A stretch of DNA of 64,000 nucleotides from Pseudomonas hormoni. GTDB lineage: Bacteria; Pseudomonadota; Gammaproteobacteria; Pseudomonadales; Pseudomonadaceae. The position numbers and the translations under genes are program-made. Positions 1 to 64,000 of this stretch are shown piece by piece. How positions within the stretch are numbered: the first letter of the stretch is position 1; each line of letters opens with the position of its first letter. The notes below the pieces were generated by a model that was given only the letters and a program-made list of their open reading frames with translations, was not told the DNA's origin and did no database searches. The stretch lies in contig NZ_CP075566.1 in assembly GCF_018502625.1 (NCBI RefSeq), forward strand, positions 687,001 to 751,000. The letters run 5' to 3'.

Positions 1-1
1 C

Positions 2-823
2 AAGCCGGTCGAAGTGGCCAAGGCTGAGGCCGACGCGGGTGGCAAATGGTGGTGGCCGTTCGGCGGCAAAGAGCAAAGCACCGCCAAAGTTGTGCCTTTG
101 CCTGATCCGAAAGTGACCCAGGCCTGGCTCGATGACTACGAACCGCGCCTGCGCGAGGCGATCAAGGACAGCAACCTGCAACTCGAGCGTCGTGAAAACG
201 TGCTGGTGGTGATCGCGCCGGTAGAAGGCTCGTTCAACCCTGACCGTCCGGCCATGTTGCTGCCGGTTACCTTGGGTCCGTTCACTCGCGTGGCGAAAAT
301 CCTCGAAGTCGATCCGAAGACGGCCGTGCTGGTACTCGGTCACAGCGATACCTCGGGTGCCGCACCGGCCAACGTGAAACTGAGCCAGGAACGGGCACAA
401 GCCGTGGCGGCAATCTTCCGTCTCAGCGGCTTGCAACGTGATCGTCTGATGCTGCGTGGCATGGGCGGCGAAGCCCCGCGTGCAGCGAACGACAGCAATG
501 AAGGCCGTGCCTTGAACCGTCGCGTTGAACTGTTGGTGACTCCGCAAAACACCATGGTCGCGCTGCTGAGCAAATACAACATGCCTGCCCCGGCGCCGGT
601 CAAAATGGTCGCAGCCCAGGACGTCAAGCCAGTGGTCAAGCCCGTCACGCCTGCACCTGCCGCGAAGAAAGCCGCAGTGCCTGCTGCGAAAAAAGCCCCG
701 GCCAAGAAAGCCGCCGCCAAGAAGGCACCGGCCAAGACTGCGACGCCGGCTAAAAAGACCGCGCCGGCCAAAGCCGCAGCAACTGACAAGAAAGTCGTTG
801 CCGCCGATGCTGTGAAAAAGTGA
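2..823 (+). CDS. OmpA-family domain protein with Lys/Ala-rich C-terminal tail (5' partial)
   Basis: The frame is open to the left edge, so the true start and probably a signal peptide lie outside the window; an internal GTG at 14 is not a convincing start. The middle of the visible part is an OmpA C-terminal (peptidoglycan-binding) domain: a GHSDTSG motif, an LSxERAxAV helix and an NRRVELLV end, the usual Asp/Arg pair for diaminopimelate binding. This suggests an envelope protein anchored to the cell wall. After the domain comes a tail of about 60 residues built from AAKKA/PAKK repeats, resembling histone-H1-like or AlgP-type tails, which is odd for an OmpA protein. It ends in TGA 24 bp before pdxH, on the same strand. 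Confidence 0.8.
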   Translation, partial: KPVEVAKAEADAGGKWWWPFGGKEQSTAKVVPLPDPKVTQAWLDDYEPRLREAIKDSNLQLERRENVLVVIAPVEGSFNPDRPAMLLPVTLGPFTRVAKILEVDPKTAVLVLGHSDTSGAAPANVKLSQERAQAVAAIFRLSGLQRDRLMLRGMGGEAPRAANDSNEGRALNRRVELLVTPQNTMVALLSKYNMPAPAPVKMVAAQDVKPVVKPVTPAPAAKKAAVPAAKKAPAKKAAAKKAPAKTATPAKKTAPAKAAATDKKVVAADAVKK

Positions 824-847
824 TTCGTTAACCAAAAGGAATGCGCC

Positions 848-1495
848 ATGACCCAGGGCCTGGCTGATATGCGTCGCGACTACACCCGAGATGGCCTGAC
901 CGAGGCACAAGCCCCGGCCGAGCCGTTCGCGCTGTTCCATCAGTGGTTTGCTGATGCGGTGAAAACCGAGCAGGTGCCGGTGGAAGCCAACGCCATGACC
1001 CTGGCCACCGTCGACCAGGACGGTCGGCCGCATTGCCGCATTTTGCTGCTCAAGGGCCTGGACGAACACGGCTTCACGTTCTTCACCAACTACGACAGCG
1101 CCAAGGGCCAGCACCTGGCCGCGAATCCGTTCGCGGCCATGACCTTTTTCTGGCCGGCCCTGGAACGTCAGGTGCGCATCGAAGGTCGGGTGGTAAAGGT
1201 CACGCCTGAAGAGTCCGATGCCTATTTTCAGGTCCGGCCGCTGGGCAGCCGTCTCGGCGCCTGGGCTTCACCGCAAAGCCGCGTGATCGCCGATCGCGCC
1301 GAACTGGAAGCGCTGCTCAAGAACACCGAGCAACGTTTCAGCGATACACAGCCTCATTGCCCCGAGCACTGGGGCGGTTATCGCCTGCTGCCTGAGCGCA
1401 TCGAATTCTGGCAGGGCCGTTCGAGCCGTCTGCACGATCGCCTCAACTACCGCTCGCAGGGCGCCGACTGGATTCTTGAACGTCTGGCACCCTAA
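848..1495 (+). CDS. pdxH: Pyridoxamine/pyridoxine 5'-phosphate oxidase
   Basis: FMN enzyme that oxidises PNP or PMP to pyridoxal 5'-phosphate, the last step of vitamin B6 synthesis and salvage; cytosolic. The 215 residues match the family length (E. coli PdxH 218). Seen: the N-terminal [10 protein letters not shown] segment, the FMN-binding stretch [20 protein letters not shown], and the C-terminal signature [17 protein letters not shown] 848 is chosen because an AAAAGGA Shine-Dalgarno sits 7-8 bases upstream and the N-terminus then fits the family. It follows the OmpA-domain gene closely and could be co-transcribed with it. Confidence 0.97.
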
Positions 1496-1500
1496 GCAGT

Positions 1501-1737
1501 CTACCGACCGGGATAGCCTGCCGCAGCGGCCTCCAGCCACTGAGGCAGGTCCCGACGCTTGATCTTCTGCGCTTGAGCGTTCGCCAGTTGCTGGAGCATG
1601 AAGACTTTCTTATGCTCGTCGTCTCCAGCCAAGGCTAACGCCAGGTCGCGGTCCATCCAGCGTTTGATCCGTACGTACAACCACCCATGGAAGTACAGAC
1701 CGGCGACAGTGGTGACGACAATGATGAAGTAATCCAT
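1501..1737 (-). CDS. Small conserved membrane protein of unknown function
   Basis: 78 residues, convergent with pdxH and only 5 bp from its stop. Residues 2-24 form one hydrophobic segment (FIIVVTTVAGLYFHGWLYV), followed by a charged cytosolic-type region (RIKRWMDRDLALALAGDDEHKKVFMLQQLANAQAQKIKRRDL). This fits a single-pass inner-membrane protein with a short helical tail. An AGGGA sequence lies ahead of the ATG at 1737. I do not recognise a family with a known role. Confidence 0.75.
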   Translation of the reverse strand: MDYFIIVVTTVAGLYFHGWLYVRIKRWMDRDLALALAGDDEHKKVFMLQQLANAQAQKIKRRDLPQWLEAAAAGYPGR

Positions 1738-1905
1738 GACAATCCCTGGTTCAGCGGCGCAGCTTGCGCCATTTGCCGCTACTGTTTGCTGAGTTCGTGG
1801 AGGCGCCTGTACCTGGCCTGAATCAAACCAATTTTATCCGGGCCACGTCGTGACAGGCGTCAAGCTGCGGAGTTTAATGAATACCTGTCCTTTGGAGTTG
1901 ATGCT

Positions 1906-2370
1906 ATGCGTAAGTCTGTTCTGCTGGTTGCTTCCTTTTCCACGATGGCGATGTTGCTCACTGGCTGCCAATCGAGCTTGACCGGTGACTCCTATTCCCG
2001 TGACGAAGCGCGTCGTGTGCAGACCGTTCGCATGGGTACCATCGAATCCTTGCGTCCGGTGAAAATCGAAGGCACCAAGACCCCGATCGGCGGCCTCGCC
2101 GGTGCAGCAGTGGGTGGTGTTGGTGGCAGCGCTATCGGCGGCGGTCGCGGCAGTATCGTTGCGGCGGTCATCGGCGCCGTTGCGGGCGGCCTGATCGGTT
2201 CGGCCACTGAAGAAGGCCTGACCCGCGCCCAGGGCGTTGAAATCACCGTTCGCGAAGACGATGGCAGCATGCGTGCCTATGTGCAGCAGGTTCAGGAGAA
2301 TGAAGTGTTCCGTGTCGGTGAGCGGGTGCGGATTGCTACTGTTGATGGTACTAGCCGCGTTTCGCACTAA
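1906..2370 (+). CDS. Glycine-zipper 2TM lipoprotein (SlyB/PcP-like)
   Basis: 154 residues. The N-terminus is a lipoprotein signal with lipobox LLTG-C (Cys21), so the mature protein should be lipid-anchored in the outer membrane. Residues about 62-102 are a glycine zipper (GGLAGAAVGGVGGSAIGGG, then AAVIGAVAGGLIG), as in SlyB/OsmB/PcP proteins that sit in or stabilise the outer membrane. The C-terminal part (VEITVREDDGSMRAYVQQ...) is a small beta domain typical of the SlyB group. It is monocistronic with its own rho-independent terminator immediately downstream. Confidence 0.85.
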   Translation: MRKSVLLVASFSTMAMLLTGCQSSLTGDSYSRDEARRVQTVRMGTIESLRPVKIEGTKTPIGGLAGAAVGGVGGSAIGGGRGSIVAAVIGAVAGGLIGSATEEGLTRAQGVEITVREDDGSMRAYVQQVQENEVFRVGERVRIATVDGTSRVSH

Positions 2371-2389
2371 GCGGGAACGAAGGTAAAAG

Positions 2390-2422
2390 AAAACCCCGAT
2401 CAGGTGACTGGTCGGGGTTTTT
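2390..2422 (+). terminator. Rho-independent terminator of the glycine-zipper lipoprotein gene
   Basis: Stem AACCCCGA.CAG, loop gtga, CTG.TCGGGGTT, followed by a run of T; it begins about 20 bp after the stop codon. Confidence 0.9.
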
Positions 2423-2454
2423 ATTTGGTTCTTCATGGACTCTCGGGGGGGAAT

Positions 2455-2760
2455 ACAGAAGTGCCGATTTGATCGGGTGCATATCCGTTGCTGCGGTTGC
2501 GGCCACTGGCGGTTCCGCTCTTACAGCGGGTTACTTGGAGAAGCGCCAAGTAACCAAGCGCTTTTGCCCCTTTCGTTCGGTGCCTCGCTAATGCTCGGCA
2601 TGCCCTCCTTCCGGTCCTGCTCCGTGGGCCCGCCGCCATCGGCCATCCATGGCCGGGGGCGGCTAACCCGGCATCCATGCCGGGTTGCCCACTGCGCAGA
2701 ACCTCCACTCGGCCTCTCGATATAGGTTGTCCGTTCCTTTCCTCTTCCATCCTTCGGTGT
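2455..2760. repeat. Hairpin-rich non-coding repeat block of the kind dispersed in pseudomonads
   Basis: About 300 bp with no convincing gene. It holds three clean hairpins: GTTACTTGG/CCAAGTAAC (2530-2554, 7-base loop), CGGCCAT-CC-ATGGCCG (2640-2655) and AACCCGGCAT-CC-ATGCCGGGTT (2665-2686). The last two share the core CATCCATG. From memory, blocks with the 'ttacttgg...ccaagtaac' hairpin recur between genes in Pseudomonas genomes; no search was run. Short ORFs on both strands here look like translations of structured repeat DNA. Confidence 0.5.
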
Positions 2761-2789
2761 CTGGAAGTCAGTTTTAATCAAGGAAGGAA

Positions 2790-2978
2790 CATGCACCTGT
2801 GGGCTACGAATATGCCTCTCAAGCACGCGATGATTACCTCCTCACCTTCGAGCCCACAGGTGTGCTTGCGCCCTCTAACGAATCCTCAGGGAAAGCCCGA
2901 CACGGCTCTCTATATCGCTTTCGCTGGACGTAAGCATGCATGTCCCTGCATGTACTTTAGCGCCTGTGGAGGTTGTTG
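2790..2978 (+). ncRNA. Candidate bridge-RNA region at the left end of the IS110 element
   Basis: Elements of the IS110 subgroup encode a structured bridge RNA of roughly 180 nt between the left end and the recombinase gene. This stretch has that position and size. It contains a perfect 12-bp inverted repeat, CACCTGTGGGCT (2794-2805) and AGCCCACAGGTG (2851-2862), separated by 45 bp. CCTGTGGG in the first arm is identical to the first bases of the REP flanking the right end (4339-4346), so the second arm could pair with that target. No transcript evidence exists; this is inference from position and sequence. Confidence 0.35.
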
Positions 2979-4247
2979 ATGGAAACGCTCCTGTCTCAGA
3001 AATTTACTGCTTATATCGGAATAGATTGGGCAGATACCAAGCACGACGTGTGTTTGCAGGTCGGTGGGGAAACCCAGCGGCACTTCTCTGTCATCGATCA
3101 CACGCCCCAATCGATTGATCGTTGGGCAAAATCGATGTTTGAGCGCTACGGCGCTCCGATTGCGATTGCTCTTGAACTCAACAAGGGTCCGTTGGTGGCA
3201 GCCCTGCAAAAATACGAGTTCTTCTGCCTGTTTCCGATTAATCCGAGCACCTTGGCCAGACACCGTAAAACCTTTGTCGGCAGCGGTGCCAAGGATGATC
3301 CGAGCGATGCTCAATGGGCGCTTGAGCTGTTGCTCACTCATCCCCTACGATTTCCCCAGTTGATGCCGCAAAGTCCAGCCATGCGTATTTTGGCCAGCCT
3401 GACAGAACATCGACGTGCACTGGTTGATGAGCGAGTGAAGGTCAGCAACCGCTTGATCTGCACGCTCAAACAGTATTATCCATTGGCCCTGGAGCTGTTT
3501 GGCAATCATGACACCGTGGTGTTCTGTGACTTTCTAATGCGCTGGCCCACGCTTGAGCACATCAAGCGTTCTCGCCAGAGTACTTTTCTCAAGTTCTTTA
3601 ATGAGCACAACGCTCGTCATGCTCAACTCAATCAAACGCGCTGGGAAATCATCACCAAAGCGATGCCTTTGACGCAGGATCCGGGGGTGATACGTCCTTC
3701 GCAGCTGTACGCGACAGCCTTGGCGTCGCAACTCAAAGGGCTCATTTCCACCATCAAGGATTTTGATCGCGAGATCGAAGAAACGGCCAACACCTTGGCC
3801 GATTACCCGATCTTTAAGGCGCTCCCTGGCGCCGGCCAGCATCTTGCGCCGCGCCTGATGGTGGCTTTTGGTGAACAACGTGATCGATTTAGCGACGCCA
3901 ATGCGATGCAGCGATATGCCGGGATCGCACCGGTTACACAGCGCAGTGGGAAGAAAAAAGTGGTGCATTGGCGCTACCAATGCTCAACGTTCTTGCGCCA
4001 GACTTTTGTCGAATGGGCCGCTCACAGCATCACTCAATCAACGTGGGCCGAGGCTTACTATCGGCCGCAGCGGGCAAAAGGATGCTCATACCAAGCGGCG
4101 CTGAGAGCACTTGCTTTTAAGTGGATCAGAATCGTCTATCAGTGCTGGAAAACCAGCACTGTCTATGACGAGATGGCTTACTTGCAGGCTTTAACGCGGC
4201 GCAGATCAACGTTGGTAGAGGCGCCGATGGAGGTAGTCACAGGTTGA
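2979..4247 (+). CDS. IS110-family transposase (DEDD recombinase)
   Basis: 422 residues. N-terminal RuvC-like DEDD_Tnp_IS110 domain with candidate catalytic acids D16 (GIDWAD), E66 (ALELN), D107 and D110 (KDDPSDA). C-terminal transposase_20 domain in the last third (KALPGAGQHLAPRLMVAFG...RYAGIAPVTQRSGKKK). ATG 2979 is preferred over TTG 2973 because GGAGG at 2968-2972 is then correctly spaced. The reading frame is intact, so the element may be active. Codon use is less GC-biased than in neighbouring core genes, which fits recent arrival. Confidence 0.93.
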   Translation: METLLSQKFTAYIGIDWADTKHDVCLQVGGETQRHFSVIDHTPQSIDRWAKSMFERYGAPIAIALELNKGPLVAALQKYEFFCLFPINPSTLARHRKTFVGSGAKDDPSDAQWALELLLTHPLRFPQLMPQSPAMRILASLTEHRRALVDERVKVSNRLICTLKQYYPLALELFGNHDTVVFCDFLMRWPTLEHIKRSRQSTFLKFFNEHNARHAQLNQTRWEIITKAMPLTQDPGVIRPSQLYATALASQLKGLISTIKDFDREIEETANTLADYPIFKALPGAGQHLAPRLMVAFGEQRDRFSDANAMQRYAGIAPVTQRSGKKKVVHWRYQCSTFLRQTFVEWAAHSITQSTWAEAYYRPQRAKGCSYQAALRALAFKWIRIVYQCWKTSTVYDEMAYLQALTRRRSTLVEAPMEVVTG

Positions 4248-4338
4248 CGGACAGGCTCAGGGCGTGAGGGGGCGACCACCGCCACAGCACCGCGAGGCGG
4301 CCTACCGGCCGGCCTGGTTCTTTGATCGTACGCATTCC

Positions 4339-4368
4339 CCTGTGGGAGCTGGCTTCCCAGCGATGGAC
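4339..4368 (+). repeat. REP element abutting the IS110 right end
   Basis: CCTGTGGGAGC-tggcttccca-GCGATGG matches the genus-wide REP pattern with an internal GCTGG/CCAGC palindrome. It stands alone, not in an inverted pair. This is expected if the partner or the 5' part was displaced by the insertion. Confidence 0.65.
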
Positions 4369-4519
4369 GTTAACGATTACGCGTGCTGCCTGAATGAACG
4401 CGTTATCCATACGTTATTTCTAATGATTCCCAAGCTTCGTTAGTCATTGCTACGCAGCTTCATGCAGTACATCAAGTCCCTTTTCACCCGTGACGGTAGG
4501 ATGAATCCGATACCTTAAG

Positions 4520-4774
4520 TTACCAATTGTCACGATAGACAAACGCTACTTGGTAGTCGTAGGAGGACAAGTGAATGACATGTTGGAAATGAGGTTGAAG
4601 CGTACCGACCCAGTTGGGAGTAACGTTAAATCCACCATTGTTAATGTTGTTTTCGATTGGCAGACCCAACGCTTCAATCACGCAGCCATCATCACCAAAA
4701 TCAATCGATAATTCCTCCCCTTGGCCCATCTCGGTTTGTTTGTCATACCATTCAAGTCTTATTTTTAATCCCAT
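4520..4774 (-). CDS. Immunity protein for E3-type rRNase bacteriocin (Im3/cloacin immunity family)
   Basis: 84 residues, the same size as colicin E3 immunity protein Im3, and similar along most of its length: MGLKxxLxWxDKxTE near the start, GEE.S.DFGDDG, the segment ALGLPIENNINNG, and an ending with YRDNW. It is acidic, as expected of a protein that masks a basic nuclease domain. It starts 7 bp after the toxin stop, the order found in colicin operons, so toxin and antidote are co-transcribed. Im3-type proteins bind the nuclease domain as it is made, protecting the producer's ribosomes. Confidence 0.9.
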   Translation of the reverse strand: MGLKIRLEWYDKQTEMGQGEELSIDFGDDGCVIEALGLPIENNINNGGFNVTPNWVGTLQPHFQHVIHLSSYDYQVAFVYRDNW

Positions 4775-4781
4775 AACATCC

Positions 4782-5999
4782 TCACAAGTATTTTTTGATG
4801 CTGCGATTCTTCTTGGGGGGATCTAGTTGTTCACCCGTTTTATAGTCGAATGAACCCAGGTGACTGCCATCACTTGAGCGATACGCCTCAAGCTCACCAT
4901 GCAGAAAGTCCCACTCGTAGATTATTCTGCCTTTTGCGTCCATCCAGCGATCCCGGAGGCCTCCCTTGTAAGGGGTTTTCTTTTTTACTCTCCTTAGGTC
5001 AGGAAATGCGGTGATGTCCGCGGTTTCGGGAGCCGGGTGGTAGGTGTGGCCTGCTTCGGCAGTACCGTTGCGGCGAACACTAACCACGATGTAAACCGGC
5101 TTTACTCCGGAGTCCGCGGGAAAAACAAGAATGAAATCCTTGTAATCAGGCGGATAAACCGGATCGACAATGATGCTGTCAGCCTGTTTAGTCGGCGGAT
5201 AAACCCAGATGTGCGGTGCTTGCGGAGCAGCCTCCAGTGCGGGAATGCCGAGGATGTCTGAACCATCCACCGCCGGTGTCCAGATCAGCTCAACGCCATC
5301 CCCCAGATCCGCAACCTGCTGACTGCCGCGCAATGTGAACTGCGCGACATCCACCATTTCCCAATCGCGATTCTTGCCGGTGTAGAAGCCGTAGCCCTTG
5401 AGACTGCCATCAGCCTGTTGCTCAACTCGCAGACGCACGCGAGTGCGTGCCTGTTTCAGAGCTCGGAGCTGGTCTTCGGTGTAGAGCGAGCTGTCGCCAA
5501 GGCTCGAGGGTGTGACCAGCGCGACAAGGCCAACCATTGTTGCAGCGACGGTGGCTGCGGCGGCTAAAGGAATAGCGGCGAATGCCGAACCGGCCAGGGC
5601 GAGGCTGCCCAGACCGGCGGGAATCGCTGTGCCGCTGATCTTCTTCAGTGGCACAGCGCCTGATTCATCCGCTTCGCGAGCACCCAGCAGAATCAGCTCG
5701 CCGTAATCTTTCAGGCTGCCGGTCGGGACAACGCCGGAAGGGTTGGAGTAATCGATGATGGCATTGGGTAGCTTGCACGACTTGGCGAAAACGCAACCCG
5801 CGTGTACGGCGTTGTCCGTTTTCGCAAGGATCTCAAGGCTTTCTTCAAAGGCCTGTTGCCTCGCGAGCATGGCGTCGTAAGCGTTTTGGCGGGTGTCTCG
5901 CGCAGCCAGCTCGGTGGCTGTCATGAAGCGATGGGTAACGTGATGCCCGTCACCTGAGGGTGGGTTTTGAACCCGGGGAATGTCCTTGTTGCCAGCCAC
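4782..5999 (-). CDS. S-type pyocin-like bacteriocin with colicin-E3 ribosomal RNase domain
   Basis: 405 residues from GTG 5999 (AAGGA 7 bases upstream). The last ~60 residues are a colicin E3/cloacin DF13 nuclease domain, which cuts 16S rRNA at the decoding site. All four E3 catalytic residues are kept with exact spacing: D364, H367, E371 and R399, equivalent to E3 D510, H513, E517 and R545. The domain ends with the E3-like IKKYL. Residues about 180-310 resemble a pyocin-S translocation domain, preceded by an Ala/Gly-rich hydrophobic stretch (~120-160). No long receptor-binding region or coiled coil is visible, and the protein is much shorter than typical S pyocins, so the delivery route is unclear. 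No lysis gene, PAAR or VgrG lies next to it. Confidence 0.9.
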   Translation of the reverse strand: MAGNKDIPRVQNPPSGDGHHVTHRFMTATELAARDTRQNAYDAMLARQQAFEESLEILAKTDNAVHAGCVFAKSCKLPNAIIDYSNPSGVVPTGSLKDYGELILLGAREADESGAVPLKKISGTAIPAGLGSLALAGSAFAAIPLAAAATVAATMVGLVALVTPSSLGDSSLYTEDQLRALKQARTRVRLRVEQQADGSLKGYGFYTGKNRDWEMVDVAQFTLRGSQQVADLGDGVELIWTPAVDGSDILGIPALEAAPQAPHIWVYPPTKQADSIIVDPVYPPDYKDFILVFPADSGVKPVYIVVSVRRNGTAEAGHTYHPAPETADITAFPDLRRVKKKTPYKGGLRDRWMDAKGRIIYEWDFLHGELEAYRSSDGSHLGSFDYKTGEQLDPPKKNRSIKKYL

Positions 6000-6120
6000 T
6001 GATCATCCTTGCGTTCGTCCGTCGACAACCCTCTAAAAAGGGGTTATGCGACGTTAACGAACGAGGCGGATCGTGGCTGTAGGACGCGTCTTGAATGACG
6101 CTAGGAGTTGTCTCTGTCGA

Positions 6121-7308
6121 TCAGGATTGCAGTGCGGCGTTCTTGCGACTCGCCGCCGCCGTCACCGCATAACCAATCAACGCCGCCAATATCGAACCGG
6201 TCAAAATCCCCATCCGGTCCATCCCGGCGTACTCACTGGCACCCGGCATGAACGCCAGGGAGCCGACAAACAAACTCATGGTGAAACCAATCCCACAGAG
6301 GATTGCCACGCCCAACACCTGACCCCAATTGGCGCCTTGGGGAAGGGCGGCGATGCCGATTTTCACCGCCAGCCAGGTCAGGCCGAACACGCCGAGGGTC
6401 TTGCCCAACAGCAGGCCGACTGCGATGCCCATCGGCACGTGGTGGGTGAAGCTTTCGACGGTCACGCCGCTCAGGGACAGGCCGGCGTTGGCGAAGGCGA
6501 ACAGCGGCAGGATGCCGTAGGCCACCCACGGGTGCAGGGCATGTTCCAGGGTCAGCAGCGGCGAAGGCTCGGCGTTTTTTGTGCGCAGCGGGATGCAGAA
6601 CGCCAGGGTGACGCCGGCCAGCGTCGCATGGACACCGCTCTTGAGCACGCACACCCAGAGGATCAAACCGATGATCATGTACGGCCCGAGCTTGACCACG
6701 CCGAGCCGGTTCATCGCAATCAGCGCCACGATGCAGGCTGCTGCGAGCGCCAGGGACAGGGTCGACAGAGTGCCGGAATAGAAGATCGCGATGACGATGA
6801 TGGCGCCGAGGTCATCGATGATCGCCAGGGTCATCAGGAACAGCTTCAGCGACACCGGCACCCGTTTGCCCAGCAGGGCGAGGACGCCGAGGGCGAAGGC
6901 GATGTCGGTGGCCATCGGGATGGCCCAGCCAGCCAGGGCTGCCGGGTTATCGCGGTTCAGGAACCAGTAGAGCAGCGCCGGCACGACCATGCCGCCAATC
7001 GCGGCCGCGCCCGGCAGCACGATCTGCGAAGGTTTCGACAGCTGACCATCGAGGACTTCGCGCTTCACTTCCAGGCCGATCAGCAGGAAGAACAGCGCCA
7101 TCAGCCCGTCGTTGATCCACAGCAGCAGCGGCTTGGCGATTTTAAGCGCGCCGATCTGGGCGACCACGGGGGTGTCCAGGAGACCGTTGTAGAGCCATGA
7201 CAACGATGAGTTGTTAATGATCAAAGCCAGGGCTGCAGCGGCGATCAACAACAGACCGCTGGCAGCTTCCAACTGAAAGAAACGCGTGAAAGTGCTACGC
7301 AGAGGCAA
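6121..7308 (-). CDS. nhaA: Na+/H+ antiporter NhaA
   Basis: Inner-membrane antiporter that exports Na+ in exchange for H+, for pH and salt homeostasis. About 12 hydrophobic segments; the ion-binding aspartate pair is seen in [19 protein letters not shown]. Length 395, normal for the family. The frame extends to an ATG at 7332, but TTG 7308 is preferred: GGAGAG lies 6 bases upstream and the product then begins (M)[17 protein letters not shown], the usual Pseudomonas NhaA N-terminus. It is divergent from the PLP enzyme at 7547, with about 240 bp of shared upstream DNA. Confidence 0.95.
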
Positions 7309-7546
7309 GGTCGCTCTCCATCGAATTATCAAAAAGGTGGCACACCCTAACCCGTACCGTTAGTTGTTAAAACAAAAGTTATATTCTTTTTTGTTATATG
7401 CCGTTACAGCCGAAAGGTCGACACGGACCTGAGCCTAGCAGTTGCCGGACGTATTGAAGCTCAGCTGTATCTGTGCGGGATGTCGGATTTTTCCTAAGCT
7501 TCAGGGCTGAGCCTTGCGACAAGGCCGACTCAACGAGAAAACCACC

Positions 7547-8641
7547 ATGAGCGACAACCGACAGTGGGCTCGAGAAGCCATCCGCATCATCGAAGCCGAC
7601 TTCCAGCGCAGCGCCGACACCCACCTCATCCCGTTACCCCTGCCGGGTTTGCCGGGCATCGAGTTGTATTTCAAGGATGAGTCGAGCCATCCCACCGGCA
7701 GCCTGAAACATCGCCTGGCCCGCTCGTTGTTCCTGTATGCGCTGTGTAACGGCTGGCTCAAACCCGGTGCGCCGGTGATCGAAGCGTCCAGCGGTTCGAC
7801 GGCGATTTCCGAGGCGTACTTCGCCCGTTTGCTGGGCCTGCCATTTATTGCGGTCATGCCGGCGACCACCTCCAAAGAGAAAATCGCACAGATCGCTTTT
7901 TACGGTGGCAAGAGCCATCTGGTCGATGATCCGACGCAGATCTACGCCGAGTCCGAGCGCCTGGCCCGTGAGCACGACGGGCACTTCATCGATCAGTTCA
8001 CTTACGCCGAACGCGCCACCGACTGGCGGGCGAACAACAACATTGCCGAATCTATCTTCCATCAGATGCGCTTCGAGCAGCATCCCGAGCCGAGCTGGCT
8101 GATTTCCAGCCCCGGCACCGGCGGCACCACCGCGACCCTCGGGCGTTACGTGCGTTACCGCCAGCATTGCACCCGCGTGCTGTGTGCCGATGCCGAGCGT
8201 TCGGTGTTTTTCGATTACTACCTGACCGGCGATGCCAGCCTGCGCCTGGATCACGGTTCGCGGATCGAAGGCATCGGTCGGCCACGGGTCGAGGCGTCGT
8301 TCCTGCCGAAGGTGATCGATGCGATGGTCAAGGTGCCGGACGCGCTGTCACTGGCGGCCATGCATTACCTGGCGCAACGTTTGGGACGGCGTGTGGGCGG
8401 GTCGAGCGGGACCAACCTGATCGGCGCGTTGATGGCGGCCCAGCAGATGGTGGCGGCGGGGGAGTCGGGGTCGATAGTGGCGATTCTGTGCGATGGCGGC
8501 GAGCGTTATGAGACCAGTTATTACGATCAGGCTTGGCTCAAGGCGCAGGGGTATGAGTTGAGTGGGTTGATGGATGCGGTGGCGGCGAGTGTCGAGCGGG
8601 GTGAACTGTTGCCGGCGACCGTGCTGCGCGCAAACATCTGA
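7547..8641 (+). CDS. PLP-dependent cysteine synthase-family enzyme
   Basis: 364 residues, fold-type II PLP enzyme. Seen: Schiff-base lysine K54 in [11 protein letters not shown], the substrate loop SSGST (81-85), and the phosphate-binding loop GTGGT (190-194). Fold-type II members include O-acetylserine sulfhydrylases, cystathionine beta-synthases and cysteine desulfhydrases. The motif set does not decide between synthesis and degradation, and no cysteine-pathway gene adjoins. ATG 7547 is chosen because the protein then starts at a normal position before the substrate domain. REP pair follows. Confidence 0.8.
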
Positions 8642-8650
8642 AATCAGTCA

Positions 8651-8755
8651 CCGCCCCTGTAGGCGCAAGGCTTGGCCGCGAAGAACGATAATGCGGTCCT
8701 TCAGTCAGACCGCGTCAACTTCTTCGCGGGCAAGCCATGCTCCTACGGGGGCGGT
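8651..8755. repeat. REPIN (inverted REP pair)
   Basis: Two REP-like arms in opposite orientation: the left begins CGCCCCTGTAGGCGCAAGGCTTG and the right ends in TTCGCGGGCAAGCCATG...TCCTACGGGGGCGG, with a ~40-bp spacer. The pair lies between the convergent PLP and FAD genes. Confidence 0.8.
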
Positions 8756-8768
8756 GTCGTTCCCGGGA

Positions 8769-10382
8769 TCAGGCTTCGAGGCCGAGGATGTCGCGAGCAA
8801 CGGCTTCGGCGATGCGGATCCCGTCCACACCTGCCGACAGAATCCCGCCCGCATAACCCGCGCCTTCGCCCGCCGGGAACAAGCCCTTCACGTTCAAACT
8901 CTGCATCGACTCGTTACGGGTAATCCGCAGCGGCGACGATGTACGCGTCTCGATCCCGGTCAACACAGCGTCATGCAGCGAATAACCACGAATCTGCTTC
9001 TCGAACGCCGGCAAGGCTTCGCGAATGGCTTCGATGGCGAACGCCGGCAAGGCCAGCGCCAAATCACCCAGCGCAACCCCGGGCTTGTAGGACGGTTCAA
9101 CACTGCCCAGCTCGGTGGACGGTTTACCCGCGATGAAATCGCCAACCAACTGAGCTGGCGCTTCATAGTTGCTGCCGCCCAGCACAAAGGCGTGGGATTC
9201 CAGGCGTTCCTGCAACTCGATACCGGCCAGCGGACCGCCCGGGTAATCCACTTCCGGGGTGATGCCGACGACGATCCCGGAGTTGGCGTTGCGCTCGTTA
9301 CGTGAATACTGGCTCATGCCGTTGGTCACGACGCGATTCGGCTCGGACGTCGCCGCGACCACGGTGCCGCCCGGGCACATGCAGAAGCTGTAGACCGAGC
9401 GGCCGTTCTTGGCGTGGTGCACCAGCTTGTAGTCGGCAGCCCCGAGTTTCGGGTGGCCGGCGTATTTGCCCAGGCGTGCGCGGTCGATCAGCGACTGCGG
9501 GTGCTCGATGCGGAAACCCACCGAGAACGGCTTGGCTTCCATGAACACACCGCGACCGTGGAGCATGCGGAAGGTGTCGCGGGCGCTGTGGCCGAGGGCC
9601 AGAATCACGTGTTTCGAATGGATCTGCTCGCCGCCGTTGAGCTCGACGCCGACCAGTTGGCCGTCCTCGATCAACACGTCGGTGACGCGCTGCTGGAAGC
9701 GCACTTCGCCGCCCAGGGCGCGAATCTGCTCACGCATGTTTTCCACAACGCCGGTCAGACGGAACGTACCGATGTGCGGTTTGCTGACGTAGAGGATTTC
9801 TTCCGGCGCGCCGGCTTTTACGAATTCATGCAGGACTTTGCGACCGATGAATTTCGGGTCCTTGATCTGGCTGTAGAGCTTGCCGTCGGAGAACGTCCCC
9901 GCGCCACCTTCACCAAATTGCACGTTGGACTCGGGGTTGAGCACGCTTTTACGCCACAGACCCCAGGTGTCCTTGGTGCGCTGACGCACTTCGGTGCCGC
10001 GTTCGAGGATGATCGGCTTGAAGCCCATCTGCGCCAGCAGCAGCCCGGCGAAAATCCCGCACGGACCGAAACCGACCACGACCGGGCGTTGTTCGAGATC
10101 GGCCGGCGCCTGGCCGACCACTTTGTAGCTGACATCCGGCGCTACGTTGACGTTACGGTCATCGGTGAACTTGTGCAGCAACGCCGCCTCATCCTTGGCG
10201 GTGAGGTCGATGGTGTAGATGAAGCACAGTTCGGAAGACTTTTTGCGCGCATCGTAGCTGCGCTTGAACAAGGTGAAATCGAGCAGGTCATCACTGGCGA
10301 TGCCCAGGCGCTGCAGGATGGCAGGGCGCAGGTCTTCTTCGGGATGGTCGATCGGCAGCTTGAGTTCGGTGATTCGTAACAT
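8769..10382 (-). CDS. FAD-dependent oxidoreductase (COG2509-type NAD(P)/FAD protein)
   Basis: 537 residues from ATG 10382. An N-terminal ~90-residue alpha/beta domain (MLRITELKLPIDHPEEDL...) precedes a Rossmann FAD site, VVVGFGPCGIFAGLLLA, with GFGPCG at 104-109 and the acidic strand end IILERG. Further on are the EGAGYAGGI...DGIRIAEAVA elements typical of flavoproteins at the C-terminus. This domain order defines the COG2509 'uncharacterised FAD-dependent dehydrogenase' group; the substrate is unknown. Monocistronic as far as can be seen. Confidence 0.85.
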   Translation of the reverse strand: MLRITELKLPIDHPEEDLRPAILQRLGIASDDLLDFTLFKRSYDARKKSSELCFIYTIDLTAKDEAALLHKFTDDRNVNVAPDVSYKVVGQAPADLEQRPVVVGFGPCGIFAGLLLAQMGFKPIILERGTEVRQRTKDTWGLWRKSVLNPESNVQFGEGGAGTFSDGKLYSQIKDPKFIGRKVLHEFVKAGAPEEILYVSKPHIGTFRLTGVVENMREQIRALGGEVRFQQRVTDVLIEDGQLVGVELNGGEQIHSKHVILALGHSARDTFRMLHGRGVFMEAKPFSVGFRIEHPQSLIDRARLGKYAGHPKLGAADYKLVHHAKNGRSVYSFCMCPGGTVVAATSEPNRVVTNGMSQYSRNERNANSGIVVGITPEVDYPGGPLAGIELQERLESHAFVLGGSNYEAPAQLVGDFIAGKPSTELGSVEPSYKPGVALGDLALALPAFAIEAIREALPAFEKQIRGYSLHDAVLTGIETRTSSPLRITRNESMQSLNVKGLFPAGEGAGYAGGILSAGVDGIRIAEAVARDILGLEA

Positions 10383-10477
10383 GACAGGATCCGGTTCGCG
10401 GGGCGCACAACTGCGCCAAGGCGTTTGAAGCCCGCGATTATAAGCCTCAAAGAACAATTCCCGTGAGGCTTAAACGA

Positions 10478-11131
10478 TCAGTCGTCGCGCGATCCGCCGA
10501 AATACCCGCAGCCACGTTGAACCTGGCCATCGATGCGCAATTCGGCGCTCATGTGCTGGACGCTGTCGGTGCTGCTGTCGACGCAACGTTGCGGCGCGAC
10601 CCACAGTTCGATGTGCTGGTTGTTGGCTTCGGTGCTGAGGTTGAAGCGGCCGTCGCCCAGTTGCTCTTCAACGTAAGGTACGGCCAGGGGCGGTTGACCC
10701 GCACGGTCGATGACCATGCCTTTGCCGCTGACCTTGACGTTCCACTCCGGGCCGTGGCCGGCGGCGCGCAGGATCAGCAGTTTGAAATTCGGATCGCCGC
10801 AGGCGGTGCCCGAGCGCTCGACGCGGTATAGCTGTTCCAGATCGAGGCGGCTGTCGACGATCCGCCCGCGCACGTCGGCGAACAGTTTGCCCTGGGCATC
10901 GGCGAGGGTCGCGAACTCTTGCAGAACGCTGGTGCCACCGGTGTCCTTGACCACGTAACTGCGTTGCTCATTGCATGGCTGGAACAACAGCTTGCCGTCG
11001 GCCGCCGTCAGCTGGCCCTGCATTCGGGTCTGGCCCACGTGGGAAGCACTTTCACGCGGGCCATCCAGCAACTGGCAAGCGGCGAACAACGGAAGCAGGG
11101 CAACAAGGACTAAGGAACGGGCAACACGCAT
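10478..11131 (-). CDS. Lipoprotein, COG3650-like
   Basis: 217 residues from ATG 11131 (GGAGAG 6 bases upstream). Lipoprotein signal with lipobox LFAAC, Cys19. The mature part contains two repeated beta-type segments, each with a Cys-containing PCNEQ.../CGDPNFKLLI-like element, ending in a glycine-rich CGYFGG motif. This resembles the COG3650 'predicted membrane protein' family, which has no established function. Transcribed with the same polarity as the FAD oxidoreductase but 95 bp apart. Confidence 0.7.
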   Translation of the reverse strand: MRVARSLVLVALLPLFAACQLLDGPRESASHVGQTRMQGQLTAADGKLLFQPCNEQRSYVVKDTGGTSVLQEFATLADAQGKLFADVRGRIVDSRLDLEQLYRVERSGTACGDPNFKLLILRAAGHGPEWNVKVSGKGMVIDRAGQPPLAVPYVEEQLGDGRFNLSTEANNQHIELWVAPQRCVDSSTDSVQHMSAELRIDGQVQRGCGYFGGSRDD

Positions 11132-11190
11132 CTTTGGCTCTCCAGACAAGTGCCGCCACGTTACTCAGCCTGACCGTTCATCACAAGGGC

Positions 11191-11790
11191 TCAACCCACA
11201 TGAAAGGTCTGGCCTGTCTGCAGGCCTTCCACGCTTTTGGCGTAGGCCAGTGCCACATCGGCTGCCGGAACCGGTTTGTAGCCGCGGAAGTACGGCGCGT
11301 ATTTGCCCATGGCTTCGAGCAATACGTTAGGGCTCACCGAGTTCACTCGCAGGCCGCGCGGCAGTTCGATCGCCGCGGCACGCACGAAGCTGTCGAGGGC
11401 GCCGTTGACCAGTGCTGCCGAGGCACCGCTGCGGATCGGATCGTGACTGAGTACGCCGGTGGTGAAGGTGAACGAGGCGCCGTCGTTGGCGAATTCGCGG
11501 CCGATCAGCAGCAGGTTGACCTGGCCCATCAGCTTGTCTTTCAGACCCAGGGCGAAACTGTCTTCGGTCATTTCGCCCAGCGGGGCGAAGGTTACGTTGC
11601 CCGCAGCGCAGACCAGCGCGTCGAACTTGCCGGTCTGTTCGAACAGTTTGCGAATCGAGGCGCTGTCGCTGATATCCACATGGAAATCGCCGCTGTTGCG
11701 ACCGATGCGGATGATCTCGTGACGCTCGGACAATTCCTTGTCGATCGCTGAACCGATGGTGCCGCCTGCGCCTATCAAAAGAACTTTCAT
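11191..11790 (-). CDS. Short-chain dehydrogenase-like protein lacking the YxxxK catalytic pair
   Basis: 199 residues from ATG 11790. Rossmann start MKVLLIGAGGTIGSAI (G7-G13) and the CAAG motif (NNAG equivalent, 61-64) identify an SDR. At the position of the catalytic Tyr-x3-Lys the sequence reads A125...N129 (SGASAALVNGALDSF), so neither catalytic residue is present. It may bind NAD(P) without classical SDR chemistry, or use another mechanism. It is divergent from the LysR gene at 11896, which is a likely local regulator. Confidence 0.85.
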   Translation of the reverse strand: MKVLLIGAGGTIGSAIDKELSERHEIIRIGRNSGDFHVDISDSASIRKLFEQTGKFDALVCAAGNVTFAPLGEMTEDSFALGLKDKLMGQVNLLLIGREFANDGASFTFTTGVLSHDPIRSGASAALVNGALDSFVRAAAIELPRGLRVNSVSPNVLLEAMGKYAPYFRGYKPVPAADVALAYAKSVEGLQTGQTFHVG

Positions 11791-11895
11791 GCTGTTGAAC
11801 CTCGTGTGTGTTGAAAGTGGCTTCAGTCTAGAGTGGTTTTTTCTGCGGATAAGCGCGCTAATAGGCAACCTTTGGTTTTCAAATGGAAACAATCC

Positions 11896-12804
11896 ATGAG
11901 CGAGATGGATGATCTGGCGGCGTTCGCCGTGTTGATCGAAGCAGGCAGTTTCACCCTGGCGGCGCAGCAGTTGGGTTGCAGCAAAGGGCAGTTGTCCAAG
12001 CGTATCAGCCTGCTCGAGACGCGGTTTTCCGTGGTGCTGCTGCAACGCACCACGCGCCGCTTGAGCCTGACGGCGGCGGGGGCGGCGCTCTTGCCGCAAG
12101 CTCAGGCGCTGGTGGTACAAGTGGAAAGGGCGCGTCAGGCATTGGCGCGGTTGAAGGATGACATGGCCGGGCCGGTGCGTATGACGGTTCCGGTATCCCT
12201 GGGAGAAACCTTCTTCGATGGCTTGTTGTTGGAGTTTTCCCACAAGTATCCCGAAGTGCAGATTGAGCTCGACCTCAGCAACAACTATCGTGATTTGTCC
12301 CGCGACGGTTTCGATCTGGCGGTTCGCTCCGACGTCAGCAATGACGAGCGTCTGGTGGCCCGGCCACTATTGGCCTGGCACGAGATGACCTGTGCCAGCC
12401 CGGACTACCTTGAGCAATACGGCGAACCGTTGACACCGCAGGCCCTCGCGGAACACCGCTGTTTACTCAACAGCCACTACAGCGGTCGCGAAGAATGGCT
12501 TTATCACCAGCAACACGAGTTGTTGCGGATTCGGGTGTCGGGACCCTTCGCCAGCAACCATTACAGCCTGCTGAAGAAAGCGGCGCTGGCCGGTGCCGGT
12601 ATTGCGCGTTTGCCGTCCTACTTGCTGCAAATGGAATTGGCTGACGGGCGTTTGCGCTGGCTCCTGCGCGACTATCAGACGCGTCGCATGCCGATGTACC
12701 TGGTGCATCCGTATCAGGGCGGGCTGCCGAAACGCACGCAGGTGCTGGCGGATTATTTGATTGGTTGGTTCAAGCGCAGTGGGGAGGCGCTGGACCGGCT
12801 GTAA
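11896..12804 (+). CDS. LysR-family transcriptional regulator
   Basis: 302 residues. N-terminal winged HTH (FAVLIEAGSFTLAAQQLGCSKGQLSKRISLLETRF) and a C-terminal substrate-binding domain of the aromatic/CrgA-like group. ATG 11896 is used; an upstream in-frame start at 11833 would add residues outside the family N-terminus. It reads away from the SDR-like gene with ~105 bp between starts, the classic LysR arrangement, so control of that gene is likely but not shown. A REPIN follows. Confidence 0.9.
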   Translation: MSEMDDLAAFAVLIEAGSFTLAAQQLGCSKGQLSKRISLLETRFSVVLLQRTTRRLSLTAAGAALLPQAQALVVQVERARQALARLKDDMAGPVRMTVPVSLGETFFDGLLLEFSHKYPEVQIELDLSNNYRDLSRDGFDLAVRSDVSNDERLVARPLLAWHEMTCASPDYLEQYGEPLTPQALAEHRCLLNSHYSGREEWLYHQQHELLRIRVSGPFASNHYSLLKKAALAGAGIARLPSYLLQMELADGRLRWLLRDYQTRRMPMYLVHPYQGGLPKRTQVLADYLIGWFKRSGEALDRL

Positions 12805-12827
12805 CGATAATGTCTGCCTCACACAGA

Positions 12828-12925
12828 CCCTGTGGGAGCGGGCTTGCCCGCGATAGCGGTTTTACATTCGAACTGAGATGTTGACTGGACTAGCGCTTTC
12901 GCGGGCAAGCCCGCTCCCACAAGGA
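12828..12925. repeat. REPIN (inverted REP pair)
   Basis: Arms CCTGTGGGAGCGGGCTTGCC (from 12829) and its near-perfect inverse ending GGCAAGCCCGCTCCCACAAGG, with a ~50-bp spacer. It sits between convergent genes. Confidence 0.9.
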
Positions 12926-12956
12926 TCTTCATTGTTGGTGAGATTGTGGCAGGCAT

Positions 12957-12985
12957 AAAAAAACGGCCCGCAAAGGCCGTTTCTT
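12957..12985 (-). terminator. Rho-independent terminator of the liv operon
   Basis: On the minus strand the stem AAACGGCC...GGCCGTTT is followed by a run of T; it lies 16 bp after the livF stop. Confidence 0.88.
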
Positions 12986-13000
12986 ATTTACCGCAAACGC

Positions 13001-13702
13001 TCAACCACCGAGGTACGCTTCGCGCACTTTCGGGTCGGTCAGCAGCGCTTCGCCGGTGCCTTGCATCACCACCCGGCCGTTCTCCAGAACGTACGCGCGG
13101 TCAGCGATTTTCAGTGCCTGGTTGGCGTTCTGTTCCACCAGGAACACCGTCACGCCATCCTTGCGCAGCTGCTCGATGATGTCGAAGATCTGCTGGATGA
13201 TGATCGGTGCCAGGCCCAACGATGGCTCGTCGAGCAGCAGCAGCTTGGGCTTGCTCATCAGCGCACGGCCGATGGCGAGCATTTGCTGTTCGCCGCCGGA
13301 CATGGTGCCGCCGCGCTGATTGAAGCGCTCTTTCAGGCGTGGGAAAAGTCCGAGGACCTTGTCCATCTGCTCCTGGTAATCGCCCTTTTCAGTGAAGAAA
13401 CCACCCATGGAGAGGTTTTCTTCCACGGTCAGGCGAGCAAACACCCGACGACCTTCCGGCACGACGGCGATGCTCTTGCGCATGATCTGCGACGAGCTCT
13501 GGCCGACGAGCTCTTCGCCCATGTAGCGGATGCTGCCGCTGTGGGCTTGCGGCGAACCGCAGAGGGTCATCAGCAGGGTCGACTTGCCGGCGCCGTTGGC
13601 ACCGATCAGGGTCACGATCTCGCCCTGACGGACTTCGACGTTGACACTGTGCAGGGCCTGGATCTTGCCGTAGAAGGTGGAAACGTTTTCGAATTGCAGC
13701 AT
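13001..13702 (-). CDS. livF: Branched-chain amino acid ABC transporter ATPase LivF (BraG)
   Basis: 233 residues, one of two ATPases powering high-affinity import of Leu/Ile/Val. Walker A GANGAGKST (34-42), ABC signature MSGGEQQML, Walker B LLLLDEPSLGL, and the H-loop equivalent at FLVEQN, as in LivF. It is the last gene of livHMGF; its ATG directly follows the livG stop, so translation is coupled. A terminator follows. Confidence 0.96.
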   Translation of the reverse strand: MLQFENVSTFYGKIQALHSVNVEVRQGEIVTLIGANGAGKSTLLMTLCGSPQAHSGSIRYMGEELVGQSSSQIMRKSIAVVPEGRRVFARLTVEENLSMGGFFTEKGDYQEQMDKVLGLFPRLKERFNQRGGTMSGGEQQMLAIGRALMSKPKLLLLDEPSLGLAPIIIQQIFDIIEQLRKDGVTVFLVEQNANQALKIADRAYVLENGRVVMQGTGEALLTDPKVREAYLGG

Positions 13703-14470
13703 TTACGCTTCCCCCAGGTAGGCTTTGATCACTTCAGGATTGTCGCGGATCTGTTCCGGCGTGCCGTCGGCCAGAGGCGTGCCCTGGTTGATCACGACGA
13801 TGTGGTCGGAAATGCTCATGACCAGCTTCATGTCGTGTTCGATCAGCAGCACGGTGACGTTGTGCTCTTCGCGCAACATGCTGATCAGCGCCTTGAGGTC
13901 CTCGGTTTCCTTCGGGTTCAGGCCGGCGGCCGGTTCGTCGAGCATGAGGATCCGCGGGCGGGTCATCATGCAGCGGGCGATTTCCAGACGACGTTGCTGA
14001 CCGTAGGCCAGGGTGCCGGCCGGACGGTTGGCGAACGCCTTGAGGTTGACCTTGTCCAGCCAGTACTCGGCGAACTCCATGGCCTCGCGTTCGCTTTTGC
14101 GGAAGCCCGGGGTCTTGAACAGGCCTGCCAGGAAGTTGGTGTTCAGGTGACGGTGCTGGGCGATCAAGAGGTTCTCGACCGCGGTCATGTCCTTGAACAA
14201 CCGCACGTTCTGGAAGGTGCGCACCACGCCTTTGAGTGCGATCTTGTGGCCGGGCAGGCCTTCGATAGCCTCGCCGTCCAGCAGGATGCTGCCACCGCTC
14301 GGTTTGTAGAAACCGGTCAGGCAGTTGAACACGGTGGTCTTGCCGGCGCCGTTGGGGCCGATCAGTGCCACGACCTGTTTCTCTTTCACGCTCAGGGCTA
14401 CGCCGTTGACCGCCAGCAAGCCGCCGAAGCGCATGCTCAGATTGTCTACTTTAAGGATCTCGCGGCTCAT
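13703..14470 (-). CDS. livG: Branched-chain amino acid ABC transporter ATPase LivG (BraF)
   Basis: 255 residues. Walker [10 protein letters not shown] (38-46), signature [15 protein letters not shown], Walker [14 protein letters not shown], and the C-terminal extension [15 protein letters not shown] characteristic of LivG-type ATPases. It overlaps livM by 4 bp at its start and abuts livF, fixing its place in the operon. It pairs with LivF on the cytosolic face of LivHM. Confidence 0.96.
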
Positions 14471-15723
14471 TTGCGCAGCTCCATGTGGGGGCGTTGCATA
14501 GGCAGCAGACCTTGAGGACGCCAGATCATCATCAGCACCATCAATGCGCCGAACATCAACATGCGGTATTCACTGAACTCACGCATCATTTCCGGCAACA
14601 GGATCATCACCGTGGCGGCGAGTACGACACCCAGTTGCGAGCCCATGCCACCCAGCACCACGATGGCGAGGATGGTCGCCGACTCGATGAAGGTGAAGGA
14701 TTCCGGCGTCACCAGGCCCTGACGCGCGGCGAAGAAGCTGCCGGCGAAACCGGCGAAGCACGCACCGAGGGTGAACGCTGAAAGCTTGATTGCCGTCGGA
14801 TTCAGACCCAACGCACGGCAGGCGATTTCGTCTTCACGCAACGCTTCCCAGGCGCGGCCCAGGGGCATGCGCAGCAAGCGGTTGATGACGAACAGTGCGA
14901 ACAACGACAACAACACCGCGATCAGGTAAAGGAAAATCACCTTGTTCACTGGGTTGTAGGCCAGACCGAAATACTCGTGGAAGGTCTGCAGACCCTCTGC
15001 GGCGGTTTTATCGAAGGTCAACCCGAAAAGCGTTGGCTTGGGAATGTTGCTGATGCCGTTCGGGCCACCGGTGAGGTCGGTCAGGTTACGCAGGAACAAA
15101 CGGATGATTTCACCGAAGCCCAGGGTCACGATCGCCAGGTAGTCACCGCGCAGGCGCAGTACCGGGAAGCCGAGCAGGAAGCCGAAAGTGGCCGCCATCA
15201 GGCCGGCGATAGGCAGGCAGATCCAGAAGCTCAAGCCGTAGTAGTGCGACAACAGCGCGTAGCTGTAGGCGCCGACGGCGTAGAAACCGACGTAACCGAG
15301 GTCGAGCAGGCCGGCCAGACCGACCACGATGTTCAGGCCGAGGCCGAGCATCACGTAGATCAGCACCAGGGTGGCGATATCCACCGCGCCGCGAGAGCCG
15401 AAGAACGGCCAGACCAGCGCGCCGATGATCAACGCGATGATGATCCAGCGCTGGGTGGTCGGCAGGGTCAGGAACGTACTGGCCTTGGCCGGCATCACCG
15501 GCATGTTGGGCGAGGATTTCCAGGCCGCGCTGATTTGCTGGTCGAACAGTACCCGCAAGAACATCAGCACCGAGCACACGGCGATGGTGATCAGCGTTGC
15601 AGTGCTGGTGCCATGGACTTCGAGGTTGATGCCGACAATGGTCAATTTCAGACCGAGTACCGGGTAGGCAACGGCCCACACCAGCAAGGCGCTGAACAAC
15701 GCCTGTTTAAGATTCCTAGTCAT
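14467..15723 (-). CDS. livM: Branched-chain amino acid ABC transporter permease LivM (BraE)
   Basis: 418 residues with about 10 membrane segments. The N-terminal ~100 residues (two segments and a hydrophilic loop) match the extra domain (DUF3382 type) found in gammaproteobacterial LivM, ahead of the BPD_transp_2 permease core. Coupling sequence [29 protein letters not shown], the EAA-like loop, is clear. Its start overlaps the livH stop and its stop overlaps the livG start, each by 4 bp. Confidence 0.96.
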
Positions 15724-16643
15724 ACTTTCTCAACCTCCGGACGGCCCAACAGGCCGGTTGGCCGGAACAACAACACCAGAACCAATAGGCCGAACGCCAC
15801 GACGTCCTTGTACTGGTCGCCGAAGATATCGGCACCAAAGGCTTCCGCCACCCCCAGCACGATCCCGCCGAGCATGGCGCCGGGGATGCTGCCGATACCG
15901 CCCAGTACCGCTGCGGTGAAGGCCTTGAGGCCGACCAGGAAACCGGCGTTCGGGTTGATCACGCCGTATTGCATGCTCAGCAGCACGGCTGCGATGGCCG
16001 CCAGTGCGGCACCGACGACGAAGGTCAGGGCGATGATGTTGTTGGTGTTGATACCCAGCAGGTTGGCCATCTTGATGTCTTCGGCACAGGCGCGGCAGGC
16101 GCGACCCAGGCGAGAGCGGGAGATGAACAGCGTCAGGCCGAGCATGGCGACCAGCGTCACCACGAACACCACGATTTGCATGTAGGAAATCAGCACTTCT
16201 TGTGCGCCACCTGGCCCGATGGCGAAGTTGCCGGGGATCAGGTTGGGGATGGATTTGTCCTTGGAGTCTTGCGCCAGCAGAACCGTGTTCTGCAGGAAGA
16301 TCGACATGCCGATGGCGGAAATCAGCGGGATCAGACGGTTGCTGCCGCGCAAGGGGCGGTAGGCGATCCGTTCGATACTGTAACCGTAGGCACTGGTCAC
16401 GACGATGGTCGCGAGGAAAGCGGCGGTCATCAACAGCGGAACACTGTCGAGTCCCATCATGGACAGGCCCGCAATGGCGATGAACGCCACATAGGAGCCG
16501 ATCATGTACACCTCGCCGTGGGCGAAGTTGATCATTCCAATGATGCCGTAAACCATCGTATAGCCGATGGCGATCAGGGCATACGTGCTGCCAATGGTCA
16601 GACCATTAACCAGCTGTTGGAAGAAGTGATAGATGTCAGGCAT
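15720..16643 (-). CDS. livH: Branched-chain amino acid ABC transporter permease LivH (BraD)
   Basis: 307 residues, hydrophobic throughout, BPD_transp_2 family. Contains the signature [11 protein letters not shown] near residue 40 and the EAA-like loop [22 protein letters not shown]. It is the first gene of the livHMGF unit and is preceded by a ~230-bp gap that contains the terminator of livK, so the permease/ATPase genes can be expressed at a lower level than the binding protein. AGGAG lies ahead of the ATG. Confidence 0.96.
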
Positions 16644-16823
16644 TACAGCGCTCCTAAAAACCTGATACGCATTTCACTGGTGGAGTCATTTTCCCGCTCG
16701 AGCCCCGTGGATCTGCATCCACTTCGAACGCGAGGTTTGCCAGCGAACCGCTGATGACGGTTTTGAGATTTTCAGGTGGGAAGACTGGCGGATCACACCA
16801 GCGCGGCCCAATACGTTCGTAAA

Positions 16824-16854
16824 ACAAAGCCCACGGCACGCCGTGGGCTTTATT
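16824..16854 (-). terminator. Terminator/attenuator between livK and livHMGF
   Basis: Stem AAAGCCCACGGC...GCCGTGGGCTTT, a strong hairpin followed on the minus strand by T-rich sequence, 22 bp after the livK stop. It is placed to reduce read-through into the transporter genes. Confidence 0.85.
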
Positions 16855-16875
16855 GGCAGTCAGTCAGGCAGGGCC

Positions 16876-18003
16876 TTACTGAGGCGAAGCTTCAGTTTTA
16901 GGTTTGCCGAAGTGCCACTCGTAAACCACAAATTTGAAGTCTTTCAGGTCGCCCTTGGCGTCGAAGCTCAGGTCGCCGGTAGGCGTCTTGAAGGTGCCTG
17001 CGTGGATGGCAGCAGCCACTTTGGCAGTGTCTTCGGACTTGGCAGCCTTGATGCCGTCAGCGATCACTTCCACAGCCGAGTAGGCCGGGAACACGAACGG
17101 ACCGCTCGGGTCTTCTTTCTTCGCTTTGAATGCGTCAGCCAGAGCAACGTTGGCTGGATCCTGGTCGAAGGATTTCGGCAGGGTTACCAGCAGACCTTCG
17201 GAAGCGTCTTTGGCGATCTGCGAAATCGAGTCGTTACCCACGCCTTCCGGACCCATGAACTTGGCTTTCAGGCCTTTTTCCTGGGATTGACGCAGGATCA
17301 GACCCAGCTCCGGGTGGTAGCCGCCGTAGTAGACGAAGTCGACGTTGGCTTGCTTGAGCTTGGAGATCATCGAAGAGAAGTCCTTGTCGCCGGCATTGAT
17401 GCCTTCGAACACGGCAACCTTGACGCCTTTGCCTTCCAGGGTTTTCTTCACGGCGGTGGCGATGCCTTCACCGTATTGCTGTTTGTCGTGCAGAACAGCA
17501 ACGATTTTCGGTTTTACGTGATCGGCAATGTAGTTACCGGCGGCAGGGCCCTGGGCGCTGTCCAGACCGATGGTGCGGAACACCATTTTGTAACCACGGT
17601 TGGTGATGTCCGGGCTGGTGGCAGCCGGGGTGATCATGATCACGCCTTCGTCTTCGTAGATGTCCGAAGCCGGTTGAGTGGAGCTGGAGCACAGGTGACC
17701 GACCACGAACTTGACGCCGTCGTTGACGACCTTGTTCGCGACCGCCACAGCTTGTTTTGGATCACAGGCGTCATCGTATTCAACGGCTTCGAGTTTCTTG
17801 CCGTCTACGCCGCCCTTGGCGTTGATCTGTTCGATGGCCATTTTGGCGCCACTGAACTGCATGTCGCCGTATTGGGCTACAGGACCGGTTTTAGGGCCGG
17901 CGATGCCGATCTTGATGGTGTCAGCTGCGAACGAATGGCTGGCAACCCCGGCCAGAACCATAGCGGCAAACAGTTTGGAAATCTGCTTAGTAGCCTTAGT
18001 CAT
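16876..18003 (-). CDS. livK: Branched-chain amino acid periplasmic binding protein (LivK/BraC)
   Basis: 375 residues, type I periplasmic binding fold. Signal peptide 1-26 ending SHSFA before ADTIKIG. Mature protein contains the conserved pair of cysteines around DDACDPKQA...GHLCSSSTQ, which form a disulfide in LivJ/LivK/BraC, and the ligand-site SSTQPAS segment. It captures Leu/Ile/Val (BraC also Ala/Thr) and docks on LivHMGF encoded downstream. A perfect palindrome lies 100 bp upstream of the start. Confidence 0.95.
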   Translation of the reverse strand: MTKATKQISKLFAAMVLAGVASHSFAADTIKIGIAGPKTGPVAQYGDMQFSGAKMAIEQINAKGGVDGKKLEAVEYDDACDPKQAVAVANKVVNDGVKFVVGHLCSSSTQPASDIYEDEGVIMITPAATSPDITNRGYKMVFRTIGLDSAQGPAAGNYIADHVKPKIVAVLHDKQQYGEGIATAVKKTLEGKGVKVAVFEGINAGDKDFSSMISKLKQANVDFVYYGGYHPELGLILRQSQEKGLKAKFMGPEGVGNDSISQIAKDASEGLLVTLPKSFDQDPANVALADAFKAKKEDPSGPFVFPAYSAVEVIADGIKAAKSEDTAKVAAAIHAGTFKTPTGDLSFDAKGDLKDFKFVVYEWHFGKPKTEASPQ

Positions 18004-18102
18004 AGTGCTCCACTCTTACTGTTGTAGTTTTTATAGTCCTGGCGCCGTAGCAGCAGAACCGGGTCAGATATCTTCGATATCCTCCGGAAAATGCCCCCGG
18101 CA

Positions 18103-18118
18103 ACTGTACCGGTACAGT
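18103..18118. promoter_or_regulatory. 16-bp perfect palindrome upstream of livK, candidate operator
   Basis: ACTGTACCGGTACAGT is a perfect palindrome. It lies 100 bp before the livK start within a 339-bp intergenic region shared with the DUF2288 gene (start 18343). The regulator is not identifiable from the window. A second, looser inverted repeat (AGATATCTTCGATATC) lies at about 18066-18081. No other gene is visible in the gap. Confidence 0.5.
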
Positions 18119-18342
18119 GTAGAGCGCCGATTGTTAGCCTGGGAAGCTGGCGCCAGGGGGCAAAATCAGGGGGTGTCGCTTTTTTGAAAGAAAAAGACAG
18201 AATTGCGGCGGGGGCTTCAGCTGAAATATCAGCAATCCTTGGCTTTCCTGCAGTTTTCAATCGGTGACTCATTTGCATCCGGGTTTTTCTGCCAGACCAC
18301 CAACGTTATCATCCACGTCGATTTCTTTTCCGGACAGGACCC

Positions 18343-18648
18343 ATGACTCAAGAACCTAGCACCCTCTATGCCAAGCTGCTTGGTGAAACCGCATCTATTA
18401 CCTGGAAGGAGCTGGAGCCGTTCTTCGCCAAGGGTGCCCTATTGTGGGTCGATCCCGGTCTGGATTTGATCGCGGCGGCCGAGGCCGTGGCGACGGACGA
18501 AGGCGAGAAAGTGGCTGCCTGGCTGGCCGCCGACGAGGTCGCCAAGCTGTCTGAAACGCGGGCGCTGGATCTTTTTGAACGCGATCCGGAGTTGTGGGCA
18601 GTGGTCGTTTCGCCGTGGATTCTGATCCAGGAAAGGGCGACGAAGTGA
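18343..18648 (+). CDS. DUF2288 family protein
   Basis: 101 residues, soluble and acidic. The pattern TLYAKLLGETASITWKELEPFFAKGALLWVDPGLDLIAAA matches the DUF2288 family of small proteobacterial proteins of unknown function. ATG 18343 follows AGGACCC. It is alone; a hairpin AGCAGCC-gat-GGCTGCT at 18786-18803 with T-rich 3' side may be its distal terminator. Confidence 0.8.
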   Translation: MTQEPSTLYAKLLGETASITWKELEPFFAKGALLWVDPGLDLIAAAEAVATDEGEKVAAWLAADEVAKLSETRALDLFERDPELWAVVVSPWILIQERATK

Positions 18649-18854
18649 CTATCTGCACCTAATTGGTGCGCTGGTTCCTCGAGCAAAAGTGTGTAGCCGA
18701 GTAGCGTGATGGCATGTTGCCGTAGAGAAAGGCCACAGAAGGGTCTTGACGAGGGTGACGTAAACGTAACGGGAACAGTTTATTGAGCAGCCGATGGGCT
18801 GCTTAATTGTTTCTGGATGTTGTAAATCTTGAGTCATGCGGCGTCAGACAGGGC

Positions 18855-18952
18855 CTCATCGCGGGCAAGCCCGCTCCCACAGGTTCAGTGACGTTCATGA
18901 ATTTTGTGCACGACACGGACACTGTGGGAGCGGGCTTGCCCGCGATGGGATC
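18855..18952. repeat. REPIN in the gap between the DUF2288 and tubulin-like genes
   Basis: Inverted pair: ATCGCGGGCAAGCCCGCTCC (from 18858) and ACTGTGGGAGCGGGCTTGCC (from 18921). The rest of the 318-bp gap holds only the hairpin at 18786-18803. Confidence 0.9.
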
Positions 18953-18966
18953 GACGCGGTTTTCAA

Positions 18967-21168
18967 TCAGACCGAGAACGTCTTGCCCGTGTGGTTATTC
19001 AGCGAAATAACCTTGGTCTTGCCAATCCGGTGACGGTAGATCTCGCGCAGGTACTTGATCGCCTTCTTCACGCAATCGCGCGACAGGCGAATGTCATTGA
19101 TCGAGACGAACTTGTCCTTGTCATTGATCAGCTCGCGGTACTTCTTCTCGTACATCGGTTTAATCGCGTACCAGTTGGTATCGAGGATCTTCGCCGGGTT
19201 TTCGAACTCGTTGAGCAAGTCGTCGATCAGGTCTTCGTCGAAGTCTTCATTGATGATGAAGTCCAGGATCGAGTTATCCAGCGTGTCGTCGAAGCGGTAC
19301 GGGTTCTTCGCGAAGCAGCGCTTGATGAACGCGACGATCAGCGTCAGGAAATCGTCCGACAGGCACGGGCTCTTGGCGATCAACGTGGTCAGCGACAGGT
19401 TGGCCGACGCGCCGATCACCAGCGCATAGCGCTTGAGCGTGGTGTTCGGGAACAGGCTGTTGAGGTGGGTCTTCAACCGGTTCAGGTCCATGTAGGACAG
19501 CTTGTAGTCTTTCGGCAAGGACACGATCGAGACCACCGACGAGCAGTTCTTGAAGAAGTGCAGGTCGTGCAACGCGGCCGCGTCATATCCGGAATTCTTG
19601 TACTGCTCCAGCGACGCCCGATAGCGCTTGGATTCGATCGGCAACAGGCTGATGCCTTCGATGGCCTGGGTGACTTTGTTGAAGTGCGGCAGGTCGATGG
19701 AGCGGAAGAACAGGTCGTCGATGTTCAGGCGCTGCGGTTCTTTTTCGAACACCTTGAACTTGTCGCTGCTCGGCGGCGGCGTTTCCGGCACCACGGATTC
19801 GGCGTAGGCAATCGCCACGGGGCCGGCCAGGCTCATGAACAAGTCGTTGGCGTCGAGGCGAATGGTTTCGCCGATGTCGATGCCGGCGCGACGGAAATAG
19901 TTCTGGTCGTAGTCAGTCGTGACCGCCTGCGCCGTCAGAATGTTGAAGATCTGCTGCGAGATGTACTGGTTGGCGTGCTTTTCCATCGCGTTGACGTCGA
20001 TGTTCTGGATGTTGCCGTCATCGCTTTCTTCGGCATAACGCATGATGTCGTTGGAGATCAGCATCATGGCGTTCCATGGGCGGATACGGCCCATGACGCT
20101 GGCTTCGCTGCTGTCTTCATTGGCGAAGTTGTAGGAGAAGTCCCACTCTTCCGACAGGTATTTGCACAGCAGGCGACCGGCGTTGATGTGCAGCGCCTCG
20201 GACATTTCACTGCGGTGATCGGAAATGTTCGGCAGTACGCAAATGCCGCTGGTGAAGATCGGCTCGAAGACGAAGGAATGACCGCTCTTGCCGTCATGCT
20301 CGTCCATCGGTTTGGTGTCGAACGTCTTGTTCATGTACGAGTGCTGCTGGGCCAGGCCGAACTCCGACGCCATGCCCGAACCGGTACCGCCGCCGGCACT
20401 GAAGATCGAGAAATACAGGCGCGACTGGTTGGCCTTGATGCCGCAGCTGTCGATCAGGTACGAGTGAATCATCTTCCAGTCAGGGCTGGAGAAACGCTGG
20501 GTGTCCTTGTTCAGGATGATCTTGGCCAGGTACTGGCCGAGGATCGGCGCGTTACCGGCGCCACCGGCGTGGACTTCCGACAAGTCCATGATTTTCATTT
20601 TGCTGTAGTCGCGCAGGAAGCCGCTTTTTTCGCCCTTGCGCGAGAAACGGATGCGACCGGCGATGTCTTTGTCCAGGTCGCCGAGCATGACCAGCGGCTC
20701 GACCAAAAACACCGGTTTAGTGGCTTTGTTCGGCCCCAGGCGCAGGTTGTTGCGGATCCACTGGGCCGGGCTGTAACCCTTTTCGGCGTAGCGTTTGTCC
20801 GGCGACAGGCGGTCTTCGTTGTTGAATTCGTTGAGGTAGAACTTGCGCGCGTTGTACACCAGCTCCGCGACGTCCAGCGCAATGTTCGAGCCGCAGCGAC
20901 CAAGGCCGATCAGGCACACCGACGGGAATTCCTGATCGCTGTGCTGTTCGTTATCGCCTTCCAGGTGCGGCGGGCGCGGGAACACCAGATCGCGCAGGCC
21001 GTCGAGGTTATCGAGGATGCGGTCCGTGTTGGTTTCGGTGAAATACAGGTATTGCTGAGTCGCCAGCGGGCGCGACGGCGTCAATGGCTTCGACGTTGCG
21101 GGGCTGTTCGCCGCGGGGCTCAGCGTCAGATCGGATATCGCAGTGGCCGGATTGTTTTTGGAAGTCAT
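18967..21168 (-). CDS. Tubulin/FtsZ-superfamily GTPase-like protein, uncharacterised
   Basis: 733 residues; not FtsZ itself. After an ~80-residue Ser/Pro/Thr-rich leader come the FtsZ-fold loops in order: T1 LIGLGRCGSN (86-95), T3 AGGAGN (201-206, cf. FtsZ GAGGNP), T4 SAGGGTGSG (257-265, the tubulin signature), a guanine-contact strand MMLISND (N373), H7 Asn in KHANQYI (N400), and a T7-like RLDANDL (437-443) whose D439-x2-D442 matches the FtsZ D209/D212 catalytic pair. This suggests GTP binding and polymerisation-triggered hydrolysis. About 290 residues follow with no family I recognise. Monocistronic; no partner gene adjacent. Closest known relatives are probably the FtsZ-like (FtsZl) and Tubulin_2 groups. 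Confidence 0.8.
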   Translation of the reverse strand: MTSKNNPATAISDLTLSPAANSPATSKPLTPSRPLATQQYLYFTETNTDRILDNLDGLRDLVFPRPPHLEGDNEQHSDQEFPSVCLIGLGRCGSNIALDVAELVYNARKFYLNEFNNEDRLSPDKRYAEKGYSPAQWIRNNLRLGPNKATKPVFLVEPLVMLGDLDKDIAGRIRFSRKGEKSGFLRDYSKMKIMDLSEVHAGGAGNAPILGQYLAKIILNKDTQRFSSPDWKMIHSYLIDSCGIKANQSRLYFSIFSAGGGTGSGMASEFGLAQQHSYMNKTFDTKPMDEHDGKSGHSFVFEPIFTSGICVLPNISDHRSEMSEALHINAGRLLCKYLSEEWDFSYNFANEDSSEASVMGRIRPWNAMMLISNDIMRYAEESDDGNIQNIDVNAMEKHANQYISQQIFNILTAQAVTTDYDQNYFRRAGIDIGETIRLDANDLFMSLAGPVAIAYAESVVPETPPPSSDKFKVFEKEPQRLNIDDLFFRSIDLPHFNKVTQAIEGISLLPIESKRYRASLEQYKNSGYDAAALHDLHFFKNCSSVVSIVSLPKDYKLSYMDLNRLKTHLNSLFPNTTLKRYALVIGASANLSLTTLIAKSPCLSDDFLTLIVAFIKRCFAKNPYRFDDTLDNSILDFIINEDFDEDLIDDLLNEFENPAKILDTNWYAIKPMYEKKYRELINDKDKFVSINDIRLSRDCVKKAIKYLREIYRHRIGKTKVISLNNHTGKTFSV

Positions 21169-21365
21169 TGTGCGCCATGTACCTGGGCTGGTCGGTCGGG
21201 CGACTGCTGTCGTCGAACCGTCACGGATGGGTTCTCGCGTCTTTTTTCAGCGCGTCATTGGCCCAAGCGTCAGGGGGTTGGCCTGAGCATCACTCGGGGG
21301 AATCCTTTCCTTAGTCATGATGAATCGGCCAATATTTGGCGATCTTTAATCGAAAAGAAGGCCAA

Positions 21366-22261
21366 ATGATGTCAACCCTACCTTCGTTGGGTTTTGCCGG
21401 GATCGGCCTGATGGGTTTGCCGATGTGCCAACGCCTGCTGGCAGCGGGTTATCCGCTGACGGTGTGGAACCGTAACCCGGCCAAGTGCGCGCCGCTGGTC
21501 GAGGCGGGCGCGCGACACGTCGCCACGCCTGCCGAGCTGTGCCAGCACGCCGATGTGCTGATGTTGTGTCTGGCGGATACGGCTGTGGTGCGCGAGGTGG
21601 TGTTTGGTCCGGGCGGGATTGTCGAGGGTGGGAAAAGCGGCCAGCTGCTGGTGGATTTTTCCAGCCTGGAACCCACCGCGACGCGGGAAATGTCGGCGCA
21701 GCTGGCCAGCCAGACCGGCATGAGCTGGCTGGACGCTCCGGTGTCCGGCGGTGTTGTCGGCGCCGAGGCCGGTAGCCTGGCCATCATGGTGGGCGGCGAA
21801 GTGGCGGACCTTGAGCGTGTCAGGTCTGTTCTGCTCAGCCTCGGTCAGCGCGTCACCCATATGGGCGCGGTCGGGGCGGGGCAGGTGACCAAGGTGTGTA
21901 ATCAGATGATTGTCGCCTGCAATGCCCTGGTCATCGCCGAAGTGGTGGCGCTGGCCGAGCGTTCCGGTGTGCAGGCCAGCCTGATCGCCGAAGCCCTGGC
22001 GGGCGGTTTTGCCGATTCCAAACCGTTGCAGATCCTCGCCCCGCAAATGGCCGAAAGCCGCTTCGAGCCCGTGAAGTGGCACGTGCGCACGCTGCTCAAG
22101 GACCTCGACACTGCGGTGAAATTTTCCCGTGAACAGGTTCGGCCACGCCCGTCAGCGGATTGGCCGCACAACTGATGCGCCTGCATGGGAGTCAGGGCTA
22201 TTTGCAAAAGGACCCGTCAACGTTAGTGCAGTTGTACCGCGAGCCAGACTCAAAGGGTTGA
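21366..22261 (+). pseudogene. Beta-hydroxyacid dehydrogenase (2-hydroxy-3-oxopropionate reductase family), frameshifted near the 3' end
   Basis: N-terminal Rossmann motif GFAGIGLMGLPMCQRLL and the substrate-site signature DAPVSGGVVGAEAGSLAIMVGG place it in the 3-hydroxyisobutyrate/tartronate-semialdehyde reductase family; the catalytic Lys is in GQVTKVCNQMIV. The original frame reads normally to FSREQ, then stops at 22175 (269 aa from ATG 21366) with an aberrant tail. Adding one base at about 22137 (GGTT for GTT) restores GSATPVSGLAAQLMRLHGSQ and onward to a stop at 22261, the expected family end. So a single-base deletion (or read error) removes the last ~40 residues. ATG 21369 is an equally possible start. 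Confidence 0.85.
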
Positions 22262-22427
22262 AGGCGCGCGCGTGTTTGCGCTGGAGCAGGTAGCCCTGCA
22301 CGAAATCGCAGCCGTTACCCTCGAGAAACGCGAATTGCTCGGGGGTTTCGACGCCTTCGGTGATCACCTGTAAATGCAGGGTGTGGGCAATGACGATGAT
22401 CGCGCTCTGGAGTATAGAGGCCGTGCA
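22240..22427 (-). pseudogene. Remnant of an EAL-domain (c-di-GMP phosphodiesterase) gene
   Basis: Minus-strand frame from 22427 reads SILQSAIIVIAHTLHLQVIT, then EGVETPEQFAFLEGNGCDF and VQGYLLQRK. This is the C-terminal third of an EAL domain, including the EGVET motif and the QGYL end. An in-frame stop lies directly upstream and no EAL motif, start or first half is present. It is a decayed fragment lying against the end of the frameshifted dehydrogenase. No other gene is seen from 22428 to 22497. Confidence 0.8.
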
Positions 22428-22497
22428 TCAAAGGAGTAGTGGCACATTGGAGTCAAAAAAACTTCGGAATTACACTGATAGCGATTGGTGCTAAGCC

Positions 22498-22863
22498 CTA
22501 GGCGCTTTGCTCAAAGGTCATTTCGTACTCGGGTAGCAGGGCTGGCAGCCCGAACGCTGCCCGTGCCGCATCGCAATCCACGTTCGCCTCGCCATTGGCC
22601 CAGGAGGCGTCGAACTCCCGGCAGGTGCTGGAGCGCTGATCGTAGATCGAGCATTGCACGGTGCTGCCTACTTCACCGACCAGCCCGATGCAGCGGGTGG
22701 GTTTGCAGTCTGTGCCGAGCATGGCCACGCGACTGGGGCTGATGGGCGCGACAAGCTCGTCGGGCACTGTCCCACCGGCCGAGGTGCATTCACCCCAGAA
22801 AAAAGACACGCGAAAATGGGAACAGCAGGCACCGCAATTCAGACACGGACTGGCTTCGGACAT
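22498..22863 (-). CDS. YkgJ-family zinc/iron-chelating cysteine-cluster protein
   Basis: 121 residues. N-terminal CLNCGACC (C7, C10, C13, C14) plus later cysteines in GTDCKPTRC and QCSIYDQRSSTCREF match the YkgJ (CxxCxxCC) family, thought to bind a metal cluster; the physiological role is not established. Convergent with nothing close; followed on the left by decayed DNA. ATG 22863. Confidence 0.88.
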   Translation of the reverse strand: MSEASPCLNCGACCSHFRVSFFWGECTSAGGTVPDELVAPISPSRVAMLGTDCKPTRCIGLVGEVGSTVQCSIYDQRSSTCREFDASWANGEANVDCDAARAAFGLPALLPEYEMTFEQSA

Positions 22864-23009
22864 GGGCGATAATCAAAAGAGGGTGGGGGGACGGTGGGGC
22901 AGACAAGGCCGCTATTCTAGGCTTCGCGTTGGACTTGGGAAGGGGGCGCAAAAGTATTTTTTTATGCGACCAAAGGCGTTGGAAACACCGACCTTACCCA
23001 CACCACAAA

Positions 23010-23107
23010 TCCCTTGTGGGAGCGAGCCTGCTCGCGATTGCGGTCTGACATTCAACGAATCCGTTGGCTGATGTAAAACTATCGCTAGCAGGCTAGCTCC
23101 CACAGTT
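23010..23107. repeat. REPIN upstream of the MFS gene; 14-bp palindrome beside it
   Basis: Arms CCCTTGTGGGAGCGAGCCTG and CTAGCAGGCTAGCTCCCACA face each other across ~45 bp; the right arm is diverged (CTAGCAGGCTAG for CGAGCAGGCTCG). A perfect palindrome GGCTGATATCAGCC follows at 23114-23127, ~95 bp before the MFS start. Nothing else is seen in the 356-bp gap 22864-23219. Confidence 0.8.
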
Positions 23108-23219
23108 GCCATGGGCTGATATCAGCCTTACGAATAATTACAGACAGCTACGGCGAGCCTGACTAGATTGCAGGTTCCGGGGACAGTGAGGCCCCAATAA
23201 CAATAAAAGAGACGGACCC

Positions 23220-24569
23220 ATGCAGAACTCGACCCAAGCGGCGAATGCCTGGCGCATTCTGTTCCTGCTGTTCCTGGCCAACCTGTTCAACTTCTTCGAC
23301 CGCACCATTCCGGCCATCATCATCGAGCCAATCCGTATGGAATGGCACCTCAGCGATTTTCAACTGGGAATCATCGGGACTGCATTCACCATCGTCTACG
23401 CGATTGCCGGCCTGCCTTTGGGCCGGATGGCCGATACCGGCTCGCGCGCCAAACTGATGGGCTGGGGCCTGGCGGCGTGGAGCGCGCTGACTGCCGTTAA
23501 CGGGCTGGTGGGCAGTTTCTGGAGTTTCCTGATCGTGCGCATGGGCATCGGTATTGGTGAGGCCAGTTATGCACCGGCCGCCAACTCGCTGATCGGCGAC
23601 CTGTTCCCGGCCCACCGTCGCGCGCGGGCGATGGGCATTTTCATGCTCGGCCTGCCATTGGGCCTGTTACTGGCGTTTTTCACCATCGGCTGGATGGTCA
23701 AGGCCTTCGACAGCTGGCGTGCACCGTTTTTCATCGCGGCAGTGCCGGGGCTGGTCCTGGCGATCTTCATGTTCTTCATCAAGGAACCGAAACGCGGCGC
23801 GGCCGAAAGTGTGCAGGTCTCGCAGGAACGTGTGGACCGGCCGATCCGCCGAGTGCTGGCGGTGCCGACATTCCTGTGGCTGGTCATGGCGGGGCTGTGT
23901 TTTAACTTCGCCACCTATGCCTGCAACTCTTTTCTGGTGCCGATGCTGCAGCGTTATTTCCTGATGCCCTTGCATGAGGCCGCTGTGGCAACGGGCGTCA
24001 TCGTCGGTGTGACTGGCCTGTTCGGCCTGACCTTGGGCGGTTGGGTCGCGGACAAGATTCACCAGCGCGTGGCCAATGGGCGGCTGCTGTTTGCGGCATT
24101 CAGCCTGATCATCTCGACGGTGTGCACCGCTTGGGCGTTGCATGCGGGACGGATCGAAATCGGGGTGTTCGTGGCGGTGTTCAGCGTCGGCTGGTTGTTT
24201 GCCTACAACTTCTACACCTGCGTCTACACGGCGATTCAGGACGTGGTCGAACCGCGCCTGCGGGCGACGGCCATGGCGTTGTTCTTTGCCGGGTTGTATT
24301 TGCTCGGCGGTGGATTGGGGCCGGTGGTGGTGGGCGGTCTGTCCGATCACTTTGCGCACACGGCCATGCTGGCGGCCGGTGCCGAGCAGATGACCGAAGC
24401 GTTCAAGGCTGTCGGGCTGCATGACGCGATGTACCTTATTCCGGTGGCGCTGTTCTTTACGATGGTGTTTCTGTTTCTGGCATCGCGGTGTTTTGTGCGG
24501 GATGCGAAGCGGATGAAGGATGGTTTGGTGGCGGTGGTTGAGCCTGAGATTCCTGCTGTCACCGCATAA
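23220..24569 (+). CDS. MFS transporter, spinster-like family
   Basis: 449 residues, 12 predicted membrane helices with a cytosolic loop in the middle (KEPKRGAAESVQVSQERVDR). Seen: N-terminal FLANLFNFFDRTIPAIIIEPI with the D-R pair of spinster-type carriers, the loop 2-3 motif GLPLGRMADTGSRAKLMG, and RMGIGIGEASYAPAANSLI. Members move diverse small molecules; the substrate is not predictable. ATG 23220 follows AAAAGAGACGG. Possibly controlled through the palindrome just upstream. Confidence 0.88.
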   Translation: MQNSTQAANAWRILFLLFLANLFNFFDRTIPAIIIEPIRMEWHLSDFQLGIIGTAFTIVYAIAGLPLGRMADTGSRAKLMGWGLAAWSALTAVNGLVGSFWSFLIVRMGIGIGEASYAPAANSLIGDLFPAHRRARAMGIFMLGLPLGLLLAFFTIGWMVKAFDSWRAPFFIAAVPGLVLAIFMFFIKEPKRGAAESVQVSQERVDRPIRRVLAVPTFLWLVMAGLCFNFATYACNSFLVPMLQRYFLMPLHEAAVATGVIVGVTGLFGLTLGGWVADKIHQRVANGRLLFAAFSLIISTVCTAWALHAGRIEIGVFVAVFSVGWLFAYNFYTCVYTAIQDVVEPRLRATAMALFFAGLYLLGGGLGPVVVGGLSDHFAHTAMLAAGAEQMTEAFKAVGLHDAMYLIPVALFFTMVFLFLASRCFVRDAKRMKDGLVAVVEPEIPAVTA

Positions 24570-24587
24570 CAGGAGCGAACACAAAAA

Positions 24588-24692
24588 CCTGTGGCGAGGG
24601 AGCTTGCTCCCGTTGGGGCGCGAAGCGGCCCTGAAATCTCAAAGCGACGACTGCTTCGCAGCCGAGCGGGAGCAAGCTCCTCGCCACAAATG
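24588..24692. repeat. REP pair of the 'gtggcgagggagcttgctccc' class
   Basis: Left arm CCTGTGGCGAGGGAGCTTGC, right arm GAGCAAGCTCCTCGCCACAA, with inner GCGAAGCGGCC/GGCTGCGAAGC-like sequence. This is a different REP family from the 'gggagcgggcttgcccgc' type elsewhere in the window. Confidence 0.85.
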
Positions 24693-24708
24693 GTCAGTGT
24701 CGAACCAT

Positions 24709-24744
24709 AAAAAAGGCCCGCATCGCTGCGGGCCTTTTTGTTTT
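24709..24744. terminator. Bidirectional terminator between the MFS gene and rapA
   Basis: AAAAAAGGCCCGCA-tcgc-TGCGGGCCTTTTT: an 9-bp GC stem flanked by A and T runs, able to stop both convergent transcripts. Confidence 0.9.
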
Positions 24745-24761
24745 TCCGGGGGAAGTGGGGG

Positions 24762-27608
24762 TTAACCCGCCACCAACACCCGAATCGCTTCCAGTCGCAA
24801 CGCAGCCTTGTCGAGCATGGCCAGACCTTGCTCACGCTGTTTACGCAAGGCAACCAGTTCGCTGTCACGTACGGTCGGGTTGACCGCTTGCAACGCAGTC
24901 AGGCGTGCCAGTTCTTCGTCGGTGTCGGCCGCCAGGCGACGCTGCGCCTCAGCCACACGCTCGGCGTGACGCGGGAAGATCTTCTCTTCACCCGCGTTGA
25001 TCCGTGGCGTCAGCTGATCGCGCTGGGCCTGGATGAACTTGTTGGCGCTGGCACGCGGCACGCTTTCCAGTTGATCGTTCAGGGTTTCGAACGACACCCG
25101 GGCCGACAGGTCGTTGCCATTGGCATCGAGCAGGCAGCGCAGCGCGGCCGGGGGCAGGTAACGGCCCAGTTGCAGCGAGCGCGGCGCAACCACTTCGCTG
25201 ACGTAGAGCAGTTCCAGCAACACGGTGCCAGGTTTCAGCGCCTTGTTCTTGATCAGTGCCACGGCGGTGTTGCCCATCGAGCCGGACAGCACCAGGTCCA
25301 TGCCGCCCTGCACCATCGGGTGTTCCCAGGTGATGAACTGCATGTCTTCGCGAGACAGCGCCTGGTTGCGGTCGTAGGTGATGGTCACGCCTTCGTCGTC
25401 GCCCAGCGGGAAGCTGGCGTCGAGCATTTTTTCACTTGGCTTGAGGATCAGCGCGTTTTCCGAATGGTCTTCGCTGTCGATGCCGAAGGCGTCGAACAGG
25501 GTTTCCATGTAGATCGGCAGGGCGAATTGATCGTCTTGCTCAAGAATGTCCTCGACCAGCGCATCACCTTCACCAGCGCCGCCGGAGTTGAGCTCCAGCA
25601 AACGGTCACGGCCGGTGTGCAGCTCGGCTTCCAGACGCTCGCGCTCGGCGCGGGCTTCGTCGATCAGCGCTTGCCACTCGCCATCGTCGGCATTTTCCAG
25701 CAGCGGCAGCAGGCGCGGGCCGAACCGGTGCTGCAAGGCGTTGCCGGTCGGGCAGGTGTTGAGGAACGCATTCAGGGCTTCGTGATACCACTGGAACAAC
25801 CGCTCTTGCGGGCTGGTTTCCAGGTACGGCACGTGCAGTTCGATGATGTGCTTCTGGCCGATCCGGTCCAGACGACCGATCCGCTGCTCCAGCAGGTCCG
25901 GGTGCGACGGCAGATCGAACAGCACCAGATGGTGCGAGAATTGGAAGTTGCGACCTTCACTGCCGATTTCCGAGCAGATCAGCACTTGCGCGCCGAACTC
26001 TTCATCGGCGAAGTAGGCAGCGGCGCGGTCACGCTCGAGGATGTTCATGCCCTCGTGGAACACCGTGGCCGGGATGCCGGAGCGTACGCGCAGGGCGTCT
26101 TCCAGGTCCATGGCGGTTTCGGCGTGGGCGCAGATCACCAGTACTTTGGTGCGCTTGAGCATCTTCAGCGTATCGATGAGCCATTCGACGCGCGGGTCGA
26201 ATTTCCACCAGCGCTCTTCTTCGTTGGCGTCCGGCTGGGCCTGGAAGCTGACTTCCGGGTACAGCTCGGCGTGATCGCCCAGCGGCAGTTCGAGGTATTC
26301 GTCGGGGCATGGCAGCGGATACGGGTGCAGTTTGCGTTCCGGGAAACCCTGCACCGCGGCGCGGGTATTACGGAACAGCACGCGGCCGGTGCCGTGGCGG
26401 TCGAGCAGCTCGCGGACCAGACGGGCGCTGGCTTCGGTATCGCCATCGTTGACGGCGGTCAGCAGCGCTTCGCCTTCGTTGCCGAGGAAACCGTGAATGG
26501 TCTTGTGCGCTTCAGGCGACAGGCGCCCCTTGTCCAGCAGCTCCTGAACGGCTTCGGCCACCGGGCGATAGTTTTCGCTCTCGGCGCGGAAAGCGTGCAG
26601 GTCATGGAAACGGTTCGGGTCGAGCAGGCGCAGGCGTGCGAAGTGGCTGTCCTGACCCAGTTGTTCCGGGGTCGCGGTCAGCAGCAATACGCCGGGAATG
26701 ACTTCGGCGAGTTGTTCGACCAGCGAGTATTCCGGGCTGGCCTTGTCTTCGTGCCACACCAGGTGGTGGGCTTCGTCGACGACCATCAAGTCCCAACCGG
26801 CGGCGAACAGCGCGTCCTGAGCCTTCTCGTCTTCTACCAGCCATTCCAGCGCAACCAGCGCGAGCTGGGTGTCTTCGAACGGGTTGGCGGCATCGCTTTC
26901 GATGAAGCGTTCTTCGTCGAACAGCGCGACTTGCAGGTTGAAGCGGCGGCGCATCTCCACCAGCCACTGGTGCTGCAGGTTTTCCGGCACCAGGATCAGC
27001 ACGCGGTTGGCGCGGCCCGACAGCAGTTGGCGGTGGATTACCAGGCCGGCTTCGATGGTCTTGCCCAGGCCCACTTCGTCCGCCAGCAGAACCCGGGGCG
27101 CAATGCGGTCGGCCACTTCACGGGCGATGTGCAGCTGGTGCGCGATCGGTTGCGCACGCACGCCACCCAGGCCCCAGAGGGAGGATTGCAACTGGCGGCT
27201 GGTGTGTTCAAGCGTGTGGTAGCGCAGGGAGAACCAGGCCAGCGGGTCGATCTGCCCGGCGAACAGACGGTCGCTGGCCAGACGGAACTGAATGAAGTTC
27301 GACAGCTGGGTTTCCGGCAGGGTGACCACTTCGTTCTGCGCGTTGAGGCCGTGGTAGACCAGCAGGCCGTCGACGTCGTCGACTTCCTGGACAGTCAGTT
27401 TCCAGCCTTCGAAGTGAGTGATCGAGTCACCCGGCGAAAACCGCACGCGGGTGAGGGGCGCATTCCGTAGCGCGTACTGGCGAGTGTCGCCAGTGGCCGG
27501 ATAGAGCACGGTCAACAAGCGGCCGTCCTGTGCCAGAACGGTGCCCAAACCCAGCTCGGCTTCGCTGTCACTGATCCAGCGTTGCCCCGGTTGATACTGC
27601 TGCGCCAT
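24762..27608 (-). CDS. rapA: RNA polymerase-associated protein RapA (SWI2/SNF2 ATPase)
   Basis: 948 residues, close to E. coli RapA (968). Binds core RNA polymerase and recycles it after transcription, using ATP. N-terminal Tudor-like domains ([17 protein letters not shown]...), then helicase motif [15 protein letters not shown] (GLGKT 180-184), motif II DEAH (278-281), a SNF2 C-terminal helicase lobe with [17 protein letters not shown] and [11 protein letters not shown] (motif VI), and the long RapA-specific C-terminal region. ATG 27608. It is a single-gene unit. Confidence 0.97.
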
Positions 27609-27826
27609 GCTGCCTGACTCCCACCTTGAAAAAGCGGGCTATCTTAACGGAATGAGGGCTTCAGGGCCAAAGGACTCTCATAAATACTGACGGTATTACG
27701 ATAGTTCAACGCTGCAAGGGGTGCGGGTCGGGGCACCTATTCGTGCCAAACGGGTCACAGTTTGCGACCGATGGCTCAAGTCGCCATCCCCGCAGCCGAC
27801 AGCCTGCTGACAGGAGACAAATAATT

Positions 27827-28168
27827 ATGCTGCCACCGATGCTCCCCTTGAGTGCCGTGCCGATCACTTCCCAGCACGACCCGATCCGCCAGCGCCCGGA
27901 TATTCCGCCCGTTGTGCCGGTGCAGGAAAGCTCCAACGAAAGCACCATCGATCTGCAACAGCGCGATCCGGAGGAGGCGGCTTTTCAGTTGCGCGAGGAA
28001 CAGCGCCGCAAGCAGGAACAGCAAAGGCGTCGTCGTGAAGCCGATGAAGATCCTGACGGACACCTGGCGATTCCCGGTACCGAGCTCAACGCCGACAACA
28101 CTGTGCCGGTAGCGCCACTGATTGAAGACGAGCCGCGTCAGGGGTTGTGGGTCGATATTCAGATTTAG
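27827..28168 (+). CDS. Small proline/charge-rich conserved protein of unknown function
   Basis: 113 residues from ATG 27827 (AGGAGA upstream). N-terminus is Pro-rich (MLPPMLPLSAVPITSQHDPI), the centre a charged helix rich in Q/R/E (FQLREEQRRKQEQQRRRREADED), and the end a conserved-looking GLWVDIQI. No catalytic motif. Orthologues are sometimes labelled aspartate-semialdehyde dehydrogenase, from memory; nothing in 113 residues supports that. Its stop overlaps that of the convergent aminotransferase gene by 4 bp. Confidence 0.75.
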   Translation: MLPPMLPLSAVPITSQHDPIRQRPDIPPVVPVQESSNESTIDLQQRDPEEAAFQLREEQRRKQEQQRRRREADEDPDGHLAIPGTELNADNTVPVAPLIEDEPRQGLWVDIQI

Positions 28169-29352
28169 CCCCGTTGTACGGACAACTCGCTCAGCGCGTT
28201 CAGCAATACGTCCATTTCTTCTTCGGTGTTGAAGTAGCTGACGGCGATCCGCGCGATGCTTTCCAGCCCTCTTGCCTGCATGTCCAGTGGCGTATAGGCC
28301 ACACCATTGGCGCCGATGTTGATCCCTCGCTGTGCCAGATGCTGCTTCAAATCGACACTGTCCCAACCCTTGAGCGTGAAGGCGATCAGGCCTGATTGCT
28401 GATCGGTGGGCCCCAGGTTGTGCAGCGTCAGCCCGCTGAGGGTGCCGAGGCGTTCGCGCAGGTGCCGACACAACCCATAGATCCGCTGACGAATGCGGGT
28501 CGCGCCCAACCGGTTGAACTCCTCCAGTGCATTGGCCAATCCCGCCAACAAGGCCACCGACACTTCGCTGGTCTCAAAGCGTCGCGCATCGTCTCGCACG
28601 GAAAAGCCTTCGCCTTCCCAGGGGGCGGATAGCACGTCCAGATGGCCGGGTATAAGTCGTTCGAGGAACCCCGGTTTGACATACATCAGCGCCGTACCTC
28701 GCGGGCCACGAAGGAATTTGCGTCCGGCGCCCTTCAGCACATCGCAGTTCAGCGCCTGCACATCGCAAGGCAGTTGCCCGAGTGCCTGGCCGGCGTCGAT
28801 GAAGTAGGCAATCCCGTGCTGTCGCGCCACGGCGCCAATGGCCTCGGCCGGATTGATCAGGCCGCTGTTGGCCGGGAGCCAGGTCAGCGCGATCAGCTTC
28901 ACTTTCGCGTCGATCATCTGCTTGAGGGCAGGGACGGATACCGCGCCTGTCTCATCGCAGGGAATCACCTCAAGCCGCGCGCCCGCGCTGACGGCTCGGG
29001 ACATGCAGGCCAGATTGCCACCCCATTCATGACGACCGACCAGAATCCGGTCGCCGGTCTGCCACGGCCCTAACGCGTTGAACGCCATGCCCCAGGCCGC
29101 CGAGCCGCTGCTGGCAAACGCGATGCTTTCAGCATTGGCGTTGAGCAATGTCGCGGCCGCGTGGCGGGCGCGGGTCTGGATGCTCTGGTCGGCGGCCTCC
29201 ATCGGGCCGCCGGTGGCTTCGCGTTGCAACTGCTCGATCATCGCGTCGAGCGTGGCCTCGCTGGGCAAGGAAGCGCCGGCATGGTTGAAGTGAATCACGC
29301 TGTAGCAACCCGGTGTGGCCGCGCGCAAACGCTCCACCTCGGCGAGATTCAC
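28165..29352 (-). CDS. Class-V PLP-dependent aminotransferase (cysteine desulfurase-like)
   Basis: 395 residues. Fold-type I class V enzyme: FNHAGASLPS near the start, GSAAWGMAFNALG at ~83-95, D186 in FIDAGQALG and Schiff-base K212 in KGAGRKFLRGPRGTALMYV. The cysteine-loop typical of true SufS/IscS desulfurases is not evident, so a lyase or EgtE-like role is as likely. It overlaps the downstream end of the RidA-like gene (ATG 29352, RidA stop at 29349), so the two form an operon; RidA proteins deaminate reactive enamine/imine products of PLP enzymes, a sensible pairing. Confidence 0.87.
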   Translation of the reverse strand: MNLAEVERLRAATPGCYSVIHFNHAGASLPSEATLDAMIEQLQREATGGPMEAADQSIQTRARHAAATLLNANAESIAFASSGSAAWGMAFNALGPWQTGDRILVGRHEWGGNLACMSRAVSAGARLEVIPCDETGAVSVPALKQMIDAKVKLIALTWLPANSGLINPAEAIGAVARQHGIAYFIDAGQALGQLPCDVQALNCDVLKGAGRKFLRGPRGTALMYVKPGFLERLIPGHLDVLSAPWEGEGFSVRDDARRFETSEVSVALLAGLANALEEFNRLGATRIRQRIYGLCRHLRERLGTLSGLTLHNLGPTDQQSGLIAFTLKGWDSVDLKQHLAQRGINIGANGVAYTPLDMQARGLESIARIAVSYFNTEEEMDVLLNALSELSVQRG

Positions 29353-29819
29353 GGCCGCAACTCGAAAATCGCGTCGATTTCCACCGCCACGCCGCCGGGC
29401 AAGCTCGATACACCCACGGCCGTGCGGACATGCCGGCCTTTTTCGCCCAAGGCGTTGACCAAAAGGTTGGACGCGCCATTGGCAACTGCACCTTGACGCT
29501 GGAAGTCAGGAGCGCTGGCGATAAACACGCCCAGGCGGATGATGCGCACCAGTCTCGACAGGTCATCGTTCAGCGCATCGCTGAGTTGCGCCAGCAGGCC
29601 CAGGGCAGCGAGTTCGGCGGCGTTGGCGCCTTCTTCATCGGAGATCGTTTCGCCAAGGCGACCGATGAAAGCCGGTTTGCCGTCCTGCAACGGGATCTGG
29701 CCGGAAATGAACAGCTGGTTCTGACTGGCTACATGGTTGACGTAGTTGGCGATGGGCTGGCTCGGCGTCGGCAGGCTCAGGCCCAGTTGCTGGACACGGT
29801 GGGCGAGTGAATCGGTCAT
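29349..29819 (-). CDS. RidA family (YjgF/UK114-like) protein
   Basis: 156 residues from ATG 29819 with GGAGG ahead of it. The RidA core is visible: QNQLFISGQIPLQDGKPAFIGRLG, LSDALNDDLSRLVRIIRLGVFIAS, and RTAVGVSSLPGGVAVEIDAIFEL, the last containing the conserved R..VGV..LP.G..VEI pattern. Such proteins hydrolyse 2-aminoacrylate-type intermediates or act as amidohydrolases. It is the first gene of a pair with the class-V aminotransferase and sits next to a LysR gene. Confidence 0.9.
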   Translation of the reverse strand: MTDSLAHRVQQLGLSLPTPSQPIANYVNHVASQNQLFISGQIPLQDGKPAFIGRLGETISDEEGANAAELAALGLLAQLSDALNDDLSRLVRIIRLGVFIASAPDFQRQGAVANGASNLLVNALGEKGRHVRTAVGVSSLPGGVAVEIDAIFELRP

Positions 29820-29906
29820 GGTGAATCCTCCTGAATGAAGGCTCAGCATGTTGGCGTCCGGGGGGCACGACAAACGGATAGATTTAATTCGACGTATTCA
29901 AATAAC

Positions 29907-30779
29907 TCATACGTTAGCCATTTCATTCAGCCATTCACCGAAACATTCGGCTGCGTAGCTGGAAGGCCGATCGGGAGTGACCAGCCAATAGCCGATTTCA
30001 CTAGTGAACGGCGGGGTGTCGAAGGCTACTACTAGCGCACCTTCCTTCAGTCGGCGTTCGATCAAATGACCACGACCCATGGCAATGCCCTGACCGGCCA
30101 CGGCGGCTTCGACAACGATGTTGTAGTCGTGGAGCATCACGCTGGGGTAGTGGGTGAGGTCGATGCCGTTGCGAGCGCTCCAGTCGAGCCATTCGAAGGG
30201 TTGATGGGATTTGGCCATAAGCAACGGGCCGACGCCGGTGTCCTGTGTTTTGAAGGCCGGACTGCAAACCGGTGTCAGAGTTTCTGACATGAAACGGTGG
30301 GCCCGGACTTTGGGCCAGCCGCCCTTGCCATAACGAATCGCCAGGTCGACTTCGCCACCGCCAACGTCGGACAGTTCTACCGAAGGCAGGAGCTCGACAT
30401 GGATGCAGGGATGGCGCGCGTTAAAGTCGGCCAGACGCGGCACCAGCCACAACGTGGCGAAAGAGGCGAGGAGGCCGACGCGCAGGGTGGTTTCATGATG
30501 ATCGTTACCGCGCAATTCGCGGGTAGCCAGGGCAATGGATTCCAGGGCCGGTTGAATCTGCCGGTAGTACGCTTCGCCGGTTGGCGTCAGATCGATGGCC
30601 CGAGTGCGGCGGATAAACAGCCGCTGGTTCAGGAACTGTTCCAGTTTCTGCACTTGGTGGCTGACTGCACTTTGGGTCACCGATAATTCATCGGCGGCCT
30701 TGATGAAGCTCAAATGGCGGGCCACGGCCTCGAAGGCGCGCAGGGACATCAAGGGTGGCAGATCCTGGTGCAATTCCAC
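29907..30779 (-). CDS. LysR-family regulator (GcvA-like)
   Basis: 290 residues from GTG 30779, chosen because AAAGGA lies ~8 bases upstream and the product begins VELHQDLPPLMSLRAFEAVARHLSF, the usual GcvA-type N-terminus; an upstream ATG at 30806 lacks this fit. HTH: LSFIKAADELSVTQSAVSHQVQKLE. Effector domain follows. It lies upstream of, and in the same direction as, the ridA/aminotransferase pair and probably regulates it; this is inference from position. Confidence 0.9.
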   Translation of the reverse strand: MELHQDLPPLMSLRAFEAVARHLSFIKAADELSVTQSAVSHQVQKLEQFLNQRLFIRRTRAIDLTPTGEAYYRQIQPALESIALATRELRGNDHHETTLRVGLLASFATLWLVPRLADFNARHPCIHVELLPSVELSDVGGGEVDLAIRYGKGGWPKVRAHRFMSETLTPVCSPAFKTQDTGVGPLLMAKSHQPFEWLDWSARNGIDLTHYPSVMLHDYNIVVEAAVAGQGIAMGRGHLIERRLKEGALVVAFDTPPFTSEIGYWLVTPDRPSSYAAECFGEWLNEMANV

Positions 30780-30965
30780 GGCGCGGGTCCTTTGGGTCCA
30801 TCGCAAAAACGCGATTGTGCGGCGAAAAAACCGCTTCGGTACATATTTTGTTAAGCCGCCGTTACGCGGGTGACTGGTCAGCGCCGGCGCCAGACCGCAT
30901 TATTGGCGCAATCCTGCCGAGCGATGCGGCAGTGTAATTTCCCTTCACGCGATGCACTGAACGCC

Positions 30966-31127
30966 ATGAGCCAAGACGACAAGCTGATCGACCTTACCGC
31001 CGAACGCGCCAAGCGAGTTCACGACCTCAACGACAAACGCCTGAATGAAGTGCGCCAGGCATTCGAGCAAGCGATGCCTTTGGGTAAAGCGAAGAAGAAG
31101 CCGAAGAACAAACCGAAAAAGCGTTAA
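30966..31127 (+). CDS. Small basic conserved protein
   Basis: 53 residues from ATG 30966: MSQDDKLIDLTAERAKRVHD, a helical middle, and a Lys-rich end (GKAKKKPKNKPKKR). Such a basic tail suggests nucleic acid or ribosome contact, but no family function is known to me. The frame is open further upstream, but the residues before 30966 look non-coding. Confidence 0.65.
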   Translation: MSQDDKLIDLTAERAKRVHDLNDKRLNEVRQAFEQAMPLGKAKKKPKNKPKKR

Positions 31128-31190
31128 ACCCCCGGCATCCGTTGATGCAGATCAGTTTTCCCCCTCCTTTGCGCCCTGTCTTGGGCGATA

Positions 31191-31204
31191 TTGATCCCGG
31201 TCAA
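31191..31204. promoter_or_regulatory. ANR/FNR box of the ccoM promoter
   Basis: TTGATCCCGGTCAA fits TTGAT-N4-(A/G)TCAA. Its centre (31197.5) is 41 bp from a start site predicted by the -10-like TTAACT at 31226-31231, the class II activator position. It lies 66 bp before ccoM. Confidence 0.8.
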
Positions 31205-31269
31205 TTTTCTCTCCTGCCTGATTGGTTAACTTAGCCCCATCGCAACAGGGCAAGTGCAGGAGGCCAGTC

Positions 31270-31386
31270 ATGTTTTTCGACAACGTGGTGATCGCCGGAG
31301 TGCTGACAGTCGGCCTCATGGTTCTGTTTTTTGCAGGGTTTGGATTTTTTATCTGGAAGGATTCGCACAAGCGGAAAAAACCGTAG
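31270..31386 (+). CDS. ccoM: cbb3-type cytochrome c oxidase small subunit CcoM
   Basis: 38 residues: a short N-terminus (MFFDNVVIAG), one transmembrane helix (VLTVGLMVLFFAGFGFFIW) and a basic end KDSHKRKKP. This matches CcoM, the single-helix subunit described in the cbb3 oxidase of P. stutzeri, where it supports assembly/stability of the high-affinity terminal oxidase in the inner membrane. AGGAGG is 8 bases upstream of ATG. The ANR box and downstream UUCG-loop terminator make this a complete one-gene unit away from ccoNOQP, induced under low oxygen. Confidence 0.85.
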   Translation: MFFDNVVIAGVLTVGLMVLFFAGFGFFIWKDSHKRKKP

Positions 31387-31421
31387 GTCTTTCTTGATGC
31401 AATGAGCACGCAAGGCATTTT

Positions 31422-31448
31422 GGGCAACTTCGGTTGCCCTTTTTTTTG
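31422..31448 (+). terminator. Terminator of ccoM
   Basis: GGGCAAC-TTCG-GTTGCCC followed by eight T. The UUCG tetraloop stem is perfect. Confidence 0.95.
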
Positions 31449-31478
31449 CCCGTAACAATCTATCGGCTTATCACCTCT

Positions 31479-31575
31479 CCTGTAGGAGCCGAGCTTGCTC
31501 GCGATGAGGCCATAACAGCCGCCATCCATTTTCACTGTTAGACCGCTATCGCGAGCAAGCTCGGCCCCTACAGGT
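31479..31575. repeat. REPIN between ccoM and the PiT gene
   Basis: Left arm CCTGTAGGAGCCGAGCTTGC, right arm GCGAGCAAGCTCGGCCCCTA followed by CAGG; spacer about 45 bp. Confidence 0.88.
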
Positions 31576-31608
31576 TCTGTGGTGGATTACGATTTTCCGG
31601 CAGACATG

Positions 31609-31647
31609 AAAAAGGCGCGACTCTTGCGAGGCGCGCCTTTTTTTTTC
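31609..31647. terminator. Terminator of the PiT phosphate transporter gene
   Basis: AAAAAGGCGCG...CGCGCCTTTTTTTTT; A-rich on one side and T-rich on the other, so it can act in both directions. It lies 15 bp after the transporter stop. Confidence 0.88.
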
Positions 31648-31661
31648 GTTGCAGCAAAGTA

Positions 31662-33137
31662 TCAGCTGCCCAGTGCCTTCGACGCCAGCCAGAACAGGCC
31701 GGCCGACAGCGCCACGGTCGCTGGGAGGGTCAGGACCCAGGCCAGCAGGATGGTTCTGACGGTGCCGCCCTGCAGGCCGCTTTTGTTGGCGACCATGGTG
31801 CCGGCCACGCCCGATGACAGGACGTGGGTGGTCGAAACCGGCAGGCTGAAGATGTTCGCCATACCAATCAGGCTGGCGGTAGTGATCTGCGCCGACATGC
31901 CTTGGGAGTAAGTCATGCCTTGCTTGCCGATCTTCTCGCCGATGGTCAGTACCACGCGCTTCCAGCCCACCATGGTGCCCAGGCCCAGGGCCAGTGCGAC
32001 CGCCAGAATCACCCAGAACGGGGCGTATTCGGTGGTGGTGGTCAGGTCTTTGCGCAGCTTGTCCAGGTCAGCCTTTTCACGGGCAGCGAGGCCGGGCAGC
32101 TTGCCGACTTTCTTCGCCGTGTCATCCAGGCAGAGCAGGTAGCGACGGACTTCGATACGGCTTTCCGCCGACAGCGAGTGGTAGTCGGCGACACCTTTGA
32201 GGGTGTCGAGCAGGGCGGTGATGGTCGGTTCGGTCTGTTGCGGGTTGCAACGGAATTTCTCCGGCAGATCACCTTCCACGCTTTTGCCCAGGGCCAGGTA
32301 TTCACCCAGCGTATCTGCATTGCGCTTGTAGAACTGGTTCAGGTGCAGGGTCGCATCGCGAGTGCGTTCGATTTGGTAGGTGGTGCTGCCCAGGTCGAGT
32401 ACGAACTGCGCCGGAACGATACCGATCAGCACCAGCATGATCAGGCCGATACCTTTCTGGCCATCGTTGGAACCGTGCACAAAGCTCACGGCCATGGCGG
32501 AAATCACCAGCACCAGGCGGTTCCAGAACGGCGGATGCTTCTTGTCGTCGATCTTGCGGCGCTGTTCCGGTGTCTTGTGCATCTTCGACAGTGGACGCCA
32601 CCATTTAAGGCCGATCAGGATCAGCGCTGCGATCAGGAACCCGGCCATCGGCGAAAACACCAGCGAAGCCGCGATATCGATCGCCTTCTGCCAGTTGACG
32701 CCATCGGCCAATGGAATGTCGTTGATCAGCGCGTTGGCCAGGCCAACCCCGAGGATCGAACCGATCAGCGTGTGGGAGCTGGAGGCCGGGATACCGAAGT
32801 ACCAGGTGCCCAGGTTCCAGGTGATGGCGGCGGCAAGCAACGAGAACACCATGGCCAGTCCGTGACCGGTGTTCACATTGATCAGCAGTTCTACCGGCAG
32901 CAGGTGGACGATGGCATACGCCACGCCAACACCGCCCAGCAGCACGCCGAGGAAGTTGAATACACCGGAAAAGAACACGGCCAGATGCGGCGGCATGGCT
33001 TTGGTGTAGATAACAGTGGCCACCGCGTTTGCAGTGTCATGAAAGCCGTTGATGAACTCGAAGGCGAGGACAAAGGCGAGGGCGAGCAAGAGGCTCACAA
33101 GCACCCAAGCATCCAGTCCGCTGAATAAATCGATCAT
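31662..33137 (-). CDS. pitA: PiT-family inorganic phosphate transporter
   Basis: 491 residues, PHO4 family: symport of metal-phosphate with H+ across the inner membrane. Duplicated signatures are visible, GFHDTANAVATVI near residue 32 and HGSNDGQKGIGL near 225, and ITTASLIGMANIFSLPVSTTHVLSSG close to the C-terminus. A large soluble loop (about 255-375) between membrane halves is typical of the PitA length class. ATG 33137. Monocistronic with its own terminator. Confidence 0.93.
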   Translation of the reverse strand: MIDLFSGLDAWVLVSLLLALAFVLAFEFINGFHDTANAVATVIYTKAMPPHLAVFFSGVFNFLGVLLGGVGVAYAIVHLLPVELLINVNTGHGLAMVFSLLAAAITWNLGTWYFGIPASSSHTLIGSILGVGLANALINDIPLADGVNWQKAIDIAASLVFSPMAGFLIAALILIGLKWWRPLSKMHKTPEQRRKIDDKKHPPFWNRLVLVISAMAVSFVHGSNDGQKGIGLIMLVLIGIVPAQFVLDLGSTTYQIERTRDATLHLNQFYKRNADTLGEYLALGKSVEGDLPEKFRCNPQQTEPTITALLDTLKGVADYHSLSAESRIEVRRYLLCLDDTAKKVGKLPGLAAREKADLDKLRKDLTTTTEYAPFWVILAVALALGLGTMVGWKRVVLTIGEKIGKQGMTYSQGMSAQITTASLIGMANIFSLPVSTTHVLSSGVAGTMVANKSGLQGGTVRTILLAWVLTLPATVALSAGLFWLASKALGS

Positions 33138-33514
33138 GAAGGTTTTCTGACCCGGTCGTAAGGGGGCGCGATTATGCCAGAAAAGACTGTAAATCGATGC
33201 ACTAGCTGCTCATCGGTAACATTCTTCAACGAATTAGTGGGTGGACACGCTCCGGGTCCCGGGTGTTTTTCGGGTTTTGCAAGTCGTTGAATTGCTTTGA
33301 AAAGCCCGCAGGCACAAGGGTTTCTCTCGAAACGGCGAGAGGCGCAAAGGCTTGTATGAAATATCTGAGAAGAGGGCAGGACATGAGCCAATTACCTCAT
33401 CAGATAGATAAGGTGGCCGCTGCCCGCTCGTAGCGGGCGCGAATGGCAACATCAATGCATCCCGCTTTTAACGGGGGCAGACGCAGGCCCTTGAAAGGAG
33501 TCAGGCCGAGGCGA
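33138..33514. other. Intergenic region upstream of pitA, no gene seen
   Basis: 377 bp. It should contain the pitA promoter. Two GC hairpins, GCCCGCT-cgt-AGCGGGC (about 33422-33438) and CCCGC-tttta-(A)CGGG (about 33464-33477), lie after the small gene at 33515 on the minus strand and may terminate it, though neither has a T run. A 16-codon ORF (MSQLPHQIDKVAAARS, from 33382) has a plausible ribosome site but is too short to claim. Confidence 0.4.
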
Positions 33515-33715
33515 TCATGGCTCTTCGGCTTTGAGTTCCTTTTCCATCTTCTGCAGTTCCTGGGTGAAAGCCTGGTCCTGAACGGTGGCGCGTTTACGCC
33601 AGGGTTTGCGTTCCGGTTCTGGCTGAGCGGCGTAGGTGGTGACTTCCCCGCCGTAAACTTCCTTGTAACGTTGTTCCTGGCGCTCAAGTTCCGCGCGCAG
33701 TTCGTCTTTCGTCAC
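33515..33715 (-). CDS. Small conserved hypothetical protein, helical
   Basis: 66 residues from GTG 33715 (AGGTAG 5 bases upstream): [20 protein letters not shown], a Pro-rich middle ([15 protein letters not shown]) and a second helix [17 protein letters not shown]. It is highly charged with two amphipathic helices and no membrane segment. I do not recognise a function. Longer readings to 33886 add residues with no coding character. Confidence 0.65.
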
Positions 33716-34287
33716 AGTGCTACCTGTATGGGTTGAGATTAATTCTGGTAAATCGCGCTGCATCAAATGCATCGACCACGCTCGCCGAAAGGACAATGCC
33801 CGGGAAGGCATTGTTTTACGGCAGGGCAATCGATACTTCCATGTTGCAGGCGGCCACGGCACCAGAGCAAACAGCTGACGTAGCATCAGTTTCCTGTTTC
33901 AGCGAGCGCGCTGTCAGAGCTTTTGAAATGAGCGTCAGGCGCTTGCTGCGGGCAGCGACGATGGAACATCGCGCTACCGGGTGACGGAACCGGCGAGTAG
34001 AAAAACCGGGCCGTCACTGAATTGCATTATAGCGGTCGATTTGAAGAACACTATCGCCAAAGAGTTAAAAATGGATCTTCATGTGTGATCGTTTTATTAC
34101 TTGCAAGTTTTTTACCTTCACTTGGCCGCGATGTCTTTCTGGCGTCATTAAGTCGAACAAGTTAGGACATAACATGGGGGCTTTAACTCAGGGTTCAAGC
34201 ACAGAGGTAAAACCATGTAACGGGTAAGGACGCACACGTGCTCGACCAACACTCTGTAACGGCAACCGATTGCGATTATCGGCCGAG
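33716..34287. other. Long intergenic region upstream of pcaR
   Basis: About 570 bp (672 bp to the pcaR start) with falling GC content around 34020-34170, no ORF with coding character and no RNA gene that I can recognise. The distal 100 bp carries the pcaR operator and promoter. Confidence 0.5.
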
Positions 34288-34303
34288 GGTTCGATAATCG
34301 CCC
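34271..34303. promoter_or_regulatory. PcaR-type operator upstream of pcaR
   Basis: GTTCGATAATCGCCC (34289-34303) is close to the published P. putida PcaR site GTTCGATAATCGCAC. An inverted half, TGCGATTATCGG, precedes it at 34271-34282. It lies 85 bp before the pcaR start and suggests autoregulation. Confidence 0.75.
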
Positions 34304-34387
34304 AGTCTTGGCTGCCTGTGGCTTGTGTGCCAAACCCCGAGCCGCTTGTAATAGCCGTCGCCGATTGGTGTGGGAAAAGGACCTGAT

Positions 34388-35230
34388 ATGAACGAGCAAA
34401 TGCGTAATTCCTTCGCTTCAGTGGCGCCGCCGATCGTCGCGTCGCCCGCCAAGCGGATCCAGGCCATGACCGGCGACCCGGACTTCATGACGTCCCTGGC
34501 CCGAGGTCTGGCCGTGGTGCAAGCATTCCAGGAGCGCAAACGGCACCTGACCATCGCCCAGATCAGTCACCGTACGGAAATCCCCCGCGCCGCCGTGCGA
34601 CGTTGCCTGCACACCCTGATCAAACTCGGTTACGCCACCACCGACGGTCGCACCTATTCGCTGCTGCCCAAAGTGCTGACCCTCGGCCATGCCTATCTGT
34701 CCTCGACCCCGCTGGCGGTGTCTGCCCAACCTTACCTCGACCGCATGAGCGAACAACTCCACGAGGCCTGCAACATGGCCACGCTGGAAGGCGATGACAT
34801 TTTGTACATCGCTCGCTCGGCGACGACTCAGCGGCTGATTTCCGTCGACCTGTCGGTAGGCGGACGCCTCCCGGCCTATTGCACTTCCATGGGCAGGATT
34901 CTGCTCGCGGCACTGGATGACACGTCGCTGCGCGAATACCTCGACCACGCAGACCTGCAAGCCAAGACCAGCCGCACCTTGCACACTCCCGAAGCGCTGC
35001 TCGAATGCCTGCAGGAAGTGCGGCAACAAGGCTGGTGCATCGTCGATCAGGAACTGGAACAAGGCCTGCGCTCGATTGCCGTTCCGGTGTACGACGCTTC
35101 CGGGCAAGTCGTTGCGGCGCTCAACGTCAGCACGCACGCCGGGCGGGTCAGCCGCAACGAGCTGGAGCAACGGTTCCTGCCGGGTCTGCTGGCGGCCAGC
35201 CGTAACCTCAGCGCCCAGCTGTTTGCCTAA
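34388..35230 (+). CDS. pcaR: PcaR, IclR-family regulator of protocatechuate degradation
   Basis: 280 residues from ATG 34388 (AAAAGGA upstream). IclR HTH (RHLTIAQISHRTEIPRAAVRRCLHTLIKLGYA) at ~45-85 and an IclR effector domain with ICT-type pattern SVGGRLPAYCTSMGRILLAAL and GWCIVDQELEQGLRSIAVPV. In P. putida PcaR responds to beta-ketoadipate and activates pca genes. It heads the pca island; boxes like its binding site occur before pcaR, pcaK, pcaI and the porin gene. Confidence 0.95.
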   Translation: MNEQMRNSFASVAPPIVASPAKRIQAMTGDPDFMTSLARGLAVVQAFQERKRHLTIAQISHRTEIPRAAVRRCLHTLIKLGYATTDGRTYSLLPKVLTLGHAYLSSTPLAVSAQPYLDRMSEQLHEACNMATLEGDDILYIARSATTQRLISVDLSVGGRLPAYCTSMGRILLAALDDTSLREYLDHADLQAKTSRTLHTPEALLECLQEVRQQGWCIVDQELEQGLRSIAVPVYDASGQVVAALNVSTHAGRVSRNELEQRFLPGLLAASRNLSAQLFA

Positions 35231-35233
35231 GCT

Positions 35234-35271
35234 GTTCGATAATCGCCCAGACTCGCGTTTAACGAATTGAC
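35234..35271. promoter_or_regulatory. PcaR-type operator upstream of pcaK
   Basis: GTTCGATAATCG, 12 bp, then TTTAACGAATTG (to about 35269). The first part is identical over 15 bp to the box before pcaR. Centre ~105 bp before the pcaK ATG, immediately after the pcaR stop. Confidence 0.75.
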
Positions 35272-35357
35272 GCACTTTCCCCAGGATCACTAATGTCGCG
35301 GCAGCGCCAGCCTAGGCTGGCACCTGTCCGACTGCGTTCTTGCGTGGAATAAAAATA

Positions 35358-36704
35358 ATGAACCAGCCTCAGTCTGCTGTAGGAAACTGCCTCGACGTGC
35401 AGTCCTTCATCAATGCTCAACCCATCTCGCGCTACCAGTGGCGAGTGGTGATCCTGTGTTTCCTGATTGTTTTCCTCGATGGCCTCGACACCGCGGCCAT
35501 GGGCTTCATCGCGCCGGCGCTGTCCCAGGACTGGGGCATCGATCGCGCCAGCCTTGGCCCGGTGATGAGTGCGGCGTTGATCGGCATGGTCTTCGGCGCA
35601 CTGGGCTCCGGCCCGTTGGCTGACCGCTTCGGGCGAAAAGTCGTACTGGTGGGCGCGGTGCTGTTGTTCGGCGCCTTCAGCCTGGCATCGGCCTACAGCA
35701 GCAACGTCGATCAGTTGCTGGTGCTGCGCTTCCTCACCGGTCTGGGCCTTGGCGCCGGCATGCCGAACGCCACGACATTGCTGTCGGAATACACCCCGGA
35801 GCGCAAAAAATCCCTGCTGGTGACCAGCATGTTCTGCGGCTTCAACCTCGGCATGGCCGGTGGCGGATTCATTTCGGCCAAGCTGATTCCCGCGTTCGGC
35901 TGGCACAGCCTGCTGTTGATCGGCGGAATTCTTCCGCTGATTCTTGCCGTCGTCTTGCTGTTCTGGCTACCGGAGTCGGCGCGTTACCTGGTCGTGCGCA
36001 ATCGCGGCACCGACAAAGTGCGCAAGGCGCTGGCGCCAATCGATCCGACGGTCGTCGCTCAAGCATCCAGCTTCAGCGTACCGGAACAGAAAACAGTGAA
36101 GGCGCGCAATGTGTTTGCGGTGATCTTCTCCGGCACCTACAGCACCGGCACCTTGTTGTTGTGGCTGACCTACTTCATGGGCCTGGTAATCGTTTACCTG
36201 CTGACCAGTTGGCTGCCGACGCTGATGCGTGACAGTGGCGCGAGCATGGAACAGGCGGCATTCATCGGCGCGCTGTTCCAGTTCGGCGGCGTATTGAGCG
36301 CAGTGGGCGTGGGCTGGGCGATGGACCGGTTCAACCCGCACAAGGTCATCGGCACTTTCTACCTGCTGGCCGGGGTGTTTGCCTACGCGGTAGGGCAGAG
36401 CCTGGGCAACATCACGCTGCTGGCAACGCTGGTGCTGGTGGCCGGGATGTGTGTCAACGGCGCGCAATCGGCGATGCCTTCGCTGGCGGCGCGGTTTTAT
36501 CCGACTCAAGGTCGGGCGACCGGGGTGTCGTGGATGCTCGGGATCGGTCGGTTCGGCGCGATTCTGGGGGCGTGGATGGGGGCGACGTTGCTGGGGTTGG
36601 GCTGGAATTTTGAGCAGGTGCTGACGGCGTTGGTGATCCCGGCGGCGTTGGCGACGACGGCGGTGGTGATCAAGGGCATGGTGAGTCATGCGGATGCGAC
36701 CTGA
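35358..36704 (+). CDS. pcaK: 4-hydroxybenzoate/protocatechuate transporter PcaK
   Basis: 448 residues, aromatic acid/H+ symporter (AAHS) family of MFS, inner membrane, 12 helices. Seen: FLDGLDTAAMGFIAPAL in helix 1 with the DGxD-like aspartates needed for transport, the loop motif GPLADRFGRKVVLVG, and a C-terminal GxxxD/RRxG-like pattern. ATG 35358. It brings 4-hydroxybenzoate or protocatechuate into the cell and follows pcaR, with its own PcaR box. Confidence 0.94.
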   Translation: MNQPQSAVGNCLDVQSFINAQPISRYQWRVVILCFLIVFLDGLDTAAMGFIAPALSQDWGIDRASLGPVMSAALIGMVFGALGSGPLADRFGRKVVLVGAVLLFGAFSLASAYSSNVDQLLVLRFLTGLGLGAGMPNATTLLSEYTPERKKSLLVTSMFCGFNLGMAGGGFISAKLIPAFGWHSLLLIGGILPLILAVVLLFWLPESARYLVVRNRGTDKVRKALAPIDPTVVAQASSFSVPEQKTVKARNVFAVIFSGTYSTGTLLLWLTYFMGLVIVYLLTSWLPTLMRDSGASMEQAAFIGALFQFGGVLSAVGVGWAMDRFNPHKVIGTFYLLAGVFAYAVGQSLGNITLLATLVLVAGMCVNGAQSAMPSLAARFYPTQGRATGVSWMLGIGRFGAILGAWMGATLLGLGWNFEQVLTALVIPAALATTAVVIKGMVSHADAT

Positions 36705-36739
36705 TCGTTTGATCCGGAATCTCAGGTGATTTTGATGGC

Positions 36740-36833
36740 CTCTTCGCGGGCAAGCCTCGCTCCTACAGGAATGATGATGTCCGCGGTTTCGCGAACGCCA
36801 CTAAACCGTAGGAGCGAGGCTTGCCCGCGAAGC
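36740..36833. repeat. REPIN between pcaK and pcaI
   Basis: Arms TCTTCGCGGGCAAGCCTCGC and GTAGGAGCGAGGCTTGCCCG in opposite orientation, spacer ~40 bp. Confidence 0.9.
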
Positions 36834-36863
36834 TTTTAGCGATCGGTAGTCAAGCAACAATCT

Positions 36864-36901
36864 GTTCGATAAACGAACACTTAGTCGATTATCGGATTGT
36901 T
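36864..36901. promoter_or_regulatory. PcaR-type operator upstream of pcaIJ
   Basis: GTTCGATAAACG, 12 bp, then ATTATCGGATTG: the same half-site/12-bp/half-site layout as before pcaK. It lies ~97 bp before the pcaI start, as in the PcaR-activated pcaI promoter of P. putida. Confidence 0.75.
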
Positions 36902-36997
36902 TGGCAATTTGCACAGGCTTAACCTTCAGTCATTCCGGCGCGCGCATCGCGCCTTTTTCTACCACTGTCGGTTCACAACAAAACGGGAGCCTGCCCC

Positions 36998-37855
36998 ATG
37001 GCTGAAATCCTTTCGCTGCACGACGCGGTGAAGCAATTCGTCAACGACGGCGATACCGTCGCGCTCGAAGGCTTCACTCACCTGATCCCTACGGCGGCGG
37101 GTCACGAAATCATTCGTCAGGGCAAGAAAGATCTGACGCTGGTACGGATGACGCCTGACCTGATCTACGACCAGTTGATCGGCGCCGGTTGTGCTCGCAA
37201 GCTGATTTTCTCCTGGGGCGGCAACCCGGGCGTCGGTTCGCTGCACCGACTGCGTGACGCGGTCGAGAAGCAGTGGCCGCACGCGCTGGAAATCGAAGAA
37301 CACAGCCATGCTGACCTGGCAAATGCCTACGTCGCTGGCGCCTCCGGCCTGCCGTTCGCGGTGCTGCGTGCCTACGCCGGCTCCGACCTGCCGAAGGTCA
37401 ACCCGCTGATCAAAAGCGTCACTTGCCCGTTCACCGGCGAAGTATTGGCGGCGGTGCCTTCGGTGCGTCCGGACATCACCGTGATTCACGCACAGAAAGC
37501 CGACCGCAAAGGCAACGTGCTGCTTTGGGGCATTCTCGGCGTGCAGAAAGAAGCCGCACTGGCCGCCAAGCGTTGCATCGTCACCGTCGAAGAAATCGTC
37601 GACGACCTCAACGCACCGATGAACTCCTGTGTGCTGCCGACCTGGGCCTTGAGCGCGGTCTGCCACGTCCCTGGCGGTGCGCATCCGTCCTACGCTCACG
37701 GCTACAACGAGCGCGATAACCGTTTCTATCAGGCCTGGGACCCGATTGCCCGCGACCGTGAAACCTTCACCGCGTGGATCAACGAGTACATCCATGGCTG
37801 CGCTGACTTCAGCGAGTTCCAGGCCAAGCTGGCCGCTGCATCGGAGGCGAAGTAA
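36998..37855 (+). CDS. pcaI: 3-oxoadipate CoA-transferase subunit A
   Basis: 285 residues. With PcaJ it moves CoA from succinyl-CoA to beta-ketoadipate. CoA-transferase family I alpha signature at the start (DAVKQFVNDGDTVALEGFTHLIPTAAGHEII) and LIFSWGGNPGVGSLHRLRDA. ATG 36998 follows CGGGAGC. Its stop overlaps the pcaJ start (TAATG), giving coupled translation of the two subunits. Confidence 0.95.
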   Translation: MAEILSLHDAVKQFVNDGDTVALEGFTHLIPTAAGHEIIRQGKKDLTLVRMTPDLIYDQLIGAGCARKLIFSWGGNPGVGSLHRLRDAVEKQWPHALEIEEHSHADLANAYVAGASGLPFAVLRAYAGSDLPKVNPLIKSVTCPFTGEVLAAVPSVRPDITVIHAQKADRKGNVLLWGILGVQKEAALAAKRCIVTVEEIVDDLNAPMNSCVLPTWALSAVCHVPGGAHPSYAHGYNERDNRFYQAWDPIARDRETFTAWINEYIHGCADFSEFQAKLAAASEAK

Positions 37856-38634
37856 TGACTTACACCACCAATGAAATGATGACCGTCGCCGCGGCCCGCC
37901 GCCTGAAGAACGGTTCGGTGTGCTTCGTCGGCATCGGCCTGCCGTCGAAAGCGGCCAACCTGGCGCGGCTGACGTCCTCGCCAGACGTAGTCCTTATTTA
38001 CGAGTCGGGTCCGATCGGTGCCAAGCCAAGCGTACTGCCACTGTCGATCGGTGACGGTGAACTGGCGGAAACCGCTGATACCGTCGTTCCGACCGGTGAG
38101 ATTTTTCGCTACTGGCTGCAGGGCGGGCGCATCGACGTCGGTTTCCTCGGCGCTGCGCAAGTCGACCGCTTCGGCAACATCAACACCACGGTGGTGGGCG
38201 ATTACCACTCACCGAAAGTCCGTCTGCCGGGTGCCGGTGGCGCGCCGGAAATCGCTGGCTCGGCCAAAAGCGTTTTGATCATCCTTAAACAGTCGGCGCG
38301 TTCCTTCGTCGACAAGCTCGACTTCATCACCTCGGTCGGCCATGGCGAGGGCGGTGATTCGCGCAAGCGTCTGGGGCTGCCGGGCGCTGGTCCGGTCGGC
38401 ATCATCACCGACCTGTGCATCATGGAACCGGAAGCGGGCACCCATGAATTCGTGGTCACCGCGCTGCACCCGGGCGTGACCCGTGAGCAAGTGGTCGCTG
38501 CCACCGGTTGGGCCATTCGTTTCGCCGAGACGGTTGAAAACACCGCCGAGCCCACCGAGGTCGAACTGAAAGCACTCAGGGATCTGGAAGCCCGCACCGC
38601 TGCCGCCCACGGCCAAGCACCCGGAGAAGCGTGA
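37855..38634 (+). CDS. pcaJ: 3-oxoadipate CoA-transferase subunit B
   Basis: 259 residues. CoA-transferase family I beta subunit; the catalytic glutamate is E50 in [12 protein letters not shown] (the S-E-N-G-like motif). GGQADxx-like segment [11 protein letters not shown] near residue 30. It overlaps pcaI by one base and its TGA overlaps the pcaF ATG, so pcaIJF is a tight operon. Confidence 0.95.
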
Positions 38635-39836
38635 TGCGTGACGTTTATATCTGCGACGCGATTCGCACCCCCATCGGCCGTTTTGGCGGTGGCCTGTCAG
38701 CCGTTCGCGCCGACGACCTGGCCGCCGTGCCGATCAAGGCGTTGATGGAACGCAACCCGTCGGTGGACTGGAACGCGGTGGACGAGGTGTTCCTCGGCTG
38801 CGCCAACCAGGCCGGCGAAGACAACCGTAACGTGGCGCGCATGGCGCTGCTGCTGGCGGGCCTGCCGGAAACCATTCCGGGCGTGACCCTCAATCGTCTC
38901 TGCGCTTCGGGCATGGATGCCATCGGCACCGCGTTCCGCGCCATCGCCAGCGGCGAAATGGAGCTGGCGATTGCCGGCGGTGTCGAGTCGATGTCCCGTG
39001 CGCCGTTCGTGATGGGCAAGGCCGATGCGGCGTTCTCGCGCAACATGAAGCTGGAAGACACCACCATCGGCTGGCGCTTCATCAATCCGTTGATGAAAGC
39101 CCAATACGGTGTCGATGCAATGCCGCAGACCGCCGATAACGTGGCGGACGATTACGAAGTGTCCCGCGAAGATCAGGACGCTTTCGCCCTGCGCAGTCAG
39201 CAGCGGACAGCCGCCGCGCAAGCGGCAGGATTTTTCGCTGAAGAAATCGTCGAAGTGCGCATTGCCCACAAGAAGGGTGAAACCGTCGTCAGCCAGGATG
39301 AGCATCCTCGCGCCGACACGACGCTGGAAACCCTGGCCAAGCTGAAACCGGTCAATGGTCCCGACAAAACCGTGACTGCCGGCAATGCGTCGGGTGTGAA
39401 CGACGGTGCCGCAGCGCTGATCCTGGCCTCGGCCGAAGCGGTGAAAAAACACGGTCTGACCGCTCGCGCCAAAGTGCTGGGCATGGCGAGTGCCGGCGTT
39501 GCACCGCGGGTAATGGGCATCGGCCCGGTGCCGGCCGTGCGCAAACTGACCGAACGCCTGGGCCTGGCCGTCAGCGATTTCGACGTGATCGAACTCAACG
39601 AAGCCTTTGCCAGCCAGGGCTTGGCCGTGCTGCGTGAACTGGGTCTGGCGGATGACGCGGCTCAGGTCAACCCGAACGGTGGCGCCATTGCCTTGGGGCA
39701 TCCGTTGGGCATGAGCGGTGCGCGTCTGGTGCTGACGGCGTTGCATCAGCTGGAAAAAACCGGTGGCAAGAAAGGTCTGGCGACCATGTGTGTCGGCGTC
39801 GGCCAGGGGCTGGCCTTGGCGATCGAACGCGTCTGA
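38634..39836 (+). CDS. pcaF: Beta-ketoadipyl-CoA thiolase
   Basis: 400 residues; cleaves beta-ketoadipyl-CoA to succinyl-CoA and acetyl-CoA, the last step of the pathway. Thiolase nucleophile C90 ([11 protein letters not shown]), H356 ([11 protein letters not shown]) and acid/base C386 (MCVGVGQG). ATG 38634 is used (GTG 38631 is less likely); it overlaps the pcaJ stop. Confidence 0.96.
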
Positions 39837-39872
39837 CGCGCAGCAGTGACAATAAGAACTGAGGAAAGCGAA

Positions 39873-40577
39873 ATGACTGACAAGCCTGGTTACCGTCGCC
39901 CGCAGGAAGGCACCCAGCCCGAGTATCTGCACCCGACTTATCAATCCACCAACCGTCGCTCGCCGTCCAAACCGTTGGTGTTTTTGCCCCATTCGCTGTC
40001 GGAAATTACTGGCCCGACGGTCGGTGCCGAGCGCGTCAACGAGAAGGACAACGACCTGACCGCCCATCACACGGGCGAGCCATTGGGCGAACGCATCATC
40101 ATTCACGGCCGCGTGCTGGATGAAAACGGTCTGCCGGTGCCGGGGATTCTGGTGGAGATCTGGCAGGCTAACGCCGCCGGCCGCTACAACCATGCCCGCG
40201 ACCTGCATGACGCACCGCTGGACCCGAACTTCACCGGCACCGGCCGCACCGTGACCGACGCCGATGGCTGGTATCAATTCCAGACCATCAAGCCCGGCGC
40301 CTACCCGTGGGGCAACCACCACAATGCCTGGCGCCCGGCGCACATCCATTTCTCGCTGTTCGGGCCGAGCATTCTGACGCGCCTCGTCACGCAGATGTAT
40401 TTCCCCGGTGATCCGCTGCTGGCGTACGACCCGATCTACAACTGTGTGCCGGACACCCGCGCCAAAGAGCGCCTGATTGCCAGTTTCGACCTGGAAAAAA
40501 CCATCCCTTCCTACGCCCTCGGTTATCGCTGGGACATCGTCTTGCGCGGCCGCGACGCCACGCCGATGGAGAAATAA
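39873..40577 (+). CDS. pcaH: Protocatechuate 3,4-dioxygenase beta subunit
   Basis: 234 residues. Intradiol ring-cleaving enzyme; the beta subunit carries the non-haem Fe(III). Iron ligands Y105 (GRYNH), Y144 (GAYPW), H157 and H159 (WRPAHIHF) match the P. putida ligands Y108, Y147, H160 and H162 with the same spacing. ATG 39873 (GAGGAAAG upstream). Followed 1 bp later by pcaG. In P. putida pcaHG lies away from pcaIJF; here it is inserted between pcaF and the transporter gene. Confidence 0.96.
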   Translation: MTDKPGYRRPQEGTQPEYLHPTYQSTNRRSPSKPLVFLPHSLSEITGPTVGAERVNEKDNDLTAHHTGEPLGERIIIHGRVLDENGLPVPGILVEIWQANAAGRYNHARDLHDAPLDPNFTGTGRTVTDADGWYQFQTIKPGAYPWGNHHNAWRPAHIHFSLFGPSILTRLVTQMYFPGDPLLAYDPIYNCVPDTRAKERLIASFDLEKTIPSYALGYRWDIVLRGRDATPMEK

Positions 40578-40578
40578 G

Positions 40579-41145
40579 ATGACGCTGACTGCGACCACGT
40601 CCCACACCGTCGGGCCGTATTACCACATCGGCCTGACCTGGCTGAACCGCGAAAACCTGACCGTCGAACAAACCCTGGGCGAGCGCGTGGCGATCACCGG
40701 GCAAGTTGTCGATGGCAACGGCGACGTCGTCAACGACGCGATGCTGGAAGTCTGGCAGGCCAACGCCGCCGGCAAGTACGACCACCCCGAAGACGATCAG
40801 GACAAACCCCTGGACCCGAACTTCGAAGGGTTCGGCCGGATTCCTGTGGATGCCGAAGGGCGCTTCCGGTTCACCACGATCAAGCCGGGTACGGTGGAAG
40901 GGCTGAAAGGCACGACCCAGGCACCGCACCTGGTGGTGCTGGTGTTTGCTCGCGGGTTGGTGAAGCACTTGCTGACGCGGATTTACTTTGATGGTGAACC
41001 GGCCAATGTGTCGGACCCGCTGCTGGAGTGCGTGCCGGCTGAGCGCCGCAATACCTTGCTGGCGAAGCAGGATGCGAGCGGTGTGTACCAGTGGAATGTG
41101 ATTCTGCAGGGCACCGATGCCGAGACGGTGTTTTTCGATTATTGA
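40579..41145 (+). CDS. pcaG: Protocatechuate 3,4-dioxygenase alpha subunit
   Basis: 188 residues. Same fold as PcaH (shared EVWQANAAGKYDHP and LDPNFEGFGR) but without the iron ligand set: where PcaH has WRPAHIHF this chain reads TQAPHLVVLVF. It builds the alpha part of the (alpha-beta-Fe) unit and contributes to the active-site wall. The ATG lies 1 bp past the pcaH stop. Confidence 0.96.
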   Translation: MTLTATTSHTVGPYYHIGLTWLNRENLTVEQTLGERVAITGQVVDGNGDVVNDAMLEVWQANAAGKYDHPEDDQDKPLDPNFEGFGRIPVDAEGRFRFTTIKPGTVEGLKGTTQAPHLVVLVFARGLVKHLLTRIYFDGEPANVSDPLLECVPAERRNTLLAKQDASGVYQWNVILQGTDAETVFFDY

Positions 41146-41156
41146 GTGAACGCACT

Positions 41157-41296
41157 ACCCTGTGGCGAGGGAGCTTGCTCCCGCTCGGCTGCGAAGCAGC
41201 CGTAAAACCGGCTGACAAGGTCTGCCTGACTGAGCGCGTTTGAAGGTTTTGGGCTTGCTCCGCAAGCCAGCGGGAGCAAGCTCCCTCGCCACAGAG
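41157..41296. repeat. REP pair of the 'gtggcgagggagcttgctccc' class
   Basis: Arms CCTGTGGCGAGGGAGCTTGC and GGGAGCAAGCTCCCTCGCCA, with inner GGCTGCGAAGCAGCC. It separates pcaHG from the transporter gene and may form the end of the upstream transcript. Confidence 0.88.
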
Positions 41297-41384
41297 TTTG
41301 TACTGGCTTCTGATGAGTGATCTGTGGAACGGGACTGTTGCAAAGTGTGTCTAGACTGTCTCTGTCCCCAAAGAGTGAAGAACA

Positions 41385-42689
41385 ATGACAACCCCTACCG
41401 CTATCCCAGCGCATTACACCGGCGAAGAGCGCAGCAAGCGGATCTTCGCGATTGTCGGCGCCTCGTCCGGCAACCTTGTCGAATGGTTCGACTTCTACGT
41501 CTACGCCTTTTGCGCGATCTATTTTGCGCCAGCCTTTTTTCCGTCCGATAACCCGACTGTGCAGCTGGTCAACACCGCTGGCGTGTTCGCCGCCGGGTTT
41601 CTGATGCGGCCGATCGGCGGCTGGATTTTCGGTCGTGTCGCGGACAAGCACGGGCGCAAGAATTCGATGATGATTTCGATTCTGATGATGTGCTTCGGTT
41701 CGTTGCTCATCGCCTGCCTGCCGACCTACAAGGACATCGGCGTCTGGGCGCCGATCATGCTGTTGTTCGCGCGCTTGATCCAGGGCCTGTCGGTGGGCGG
41801 CGAGTACGGCACCACCGCGACCTACATGAGCGAAGTTGCGCTCAAGGGCCAGCGCGGTTTTTTTGCCTCGTTCCAGTACGTGACACTGATTGGCGGGCAA
41901 CTGCTGGCGGTGTCGCTGGTGGTGGTCTTGCAGCAGTTCCTCACCGAAGATGACCTGCGTGCCTACGGCTGGCGGATTCCGTTTGTGGTCGGTGCAGTCG
42001 CGGCATTGATCTCGCTGTTCCTGCGCCGTTCGCTCAAGGAAACCACCAGCAAGGAAATGCGCGAGAACAAGGACGCCGGCAGCATCCGCGCCTTGTTCCG
42101 CGACCATAAAGCCGCGTTCATCACCGTGCTCGGTTACACCGCCGGTGGCTCGCTGATTTTCTACACGTTCACCACGTACATGCAGAAATACCTGGTGAAC
42201 ACTGCCGGCATGCACGCCAAGACCGCCAGTTACATCATGACCGGTGCGCTCTTTCTATATATGTGCATGCAGCCACTGTTCGGCATGCTCGCCGACAAGA
42301 TCGGCCGACGTAATTCGATGCTCTGGTTCGGTGCTTTGGGTACGTTGTTCACCGTGCCAATCCTGTTGAGCCTGAAGAGCGTCAGCAGTCCGTTCCTGGC
42401 CTTTGTGTTGATCACCGTGGCGCTGGCGATCGTCAGTTTCTACACCTCCATCAGCGGTCTGGTGAAAGCCGAAATGTTCCCGCCGGAAGTGCGCGCATTG
42501 GGCGTTGGCCTGGCGTACGCGGTGGCGAATGCGATCTTCGGCGGTTCGGCAGAGTACGTGGCGCTGAGCCTCAAAGCCGTGGGCATGGAAAACTCCTTCT
42601 ACTGGTACGTCACGGTGATGATGGCGGTGGCGTTCCTGTTCAGCCTGCGTCTGCCGAAACAGGCGAAATACCTGCACCACGACCTTTGA
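41385..42689 (+). CDS. pcaT: Dicarboxylate/H+ MFS symporter PcaT
   Basis: 434 residues, metabolite:H+ symporter (MHS) family like alpha-ketoglutarate permease KgtP. Seen: [14 protein letters not shown] near residue 33, the loop motif [14 protein letters not shown] and [21 protein letters not shown]. In P. putida the homologue PcaT takes up beta-ketoadipate and related dicarboxylates. Position between pcaG and pcaB supports that role. ATG 41385. Confidence 0.9.
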
Positions 42690-42734
42690 TCCATCTGCGT
42701 GGGCCACACCGGCCCACGCCTTCAGGGACTGTTT

Positions 42735-44099
42735 ATGAACCAGCGACCGGGCAATCAATTGTTCGATGCCTATTTCACTGCCCGCGATATGCGTGACGTG
42801 TTCTGCGATCAGGGCCGGGTTCAGGCCATGCTTGATTTCGAAGTGGCGCTGGCCCGGGCGGAGGCGAAGGTAGGCTTGATTCCGCAGACCGCTGTGGCGT
42901 CTATCGAAGCAGCCTGCCGGGCCGAGCATTTTGATTTCGCCGCACTCGGCGAGGCGATTGCCACGGCCGGCAATTCGGCGATTCCGCTGGTGAAAGCCTT
43001 GGGCAAACAGATCGCGACCACCGATGTTGAAGCCGAGCGCTATGTGCATCTGGGCGCGACCAGTCAGGATGTGATGGACACTGGCCTGGTGCTGCAACTG
43101 CGCCGGGCACTGGAACTGATTGAAGGCGATCTGGCGCAACTGGGCGAAACCCTCGCGACGCAAGCCTTGCGTTTCGTCGCCACGCCGCTGGCTGGACGCA
43201 CCTGGTTGCAACACGCGACACCGGTCACCTTGGGCATGAAGATCGCCGGTTGGCTGGGCGCCGTCACCCGCAGCCGCCAACGCCTGCAGGAACTCAAACC
43301 GCGTCTGCTGGTGCTGCAATTCGGCGGCGCTTCCGGCACCCTCGCGGCCCTCGGCACGCAGGCGATGCCGATTGCCGAAGCCTTGGCCGCTGAACTGCAA
43401 CTGACCTTGCCCGACCAGCCCTGGCACACCCAGCGTGATCGTCTGGTGGAGTTCGCTTCGGTGCTGGGATTGATCGCCGGCAGCCTCGGCAAACTCGGCC
43501 GCGATATCAGCCTGTTGATGCAAACCGAAGCGGGCGAAGTGTTCGAACCCTCGGCGCCGGGCAAGGGTGGCTCTTCGACCATGCCGCACAAACGCAACCC
43601 GGTGGGCGCTGCGGTGCTGATCGGCGCGGCAACGCGCGTGCCTGGTTTGCTCTCGACCCTGTTTAGCGCGATGCCGCAAGAACACGAGCGCAGTCTGGGC
43701 CTGTGGCATGCCGAGTGGGAAACCCTGCCGGAGATTTGCTGCCTGGTGTCCGGCAGCCTCAAACAAGCGCTGCTGGTGGCGGACGGACTGGAAGTGGACG
43801 CCGAACGCATGGCCCGCAACCTCGACCTGACCCAAGGCCTGGCGCTGGCCGAAGCGGTGAGCATCGTCCTCTCCCAACGGGTCGGCCGCGATACCGCGCA
43901 CCATTTGTTGGAGCAATGCTGCAAACGCGCCGTGGCCGAGCAACGGCATTTGCGCGCGGTTCTCGGCGATGAGCCACAAGTGACCGCCGAGCTCTCGCCT
44001 GCTGAACTTGATGATCTGCTGGACCCCGCCCACTATCTCGGTCAATCCCGTACCTGGGTCGAGCGAGCGGTGGCTGAACATTCTGCGTTGACTGCCTGA
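42735..44099 (+). CDS. pcaB: 3-carboxy-cis,cis-muconate cycloisomerase
   Basis: 454 residues, fumarase/aspartase superfamily. Converts 3-carboxymuconate to 4-carboxymuconolactone. The family signature GKGGSSTMPHKRNPVGA is present, and the catalytic-loop GATSQDVMDT at ~115. ATG 42735 chosen for fit of MNQRPGNQLFDAYFTARDMR with the family. pcaD follows after 11 bp. Confidence 0.95.
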   Translation: MNQRPGNQLFDAYFTARDMRDVFCDQGRVQAMLDFEVALARAEAKVGLIPQTAVASIEAACRAEHFDFAALGEAIATAGNSAIPLVKALGKQIATTDVEAERYVHLGATSQDVMDTGLVLQLRRALELIEGDLAQLGETLATQALRFVATPLAGRTWLQHATPVTLGMKIAGWLGAVTRSRQRLQELKPRLLVLQFGGASGTLAALGTQAMPIAEALAAELQLTLPDQPWHTQRDRLVEFASVLGLIAGSLGKLGRDISLLMQTEAGEVFEPSAPGKGGSSTMPHKRNPVGAAVLIGAATRVPGLLSTLFSAMPQEHERSLGLWHAEWETLPEICCLVSGSLKQALLVADGLEVDAERMARNLDLTQGLALAEAVSIVLSQRVGRDTAHHLLEQCCKRAVAEQRHLRAVLGDEPQVTAELSPAELDDLLDPAHYLGQSRTWVERAVAEHSALTA

Positions 44100-44110
44100 A
44101 GGAGATTGCT

Positions 44111-44917
44111 GTGGCTTTCGTACAACTCGCCGAGGGCGAACTGCACTACCAAATTGAAGGGCCGCAACTCGATGGACCGGCCGATGCGCCGGTGCTGGTG
44201 CTGTCCAACTCGCTGGGCACCGACCTGCACATGTGGGACGCGCAGATTGCGGCGTTCACCGAACATTTCCGGGTGCTGCGTTTCGACACGCGCGGGCACG
44301 GCAAATCGCTGGTCACGCCAGGGCCGTACACCATCGAGCAATTGGGCCGTGACGTGCTCGCCTTGCTGGATGCGCTGCACATCGATAAAGCGCATTTCTG
44401 CGGTCTGTCGATGGGCGGCTTGATCGGCCAGTGGCTGGGCATCCATGCCGGTGATCGCTTGAACAAACTGGTGGTGTGCAACACCGCGGCGAAAATCGGC
44501 GATCCGTCGATCTGGAATCCACGCATCGAAACCGTGCTGCGTGACGGCGCGGCGGCCATGGTCGCGCTGCGTGATGCATCGATTGCGCGCTGGTTCACCG
44601 CGGATTTTGCCGAAGCCAATCCTGCTGCGGCCAAGAAGATTACCGACATGCTCGCGGCCACTTCGCCAGACGGTTATGCGGCCAATTGTGCGGCGGTACG
44701 CGATGCCGATTTCCGTGATCAGCTGTCGTCGATCAAGGTGCCGCTGCTGGTGATCGCCGGCAGTGAAGACGCCGTGACGCCGCCGTCCGGTGGGCACTTC
44801 ATCCAGGAACACGTGCAGGGCGCCGAGTACGCCGAGTTCTACGCCGCGCACCTGTCCAACGTTCAGGCCGGTGCTGAGTTCAGTGACCGGGTGCTGGCGT
44901 TTCTGTCAGCTGATTAA
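44111..44917 (+). CDS. pcaD: 3-oxoadipate enol-lactonase
   Basis: 268 residues from GTG 44111 (GGAGA upstream). Alpha/beta hydrolase that opens beta-ketoadipate enol-lactone to beta-ketoadipate. Nucleophile S100 in CGLSMGGLIG, acid in GSEDAVTPP, histidine in AAHLSNVQ near the C-terminus. It lies between pcaB and pcaC, the same order as in P. putida pcaBDC. Confidence 0.95.
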   Translation: MAFVQLAEGELHYQIEGPQLDGPADAPVLVLSNSLGTDLHMWDAQIAAFTEHFRVLRFDTRGHGKSLVTPGPYTIEQLGRDVLALLDALHIDKAHFCGLSMGGLIGQWLGIHAGDRLNKLVVCNTAAKIGDPSIWNPRIETVLRDGAAAMVALRDASIARWFTADFAEANPAAAKKITDMLAATSPDGYAANCAAVRDADFRDQLSSIKVPLLVIAGSEDAVTPPSGGHFIQEHVQGAEYAEFYAAHLSNVQAGAEFSDRVLAFLSAD

Positions 44918-44927
44918 GGGGATTGTT

Positions 44928-45320
44928 GTGGACGAGAAACAACGTTACGACGAGGGCCTGAACGTTCGCCGCGCGGTGCTTGGCGACGCCCACGTCGACC
45001 GTAGCCTGAACGCGCTGACCGAGTTCAACTCGGAGTTTCAGGAAATGATCACCCGCCACGCCTGGGGCGACATCTGGACCCGTCCGGGCTTGCCGCGCCA
45101 CACCCGTAGCCTGATCACCCTCGCCATGCTGATCGGCATGAACCGCAATGAAGAACTCAAGTTGCACCTGCGTGCCGCCGCCAACAACGGCGTGACCCGC
45201 GGCGAGATCAAGGAAGTGATCATGCAGAGCGCGATCTACTGTGGCATTCCGGCGGCGAATGCGACGTTCCACCTGGCGGAGTCGGTGTGGGATGAGTTGG
45301 GGGTTGAGTCGCGGGAGTAA
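44928..45320 (+). CDS. pcaC: 4-carboxymuconolactone decarboxylase
   Basis: 130 residues from GTG 44928. CMD family: FNSEFQEMITRHAWGDIWTRPGLPRHTRSLITLAML and the later NNGVTRGEIKEVIMQSAIYCGIPAANATFH, with the usual Glu/Cys/His positions. Decarboxylates 4-carboxymuconolactone to the enol-lactone used by PcaD. Ten bases after the pcaD stop. Last gene of the catabolic run. Confidence 0.95.
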   Translation: MDEKQRYDEGLNVRRAVLGDAHVDRSLNALTEFNSEFQEMITRHAWGDIWTRPGLPRHTRSLITLAMLIGMNRNEELKLHLRAAANNGVTRGEIKEVIMQSAIYCGIPAANATFHLAESVWDELGVESRE

Positions 45321-45347
45321 TTGCGGGGATTTGCGGTGCCTGGGCTG

Positions 45348-45512
45348 ACGCCATCGCGAGCAGGCTCGCTCCCACAGTGGTCCGATGTGAACACCAGTGT
45401 CATGTTCACCGAAGATCCCTGTGGGAGCGAGCCTGCTCGCGATGGCGGCGGTACATTCAAGATCATTGCTGACTGATACGCCGCTTTCGCGAGCAAGTTC
45501 GCTCCCACATTT
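45348..45512. repeat. Cluster of three REP elements between pcaC and the porin gene
   Basis: Three REP copies: inverse at ~45351-45377, direct at ~45417-45447 and inverse at ~45486-45510 (GCTCGCTCCCACAG / CTGTGGGAGCGAGC types). The convergent genes end here. Confidence 0.88.
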
Positions 45513-45520
45513 GTTTGTGT

Positions 45521-46774
45521 TTACAGCAGGCTGATCGGATAGCTGACGATCAACCGGTTCTCGTCGAACTCGTTGTTGCTGAAGTCGCGGCGCATGGTCG
45601 AGTTGCGCCATTTGACGTTCAGGTCCTTCAGCGCACCGCTCTGGACGGTGTAGCCCAGTTCACTTTCGCGTCCCCATTCCTTGCCGTCGGTGACGGTGCC
45701 GGTGTGCACGTTTTCGCCGCTGATGTAGCGGTTCATCAGGGTCAGGCCGGGAATGCCGAGGGCGACGAAGTTGTAGTCGTGACGCAGTTGCCAGGATTTT
45801 TCCTGGGCGTTGTCATAACTGGCGTTGTAGCTGTCGTTGGCCAGGGTGCCGCCGCTGGTGCCGTTGACCCGCATCCAGGCGCTGTCGCCGGTGAGTTTTT
45901 GCAGGCCGACGTAGAAGGTGTTGCCGCCATATTTGGCGGAGAACATTCCCGACCAGGTCTTGTTGTCCAGATCACCGGCGCGGGCACTGCCGTCATCCTT
46001 GCCGTAGAAGAAACCGAGGTTGGCGCCCAGGGTCCAGTCGCCGAGCGGTTGGCTGTGGATCAGGTTGACGTATTGCTGGCTGTAGATGTCCTTGAGTTCG
46101 GCGTTCCACAGGCCGATTTGCGTGCGCTTTTCGTTGAACAGGTATTCGCCGCCCTGGAAGTTGAAGCGGTCGGAGGTGAACGCCGCTTTGCCGGTCATCG
46201 ACAGGTCGCTCATGCTGCTGTCATCACGTGGGCTGTTTTGGCGGAACTGACCGCCGTAGAGCGTCAGGCCATTGATTTCCTTCGACGTGATCTGCCCGCC
46301 GCGGAAGGTTTGCGGCAGCGAGCGACCATCGTCCGAACGCAGGATCGGCAGCACCGGCATCCATTCGCCGACCTTCACTTCGGTCTGTGACAGCTTGGCC
46401 TTGAACGCCACGTTGGTGCGGCCGAAGTTGTCTGCCGGGCGACCATCGTGATCCAGCGGCAGCAGTTGCGTACCACCGGTGCCTTTGCCGCCGTCGAGCT
46501 TCACCGAGTACAGCCCCAGCACATCCATGCCGAACCCGACGGTGCCCTGGGTGAACCCGGACTTCGCGTCGAGGATGAAACTTTGCGTCCACTCTTCAGC
46601 CTTGCCCTGCGCCTTGGTCGGGTTGGTGAAGTTGCGGTTGATGTAGAAGTTGCGCAGGTTGAGGTTGACCTTGGCACCTTCGACAAAACCTGACTCTTCG
46701 GCCGTGGCGGGCAGGGCGGCACCGGCCAGTGCGATGGCGATCAGGCTGGGAACCAAATAGGTGGAAGGCGTCAT
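45521..46774 (-). CDS. OprD-family outer membrane porin, probable aromatic-acid channel (OpdK-like)
   Basis: 417 residues from ATG 46774. Signal peptide ends ALPATA before EESGFVEG; OprD pattern follows: AKVNLNLRNFYINRNF, GFGMDVLGLYSVKLDGG, SDDGRSLPQTFRGGQITSKEINGLTLYGGQF, and a terminal strand ENRLIVSYPISLL. OprD-family subclasses such as OpdK admit vanillate, benzoate and similar acids. The location at the end of the pca island and a PcaR-like box ~190-225 bp upstream point to protocatechuate/4-hydroxybenzoate uptake. Exact substrate not provable here. Confidence 0.9.
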   Translation of the reverse strand: MTPSTYLVPSLIAIALAGAALPATAEESGFVEGAKVNLNLRNFYINRNFTNPTKAQGKAEEWTQSFILDAKSGFTQGTVGFGMDVLGLYSVKLDGGKGTGGTQLLPLDHDGRPADNFGRTNVAFKAKLSQTEVKVGEWMPVLPILRSDDGRSLPQTFRGGQITSKEINGLTLYGGQFRQNSPRDDSSMSDLSMTGKAAFTSDRFNFQGGEYLFNEKRTQIGLWNAELKDIYSQQYVNLIHSQPLGDWTLGANLGFFYGKDDGSARAGDLDNKTWSGMFSAKYGGNTFYVGLQKLTGDSAWMRVNGTSGGTLANDSYNASYDNAQEKSWQLRHDYNFVALGIPGLTLMNRYISGENVHTGTVTDGKEWGRESELGYTVQSGALKDLNVKWRNSTMRRDFSNNEFDENRLIVSYPISLL

Positions 46775-47282
46775 GGGCTCGGTCTCTCTAATTCTTGGGG
46801 ATGAAACGGGTTGATGCCGCAACGGTCGGGTTGCAGACAAAGGATTCGAATTCAAATGAAACGGGGCGAGATCAGCCGGACAGGGCAGGGCGCGGGGGCA
46901 TGGTGTCGAACCTGTTGTTATTGGTTTTGTGTGGCAAATGGTGCGGGGAATGAACTGGGTGGTTCAATTGGTAAAAGCGGGTTTTGGGCGGTTATCGAAC
47001 GCAAGATTGGTCGAGTGTATGAATATTTGTAAGGGGCTCTTTGCGAGCAGGCCTCGCTCCTACAGTTGACAATGATGAGAATAAGTTATTGGTTTGTTTT
47101 GTATTTATACATAGAAGACTTCAAATCCGTTTTTTGTTTGGTTGACTAACTTTCTAAAGTTTATGTTTTTATGGGTTTTGTCAACCTGTTACATATGACA
47201 GTTGTCCATGTGATTGCACAGGTGTAGGTTTCTTTTGTTGTTGTGCATTTTTGGTTTTATAGATTTTTTATTGGAGATTGCT
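46775..47282. other. Gap between the porin and the AT-rich orphan gene
   Basis: 508 bp with no gene seen. It contains the porin promoter region and PcaR-like box (46965-47000), a single REP (about 47043-47066, GCGAGCAGGCCTCGCTCCTA) and a notably AT-rich stretch from 47080 to 47280 with several TTTTATA-like runs that likely promotes the next gene. Confidence 0.5.
46965..47000. promoter_or_regulatory. PcaR-like operator upstream of the porin gene
   Basis: On the minus strand: GTTCGATAACCG, 12 bp, TTTTACCAATTG. It differs from the pcaK box by one base in the first 15 and keeps the same 12-bp spacing and ATTG end. It lies 191-226 bp upstream of the porin start. Confidence 0.6.
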
Positions 47283-47831
47283 ATGAGTTCAAATAATGGA
47301 TTACGGAGTACTGCTATAGAAGCGCCAGTCCATCATGGAGATGGGCGGATTAGTGTGAACCATGCTGGCAAAGAAGTTTTTCTCAACCCCGTAAGAGGTA
47401 AAGTCATTTGTGAGTATCGTATCGAGCCAGACATGGATACCCCTGGGTCCGAATTCACATTGAGGAAGCTGTTTTTCGGGTGGGGTACGAGTGGTGGGAA
47501 GCCTTGGTTTTGGCTCATCGCTGAGGGGGAAGGAGAGAACGCCGGAACATACGTGCGTGTGCAGGGTACTGGTTTTGAGCCTGACAAAACTTACAAAATC
47601 TCAGACAAAGGTGAAGATGTGGATGTAGTGTTTGATAAGCCAGGGGTTGTGAAATGGCCTCATTCTGTCCCCAAAGGGTTATTGAATATCAGGTTTGTAG
47701 AGAAGGAGCTATTTGAATTTTATTTCGATATGCACTTTCGTAATGATGCTGCGGATAATAAACGGGAGATAAAATTTATCTGCCGCCAAGCTGAGGTAAG
47801 AGGTGATCTGCCGCAGTCGGAGGTTGATTGA
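47283..47831 (+). CDS. AT-rich orphan gene, unknown function
   Basis: 182 residues from ATG 47283 (TTGGAGA upstream). Codon use (many AAA, TTT, GGT, ATA) and base composition differ sharply from neighbours, as does its leader, so it was probably acquired. No signal peptide, membrane helix or known motif. The middle looks like a small beta-rich domain (GGKPWFWLIAEGEGENAGTYVRVQ; GFEPDKTYKISDKGEDVDVVFD). A strong terminator follows. I do not recognise a family. Confidence 0.75.
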   Translation: MSSNNGLRSTAIEAPVHHGDGRISVNHAGKEVFLNPVRGKVICEYRIEPDMDTPGSEFTLRKLFFGWGTSGGKPWFWLIAEGEGENAGTYVRVQGTGFEPDKTYKISDKGEDVDVVFDKPGVVKWPHSVPKGLLNIRFVEKELFEFYFDMHFRNDAADNKREIKFICRQAEVRGDLPQSEVD

Positions 47832-47850
47832 TGAGTGTATTACTTTAAAC

Positions 47851-47892
47851 AACCGCATCATGGATATTTCAGCCCATGATGCGGTTTTTTGT
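47851..47892. terminator. Terminator between the orphan gene and the RND operon
   Basis: AACCGCATCATGG / CCCATGATGCGGTT with T run on the plus strand and AA at the other side: a 12-13-bp stem able to serve the orphan gene and the convergent efflux operon. Confidence 0.92.
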
Positions 47893-47900
47893 ACTAAAAA

Positions 47901-49361
47901 TCAGAACAACTTCAGCTTCGGCGCCTCTTCTTTCAGCGGCTCGACTTTCGCCGTCTGCTCATTCCAGCCACCGCCCAGTGCCTTGTACAGATTCACGGCG
48001 CTGGTCAGTTGCGCCAGGCGGTCGGTGATCAGCGCCTGTTGGGCACTGAACAGCTGACGCTGGGCATCGAGGAAGGTCAGGTTGCTGTCGACGCCGATGC
48101 GATAACGACGCTCGGCCAGACGGTAGTAGTCCTGGTTGGCGGTGACGAAATCACGCTGGGCCTGCAACTGCTCGGTGTAGGTCTGGCGGGCGGCCAGGCC
48201 GTCGGCGACTTCCTGGAAGGCCGTTTGAATGGACTTCTCGTAGTTCGCCACGCCGATGTCTTTCTGGATTTTCGAGTAATCCAGGCTGGCGCGCAGGCTG
48301 CCGGCGTTGAAGATCGGCAGGTTGATTTGCGGCTGGAACAACCAGGTACCCGAACCGCCCTTGAACAGGCCGGACAGGTCCGGGCTCAGGGTGCCGGCGT
48401 TGGCGGTCAGGCTGATACTCGGGAAGAACGCTGCCCGTGCCGCGCCGATGTTGGCGTTGGCCGCTTTCAGGTTGTATTCGGCCTGAAGAATATCCGGACG
48501 ACGTTGCAGCAAGTCCGACGGCAGGCCGGGCGGTACATCGCTCAGCAGGTCGTCCGACAGTGGCTTGGCTTCTTGCAGATTGGCCGGGATGCCGGTGCCG
48601 AGCAGCAGCACCAGGCTGTTTTCATCCTGGGCAACCTGACGCGTGTAGCGAGCCAGTTGTGCGCGGGCGTTTTCCACCGAGGTACGCGACTGCGCCAGAT
48701 CCAGAGCGGAAGCCACACCCACTTCGTTGCTGCGCGAGGTGAGCTTGTAGCTCTCCTCGAACGCACCGAGGGTGTCCTGAGTCAGCTTGCGCAGCTCTTT
48801 GTCAGCCTGCCAGGTCAGGTAGGCATTTGCCACGCTGGCCACCAGGCTGATTTGCGTGCTGCGACGGCCTTCTTCAGTGGCGAAGTACTTCTGCAGCGCT
48901 TCTTCGCTCAGGCTGCGAACCCGACCGAACAGGTCGAGTTCATAGGCGCTGATGCCGACGGTAGCGGAGTAGGAACTGGTGATCCCCGCCTGGCCCGTCT
49001 GCGAAGCATCCGCCGGAACCCGCTGGCGGGTGCCGGTGCCATTGGCTGAAATAGCCGGGTACAGGTCCGCGCGCTGGATGCGGTACTGCGCCGCGAACGC
49101 GTCGATGTTCAGCGCCGCGACACGCAGGTCACGGTTGTTTTCCAGGGCGACCTGGATCAGCTGTTGCAATGCCGGGTCATGGAAAAACTGCTTCCAGCCC
49201 TGTTCGGCGGCGGCCTGGCTCGCCGCCTGGGCCGGCGAATACGCCGGGCCTTGCGGGTATTGCGCTGCCACCGGTGCTTCAGGCTGCTGATAATCGGGTA
49301 TCAGCGAGCAGCCGCTCAGCACGAAGGCCGCGACTGCGATGGAGAGTAGCGACTTGCTCAT
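47901..49361 (-). CDS. ttgC: RND efflux outer membrane factor (OprM/TtgC-type lipoprotein)
   Basis: 486 residues, OEP/TolC family. Lipobox AFVLSGC (Cys18) followed by SLIPDYQQP; two repeated OEP halves, with [29 protein letters not shown] and the second [33 protein letters not shown]. It forms the trimeric channel of the pump. The start overlaps the ttgB stop by 4 bp, so this is the last gene of the adaptor-permease-channel operon. Confidence 0.94.
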
Positions 49362-52300
49362 TGGCCAGCCTCTTTAGAAGGTTCAATAGCGTCGTCCTGA
49401 TCGGCGGTTTTACGCTGACCCATGGCCGACACGGTGACGAAGAACAGTGGGACCCAGAAGATCGCCAGGACCGTGGCGGTGATCATACCGCCAATAACGC
49501 CCGTACCGATCGCATGCTGGCTGCCTGAACCGGCGCCCGTGGAAATCGCCAGGGGTACCACGCCGAGGACGAAGGCGAGCGAAGTCATGATGATCGGTCG
49601 CAGACGCATCCGGCACGCTTCGATCGCCGCTTCGCGCAGGCTGCGCCCTTGCTCATGCAGTTCCTTGGCGAATTCGACGATCAGGATGGCGTTTTTCGCC
49701 GCCAGACCGATGGTTGTCAAGAGGCCCACCTGGAAGTACACGTCGTTAGACAGGCCGCGCAGACTGGTCGCCAGCAGCGCACCGATGATTCCCAAAGGCA
49801 CCACCAACATCACCGCGATCGGAATCGACCAGCTTTCGTACAGCGCTGCCAGACACAGGAACACCATCAGCAACGACAATGCGTACAACGCCGGAGCTTG
49901 CGAGCCCGACAGACGCTCCTCGTACGACAGACCGGTCCAGGAAATACCGACACCCGCCGGCAGTTTCAGGGCGAGGGCTTCGACTTCGGCCATCGCTTCA
50001 CCGGTGGAATAACCCGGCGCAGGGGAGCCGAGGATTTCCACCGCTTCTACGCCGTTGTAACGAGCCAGTTTCGGCGAGCCGTAGATCCACTCACCCTTGG
50101 CGAACGCGGTGAACGGAACCATGGTTCCGGCGCTGTTGCGCACGTACCACTTCTTCAGGTCTTCAGGGCTCATGCGTGCGCCGGGCTGGCCTTGCACGTA
50201 AACCTTCTTCACCCGACCTCGGTCGATGAAGTCGTTCACATAGCTACTGCCCAGGGCAATCGACAGGGTGTTGTTGATGTCGGCGATGGTAATGCCCAGC
50301 GCACTGGCCTTCTCGTCGTCAATTTCCAACTGGTACTGCGGCTCGTCGTTCAGACCGTTCGGGCGCACCTGGGTCAGCACTTTGCTTTGCGCCGCCATGC
50401 CCAGGAACTGGTTACGGGCAGCCATCAGCTTTTCGTGACCGATACCGGCGCGGTCTTGCAGGAACACGTCGAAACCGGTGGCGTTACCCAGTTCCAGTAC
50501 CGCTGGCGGCGCGAACGCAAACACCATGGCGTCACGGAAGGTGAAGAAGTGCTGTTGGGCACGGGCCGCGACTTTGAACACGTTGTTGTCGGCGTTACGT
50601 TCATGCCACGGCCTCATCATGATGAACGCCATACCCGAACTCTGGCCACGGCCGGCGAAGTTGAAGCCGGTCACGGTAAACACCGAGTTCACCGCATCGC
50701 CTTCACCGCCATCCTTGCTGGGACGCAGCAGGTATTCACGCATCTGGTCCACGACCACCTGGGTGCGCTGGGCCGTCGAACCGGCCGGGGTCTGCACCTG
50801 GGCAAACAGTACACCCTGGTCTTCTTCTGGCAGGAACGCCGTTGGAATGCGGGTGAACAGCCAGATCATGCCGACCACGATGATGAGGTACGCCAGCAGG
50901 TACGGCGCCTTGTGCGTGAGCATGTTGCCCACACCTCGCTCGTAGCTGCGTACGCCACGGTCAAAATTGCGGTTGAACCAGCCGAAGAAGCCGCGCTTCG
51001 GTGTGCCGTGCTCGCCTTTCGGAATCGCCTTGAGCATGGTGGCGCAAAGTGCCGGAGTGAAGATCAGTGCGACCATCACGGACAGCGCCATGGCCGAAAC
51101 GATGGTGATCGAGAACTGCTTATAGATCACACCGGTGGAGCCACTGAAGAACGCCATCGGCAGCAGTACCGCTGACAGCACCAGCGCGATACCCACCAGC
51201 GCACCCTGGATCTGCCCCATGGATTTCTTGGTGGCTTCCTTGGGTGACAGGCCTTCTTCACTCATGACCCGTTCGACGTTTTCCACCACCACGATGGCAT
51301 CGTCCACCAGCAAGCCGATGGCCAACACCATACCGAACATGGTCAGGGTGTTGATGCTGAAACCGAATGCCGCAAGGATCCCGAACGTACCGAGCAGTAC
51401 CACCGGCACTGTCATCGTGGTGATGACCGTGGCGCGGAAGTTTTGCAGGAACAGGAACATCACCAGGAACACCAGCACGATCGCTTCGACCAGAGTTTCA
51501 ACCACACCCTTGATCGACTCGGTCACCACGGGCGTGGTGTCGTACGGGAACACCACTTCCATCCCTTGCGGGAAAAACGGCTTGAGGCTGTCGATGGTCT
51601 TGCGCAGGGCTTTCGCGGTGTCGAGGGCGTTGGCGCCGTTGGCCAGTTTCACCGCCAGGCCGGAAGCCGGGGCGCCGTTGAACTGGGCGTTGATGCTGTA
51701 GTTCTCGCCACCCAGACCGACATCGGCGACATCTCTCAAGCGAACCTGGGAGCCGTCCTTGTTGACTTTGAGCAGGATTTTGTTGAATTGCTCAGCGGTC
51801 TGCAGGCGGGTCTTGCCGATGATCGTCGCGTTCAACTGAGTGCCGGGCATGGCCGGCAGGCCGCCGAGCTGGCCGGACGAAACCTGGACGTTTTGCGCGG
51901 CGATGGCGGTTTTGACGTCTATCGGGGTCAGGTTGAAGTTGTTCAACTTGGCCGGGTCGAGCCAGATACGCATGGCGTACTGGGAACCGAACACCTGGAA
52001 GTCGCCCACGCCGGCTGTCCGCGAGATCGGATCCTGCATGTTGGAAACAATGTAGTTGGACAGGTCGTCCTTGGTCATGCTGCCGTCACGCGAGACCACG
52101 CCGATCACCAGCAGGAAGTTCTTCACGGCCTTGGTGACGCGGATACCTTGCTGCTGTACTTCTTGCGGCAGCAGCGGGGTGGCCAGGTTCAGTTTGTTCT
52201 GAACCTGAACCTGCGCGGTATCGGAGTTGGTGCCTTGCTCGAAGGTCGCGGTGATCGTCATGGTGCCGTCGGAGTTACTTTCCGAAGACACATAACGCAG

Positions 52301-52522
52301 GTTGTCGATACCGTTGAGCTGCTGTTCGATCACCTGTACCACGGTGTCTTGCACGGTTTGCGCGGAAGCGCCCGGGTAGGCCACGGAAATGGCGATCGCC
52401 GGAGGCGCAATGCTCGGGTACTGGTTGATCGGCAACTTGAGGATCGATAGAGCCCCGACCAGCATGATCACCAGGGCAATTACCCAGGCGAAAATCGGAC
52501 GGTCGATAAAAAATTTCGACAT
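49358..52522 (-). CDS. ttgB: RND multidrug efflux permease (MexB/TtgB-type)
   Basis: 1054 residues, HAE1 family, 12 helices with two large periplasmic domains. N-terminus [41 protein letters not shown] is typical. Proton-relay aspartates are in [21 protein letters not shown]; the segment [31 protein letters not shown] occurs near the C-terminus ([30 protein letters not shown]). It pumps drugs, solvents or dyes by H+ antiport. Three bases separate it from ttgA. Confidence 0.96.
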
Positions 52523-52525
52523 GGT

Positions 52526-53683
52526 TTACTCCCCTTTGCCGCTGGAAGCCTTGTTAGCTGCCTGTGCGGGGGCCGGGTTCTTTGCGCCAACGTTAGTCGC
52601 CTCAGTGGCCTTGACTTCAATGCCAGGTTTGACGAATTGCAGTCCTTCGGTGATCAGGCGATCGCCGGCCTTCAGGCCGTCTTCGATCAGCCATTGGCTG
52701 CCGACAGTGCGGCTGGCCTTGAGCTGACGCAGCTCGACCTTGTTGTCCGGACCGACGACCAGCGCGGTCGGAGTGCCTTTGAGGTCGCGGGTCACGCCTT
52801 GTTGCGGTGCCAGGATTGCGGCGGCGTTGACACCGGCCTGAAGCTGGGCGTGAACGAACATGCCAGGCAGCAGGGTGTGATCCGGGTTCGGGAACACCGC
52901 ACGCAAGGTCACGGAGCCGGTGGTCTGGTCAACCGAGACTTCGGAGAACTCGAGCTTGCCGTCCAGCTTGTACTGGCTGCCGTCTTCGAGGGTCAGCTTG
53001 ACCGCGGCCGAGTTGTCGCCGGCCTTTTGCAGGCGACCGCTTTCCAGTTCGCGGCGCAGTTCAAGCAGCTCCACGGAAGACTGGGTGACGTCGACGTAGA
53101 TCGGGTCGAGTTGCTGAATCACCGCCATGGCATCGGCCTGGCCACTGGTGACCAGTGCGCCTTCGGTCACGCTGGAACGGCCAATACGACCGGAGAGTGG
53201 CGCGTAGACCTTGGTGTAGCGCACATTAATCTGGGCGCTCTGCAGGGCGGCTTCCGATTGCAAGCGGTTGGCCAGGGCGGTGTCGTATTCCTGACGGCTG
53301 ACTGCCTGTTCGCTGACCAATTGTTTGTAGCGATCGGAGATCGATTTGGTCTGCTGCAGATTGGCTTCGGCGCTTTTCAGCGTGGCTTCATAAACCGCCG
53401 GATCGATCTGATACAGCTGCTGGCCGGCCTTGACGTCGCCGCCTTCCTTGAACAGACGCTTGAGAATGATGCCGTTGACCTGAGGGCGAACTTCGGCGAT
53501 GCGATAGGCGCTGGTGCGGCCTGGCAGTTCGGACGTCAGGGTGAAGGCTTGAGGTTGCAGGGTTACAACGCCGACCTGAGGAGGTGGCGGGGCCGGCGGC
53601 GCTTCTTCCTTTTTGCATCCGCTGAGCAGCGATGCCAAGGCGACGGCAGTGACCAGAGCGGTAACAGCTGGCTTGAATTGCAT
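52526..53683 (-). CDS. ttgA: RND efflux periplasmic adaptor (MexA/TtgA-type)
   Basis: 385 residues from ATG 53683. Lipobox SLLSGC (Cys23), then KKEEAPPAPPPPQVGVVTLQ; lipoyl and hairpin region (RTSAYRIAEVRPQVNGIILKRLFKEGGDVKAGQQLYQIDPAVYEATLKSAEANLQQTKS). It links the permease to the outer channel. First gene of the operon. The operator region (53763-53812) separates it from the divergent TetR gene. Confidence 0.94.
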   Translation of the reverse strand: MQFKPAVTALVTAVALASLLSGCKKEEAPPAPPPPQVGVVTLQPQAFTLTSELPGRTSAYRIAEVRPQVNGIILKRLFKEGGDVKAGQQLYQIDPAVYEATLKSAEANLQQTKSISDRYKQLVSEQAVSRQEYDTALANRLQSEAALQSAQINVRYTKVYAPLSGRIGRSSVTEGALVTSGQADAMAVIQQLDPIYVDVTQSSVELLELRRELESGRLQKAGDNSAAVKLTLEDGSQYKLDGKLEFSEVSVDQTTGSVTLRAVFPNPDHTLLPGMFVHAQLQAGVNAAAILAPQQGVTRDLKGTPTALVVGPDNKVELRQLKASRTVGSQWLIEDGLKAGDRLITEGLQFVKPGIEVKATEATNVGAKNPAPAQAANKASSGKGE

Positions 53684-53762
53684 GAAAATCCTCGGGTCAG
53701 GCGCGCAGATTGCGCACAAGAAATGTGGAAGGGTAAAAAATGTGCGCTGAGTGGATAAGTAG

Positions 53763-53812
53763 CTTGCTAAGGAATATACTTACGTTCATGGTTGTTTGTA
53801 AATACCTTGGCT
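53763..53812. promoter_or_regulatory. TtgR-like operator of the efflux operon
   Basis: Minus strand: TATTTACAAACAACCATGAA, then CGTAAGTATATTCCTTAGCA. From memory this is nearly identical to the TtgR operator of P. putida, with one or two base differences. It overlaps the expected promoter of the pump operon, 80-130 bp before ttgA. Confidence 0.8.
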
Positions 53813-53949
53813 GCGTACCCACACTGTTACGAAAGCCGTTTCAAAGGTTCGAATTGTAGGCCTGGGACGATACCCAAGAACGTTCGCCCCACTTTTATTC
53901 AGCGCCTGTTCAGGCATCGCTGAAGCACCCTGATTGAGGTTGTACTGCC

Positions 53950-54582
53950 ATGGTCCGTCGTACCAAAGAGGAAGCTCAAGAAACCCGTAGCCAGATACTC
54001 GAAGCGGCAGAGAAAGCCTTTTACGAACGGGGCGTAGCGCGCACGACACTGGCGGACATCGCGACCCTGGCTGGCGTTACCCGCGGGGCCATCTACTGGC
54101 ATTTCAGTAACAAGGCGGATCTGGTGCAGGCCATGCTCGATACCTTGCATGAACCGCTGGATGAAATGGCCAAGGCCAGTGAAAGCGAAGATGAACTCGA
54201 CCCGTTGGGTTGCATGCGCAAGCTGCTGATTCATTTGTTTCATCAAGTTGCCCTGGACCCGAAAACCCGCCGCATCAATGAGATTTTGTTTCATAAGTGC
54301 GAATTCACCGATGAAATGTGCGATCTGCGCCAACAGCGCAGGGAGGCCAGCCTCGATTGCAAAGTGCGCATCGGCCTGGCGCTGAGTAATGCGGTGAGTC
54401 GGGGGCAGTTGCCGGACAATCTCGACACCGCCCGCGCGGCCATCAGCCTGCATGCCTACATCGATGGCATTTTGTATCAGTGGCTATTGGCGCCCGACAG
54501 TTTTCAACTGCACACCGAAGCCGAGCGATGGGTCGATACAGGGTTGGAGATGCTGCGTTTCAGTCCCAGCCTGCGCAAATGA
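53950..54582 (+). CDS. ttgR: TetR-family repressor of the efflux pump (TtgR/EmhR-type)
   Basis: 210 residues. N-terminal TetR HTH ([42 protein letters not shown]) and a TtgR/AcrR-like C-terminal ligand domain (TAFMD...[26 protein letters not shown]). Divergent from ttgABC, with a TtgR-like operator between them, so repression that is released by the pump's own substrates is the likely logic. P. fluorescens orthologues are called EmhR. Confidence 0.92.
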
Positions 54583-54819
54583 AACAAAATGCGTAAATGG
54601 ATCCGCTTGTGTCAACCGTTGAAGCCATAGATGAACGGTTCTTCACGCGCTCTACGGCAGTGGGGTGCTTTTATATACGCCCGTTCGCTTGGTTGACAGG
54701 TCGCAAGCTCAGTATTTTGTAGGAATTTTGTGTCTAGTCTGTGAGCAAGTGTGAGTGCTGGGCATCAGACCAGCTCCCACAAACGATGGTGTTAAACCCC
54801 AGACTTTGTTTCAGGTAAT
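54583..54819. other. Intergenic region after the TetR gene
   Basis: No gene seen. A hairpin AACCGTT...AACGGTT (54614-54640) may end the repressor transcript. A lone REP half (AGCTCCCACA, ~54771) follows. Confidence 0.4.
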
Positions 54820-54853
54820 AAAAAGCCCCGGCTCTTTCGAGTCGGGGCTTTTG
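54820..54853. terminator. Terminator of the xenobiotic reductase operon
   Basis: AAAAAGCCCCG.CTC-tttc-GAG.CGGGGCTTTT, bidirectional shape, 17 bp beyond the reductase stop. Confidence 0.92.
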
Positions 54854-54870
54854 CGTTTCAAGAAGAGTGC

Positions 54871-55920
54871 TTACAGCACCGGGTAGTCGATGTAACCCAC
54901 CGGGCCCTTGGAATAAAACAATTCCGGACGTGCCTCGTTCAGCGGCGCATCAGCCTTCAAACGTGCCGGCAAGTCCGGGTTGGCAATGAACGGCACGCCG
55001 AAGGCGACCGCATCAGCCTTGCCGCTGGCCAGCCAGGCGTTGGCGCTGTCCTTGGTGAACCGCTCGTTGATGATGTACGGGCCGCCGAATGCTTCTTTGA
55101 GTTGTGGACCGAGGCTGTCGCCCTCTTCTTTCTCACGGGAGCAGATGAAAGCGATGCCACGTTTGCCCAGTTCGCGAGCGACGTAGGTGAAGGTTTCGGC
55201 CAGGTTGTCGTCGCCCATGTCATGGGAGTCGGCGCGTGGTGCCAGGTGCACGCCAACGCGGCCAGCACCCCAGACTTCGATCGCCGCGTCAGTCACTTCC
55301 AGCAACAGGCGAGCACGGTTTTCCAGGGAGCCGCCGTAGTGGTCGGTGCGCTGGTTGGTGCTGCTTTGCAGGAACTGGTCGAGCAGGTAACCGTTGGCGC
55401 CGTGGATTTCCACGCCGTCAAAACCGGCCGCCTTGGCGTTTTCTGCACCGGTGCGATAGGCGTCGACGATGTCGGCGATTTCAGCGGTTTCCAGCGCACG
55501 CGGCGTTGGGTAGTCGGCCAGTGGGCGAACCAGGCTGACGTGACCTTTTGGCTGGATGGCGCTCGGTGCGACCGGTGCTTCACCGTTCAGGTACGACTCG
55601 TGGGACACCCGCCCAACGTGCCACAGCTGCAGGAAGATCTTGCCGCCCGCGCCGTGGATCGCTTTGGTGATGTTGGCCCAGCCACGCACCTGGTCGTTGG
55701 ACCAGATACCCGGGGTGTCCGGGTAGCCGACGCCCATCGGCGTGACCGAAGTGGCTTCGCTGAGGATCAGGCCGGCCGAGGCACGTTGTACGTAATATTC
55801 GGCCATCAGCGCGTTCGGCACACGGCCTTCGTCGGCGCGGCAGCGGGTCAACGGCGCCATGATGATGCGGTTGGCCAACTCGAGGTCGCCCAGTTTGATC
55901 GGATCGAAAATAGTCGTCAT
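54871..55920 (-). CDS. xenB: Old Yellow Enzyme-family alkene/nitro reductase (XenB/NemA-type)
   Basis: 349 residues, FMN enzyme using NAD(P)H to reduce activated alkenes, N-ethylmaleimide, nitroesters or nitroaromatics. Seen: FMN-contact PLTRCRAD (T25), active-site H173 and N176 in EIHGANGYLLDQFLQ, and C-terminal PFIANPDLPARL. Part of an arsR-MFS-xenB operon: 22 bp after the MFS gene. The pair of a transporter and OYE under one regulator suggests defence against electrophiles. Confidence 0.93.
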   Translation of the reverse strand: MTTIFDPIKLGDLELANRIIMAPLTRCRADEGRVPNALMAEYYVQRASAGLILSEATSVTPMGVGYPDTPGIWSNDQVRGWANITKAIHGAGGKIFLQLWHVGRVSHESYLNGEAPVAPSAIQPKGHVSLVRPLADYPTPRALETAEIADIVDAYRTGAENAKAAGFDGVEIHGANGYLLDQFLQSSTNQRTDHYGGSLENRARLLLEVTDAAIEVWGAGRVGVHLAPRADSHDMGDDNLAETFTYVARELGKRGIAFICSREKEEGDSLGPQLKEAFGGPYIINERFTKDSANAWLASGKADAVAFGVPFIANPDLPARLKADAPLNEARPELFYSKGPVGYIDYPVL

Positions 55921-55942
55921 TTAATACAACCCTCGTGAGGTT

Positions 55943-57109
55943 TCAGTTGGTAGCAGGGGCCAGTTCGGGATTACCGCTCTGACGGAAAGTAATCAGGGTC
56001 ACCAGCAGGGCGAGTACCGCCAGTGCGGCGGCCGCGAGTGGCACGCCGGTCAGGCCGTAGCCGTGGGCGATGACGCTGCCGCCGACCCAGGCGCCGAGTG
56101 CGTTGCCGACGTTGAACGCGCCGATGTTCAGGGTCGACACCAGGTTCGGTGCCGCCTTGCCGTAGGTCACCACGTTCACTTGCAGGGCAGGCACGGCGGC
56201 GAAGCACGCGGTGGCCCAGAGGAACAGGGTGATTTCAGTCGGAATCAACGCAACGCTGGTCCAGGTCAACACGGTGGAGACCACCGCCATGCTGATAAAC
56301 ACGCCGATCAGCGTCGCTGCCAGGCCTTTGTCAGCCAGTTTGCCGCCGATGATGTTGCCGACGGTCAGGCCCAGGCCGATGAGCATCAGGGTCCAGGTCA
56401 CGCCGCGTGGCGAAACACCGGTCACTTCGCCCAACAGCGGTGCGACATAGGTGAACAAGGTGAAGACCGACGCCGCGAACAATGCCGTCATGCTCAACGA
56501 CAGCCAGATGCCGGCACCTTTGAGGGCACGCAGTTCGGCGCGCATGTCGAGTTTTTCTTCGTCGCGCTTGGCGGGCAGGAAGCGGATCAGGCCGATCAGG
56601 GCGATCACACCGATCACGGTCACGGCCCAGAAGGTCGAGCGCCAGCCGGCTTGTTGACCTAGCGCGGTGCCCAGCGGTACGCCGAGGACGTTGGCCAGGG
56701 TCAGGCCGGTGAACATCAGGGCCACGGCCGAAGCGCGTTTGTTCGCCGGGACCAGGCCTGCCGCTACCACCGAGCCGATGCCGAAGAAGGCGCCGTGGCA
56801 GAGTGCAGTCACCACCCGGGCAAACATCAGCACGTTGTAGTCACTGGCCACTGCACACAGCAGATTGCCGATGATGAAGATGCCCATCAACGCCACCAGT
56901 GCGGCCTTGCGTGGCAGCTTCGCGGTGGCCAGTGCCATGAACGGCGCACCAATGGCCACGCCGAGGGCGTAACCGGTCACCAGCCAGCCGGCGCCGGGGA
57001 TCGACACGCCGAGGTCGGCCGCCACATCGGGCAACAGGCCCATGATGACGAACTCGGTCGTGCCGATGGCGAAGGCGCTCAAGGCCAGAATGAGGAGCGA
57101 GAGGGGCAT
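55943..57109 (-). CDS. MFS transporter (DHA1/AraJ-like)
   Basis: 388 residues, 12 helices. N-terminus MPLSLLILALSAFAIGTTEFVIMGLLPDVAADLGVSIPGAGWL, the characteristic start of AraJ/YdhP-type proton-driven exporters, and RVVTALCHGAFFGIGSVVAAGL. Substrate unknown. Middle gene of an arsR-MFS-OYE operon. Confidence 0.9.
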   Translation of the reverse strand: MPLSLLILALSAFAIGTTEFVIMGLLPDVAADLGVSIPGAGWLVTGYALGVAIGAPFMALATAKLPRKAALVALMGIFIIGNLLCAVASDYNVLMFARVVTALCHGAFFGIGSVVAAGLVPANKRASAVALMFTGLTLANVLGVPLGTALGQQAGWRSTFWAVTVIGVIALIGLIRFLPAKRDEEKLDMRAELRALKGAGIWLSLSMTALFAASVFTLFTYVAPLLGEVTGVSPRGVTWTLMLIGLGLTVGNIIGGKLADKGLAATLIGVFISMAVVSTVLTWTSVALIPTEITLFLWATACFAAVPALQVNVVTYGKAAPNLVSTLNIGAFNVGNALGAWVGGSVIAHGYGLTGVPLAAAALAVLALLVTLITFRQSGNPELAPATN

Positions 57110-57143
57110 GTGTGATTCCTTATCGGCGGACTGACGTAAAGGG

Positions 57144-57446
57144 TCAGAGCTCTTTGCTGAAGGTGCTGAGGAATGCCTGGATGGTTTCCTCGTTGCGTTT
57201 GAAAAAGTGCCACTGGCCGACTTTGCGGCTGCTGATCAGGCCGGCGCGTTGCAGGGTCGCCAGGTGAGCGGACACCGTAGACTGCGACAAGCCGCAGCGT
57301 TGATCGATCTGACCGGCGCAGACACCGTGTTCATTGCTGTGAGACTGGTCGGGAAATTCGACGTCCGGGTTTTTGAGCCAGTGCAGGATTTCTCGCCGTA
57401 CCGGGTGTGCCAGGGCTTTTATTATTTCGTCGAGGTCGAGGTTCAT
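57144..57446 (-). CDS. ArsR-family transcriptional regulator
   Basis: 100 residues from ATG 57446. Winged HTH: ALAHPVRREILHWLK, CGLSQSTVSAHLATLQRAGLISSRKVGQWHFFKRNE. No arsenic/zinc site is evident. Two cysteines seven residues apart (VCAGQIDQRC) sit just before the recognition helix and could sense electrophiles or redox state. First gene of the operon with the MFS and OYE genes; divergent from acpH. An inverted repeat upstream is a likely operator. Confidence 0.9.
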   Translation of the reverse strand: MNLDLDEIIKALAHPVRREILHWLKNPDVEFPDQSHSNEHGVCAGQIDQRCGLSQSTVSAHLATLQRAGLISSRKVGQWHFFKRNEETIQAFLSTFSKEL

Positions 57447-57475
57447 GGTGTGGGGGCTCGTGATGTGAATAACGC

Positions 57476-57519
57476 TATATCGCGATGGGGCGAACTTTAT
57501 ATCGGTTCTTCGCGATATA
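57476..57519. promoter_or_regulatory. Candidate operator of the ArsR-family regulator
   Basis: TATATCGCGA (57476-57485) and its exact inverse TCGCGATATA (57510-57519), ~30-75 bp upstream of the regulator start, with more ATATCG half-sites to 57577. This region also serves the divergent acpH gene. Confidence 0.65.
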
Positions 57520-57603
57520 CCAATATGATTTTGTTTGAATGAGCGCATAAATCGGTATATCGGGTTATAACGATATGGATGGCGCAGTGTTAAGCTGCGC
57601 GGC

Positions 57604-58173
57604 ATGAACTATCTCGCACATCTTCACCTCGGTGGCCAGCGTCCCGGTCAATTGCTCGGCAGTCTGTATGGCGATTTTGTCAAAGGGCGGCTGCAAGGGC
57701 AGTTCGACCCGGAGATCGAGGCGGCCATCCAGTTGCATCGCAGCATCGACGTGTTTACCGACCGCCATCCGATGGTGGATGTGGCGCTGTCGCGGTTTTC
57801 CCTGACCCGCCGGCGTTACGCCGGGATCGTGCTGGATGTGTTTTTCGATCACTGCCTGGCGCGTGACTGGGCGCTGTACGCGGACCTGCCGTTGGAGCAG
57901 TTCACTTCGGATGTGTACCGGGTGCTGTCCGCCGAGCGGCAATTACCGGAGCGGTTGGCAAGGATCGCACCGCACATGGTGGCGAATGACTGGTTGGGTT
58001 CTTACCGGGAGTTCGACGTGCTGGAGCAGGTGTTGCGGGGGATTTCGCGGCGGCTGACCAAGCCTGAGGAGTTGGCGGCGGCGATGCAGGAGTTGCGGGT
58101 GTTGTATGAGCCGTTGAGCGAGGACTTCAGGTTGTTCTACCCACAACTTCAGGATTTCGCCAATAAACGCTGA
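57604..58173 (+). CDS. acpH: Acyl carrier protein phosphodiesterase
   Basis: 189 residues, AcpH family. Removes the 4'-phosphopantetheine arm from holo-ACP. Matches the family from the first residue: MNYLAHLHLGGQ...GSLYGDFVKGRL, IQLHRSIDVFTDRHP, VLDVFFDHCLARDW. These carry the HD-like His/Asp metal ligands. ATG 57604. Divergent from the ArsR operon. Confidence 0.94.
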   Translation: MNYLAHLHLGGQRPGQLLGSLYGDFVKGRLQGQFDPEIEAAIQLHRSIDVFTDRHPMVDVALSRFSLTRRRYAGIVLDVFFDHCLARDWALYADLPLEQFTSDVYRVLSAERQLPERLARIAPHMVANDWLGSYREFDVLEQVLRGISRRLTKPEELAAAMQELRVLYEPLSEDFRLFYPQLQDFANKR

Positions 58174-58179
58174 CACGAC

Positions 58180-58276
58180 TCCTGTAGGAGCGAGGCTTGC
58201 CCGCGAAGAACGATAACGCGGTGTCTCAGGTACACCACGGCGTCCTCTTCGCGGGCAAGCCTAGCTCCTACAGGAT
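58180..58276. repeat. REPIN between acpH and olsA
   Basis: Arms CCTGTAGGAGCGAGGCTTGC and CGCGGGCAAGCCTAGCTCCT, spacer ~45 bp; convergent gene ends. Confidence 0.88.
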
Positions 58277-58283
58277 GGCGGCG

Positions 58284-59078
58284 TTAGGCAGCGATCAGTT
58301 CGCCAGTACGCCGTGGTTCTGCCGATTTCACCACCTCTCCAAACAACGCTTTCTGCACCGCCTGCTGCGCTTCAAACGCCAGTGCCGCACGCTCGCGACC
58401 TTCGCAAGCAATCGGCTTGAGCAGATGAACCTCCACATCGCCCCGGTCATTGGCAAACAGGCGCATCAGGTGTGAGAGCAAGTCATCATCGCCAATGAAC
58501 GGCGCCAGCGAATCCACTTCACCCTCACGCAGATAACGAATCGCCACCGGCTGTAGCTTCACTTGCGAATCAATCGCCGCTGACAGCAGGCGCCCATGAA
58601 ACGTACGCAGGGAGCGGCCATCGGTGGTGGTGCCCTCCGGAAACATCAGCAACGCATGCTCCTGCTCCAGATGACGGGTCATCTGTTTGCGGATCAACTG
58701 GCTGTCACCCGAACCACGACGGATAAACAGGCTGCCGGCCTTGGCCGCCAACCAGCCCGCCACCGGCCAGGTGCGCACTTCGGCCTTGGACAGAAACGAC
58801 AGCGGCGTCAGCATGCCCAGCAGCGGGATGTCGGTCCAGGACACATGGTTGCTGACCCAGAGCATCGACTCCTTCGGCAATTCACCGTGCACGGTCACGC
58901 GAAAGGGCAGGGCATTGGCCAGACGCGCCATGAAGAAACGCGACCAACGCTGACGGCGGACCATCGAATGGGCAATCCCCAAACGCTCGAACAGCCCAAA
59001 GACGCTGGCCATGCTCAAACCCAGCGCAACCACCACCAATACTCGCGCAATTCGCGCGTACACCCGCAAGCGGCTCAT
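58284..59078 (-). CDS. olsA: Lyso-ornithine lipid O-acyltransferase (PlsC family)
   Basis: 264 residues from ATG 59078. PlsC-type acyltransferase: NHVSWTDIPLLG (HX4D catalytic motif), LFIRRGSG, and FPEGTTTDGRSLRTFHG. N-terminal hydrophobic anchor. Adds the second acyl chain to lyso-ornithine lipid. Its start overlaps the olsB stop by one base (TAATG), so the pair is coupled. Ornithine lipids replace phospholipids under phosphate limitation in pseudomonads. Confidence 0.88.
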   Translation of the reverse strand: MSRLRVYARIARVLVVVALGLSMASVFGLFERLGIAHSMVRRQRWSRFFMARLANALPFRVTVHGELPKESMLWVSNHVSWTDIPLLGMLTPLSFLSKAEVRTWPVAGWLAAKAGSLFIRRGSGDSQLIRKQMTRHLEQEHALLMFPEGTTTDGRSLRTFHGRLLSAAIDSQVKLQPVAIRYLREGEVDSLAPFIGDDDLLSHLMRLFANDRGDVEVHLLKPIACEGRERAALAFEAQQAVQKALFGEVVKSAEPRRTGELIAA

Positions 59079-59833
59079 TACACAGCCGCCTTGAAGTGCT
59101 TGGCGTAGCGCGGGCAGAGTTCGTCGCGCTTGAGCAGGATGAACACGTCGGCCACCTGGAAATCTTCGTCCCAGCACGGCTCGCCGCAGATCTTCGCACC
59201 GAGGCGCATGTAGGCCTTGAGCAGCGGCGGCATTTCCGCGATGACGTTGGACGGGATATCTAAAACAGGCAGTGGTTTTTTCGGCTCGGCGCGCAGGTGT
59301 TCGGTGCACAGATAACGTTCGCGCAGACGCTGCATGATCGCGTGGGCCTGAATGCCGCCGTCCTGCATCGGGATGCTCGCGCAACCCATCAAATAGCTGT
59401 AGCCGCCCTGGTTCAGGACTTCGGCCAGTTCACCCCAGAGCACGGCGATGGTGCCGCCGTTGCGGTAGGCCGGGTCGACGCAGGTGCGGCCGATTTCAAG
59501 GATCGGGCCTTTGAGGTGAACCAGACCGTGGAGGCTGAATTCTTCCTCGCTGTAAAACTTGCCCAGGCCGCTGGCTGCCGTGTGGTCGAGCAAGCGGGTG
59601 GTCGCCACCAGGCGCCCGGTGTTCAGGTCGCGCACGCCGATGTGAGCGCAGTGAACATCATAATCATCCATGTCCAGACCCAGCTCCGCGCCTTTCAGCT
59701 TGGCGTTGAACTCGCCGCTGAACACGTTGAAGCGCAAAGCCTGGGCTTCCTGCAAAGCCTCGGCGCCCACCAGGCGTTCGGCTTGCAGGCGGCGTTCATT
59801 GCCGGTGTCGCTGATGCGGGCGATCTGAGTCAT
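59078..59833 (-). CDS. olsB: L-ornithine N-alpha-acyltransferase (hemolysin/OlsB-type GNAT)
   Basis: 251 residues from ATG 59833. Similar to OlsB throughout: [61 protein letters not shown] (acyl-donor binding) and [21 protein letters not shown]. Transfers a 3-hydroxyacyl group from ACP to ornithine. With olsA immediately downstream, the two complete ornithine-lipid synthesis. A half-matching Pho-box-like sequence lies upstream (59953-59972). Confidence 0.9.
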
Positions 59834-59952
59834 GGCGAATCTCCGTGCGGGCTGCTCACCCGTCTTTGGGTTACAGCGGATCGACTTTCTTTATCCAGCC
59901 TTGTTGTGCAAAGTCAGGCTATGTAGCCCCGGTGTCATCGCCATGAAGCTTT

Positions 59953-59972
59953 GGTGATGCTTATATGACAGC
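59953..59972. promoter_or_regulatory. Possible weak Pho box upstream of olsBA
   Basis: Minus strand GCTGTCATATAAGCATCACC: the first half CTGTCAT fits the PhoB consensus, the second (GCATCAC) only partly. It lies 120-139 bp before olsB, and also next to the start of the plus-strand gene at 59989. Confidence 0.3.
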
Positions 59973-59988
59973 CCACGAGGAGCCTCTT

Positions 59989-60867
59989 ATGCCCTGGCAA
60001 AACCTGTTGAACCGTCGCGATCGCTTGCCCGCCAACCCGGACCTGGCAGAGGGTTTTGCGACCTTGTTGCAGCAATTGGGCACGGTCACGCCGTTCGAGT
60101 TGGCGGTGCTCGGTGGACGCCTGATGACGACTCCGGGGCTGGCGTTTCTGGTGGGCTATCAGGCGGCGTTGCGCATGCTTTGGCCGAGCGCGCCGCCGAG
60201 TCTCGGCGCGTTGTGCGCGACCGAACAGCGCAGCCTGCGGGTGGCGGACATGCAGACACGTCTGACTGACCTGCGCCTGAGCGGGCGCAAGGATTTCGTC
60301 ACCGCCGGCGATGCCGCGGACTGGCTGTTGATCGCCGCCCGCAGTGAGGAACCCGGCGACGATCCGCGCCTGAGCCTTGCGGTGGTCTATCCCGGCGAAC
60401 CGGGTGTACGGGTGGAAAAACTCCCGGCGATCCCGCTGATGCCGGACATCAGTCACGGTCGGTTATTGCTGGAAAACGCATTATGCGAACTGCTGGCGGG
60501 GGATGGCTGGGATGCGTACGTCAAACCGTTCAGGACGCTGGAAGATGTCTATGTGCTGAGCGCGATGACGGCGTGGTTGTATGGGGTGGGTCAGGACAGT
60601 GACTGGCCGCAGGGTTTGTCATTGCGTTTGCTGGCGCTGTTGGCCGGGTGTGCGGAAGTCAGTCGGCAGGCGCCGAACAACCCGGCCGGGCATGTGCTGC
60701 TGGGCGGGTTGTTTGCGCAGTTTGACGGGTTGAAGGTGGAGGTGAATCAAGCATTGGCCGATGGACCGCCGGAGTGGGCGGCGATGTGGCAGCGGGATCA
60801 GTCGGTGATGGATCTGGCGGCGGGGGCCAGGGGGAAGCGGTTGGCCAAGGCATTGGCGGTGTTCTGA
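59989..60867 (+). CDS. Conserved protein of uncertain function, acyl-CoA dehydrogenase-like label possible
   Basis: 292 residues from ATG 59989, chosen because GAGGAG is 6 bases upstream (ATG 59965 is less well placed). Largely helical; contains MPWQNLLNRRDRLPANPDLA near the start and LGGRLMTTPGLAFLVGYQAALRML. A Leu/Ala-rich C-terminal half (LSLRLLALLAGCAEVSRQAP). I see no FAD or catalytic motif; databases may label orthologues 'acyl-CoA dehydrogenase', which I cannot confirm. Divergent from olsB; REP pair follows. Confidence 0.65.
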   Translation: MPWQNLLNRRDRLPANPDLAEGFATLLQQLGTVTPFELAVLGGRLMTTPGLAFLVGYQAALRMLWPSAPPSLGALCATEQRSLRVADMQTRLTDLRLSGRKDFVTAGDAADWLLIAARSEEPGDDPRLSLAVVYPGEPGVRVEKLPAIPLMPDISHGRLLLENALCELLAGDGWDAYVKPFRTLEDVYVLSAMTAWLYGVGQDSDWPQGLSLRLLALLAGCAEVSRQAPNNPAGHVLLGGLFAQFDGLKVEVNQALADGPPEWAAMWQRDQSVMDLAAGARGKRLAKALAVF

Positions 60868-60869
60868 CG

Positions 60870-60946
60870 GGCCTCTTCGCGGGCAAGCCTCGCTCCTACA
60901 GGTTATACGCTGTCCCTGAGGAGCGAGGCTTGCCCGCGAAGGCGGC
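60870..60946. repeat. REPIN, short spacer
   Basis: TCTTCGCGGGCAAGCCTCGC ... GAGGAGCGAGGCTTGCCCGC with ~25 bp between, before the serine hydrolase gene. Confidence 0.85.
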
Positions 60947-61022
60947 GGCACGGTCAACACAAACTCCAAAACTGTCATCAACCTCAACTAGGCTCAGCAA
61001 TCCAACCCGCCGAGCCCCCCCC

Positions 61023-62120
61023 ATGTTCAAAGGCTTGCCCCTGCTGTTCATGCTGCAGCTGTTCAGCCTCACGGCCCATGCCGAAAACTGGCCCGCCGAG
61101 CAATGGTCCACCGGCGCGACCCTCTCCGGCCCGACCATTCAAGCCCTGGAAACCTACGCCTTCCCACCCCGCGACGACGCCAGTCGCAAAGGCATCCGCA
61201 CCGACGCTTTGTTGGTGATCCGCGACGGGCAGTTGATTTACGAACGCTACGCCGGCCCGACCACTGCCGACACGCCGCACCTGACCTGGTCAATCAGCAA
61301 AAGCCTCATGGCCGCGGTCCTTGGCGTTGCCTATGACGAAGGCCTGTTCAGGCTTCAGGATCCGGCGCTGAAGTTTTATCCGCCGCTGGAAAAACACCCT
61401 GCGATCACCATGGCCGATCTGCTGCACTGGGCCTCCGGCCTGGACTGGCAGGAAGACTACGAATACGCCCCGTTGAAGTCCTCGGTGGTGGCGATGCTTT
61501 ACACCCGCGGTCATCACGACATGGCCGCATTCACCACCGATCACGCCGAGTATGCCCAGCCCGGTCAGGCCTTTCGGTATTCCAGTGGCGACAGCAATCT
61601 GCTGGCCGCCGCACTGAAAAACATCGTCGGCCCGGCACAGTATCGCGACTATCCATGGACTGCGCTGTTCGAGCCCTTGGGCATTCGCCATGCCGTTTGG
61701 GAAACCGACGCCACGGGCACCTTCGTCGCCTCTTCGTATGCCTACCTCACTGCTCGGGACCTGGCGCGAGTCGGCCTGCTGATGGCCCGCGACGGTCGTT
61801 GGGGCGACCGGCAATTGCTGCCCAAGGATTGGGTCGCCTTCAACCGCCAGCCTTTCGACCGCTATCGAGCCCATCAGGACGAGGCTGTGCCGGGCGGTCA
61901 TTGGTGGCTCAACCGCGCGGCGGATGGCGCCGCACAACCCTGGCCCGATGCCCCCGCCGACACCTTCGCCGCACTCGGCCATTGGGGCCAGGCGATGTAC
62001 GTGATCCCCAGTGAACACCTGGTGATCGTGCGCTACGGCGATGATCGCGACGGCAGCTATCGACACAACGAACTGCTCAAACGCGCGCGCATGGCATTCG
62101 CCGGGAAGGTGCAGCCATGA
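61023..62120 (+). CDS. Serine hydrolase, beta-lactamase/PBP fold (class C-like)
   Basis: 365 residues. Signal peptide ends TAHA before ENWPAEQW, so it acts in the periplasm. SxxK at S90-I-S-K93 (TWSISKSL) and HWG near the C-terminus (ALGHWGQAMY) as the KTG equivalent; the YxN position reads RYSSGDSN. Such enzymes include esterases, D-aminopeptidases and PBP-like proteins rather than true beta-lactamases. Its TGA overlaps the next ATG, so the small gene downstream is co-expressed. Confidence 0.85.
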   Translation: MFKGLPLLFMLQLFSLTAHAENWPAEQWSTGATLSGPTIQALETYAFPPRDDASRKGIRTDALLVIRDGQLIYERYAGPTTADTPHLTWSISKSLMAAVLGVAYDEGLFRLQDPALKFYPPLEKHPAITMADLLHWASGLDWQEDYEYAPLKSSVVAMLYTRGHHDMAAFTTDHAEYAQPGQAFRYSSGDSNLLAAALKNIVGPAQYRDYPWTALFEPLGIRHAVWETDATGTFVASSYAYLTARDLARVGLLMARDGRWGDRQLLPKDWVAFNRQPFDRYRAHQDEAVPGGHWWLNRAADGAAQPWPDAPADTFAALGHWGQAMYVIPSEHLVIVRYGDDRDGSYRHNELLKRARMAFAGKVQP

Positions 62121-62446
62121 ATCGCCGCAGTTTTGTCCGCCGCCGACCGTTCAGCACGCTGTGGTTGATCCTGCTGATCGCCTTGCTCGGCTGGATCTGG
62201 CAAGAGCGCGTGGCGCTGTGGGCGTTCCCGGACATCATCAGCGCCTACACCGCCAAGGAATACTGTTCGTGCCGGTATGTGATGAATAACGACGTTGAGT
62301 ATTGCCGTGGCTATGTAAAGCAGTGGTTGCCTTTCAGCGCCTTTGCCGATGATCCCGTCAGCAAACAGGTGATGGTCAGCGGCATGGGCCGCAGCAACAG
62401 CGCCATGTGGATCGGCGAACGCCAAGGCTGCCGTCTGACTCCTTAA
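62117..62446 (+). CDS. Small single-pass membrane protein, unknown function
   Basis: 109 residues. N-terminal RRR then hydrophobic helix (TLWLILLIALLGWIW), predicted inner-membrane anchor with an exported part. Four cysteines (YCSCRY, EYCRGY, GCRL) could form disulfides in the periplasm. ATGA overlap with the serine hydrolase makes a two-gene unit. Orthologues probably travel with that hydrolase; family not recognised. Confidence 0.7.
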   Translation: MNRRSFVRRRPFSTLWLILLIALLGWIWQERVALWAFPDIISAYTAKEYCSCRYVMNNDVEYCRGYVKQWLPFSAFADDPVSKQVMVSGMGRSNSAMWIGERQGCRLTP

Positions 62447-62458
62447 CGGCGGCGATGC

Positions 62459-62587
62459 TCTTTGTGGCGAGGGAGCTTGCTCCCGCTCGGCTGCGCAGCA
62501 GTCGTAAAACCCGACAACTCGGTCTGACTGATGAATCGAATGGGGCCGCTTCGCGACCCAACGGGAGCAAGCTCCCTCGCCACAAAG
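62459..62587. repeat. REP pair of the 'gtggcgagggagcttgctccc' class
   Basis: Arms TTTGTGGCGAGGGAGCTTGC and GGAGCAAGCTCCCTCGCCAC, with inner GGCTGCGCAGCAG and GGGGCCGCTTCGCGACCC. Confidence 0.88.
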
Positions 62588-62669
62588 GCTCGGTGTCGGT
62601 GATGGACAGTTTGCATCTGGCTCGCGGGCGGTTAAGGTTCGTGCAGGTTTATTTTCAGCACGAGTCTTT

Positions 62670-63260
62670 ATGTTCAAGCGGTTCCTTATCCAAACCCTCG
62701 CCTTTGTGCTGCTGACCGGCATCACATTATCGGCCCAGGCCAATTGGTACCTGGACGGCGAGTCTTCGCGGCTGTCGTTCGTCAGCACCAAAAACGCCAA
62801 CATTTCCGAGGTGCAGCGCTTTCTGGTGCTGCACGGCAAGGTCAGCCCCAAAGGCCTGGCCGAGGTGGAAGTCGAGCTGGAATCGGTGAACAGCGGCATC
62901 CCCTTGCGTGACGAACGCATGCGCAAGGAGTTGTTCGAGATCCAGACCTTCCCCGAAGCCTTGATCACCGCGCAGATTGATCTGCGCCCGATCAACGACC
63001 TCGCGCCCGGCGCGCAACTCGAATTGCGTCTGCCGGTGACCGTCAACCTCCATGGCAAACAACACGACTACAACGCCGAGCTGTTGGCGACCCGTCTCGA
63101 TGACCGGCGCTTTCAGGTGGTGACGCTCGAACCGCTGGTGATCAACGCCGCGGATTTCAACCTGGCTCCAGGGCTGGACAGTTTGCGCAAGGTCGCCGGT
63201 TTGTCGGCGATCAGTCTGTCGGTGCCGGTGGGTGCGGTACTGATTTTCACGGCGCGCTGA
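62670..63260 (+). CDS. YceI-family periplasmic protein
   Basis: 196 residues. Signal peptide ends LSAQA before NWYLDGESSRLSFVS. The YceI fold (lipocalin-like barrel binding polyisoprenoids or lipids) is indicated by LDGESSRLSFVSTKNANISEVQRF, IPLRDERMRKELFEIQTFPEALITAQ, and LPVTVNLHGKQHDYNAELLATRLD. Secreted to the periplasm. Followed after one base by clsB. Confidence 0.88.
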   Translation: MFKRFLIQTLAFVLLTGITLSAQANWYLDGESSRLSFVSTKNANISEVQRFLVLHGKVSPKGLAEVEVELESVNSGIPLRDERMRKELFEIQTFPEALITAQIDLRPINDLAPGAQLELRLPVTVNLHGKQHDYNAELLATRLDDRRFQVVTLEPLVINAADFNLAPGLDSLRKVAGLSAISLSVPVGAVLIFTAR

Positions 63261-63261
63261 C

Positions 63262-64000
63262 ATGGCCGGCGCGATTTTTCCCTGGCGTGAAGGCAACAGC
63301 TTCGAGCTGCTGATCGACGGTCCGCAGTTTTTCCCGCGCATGTTGGTCGCCATCGCTCGCGCTGAAGAACAAGTCGAACTGGAGCTGTATCTGGTGGAGG
63401 CGGGCGCCTGTGCCGAAGCCATGGTTCAGGCATTGGTCCAGGCCGCCGAGCGCGGCGTGCGGGTGCGCTGCCTGTTTGATGATTACGGCAGCCTCGCGTT
63501 TACCCTGACCTTACGCCAGCGGCTGATGGCGGCGGGCGTGGAGCTGCGTTTCTACAATCGCCTGAGCTGGCGGCGCTGGGTCGGCAATTTCTATCGCGAT
63601 CATCGCAAGCTGTTGCTGGTCGATCAGAGCCTGGCGGTAGTGGGCGGCACCGGTGTCACCGATGAGTTCTGGACGCCGGGCGAAGACACCAGCGAATGGC
63701 ATGAAGTGATGGTGGAAATCACCGGCCCCCTGGTCATCGACTGGCAGTTGCTGTTCGACCGCCAATGGATCGCCAACCGTCATCGGCGTGCCTGGAAACC
63801 TGCCTCGCATTTCGGCTTGCCGAGATTGCCGCGCGTACCGTCCACAGGCGAGGGCATGGGCCGTGTGGCGTATGCCGACGCCCGCCAGCACCGCGACATC
63901 CTGCAGTCACTGGTTCGCGCGTTGAACAGTGGCCAGAAGCGAATCTGGCTGGCCACGCCGTATTTTCTGCCCACCTGGAAAGTCCGCCGCTCGTTGCGCC
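63262..64000 (+). CDS. clsB: Phospholipase D-family cardiolipin synthase, ClsB-type (3' partial)
   Basis: Starts at ATG 63262, one base after the yceI stop, and remains open to the window edge. First residues MAGAIFPWREGNSFELLIDGP; EQVELELYLVEAG; then the first HKD motif HRKLLLVDQSLAVVGGTGVTDEF (H-x-K-x4-D). The second HKD should lie outside. ClsB-type enzymes join phosphatidylglycerol molecules, or PG and other lipids, to form cardiolipin at the membrane. The unit with YceI suggests a shared envelope role. Confidence 0.85.
   Translation, partial: MAGAIFPWREGNSFELLIDGPQFFPRMLVAIARAEEQVELELYLVEAGACAEAMVQALVQAAERGVRVRCLFDDYGSLAFTLTLRQRLMAAGVELRFYNRLSWRRWVGNFYRDHRKLLLVDQSLAVVGGTGVTDEFWTPGEDTSEWHEVMVEITGPLVIDWQLLFDRQWIANRHRRAWKPASHFGLPRLPRVPSTGEGMGRVAYADARQHRDILQSLVRALNSGQKRIWLATPYFLPTWKVRRSLR

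Follow-up and report, generated by a model that had tools for sequence, protein, structure and literature searches.

A tubulin/FtsZ-like gene of Pseudomonas hormoni and its very probable place in the FtsZl2 family

Why does Pseudomonas hormoni carry, next to a canonical ftsZ, a second and much longer gene with the tubulin signature, and what might its product do? The question is raised by an open reading frame in a 64,000-nucleotide stretch of contig NZ_CP075566.1 (the window), whose product was originally predicted to be an uncharacterised tubulin/FtsZ-like GTPase with a large extra C-terminal domain. The observation is correct and its interpretation mostly sound, and the protein matches a family already published in 2010. 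It is very probably a distant tubulin relative of the FtsZl2 family, the match being made by motif, genus and published description and not by comparison with the PFL_1302 sequence. The gene is called ftsZl2 below.

Makarova and Koonin found FtsZl2 in 2010 by searching RefSeq for GGGTG(S/T)G (PMC2875224). According to the available text of that paper, the type member is PFL_1302 of Pseudomonas fluorescens Pf-5 (HHpred E = 0.0033), several other Proteobacteria carry FtsZl2, and the family is confined to Proteobacteria, in genomes that also contain FtsZ. The same text lists motifs T1, T4, T6, T7 and H7, together with inserts in the T1–T4 interval and a C-terminal region of approximately 300 residues of mixed alpha/beta structure without coiled coil or known relatives; it reports no associated genes and, in a reply to a reviewer, gives filament formation as a confident prediction. 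A Marinomonas sequence is named in the legend of its Figure 1, where the family is not stated. The word uncharacterised is therefore true of the function, while the family, including its C-terminal region, has been in print since 2010: FtsZl2 is a known puzzle, not a new one. Among the open-licence papers listed, none is by its title an experimental study of FtsZl2, and among those listed under the names of the family PFL_1302 appears only in PMC2875224.

The gene and its invariant motifs

The predicted 733-codon reading frame is intact and lies on the minus strand (Table 1), the strand having been left unstated in the original prediction. The homologues among the matches listed are 689–754 amino acids long. 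Six pairwise comparisons with relatives within Pseudomonas gave dN/dS values of 0.018–0.124; in the same test, the RapA-like helicase neighbour gave 0.026–0.092 and BraC 0.095–0.133. ftsZl2 is thus under purifying selection, of the same order as its RapA-like helicase neighbour. These values, together with the conservation of the motifs in relatives down to about 55% identity, place the reading frame beyond chance.

Table 1. Features of the ftsZl2 locus (positions in the window)
Feature	Position	Strand	Remarks
ftsZl2 gene, 733 codons and TGA stop, ATG start	18967..21168	minus	Met 1 invariant in a 17-sequence alignment
Leader, residues 1-40, variable, probably disordered	21049..21168	minus	Poorly conserved, variable in length; pLDDT <50 over residues 1-52, the whole model being poor
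T1 nucleotide loop GLGRCGSN, residues 88-95	20884..20907	minus	No variation at residues 88, 90 and 92-95 in 120 sequences; same register as FtsZ T1, score at noise level
T3-like AGGAGN, residues 201-206	20551..20568	minus	Invariant except A204 (A/S)
T4 tubulin signature GGGTGSG, residues 259-265	20374..20394	minus	Invariant in 120
N373, proposed T6 guanine contact	20050..20052	minus	Invariant in 120; assigned by motif only, block alignment disagrees
N400, proposed H7 residue	19969..19971	minus	Invariant in 120; assigned by motif only, block alignment pairs N400 with the FtsZ T6 Asn
T7-like DAND, residues 439-442	19843..19854	minus	D439 in 120/120, D442 in 119/120 with one gap; D-x-x-D spacing as in DFAD of own FtsZ
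C-terminal region, residues 443-733, conserved	18967..19842	minus	No Pfam domain above cut-off
GGDEF-EAL gene remnant, approximately 94 C-terminal residues; possible functional neighbour, lost here	22155..22403	minus	tblastn, whole window

The motifs, namely GLGRCGSN, AGGAGN, GGGTGSG, N373, N400 and the pair D439/D442, were all located exactly at the predicted residues. Residues 38–724 of the window protein were aligned with 119 homologues thinned at 94% identity. In this alignment of 120 sequences, G88, G90, C92, G93, S94, N95, A201–G203, G205, N206, G259–G265, N373, N400 and D439 were identical throughout (120/120), residue 204 was A in 105 sequences and S in the other 15, and residue 442 was D in all but one sequence, which has a gap there; L89 and R91 lie outside this tally. 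In FtsZ, the D-x-x-D pair of T7 is needed for hydrolysis across the subunit interface. The codon pattern for GGGTG(S/T)G was found at two sites in the whole genome, ftsZl2 and ftsZ. Since the backwards control pattern was found at five, this count is no evidence against chance and indicates only that there is no third candidate.

The highest mean hydropathy over 19 residues in the window protein was 1.40, so no transmembrane stretch stands out. The most amphipathic stretch of 18 residues is 693–710; the figure is for one sequence without a control, and no membrane anchor is claimed there.

Relationship to tubulin and FtsZ

In Pfam, the window protein matched Tubulin (PF00091; E 0.0035, 18.1 bits against a cut-off of 33), Tubulin_2 (PF13809; E 0.0055, 16.4 bits against a cut-off of 27) and MIF4G (E 0.0061). 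Among 59 members of the family scanned at E ≤ 0.1, Tubulin and Tubulin_2 were the most frequent matches (58 and 49 members, best E-values 3.1e-5 and 5.2e-4, respectively), next to DUF6562 in 25 and MIF4G in two. Ten relatives were scanned at E ≤ 0.05; seven matched Tubulin, with the best stretch at T4 in six and at T1 in one, and one was without any match. The best PF00091 score among these ten, 24.8 bits, is under the gathering cut-off of 33.

Structural comparison was less informative. The window protein found no sequence relative in the PDB at E ≤ 1, and a profile found only four ribosomal chains (E 0.42–1.7). AlphaFold, proposed with the original prediction, gave two models, both of poor confidence (mean pLDDT 43.4 and 48.2), and Foldseek with the second of these gave no match at E ≤ 0.001.

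A full-length profile alignment against 31 FtsZ sequences paired T3 and T4 in order, setting GAGNAPILG opposite FtsZ GAGANPEVG, with E-values of 0.010 in one direction and 0.0022 in the other, which are those of a single comparison and correspond to hhalign probabilities of only 4% and 13%. In addition, the profile was compared with FtsZ block by block, each block against 100 column shuffles. The T1 block fell in register with FtsZ T1 at noise level (37/100 shuffles scored as high). Block 185–250 scored 18.4, which no shuffle reached, but was placed on FtsZ T1 instead of T3. The T3+T4 block scored 23.1 (1/100 shuffles as high), while its own reversed control scored higher (25.1), and block 295–350 was noise (46/100). 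Block 355–460 scored 20.3, above all 100 shuffles (maximum 20.0) and above its reversed control (14.3), and placed T7 on T7; its part 390–460 (H7–T7), taken alone, was noise (77/100). Block 355–460 also sets the T6 Asn of FtsZ on N400 and not on N373. Both residues are invariant, but their assignment to T6 (N373, guanine contact) and to H7 (N400) goes by motif only and finds no confirmation in this alignment.

Because the models are poor and the block scores weak, the tubulin relationship rests on the signature, on the invariant motifs and their order, and on the analysis published in 2010. The sub-threshold Tubulin matches point in the same direction; the models are too poor to show the fold itself, which remains a prediction.

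The FtsZ of the same genome (397 residues; T1 at 18, T4 at 106, T6 Asn at 166, T7 Asp at 210) was used as a yardstick for the extra sequence. The window protein exceeds it by 336 residues, of which about 70 lie before T1, 83 between T1 and T4 (a distance of 171 residues versus 88), 54 between T4 and N373, 22 between N373 and D439 and 107 after D439. The core from T1 to T7 thus holds an excess of about 159 residues. The original prediction had put some 290 extra residues at the C-terminus. Indeed 294 residues follow D439, but FtsZ itself has 187 after its T7 Asp, which leaves approximately 107 as extra. Measured in this way, the large extra C-terminal domain makes up about one third of the excess, and most of the remainder is within the core.

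The C-terminal region is nevertheless well conserved in the 120-sequence alignment, in which the mean share of the commonest residue was 0.81–0.91 over residues 481–620 and 0.88 over 658–724. Its secondary structure is readable from the low-confidence models only. Residues 542–601 resemble by eye the strand-helix-strand of an FtsZ-type activation domain. Such a domain was rejected, as the profile score of 12.1 was noise (200 shuffles with median 12.8 and maximum 22.2; reversed 18.9).

Distribution and genomic neighbourhood

In overlapping samples of genomes, a match was found in 27/36 genomes of the genus, 28/57 relatives, 20/341 genomes of the order (threshold E 0.1), 31/345 genomes of the order of G787, 2/369 genomes drawn over the class (own genome included) and 9/398 over the phylum. 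The host names among the best 120 of 667, 647 and 651 matches included Pseudomonas, Rheinheimera, Arsukibacterium, Alkalimonas, Cellvibrio, Marinomonas, Celerinatantimonas, Agarivorans, Aliagarivorans and Corallincola. The distribution of ftsZl2 across Gammaproteobacteria is patchy. The copy in G787 is broken; its pieces contain stops and are separated by unrelated sequence, and G1200 has just two short pieces, one of them with stops.

A phage or DNA-related task, one of those considered in the original prediction, found no backing. No match at E 1e-5 was present in 72,556 plasmid and 50,697 phage records, in which near relatives of the source genome may be missing, and none of 86 candidate stretches in viral contigs was confirmed. 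Searches of PADLOC and PHROGs gave no match at E ≤ 1, and membership of a defence or phage family was rejected on this basis. The sole NCBIfam match (YhgE/Pip, E 0.089) was taken as chance.

In the window, ftsZl2 is convergent with a small gene (18343–18648) and divergent from a dehydrogenase-like gene (21336–22175). Beyond the small gene lies an operon (13001–18003) which we take to be that for branched-chain amino-acid transport (bra); the labels bra, BraC, RapA, ftsA and sucCD are all presumptive. Of 101 neighbourhoods, nearly all of close Pseudomonas, 96 have a BraC-like gene no more than six genes from ftsZl2. The canonical ftsZ is at 4.59 Mb, next to an open reading frame that is presumably ftsA, and ftsZl2 is at 0.706 Mb. 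The two genes co-exist in this genome, the place beside ftsA is occupied by the 397-residue FtsZ and not by the ftsZl2 product, and with respect to the dcw cluster the claimed distance from division genes is confirmed.

The genes around ftsZl2 vary from lineage to lineage. Among the 55 neighbourhoods with the gene, six (L130, L212, L213, L248, L267 and L268) are cut short by the end of the contig, so that one or both of the two nearest genes on a side are missing. Chemoreceptor (MCP) genes adjoin ftsZl2 in g599 (L248) and g313 (L266). Two genes upstream of ftsZl2 in g599 (L246) lies a PilZ gene; all of these are given without a background.

One kind of neighbour recurs. A same-strand upstream gene with GGDEF and EAL motifs was found in 88/101 neighbourhoods, two genes away in 80 and adjacent in 8; the other 13 had none in the stretch. 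The one such neighbour scanned with Pfam (L150) has MHYT, GGDEF and EAL domains. A tblastn search of the window with this protein matched its residues 666–759 (46% identity, E 5e-13), showing that only a remnant of the GGDEF-EAL neighbour is present here, yet ftsZl2 is intact. In g299, taken as Marinomonas, a gene of 1016–1037 codons is adjacent on the same strand in 8/12 cases (five downstream, three upstream), and the two that were scanned are ammonium transporter-PAS-GGDEF-EAL proteins. In G092 a PAS-GGDEF-EAL gene lies two genes downstream of ftsZl2, and in G1099, taken as Corallincola, a TPR-GGDEF gene adjoins it. Two further GGDEF genes lie at a greater distance, one in L129 (seven genes off) and one in L266 (three genes off, opposite strand).

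Of 22 lineages, counted post hoc, four have a GGDEF gene on the same strand no more than two genes away, against 0.51 expected (P = 0.0015), or 1.01 expected if either strand is allowed (P = 0.017). Within one gene on the same strand, three lineages were observed against 0.26 expected (P 0.0021), a count that takes in the main Pseudomonas lineage although only 8/88 of its neighbourhoods are adjacent. The expectations were derived from the GGDEF counts of representative genomes at an assumed 0.9 genes per kb, with lineages grouped by hand. Because the pattern was chosen after seeing the data, because the GGDEF family is very large (5–62 matches per genome in 24 genomes) and because 18 of the 22 lineages have no GGDEF gene within two genes, the link to c-di-GMP is kept only as a weak lead. 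Among the papers listed, the only one to pair 'FtsZ-like' with c-di-GMP was PMC2875224, where the available text has it as a reviewer's remark on FtsZl1.

Possible role and comparison with known systems

Our best guess for FtsZl2 is a GTP-driven, non-division filament. A second filament system was also suggested in the original prediction and agrees with what the 2010 authors expect. More fully, we consider it probable, on balance, that FtsZl2 is a divergent GTPase of the tubulin/FtsZ superfamily that forms head-to-tail filaments and serves as an accessory spatial organiser outside division. In one subunit, loops T1, T3 and T4 would hold the GTP between them, and D439/D442 in T7 of the next subunit would complete the site and trigger hydrolysis, so that head-to-tail addition of subunits would give dynamic filaments. 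Attachment of the filament to something else would fall to the inserts and the C-terminal region. FtsZl2 would be no substitute for FtsZ in division; most likely it would serve Gammaproteobacteria as an accessory, dispensable spatial organiser, which may position proteins of the envelope or of c-di-GMP signalling. A specific version, in which GTP-driven filaments act as a c-di-GMP signalling scaffold that positions, or is regulated by, membrane-bound GGDEF-EAL enzymes (the MHYT type in Pseudomonas, the ammonium-transporter-fused type in Marinomonas), is a long shot. If true, it would connect the control of motility and biofilm by a second messenger with a bacterial relative of tubulin. The neighbour lead offers a first concrete point to test on the role of FtsZl2. 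As the gene is under purifying selection and present in many Pseudomonas genomes, a clean deletion or a fluorescent fusion would be easy to obtain.

Other readings of the protein were weighed against the filament. It could be a non-polymerising GTP-binding switch of tubulin descent, a regulated GTPase or scaffold monomer whose inserts block longitudinal contacts. The extra residues in the T1–T7 core relative to own FtsZ would suit such a switch, as would the conserved C-terminal region of unknown fold, but the D-x-x-D pair of T7 is kept in every sequence except the one with a gap, and filaments are what the 2010 authors expect in the available text (PMC2875224); we regard the switch as unlikely. 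An auxiliary or conditional division protein working with FtsZ seems improbable. Although the two proteins share a superfamily and a genome, no division gene was recognised by eye among the printed neighbours, which are annotated in part, 9/36 genomes of the genus are without the gene and the copy in G787 is broken.

It is very unlikely that the protein has no tubulin fold and that GGGTGSG and the other motifs are convergent. The lack of an acceptable structure model and of a PDB relative beyond the four ribosomal chains, and the weak block scores, would fit convergence; the order and invariance of the motifs, the T7 spacing, the predominance of Tubulin and Tubulin_2 among the Pfam matches and the HHpred match in the available text of the 2010 paper (PMC2875224) argue against it. 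Finally, a filament of TubZ/PhuZ type that moves the DNA of a plasmid or phage is extremely unlikely and already strongly disfavoured. It was raised by the original prediction and TubZ-type proteins are tubulin relatives too, but the plasmid, phage and viral-contig searches above yielded nothing and the BraC-like gene is a steady neighbour in close Pseudomonas.

Compared with known systems, the protein shares with FtsZ the T1, T3, T4 and T7 motifs in order and the D-x-x-D spacing of T7. It differs in that own FtsZ matches PF00091 with 169 bits, whereas the far longer ftsZl2 product reaches 18 bits and its gene stands alone. With FtsZl1 (PF13809, Tubulin_2) it has in common a divergent FtsZ-like GTPase type with the T4 signature, and sub-threshold Tubulin_2 matches occur in most members. 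According to the available text, FtsZl1 has a coiled coil, and the operons in which it lies also contain vWA, kinase, GTPase and OmpA-like genes (PMC2875224); none of these genes was recognised by eye beside the ftsZl2 genes, and PF13809 itself gave no match at E ≤ 0.001 in 100 genomes, this one included. A 2023 study, in its available text, separates the Tubulin_2 'FtsZ-like' group from FtsZ and tubulin proper (PMC9871819). The closest likeness is to FtsZl2. Set against the available published description, no difference was found, with T6 and H7 unconfirmed by the block alignment, and the two agree in the Pseudomonas host, GGGTG(S/T)G, the T1, T4 and T7 motifs, the long stretch from T1 to T4, a C-terminus of approximately 300 residues, the presence of FtsZ in the same genome and, the post hoc excess of GGDEF neighbours in four of 22 lineages aside, the absence of a constant partner gene.

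Surroundings of ftsZl2 in the window

A 22-base core of the inverted pair 3' of ftsZl2, which we take to be REP-like, occurs in two copies per orientation within the window. Against a relative, one frame of the dehydrogenase-like gene gave a match as far as residue 262, and a different frame matched over residues 258-292, showing that the gene's 3' end differs. This end adjoins the GGDEF-EAL remnant.

Features at or near ftsZl2 (L numbers, neighbourhoods in other genomes, own coordinates)
Feature	Position	Remark
25-base inverted pair	window, 18857-18881 and 18923-18947	shortly past ftsZl2 stop codon
Dehydrogenase-like gene	window, 21336-22240	adjoins ftsZl2 and remnant of lost GGDEF-EAL gene
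Chemoreceptor (MCP) genes	L248, 6713-8632 and 11400-12878	ftsZl2 strand
Chemoreceptor (MCP) gene	L266, 11426-13051	ftsZl2 strand
333-aa ORF	L251 (lineage g614), 8073-9074	ftsZl2 strand
Decayed ftsZl2 copy	L143 (genome G787), about 8880-11730	

Neighbourhoods in other genomes

The 333-aa ORF overlaps the 3' end of ftsZl2, and a Pfam scan of it gave no matches at E 1e-4. Unrelated ORFs of 210 and 77 aa separate the pieces of the decayed copy, which has sucCD-like genes as neighbours. Chemoreceptor genes adjoin ftsZl2 in two lineages (L248 and L266), and in L246 a PilZ gene lies two genes upstream of it.
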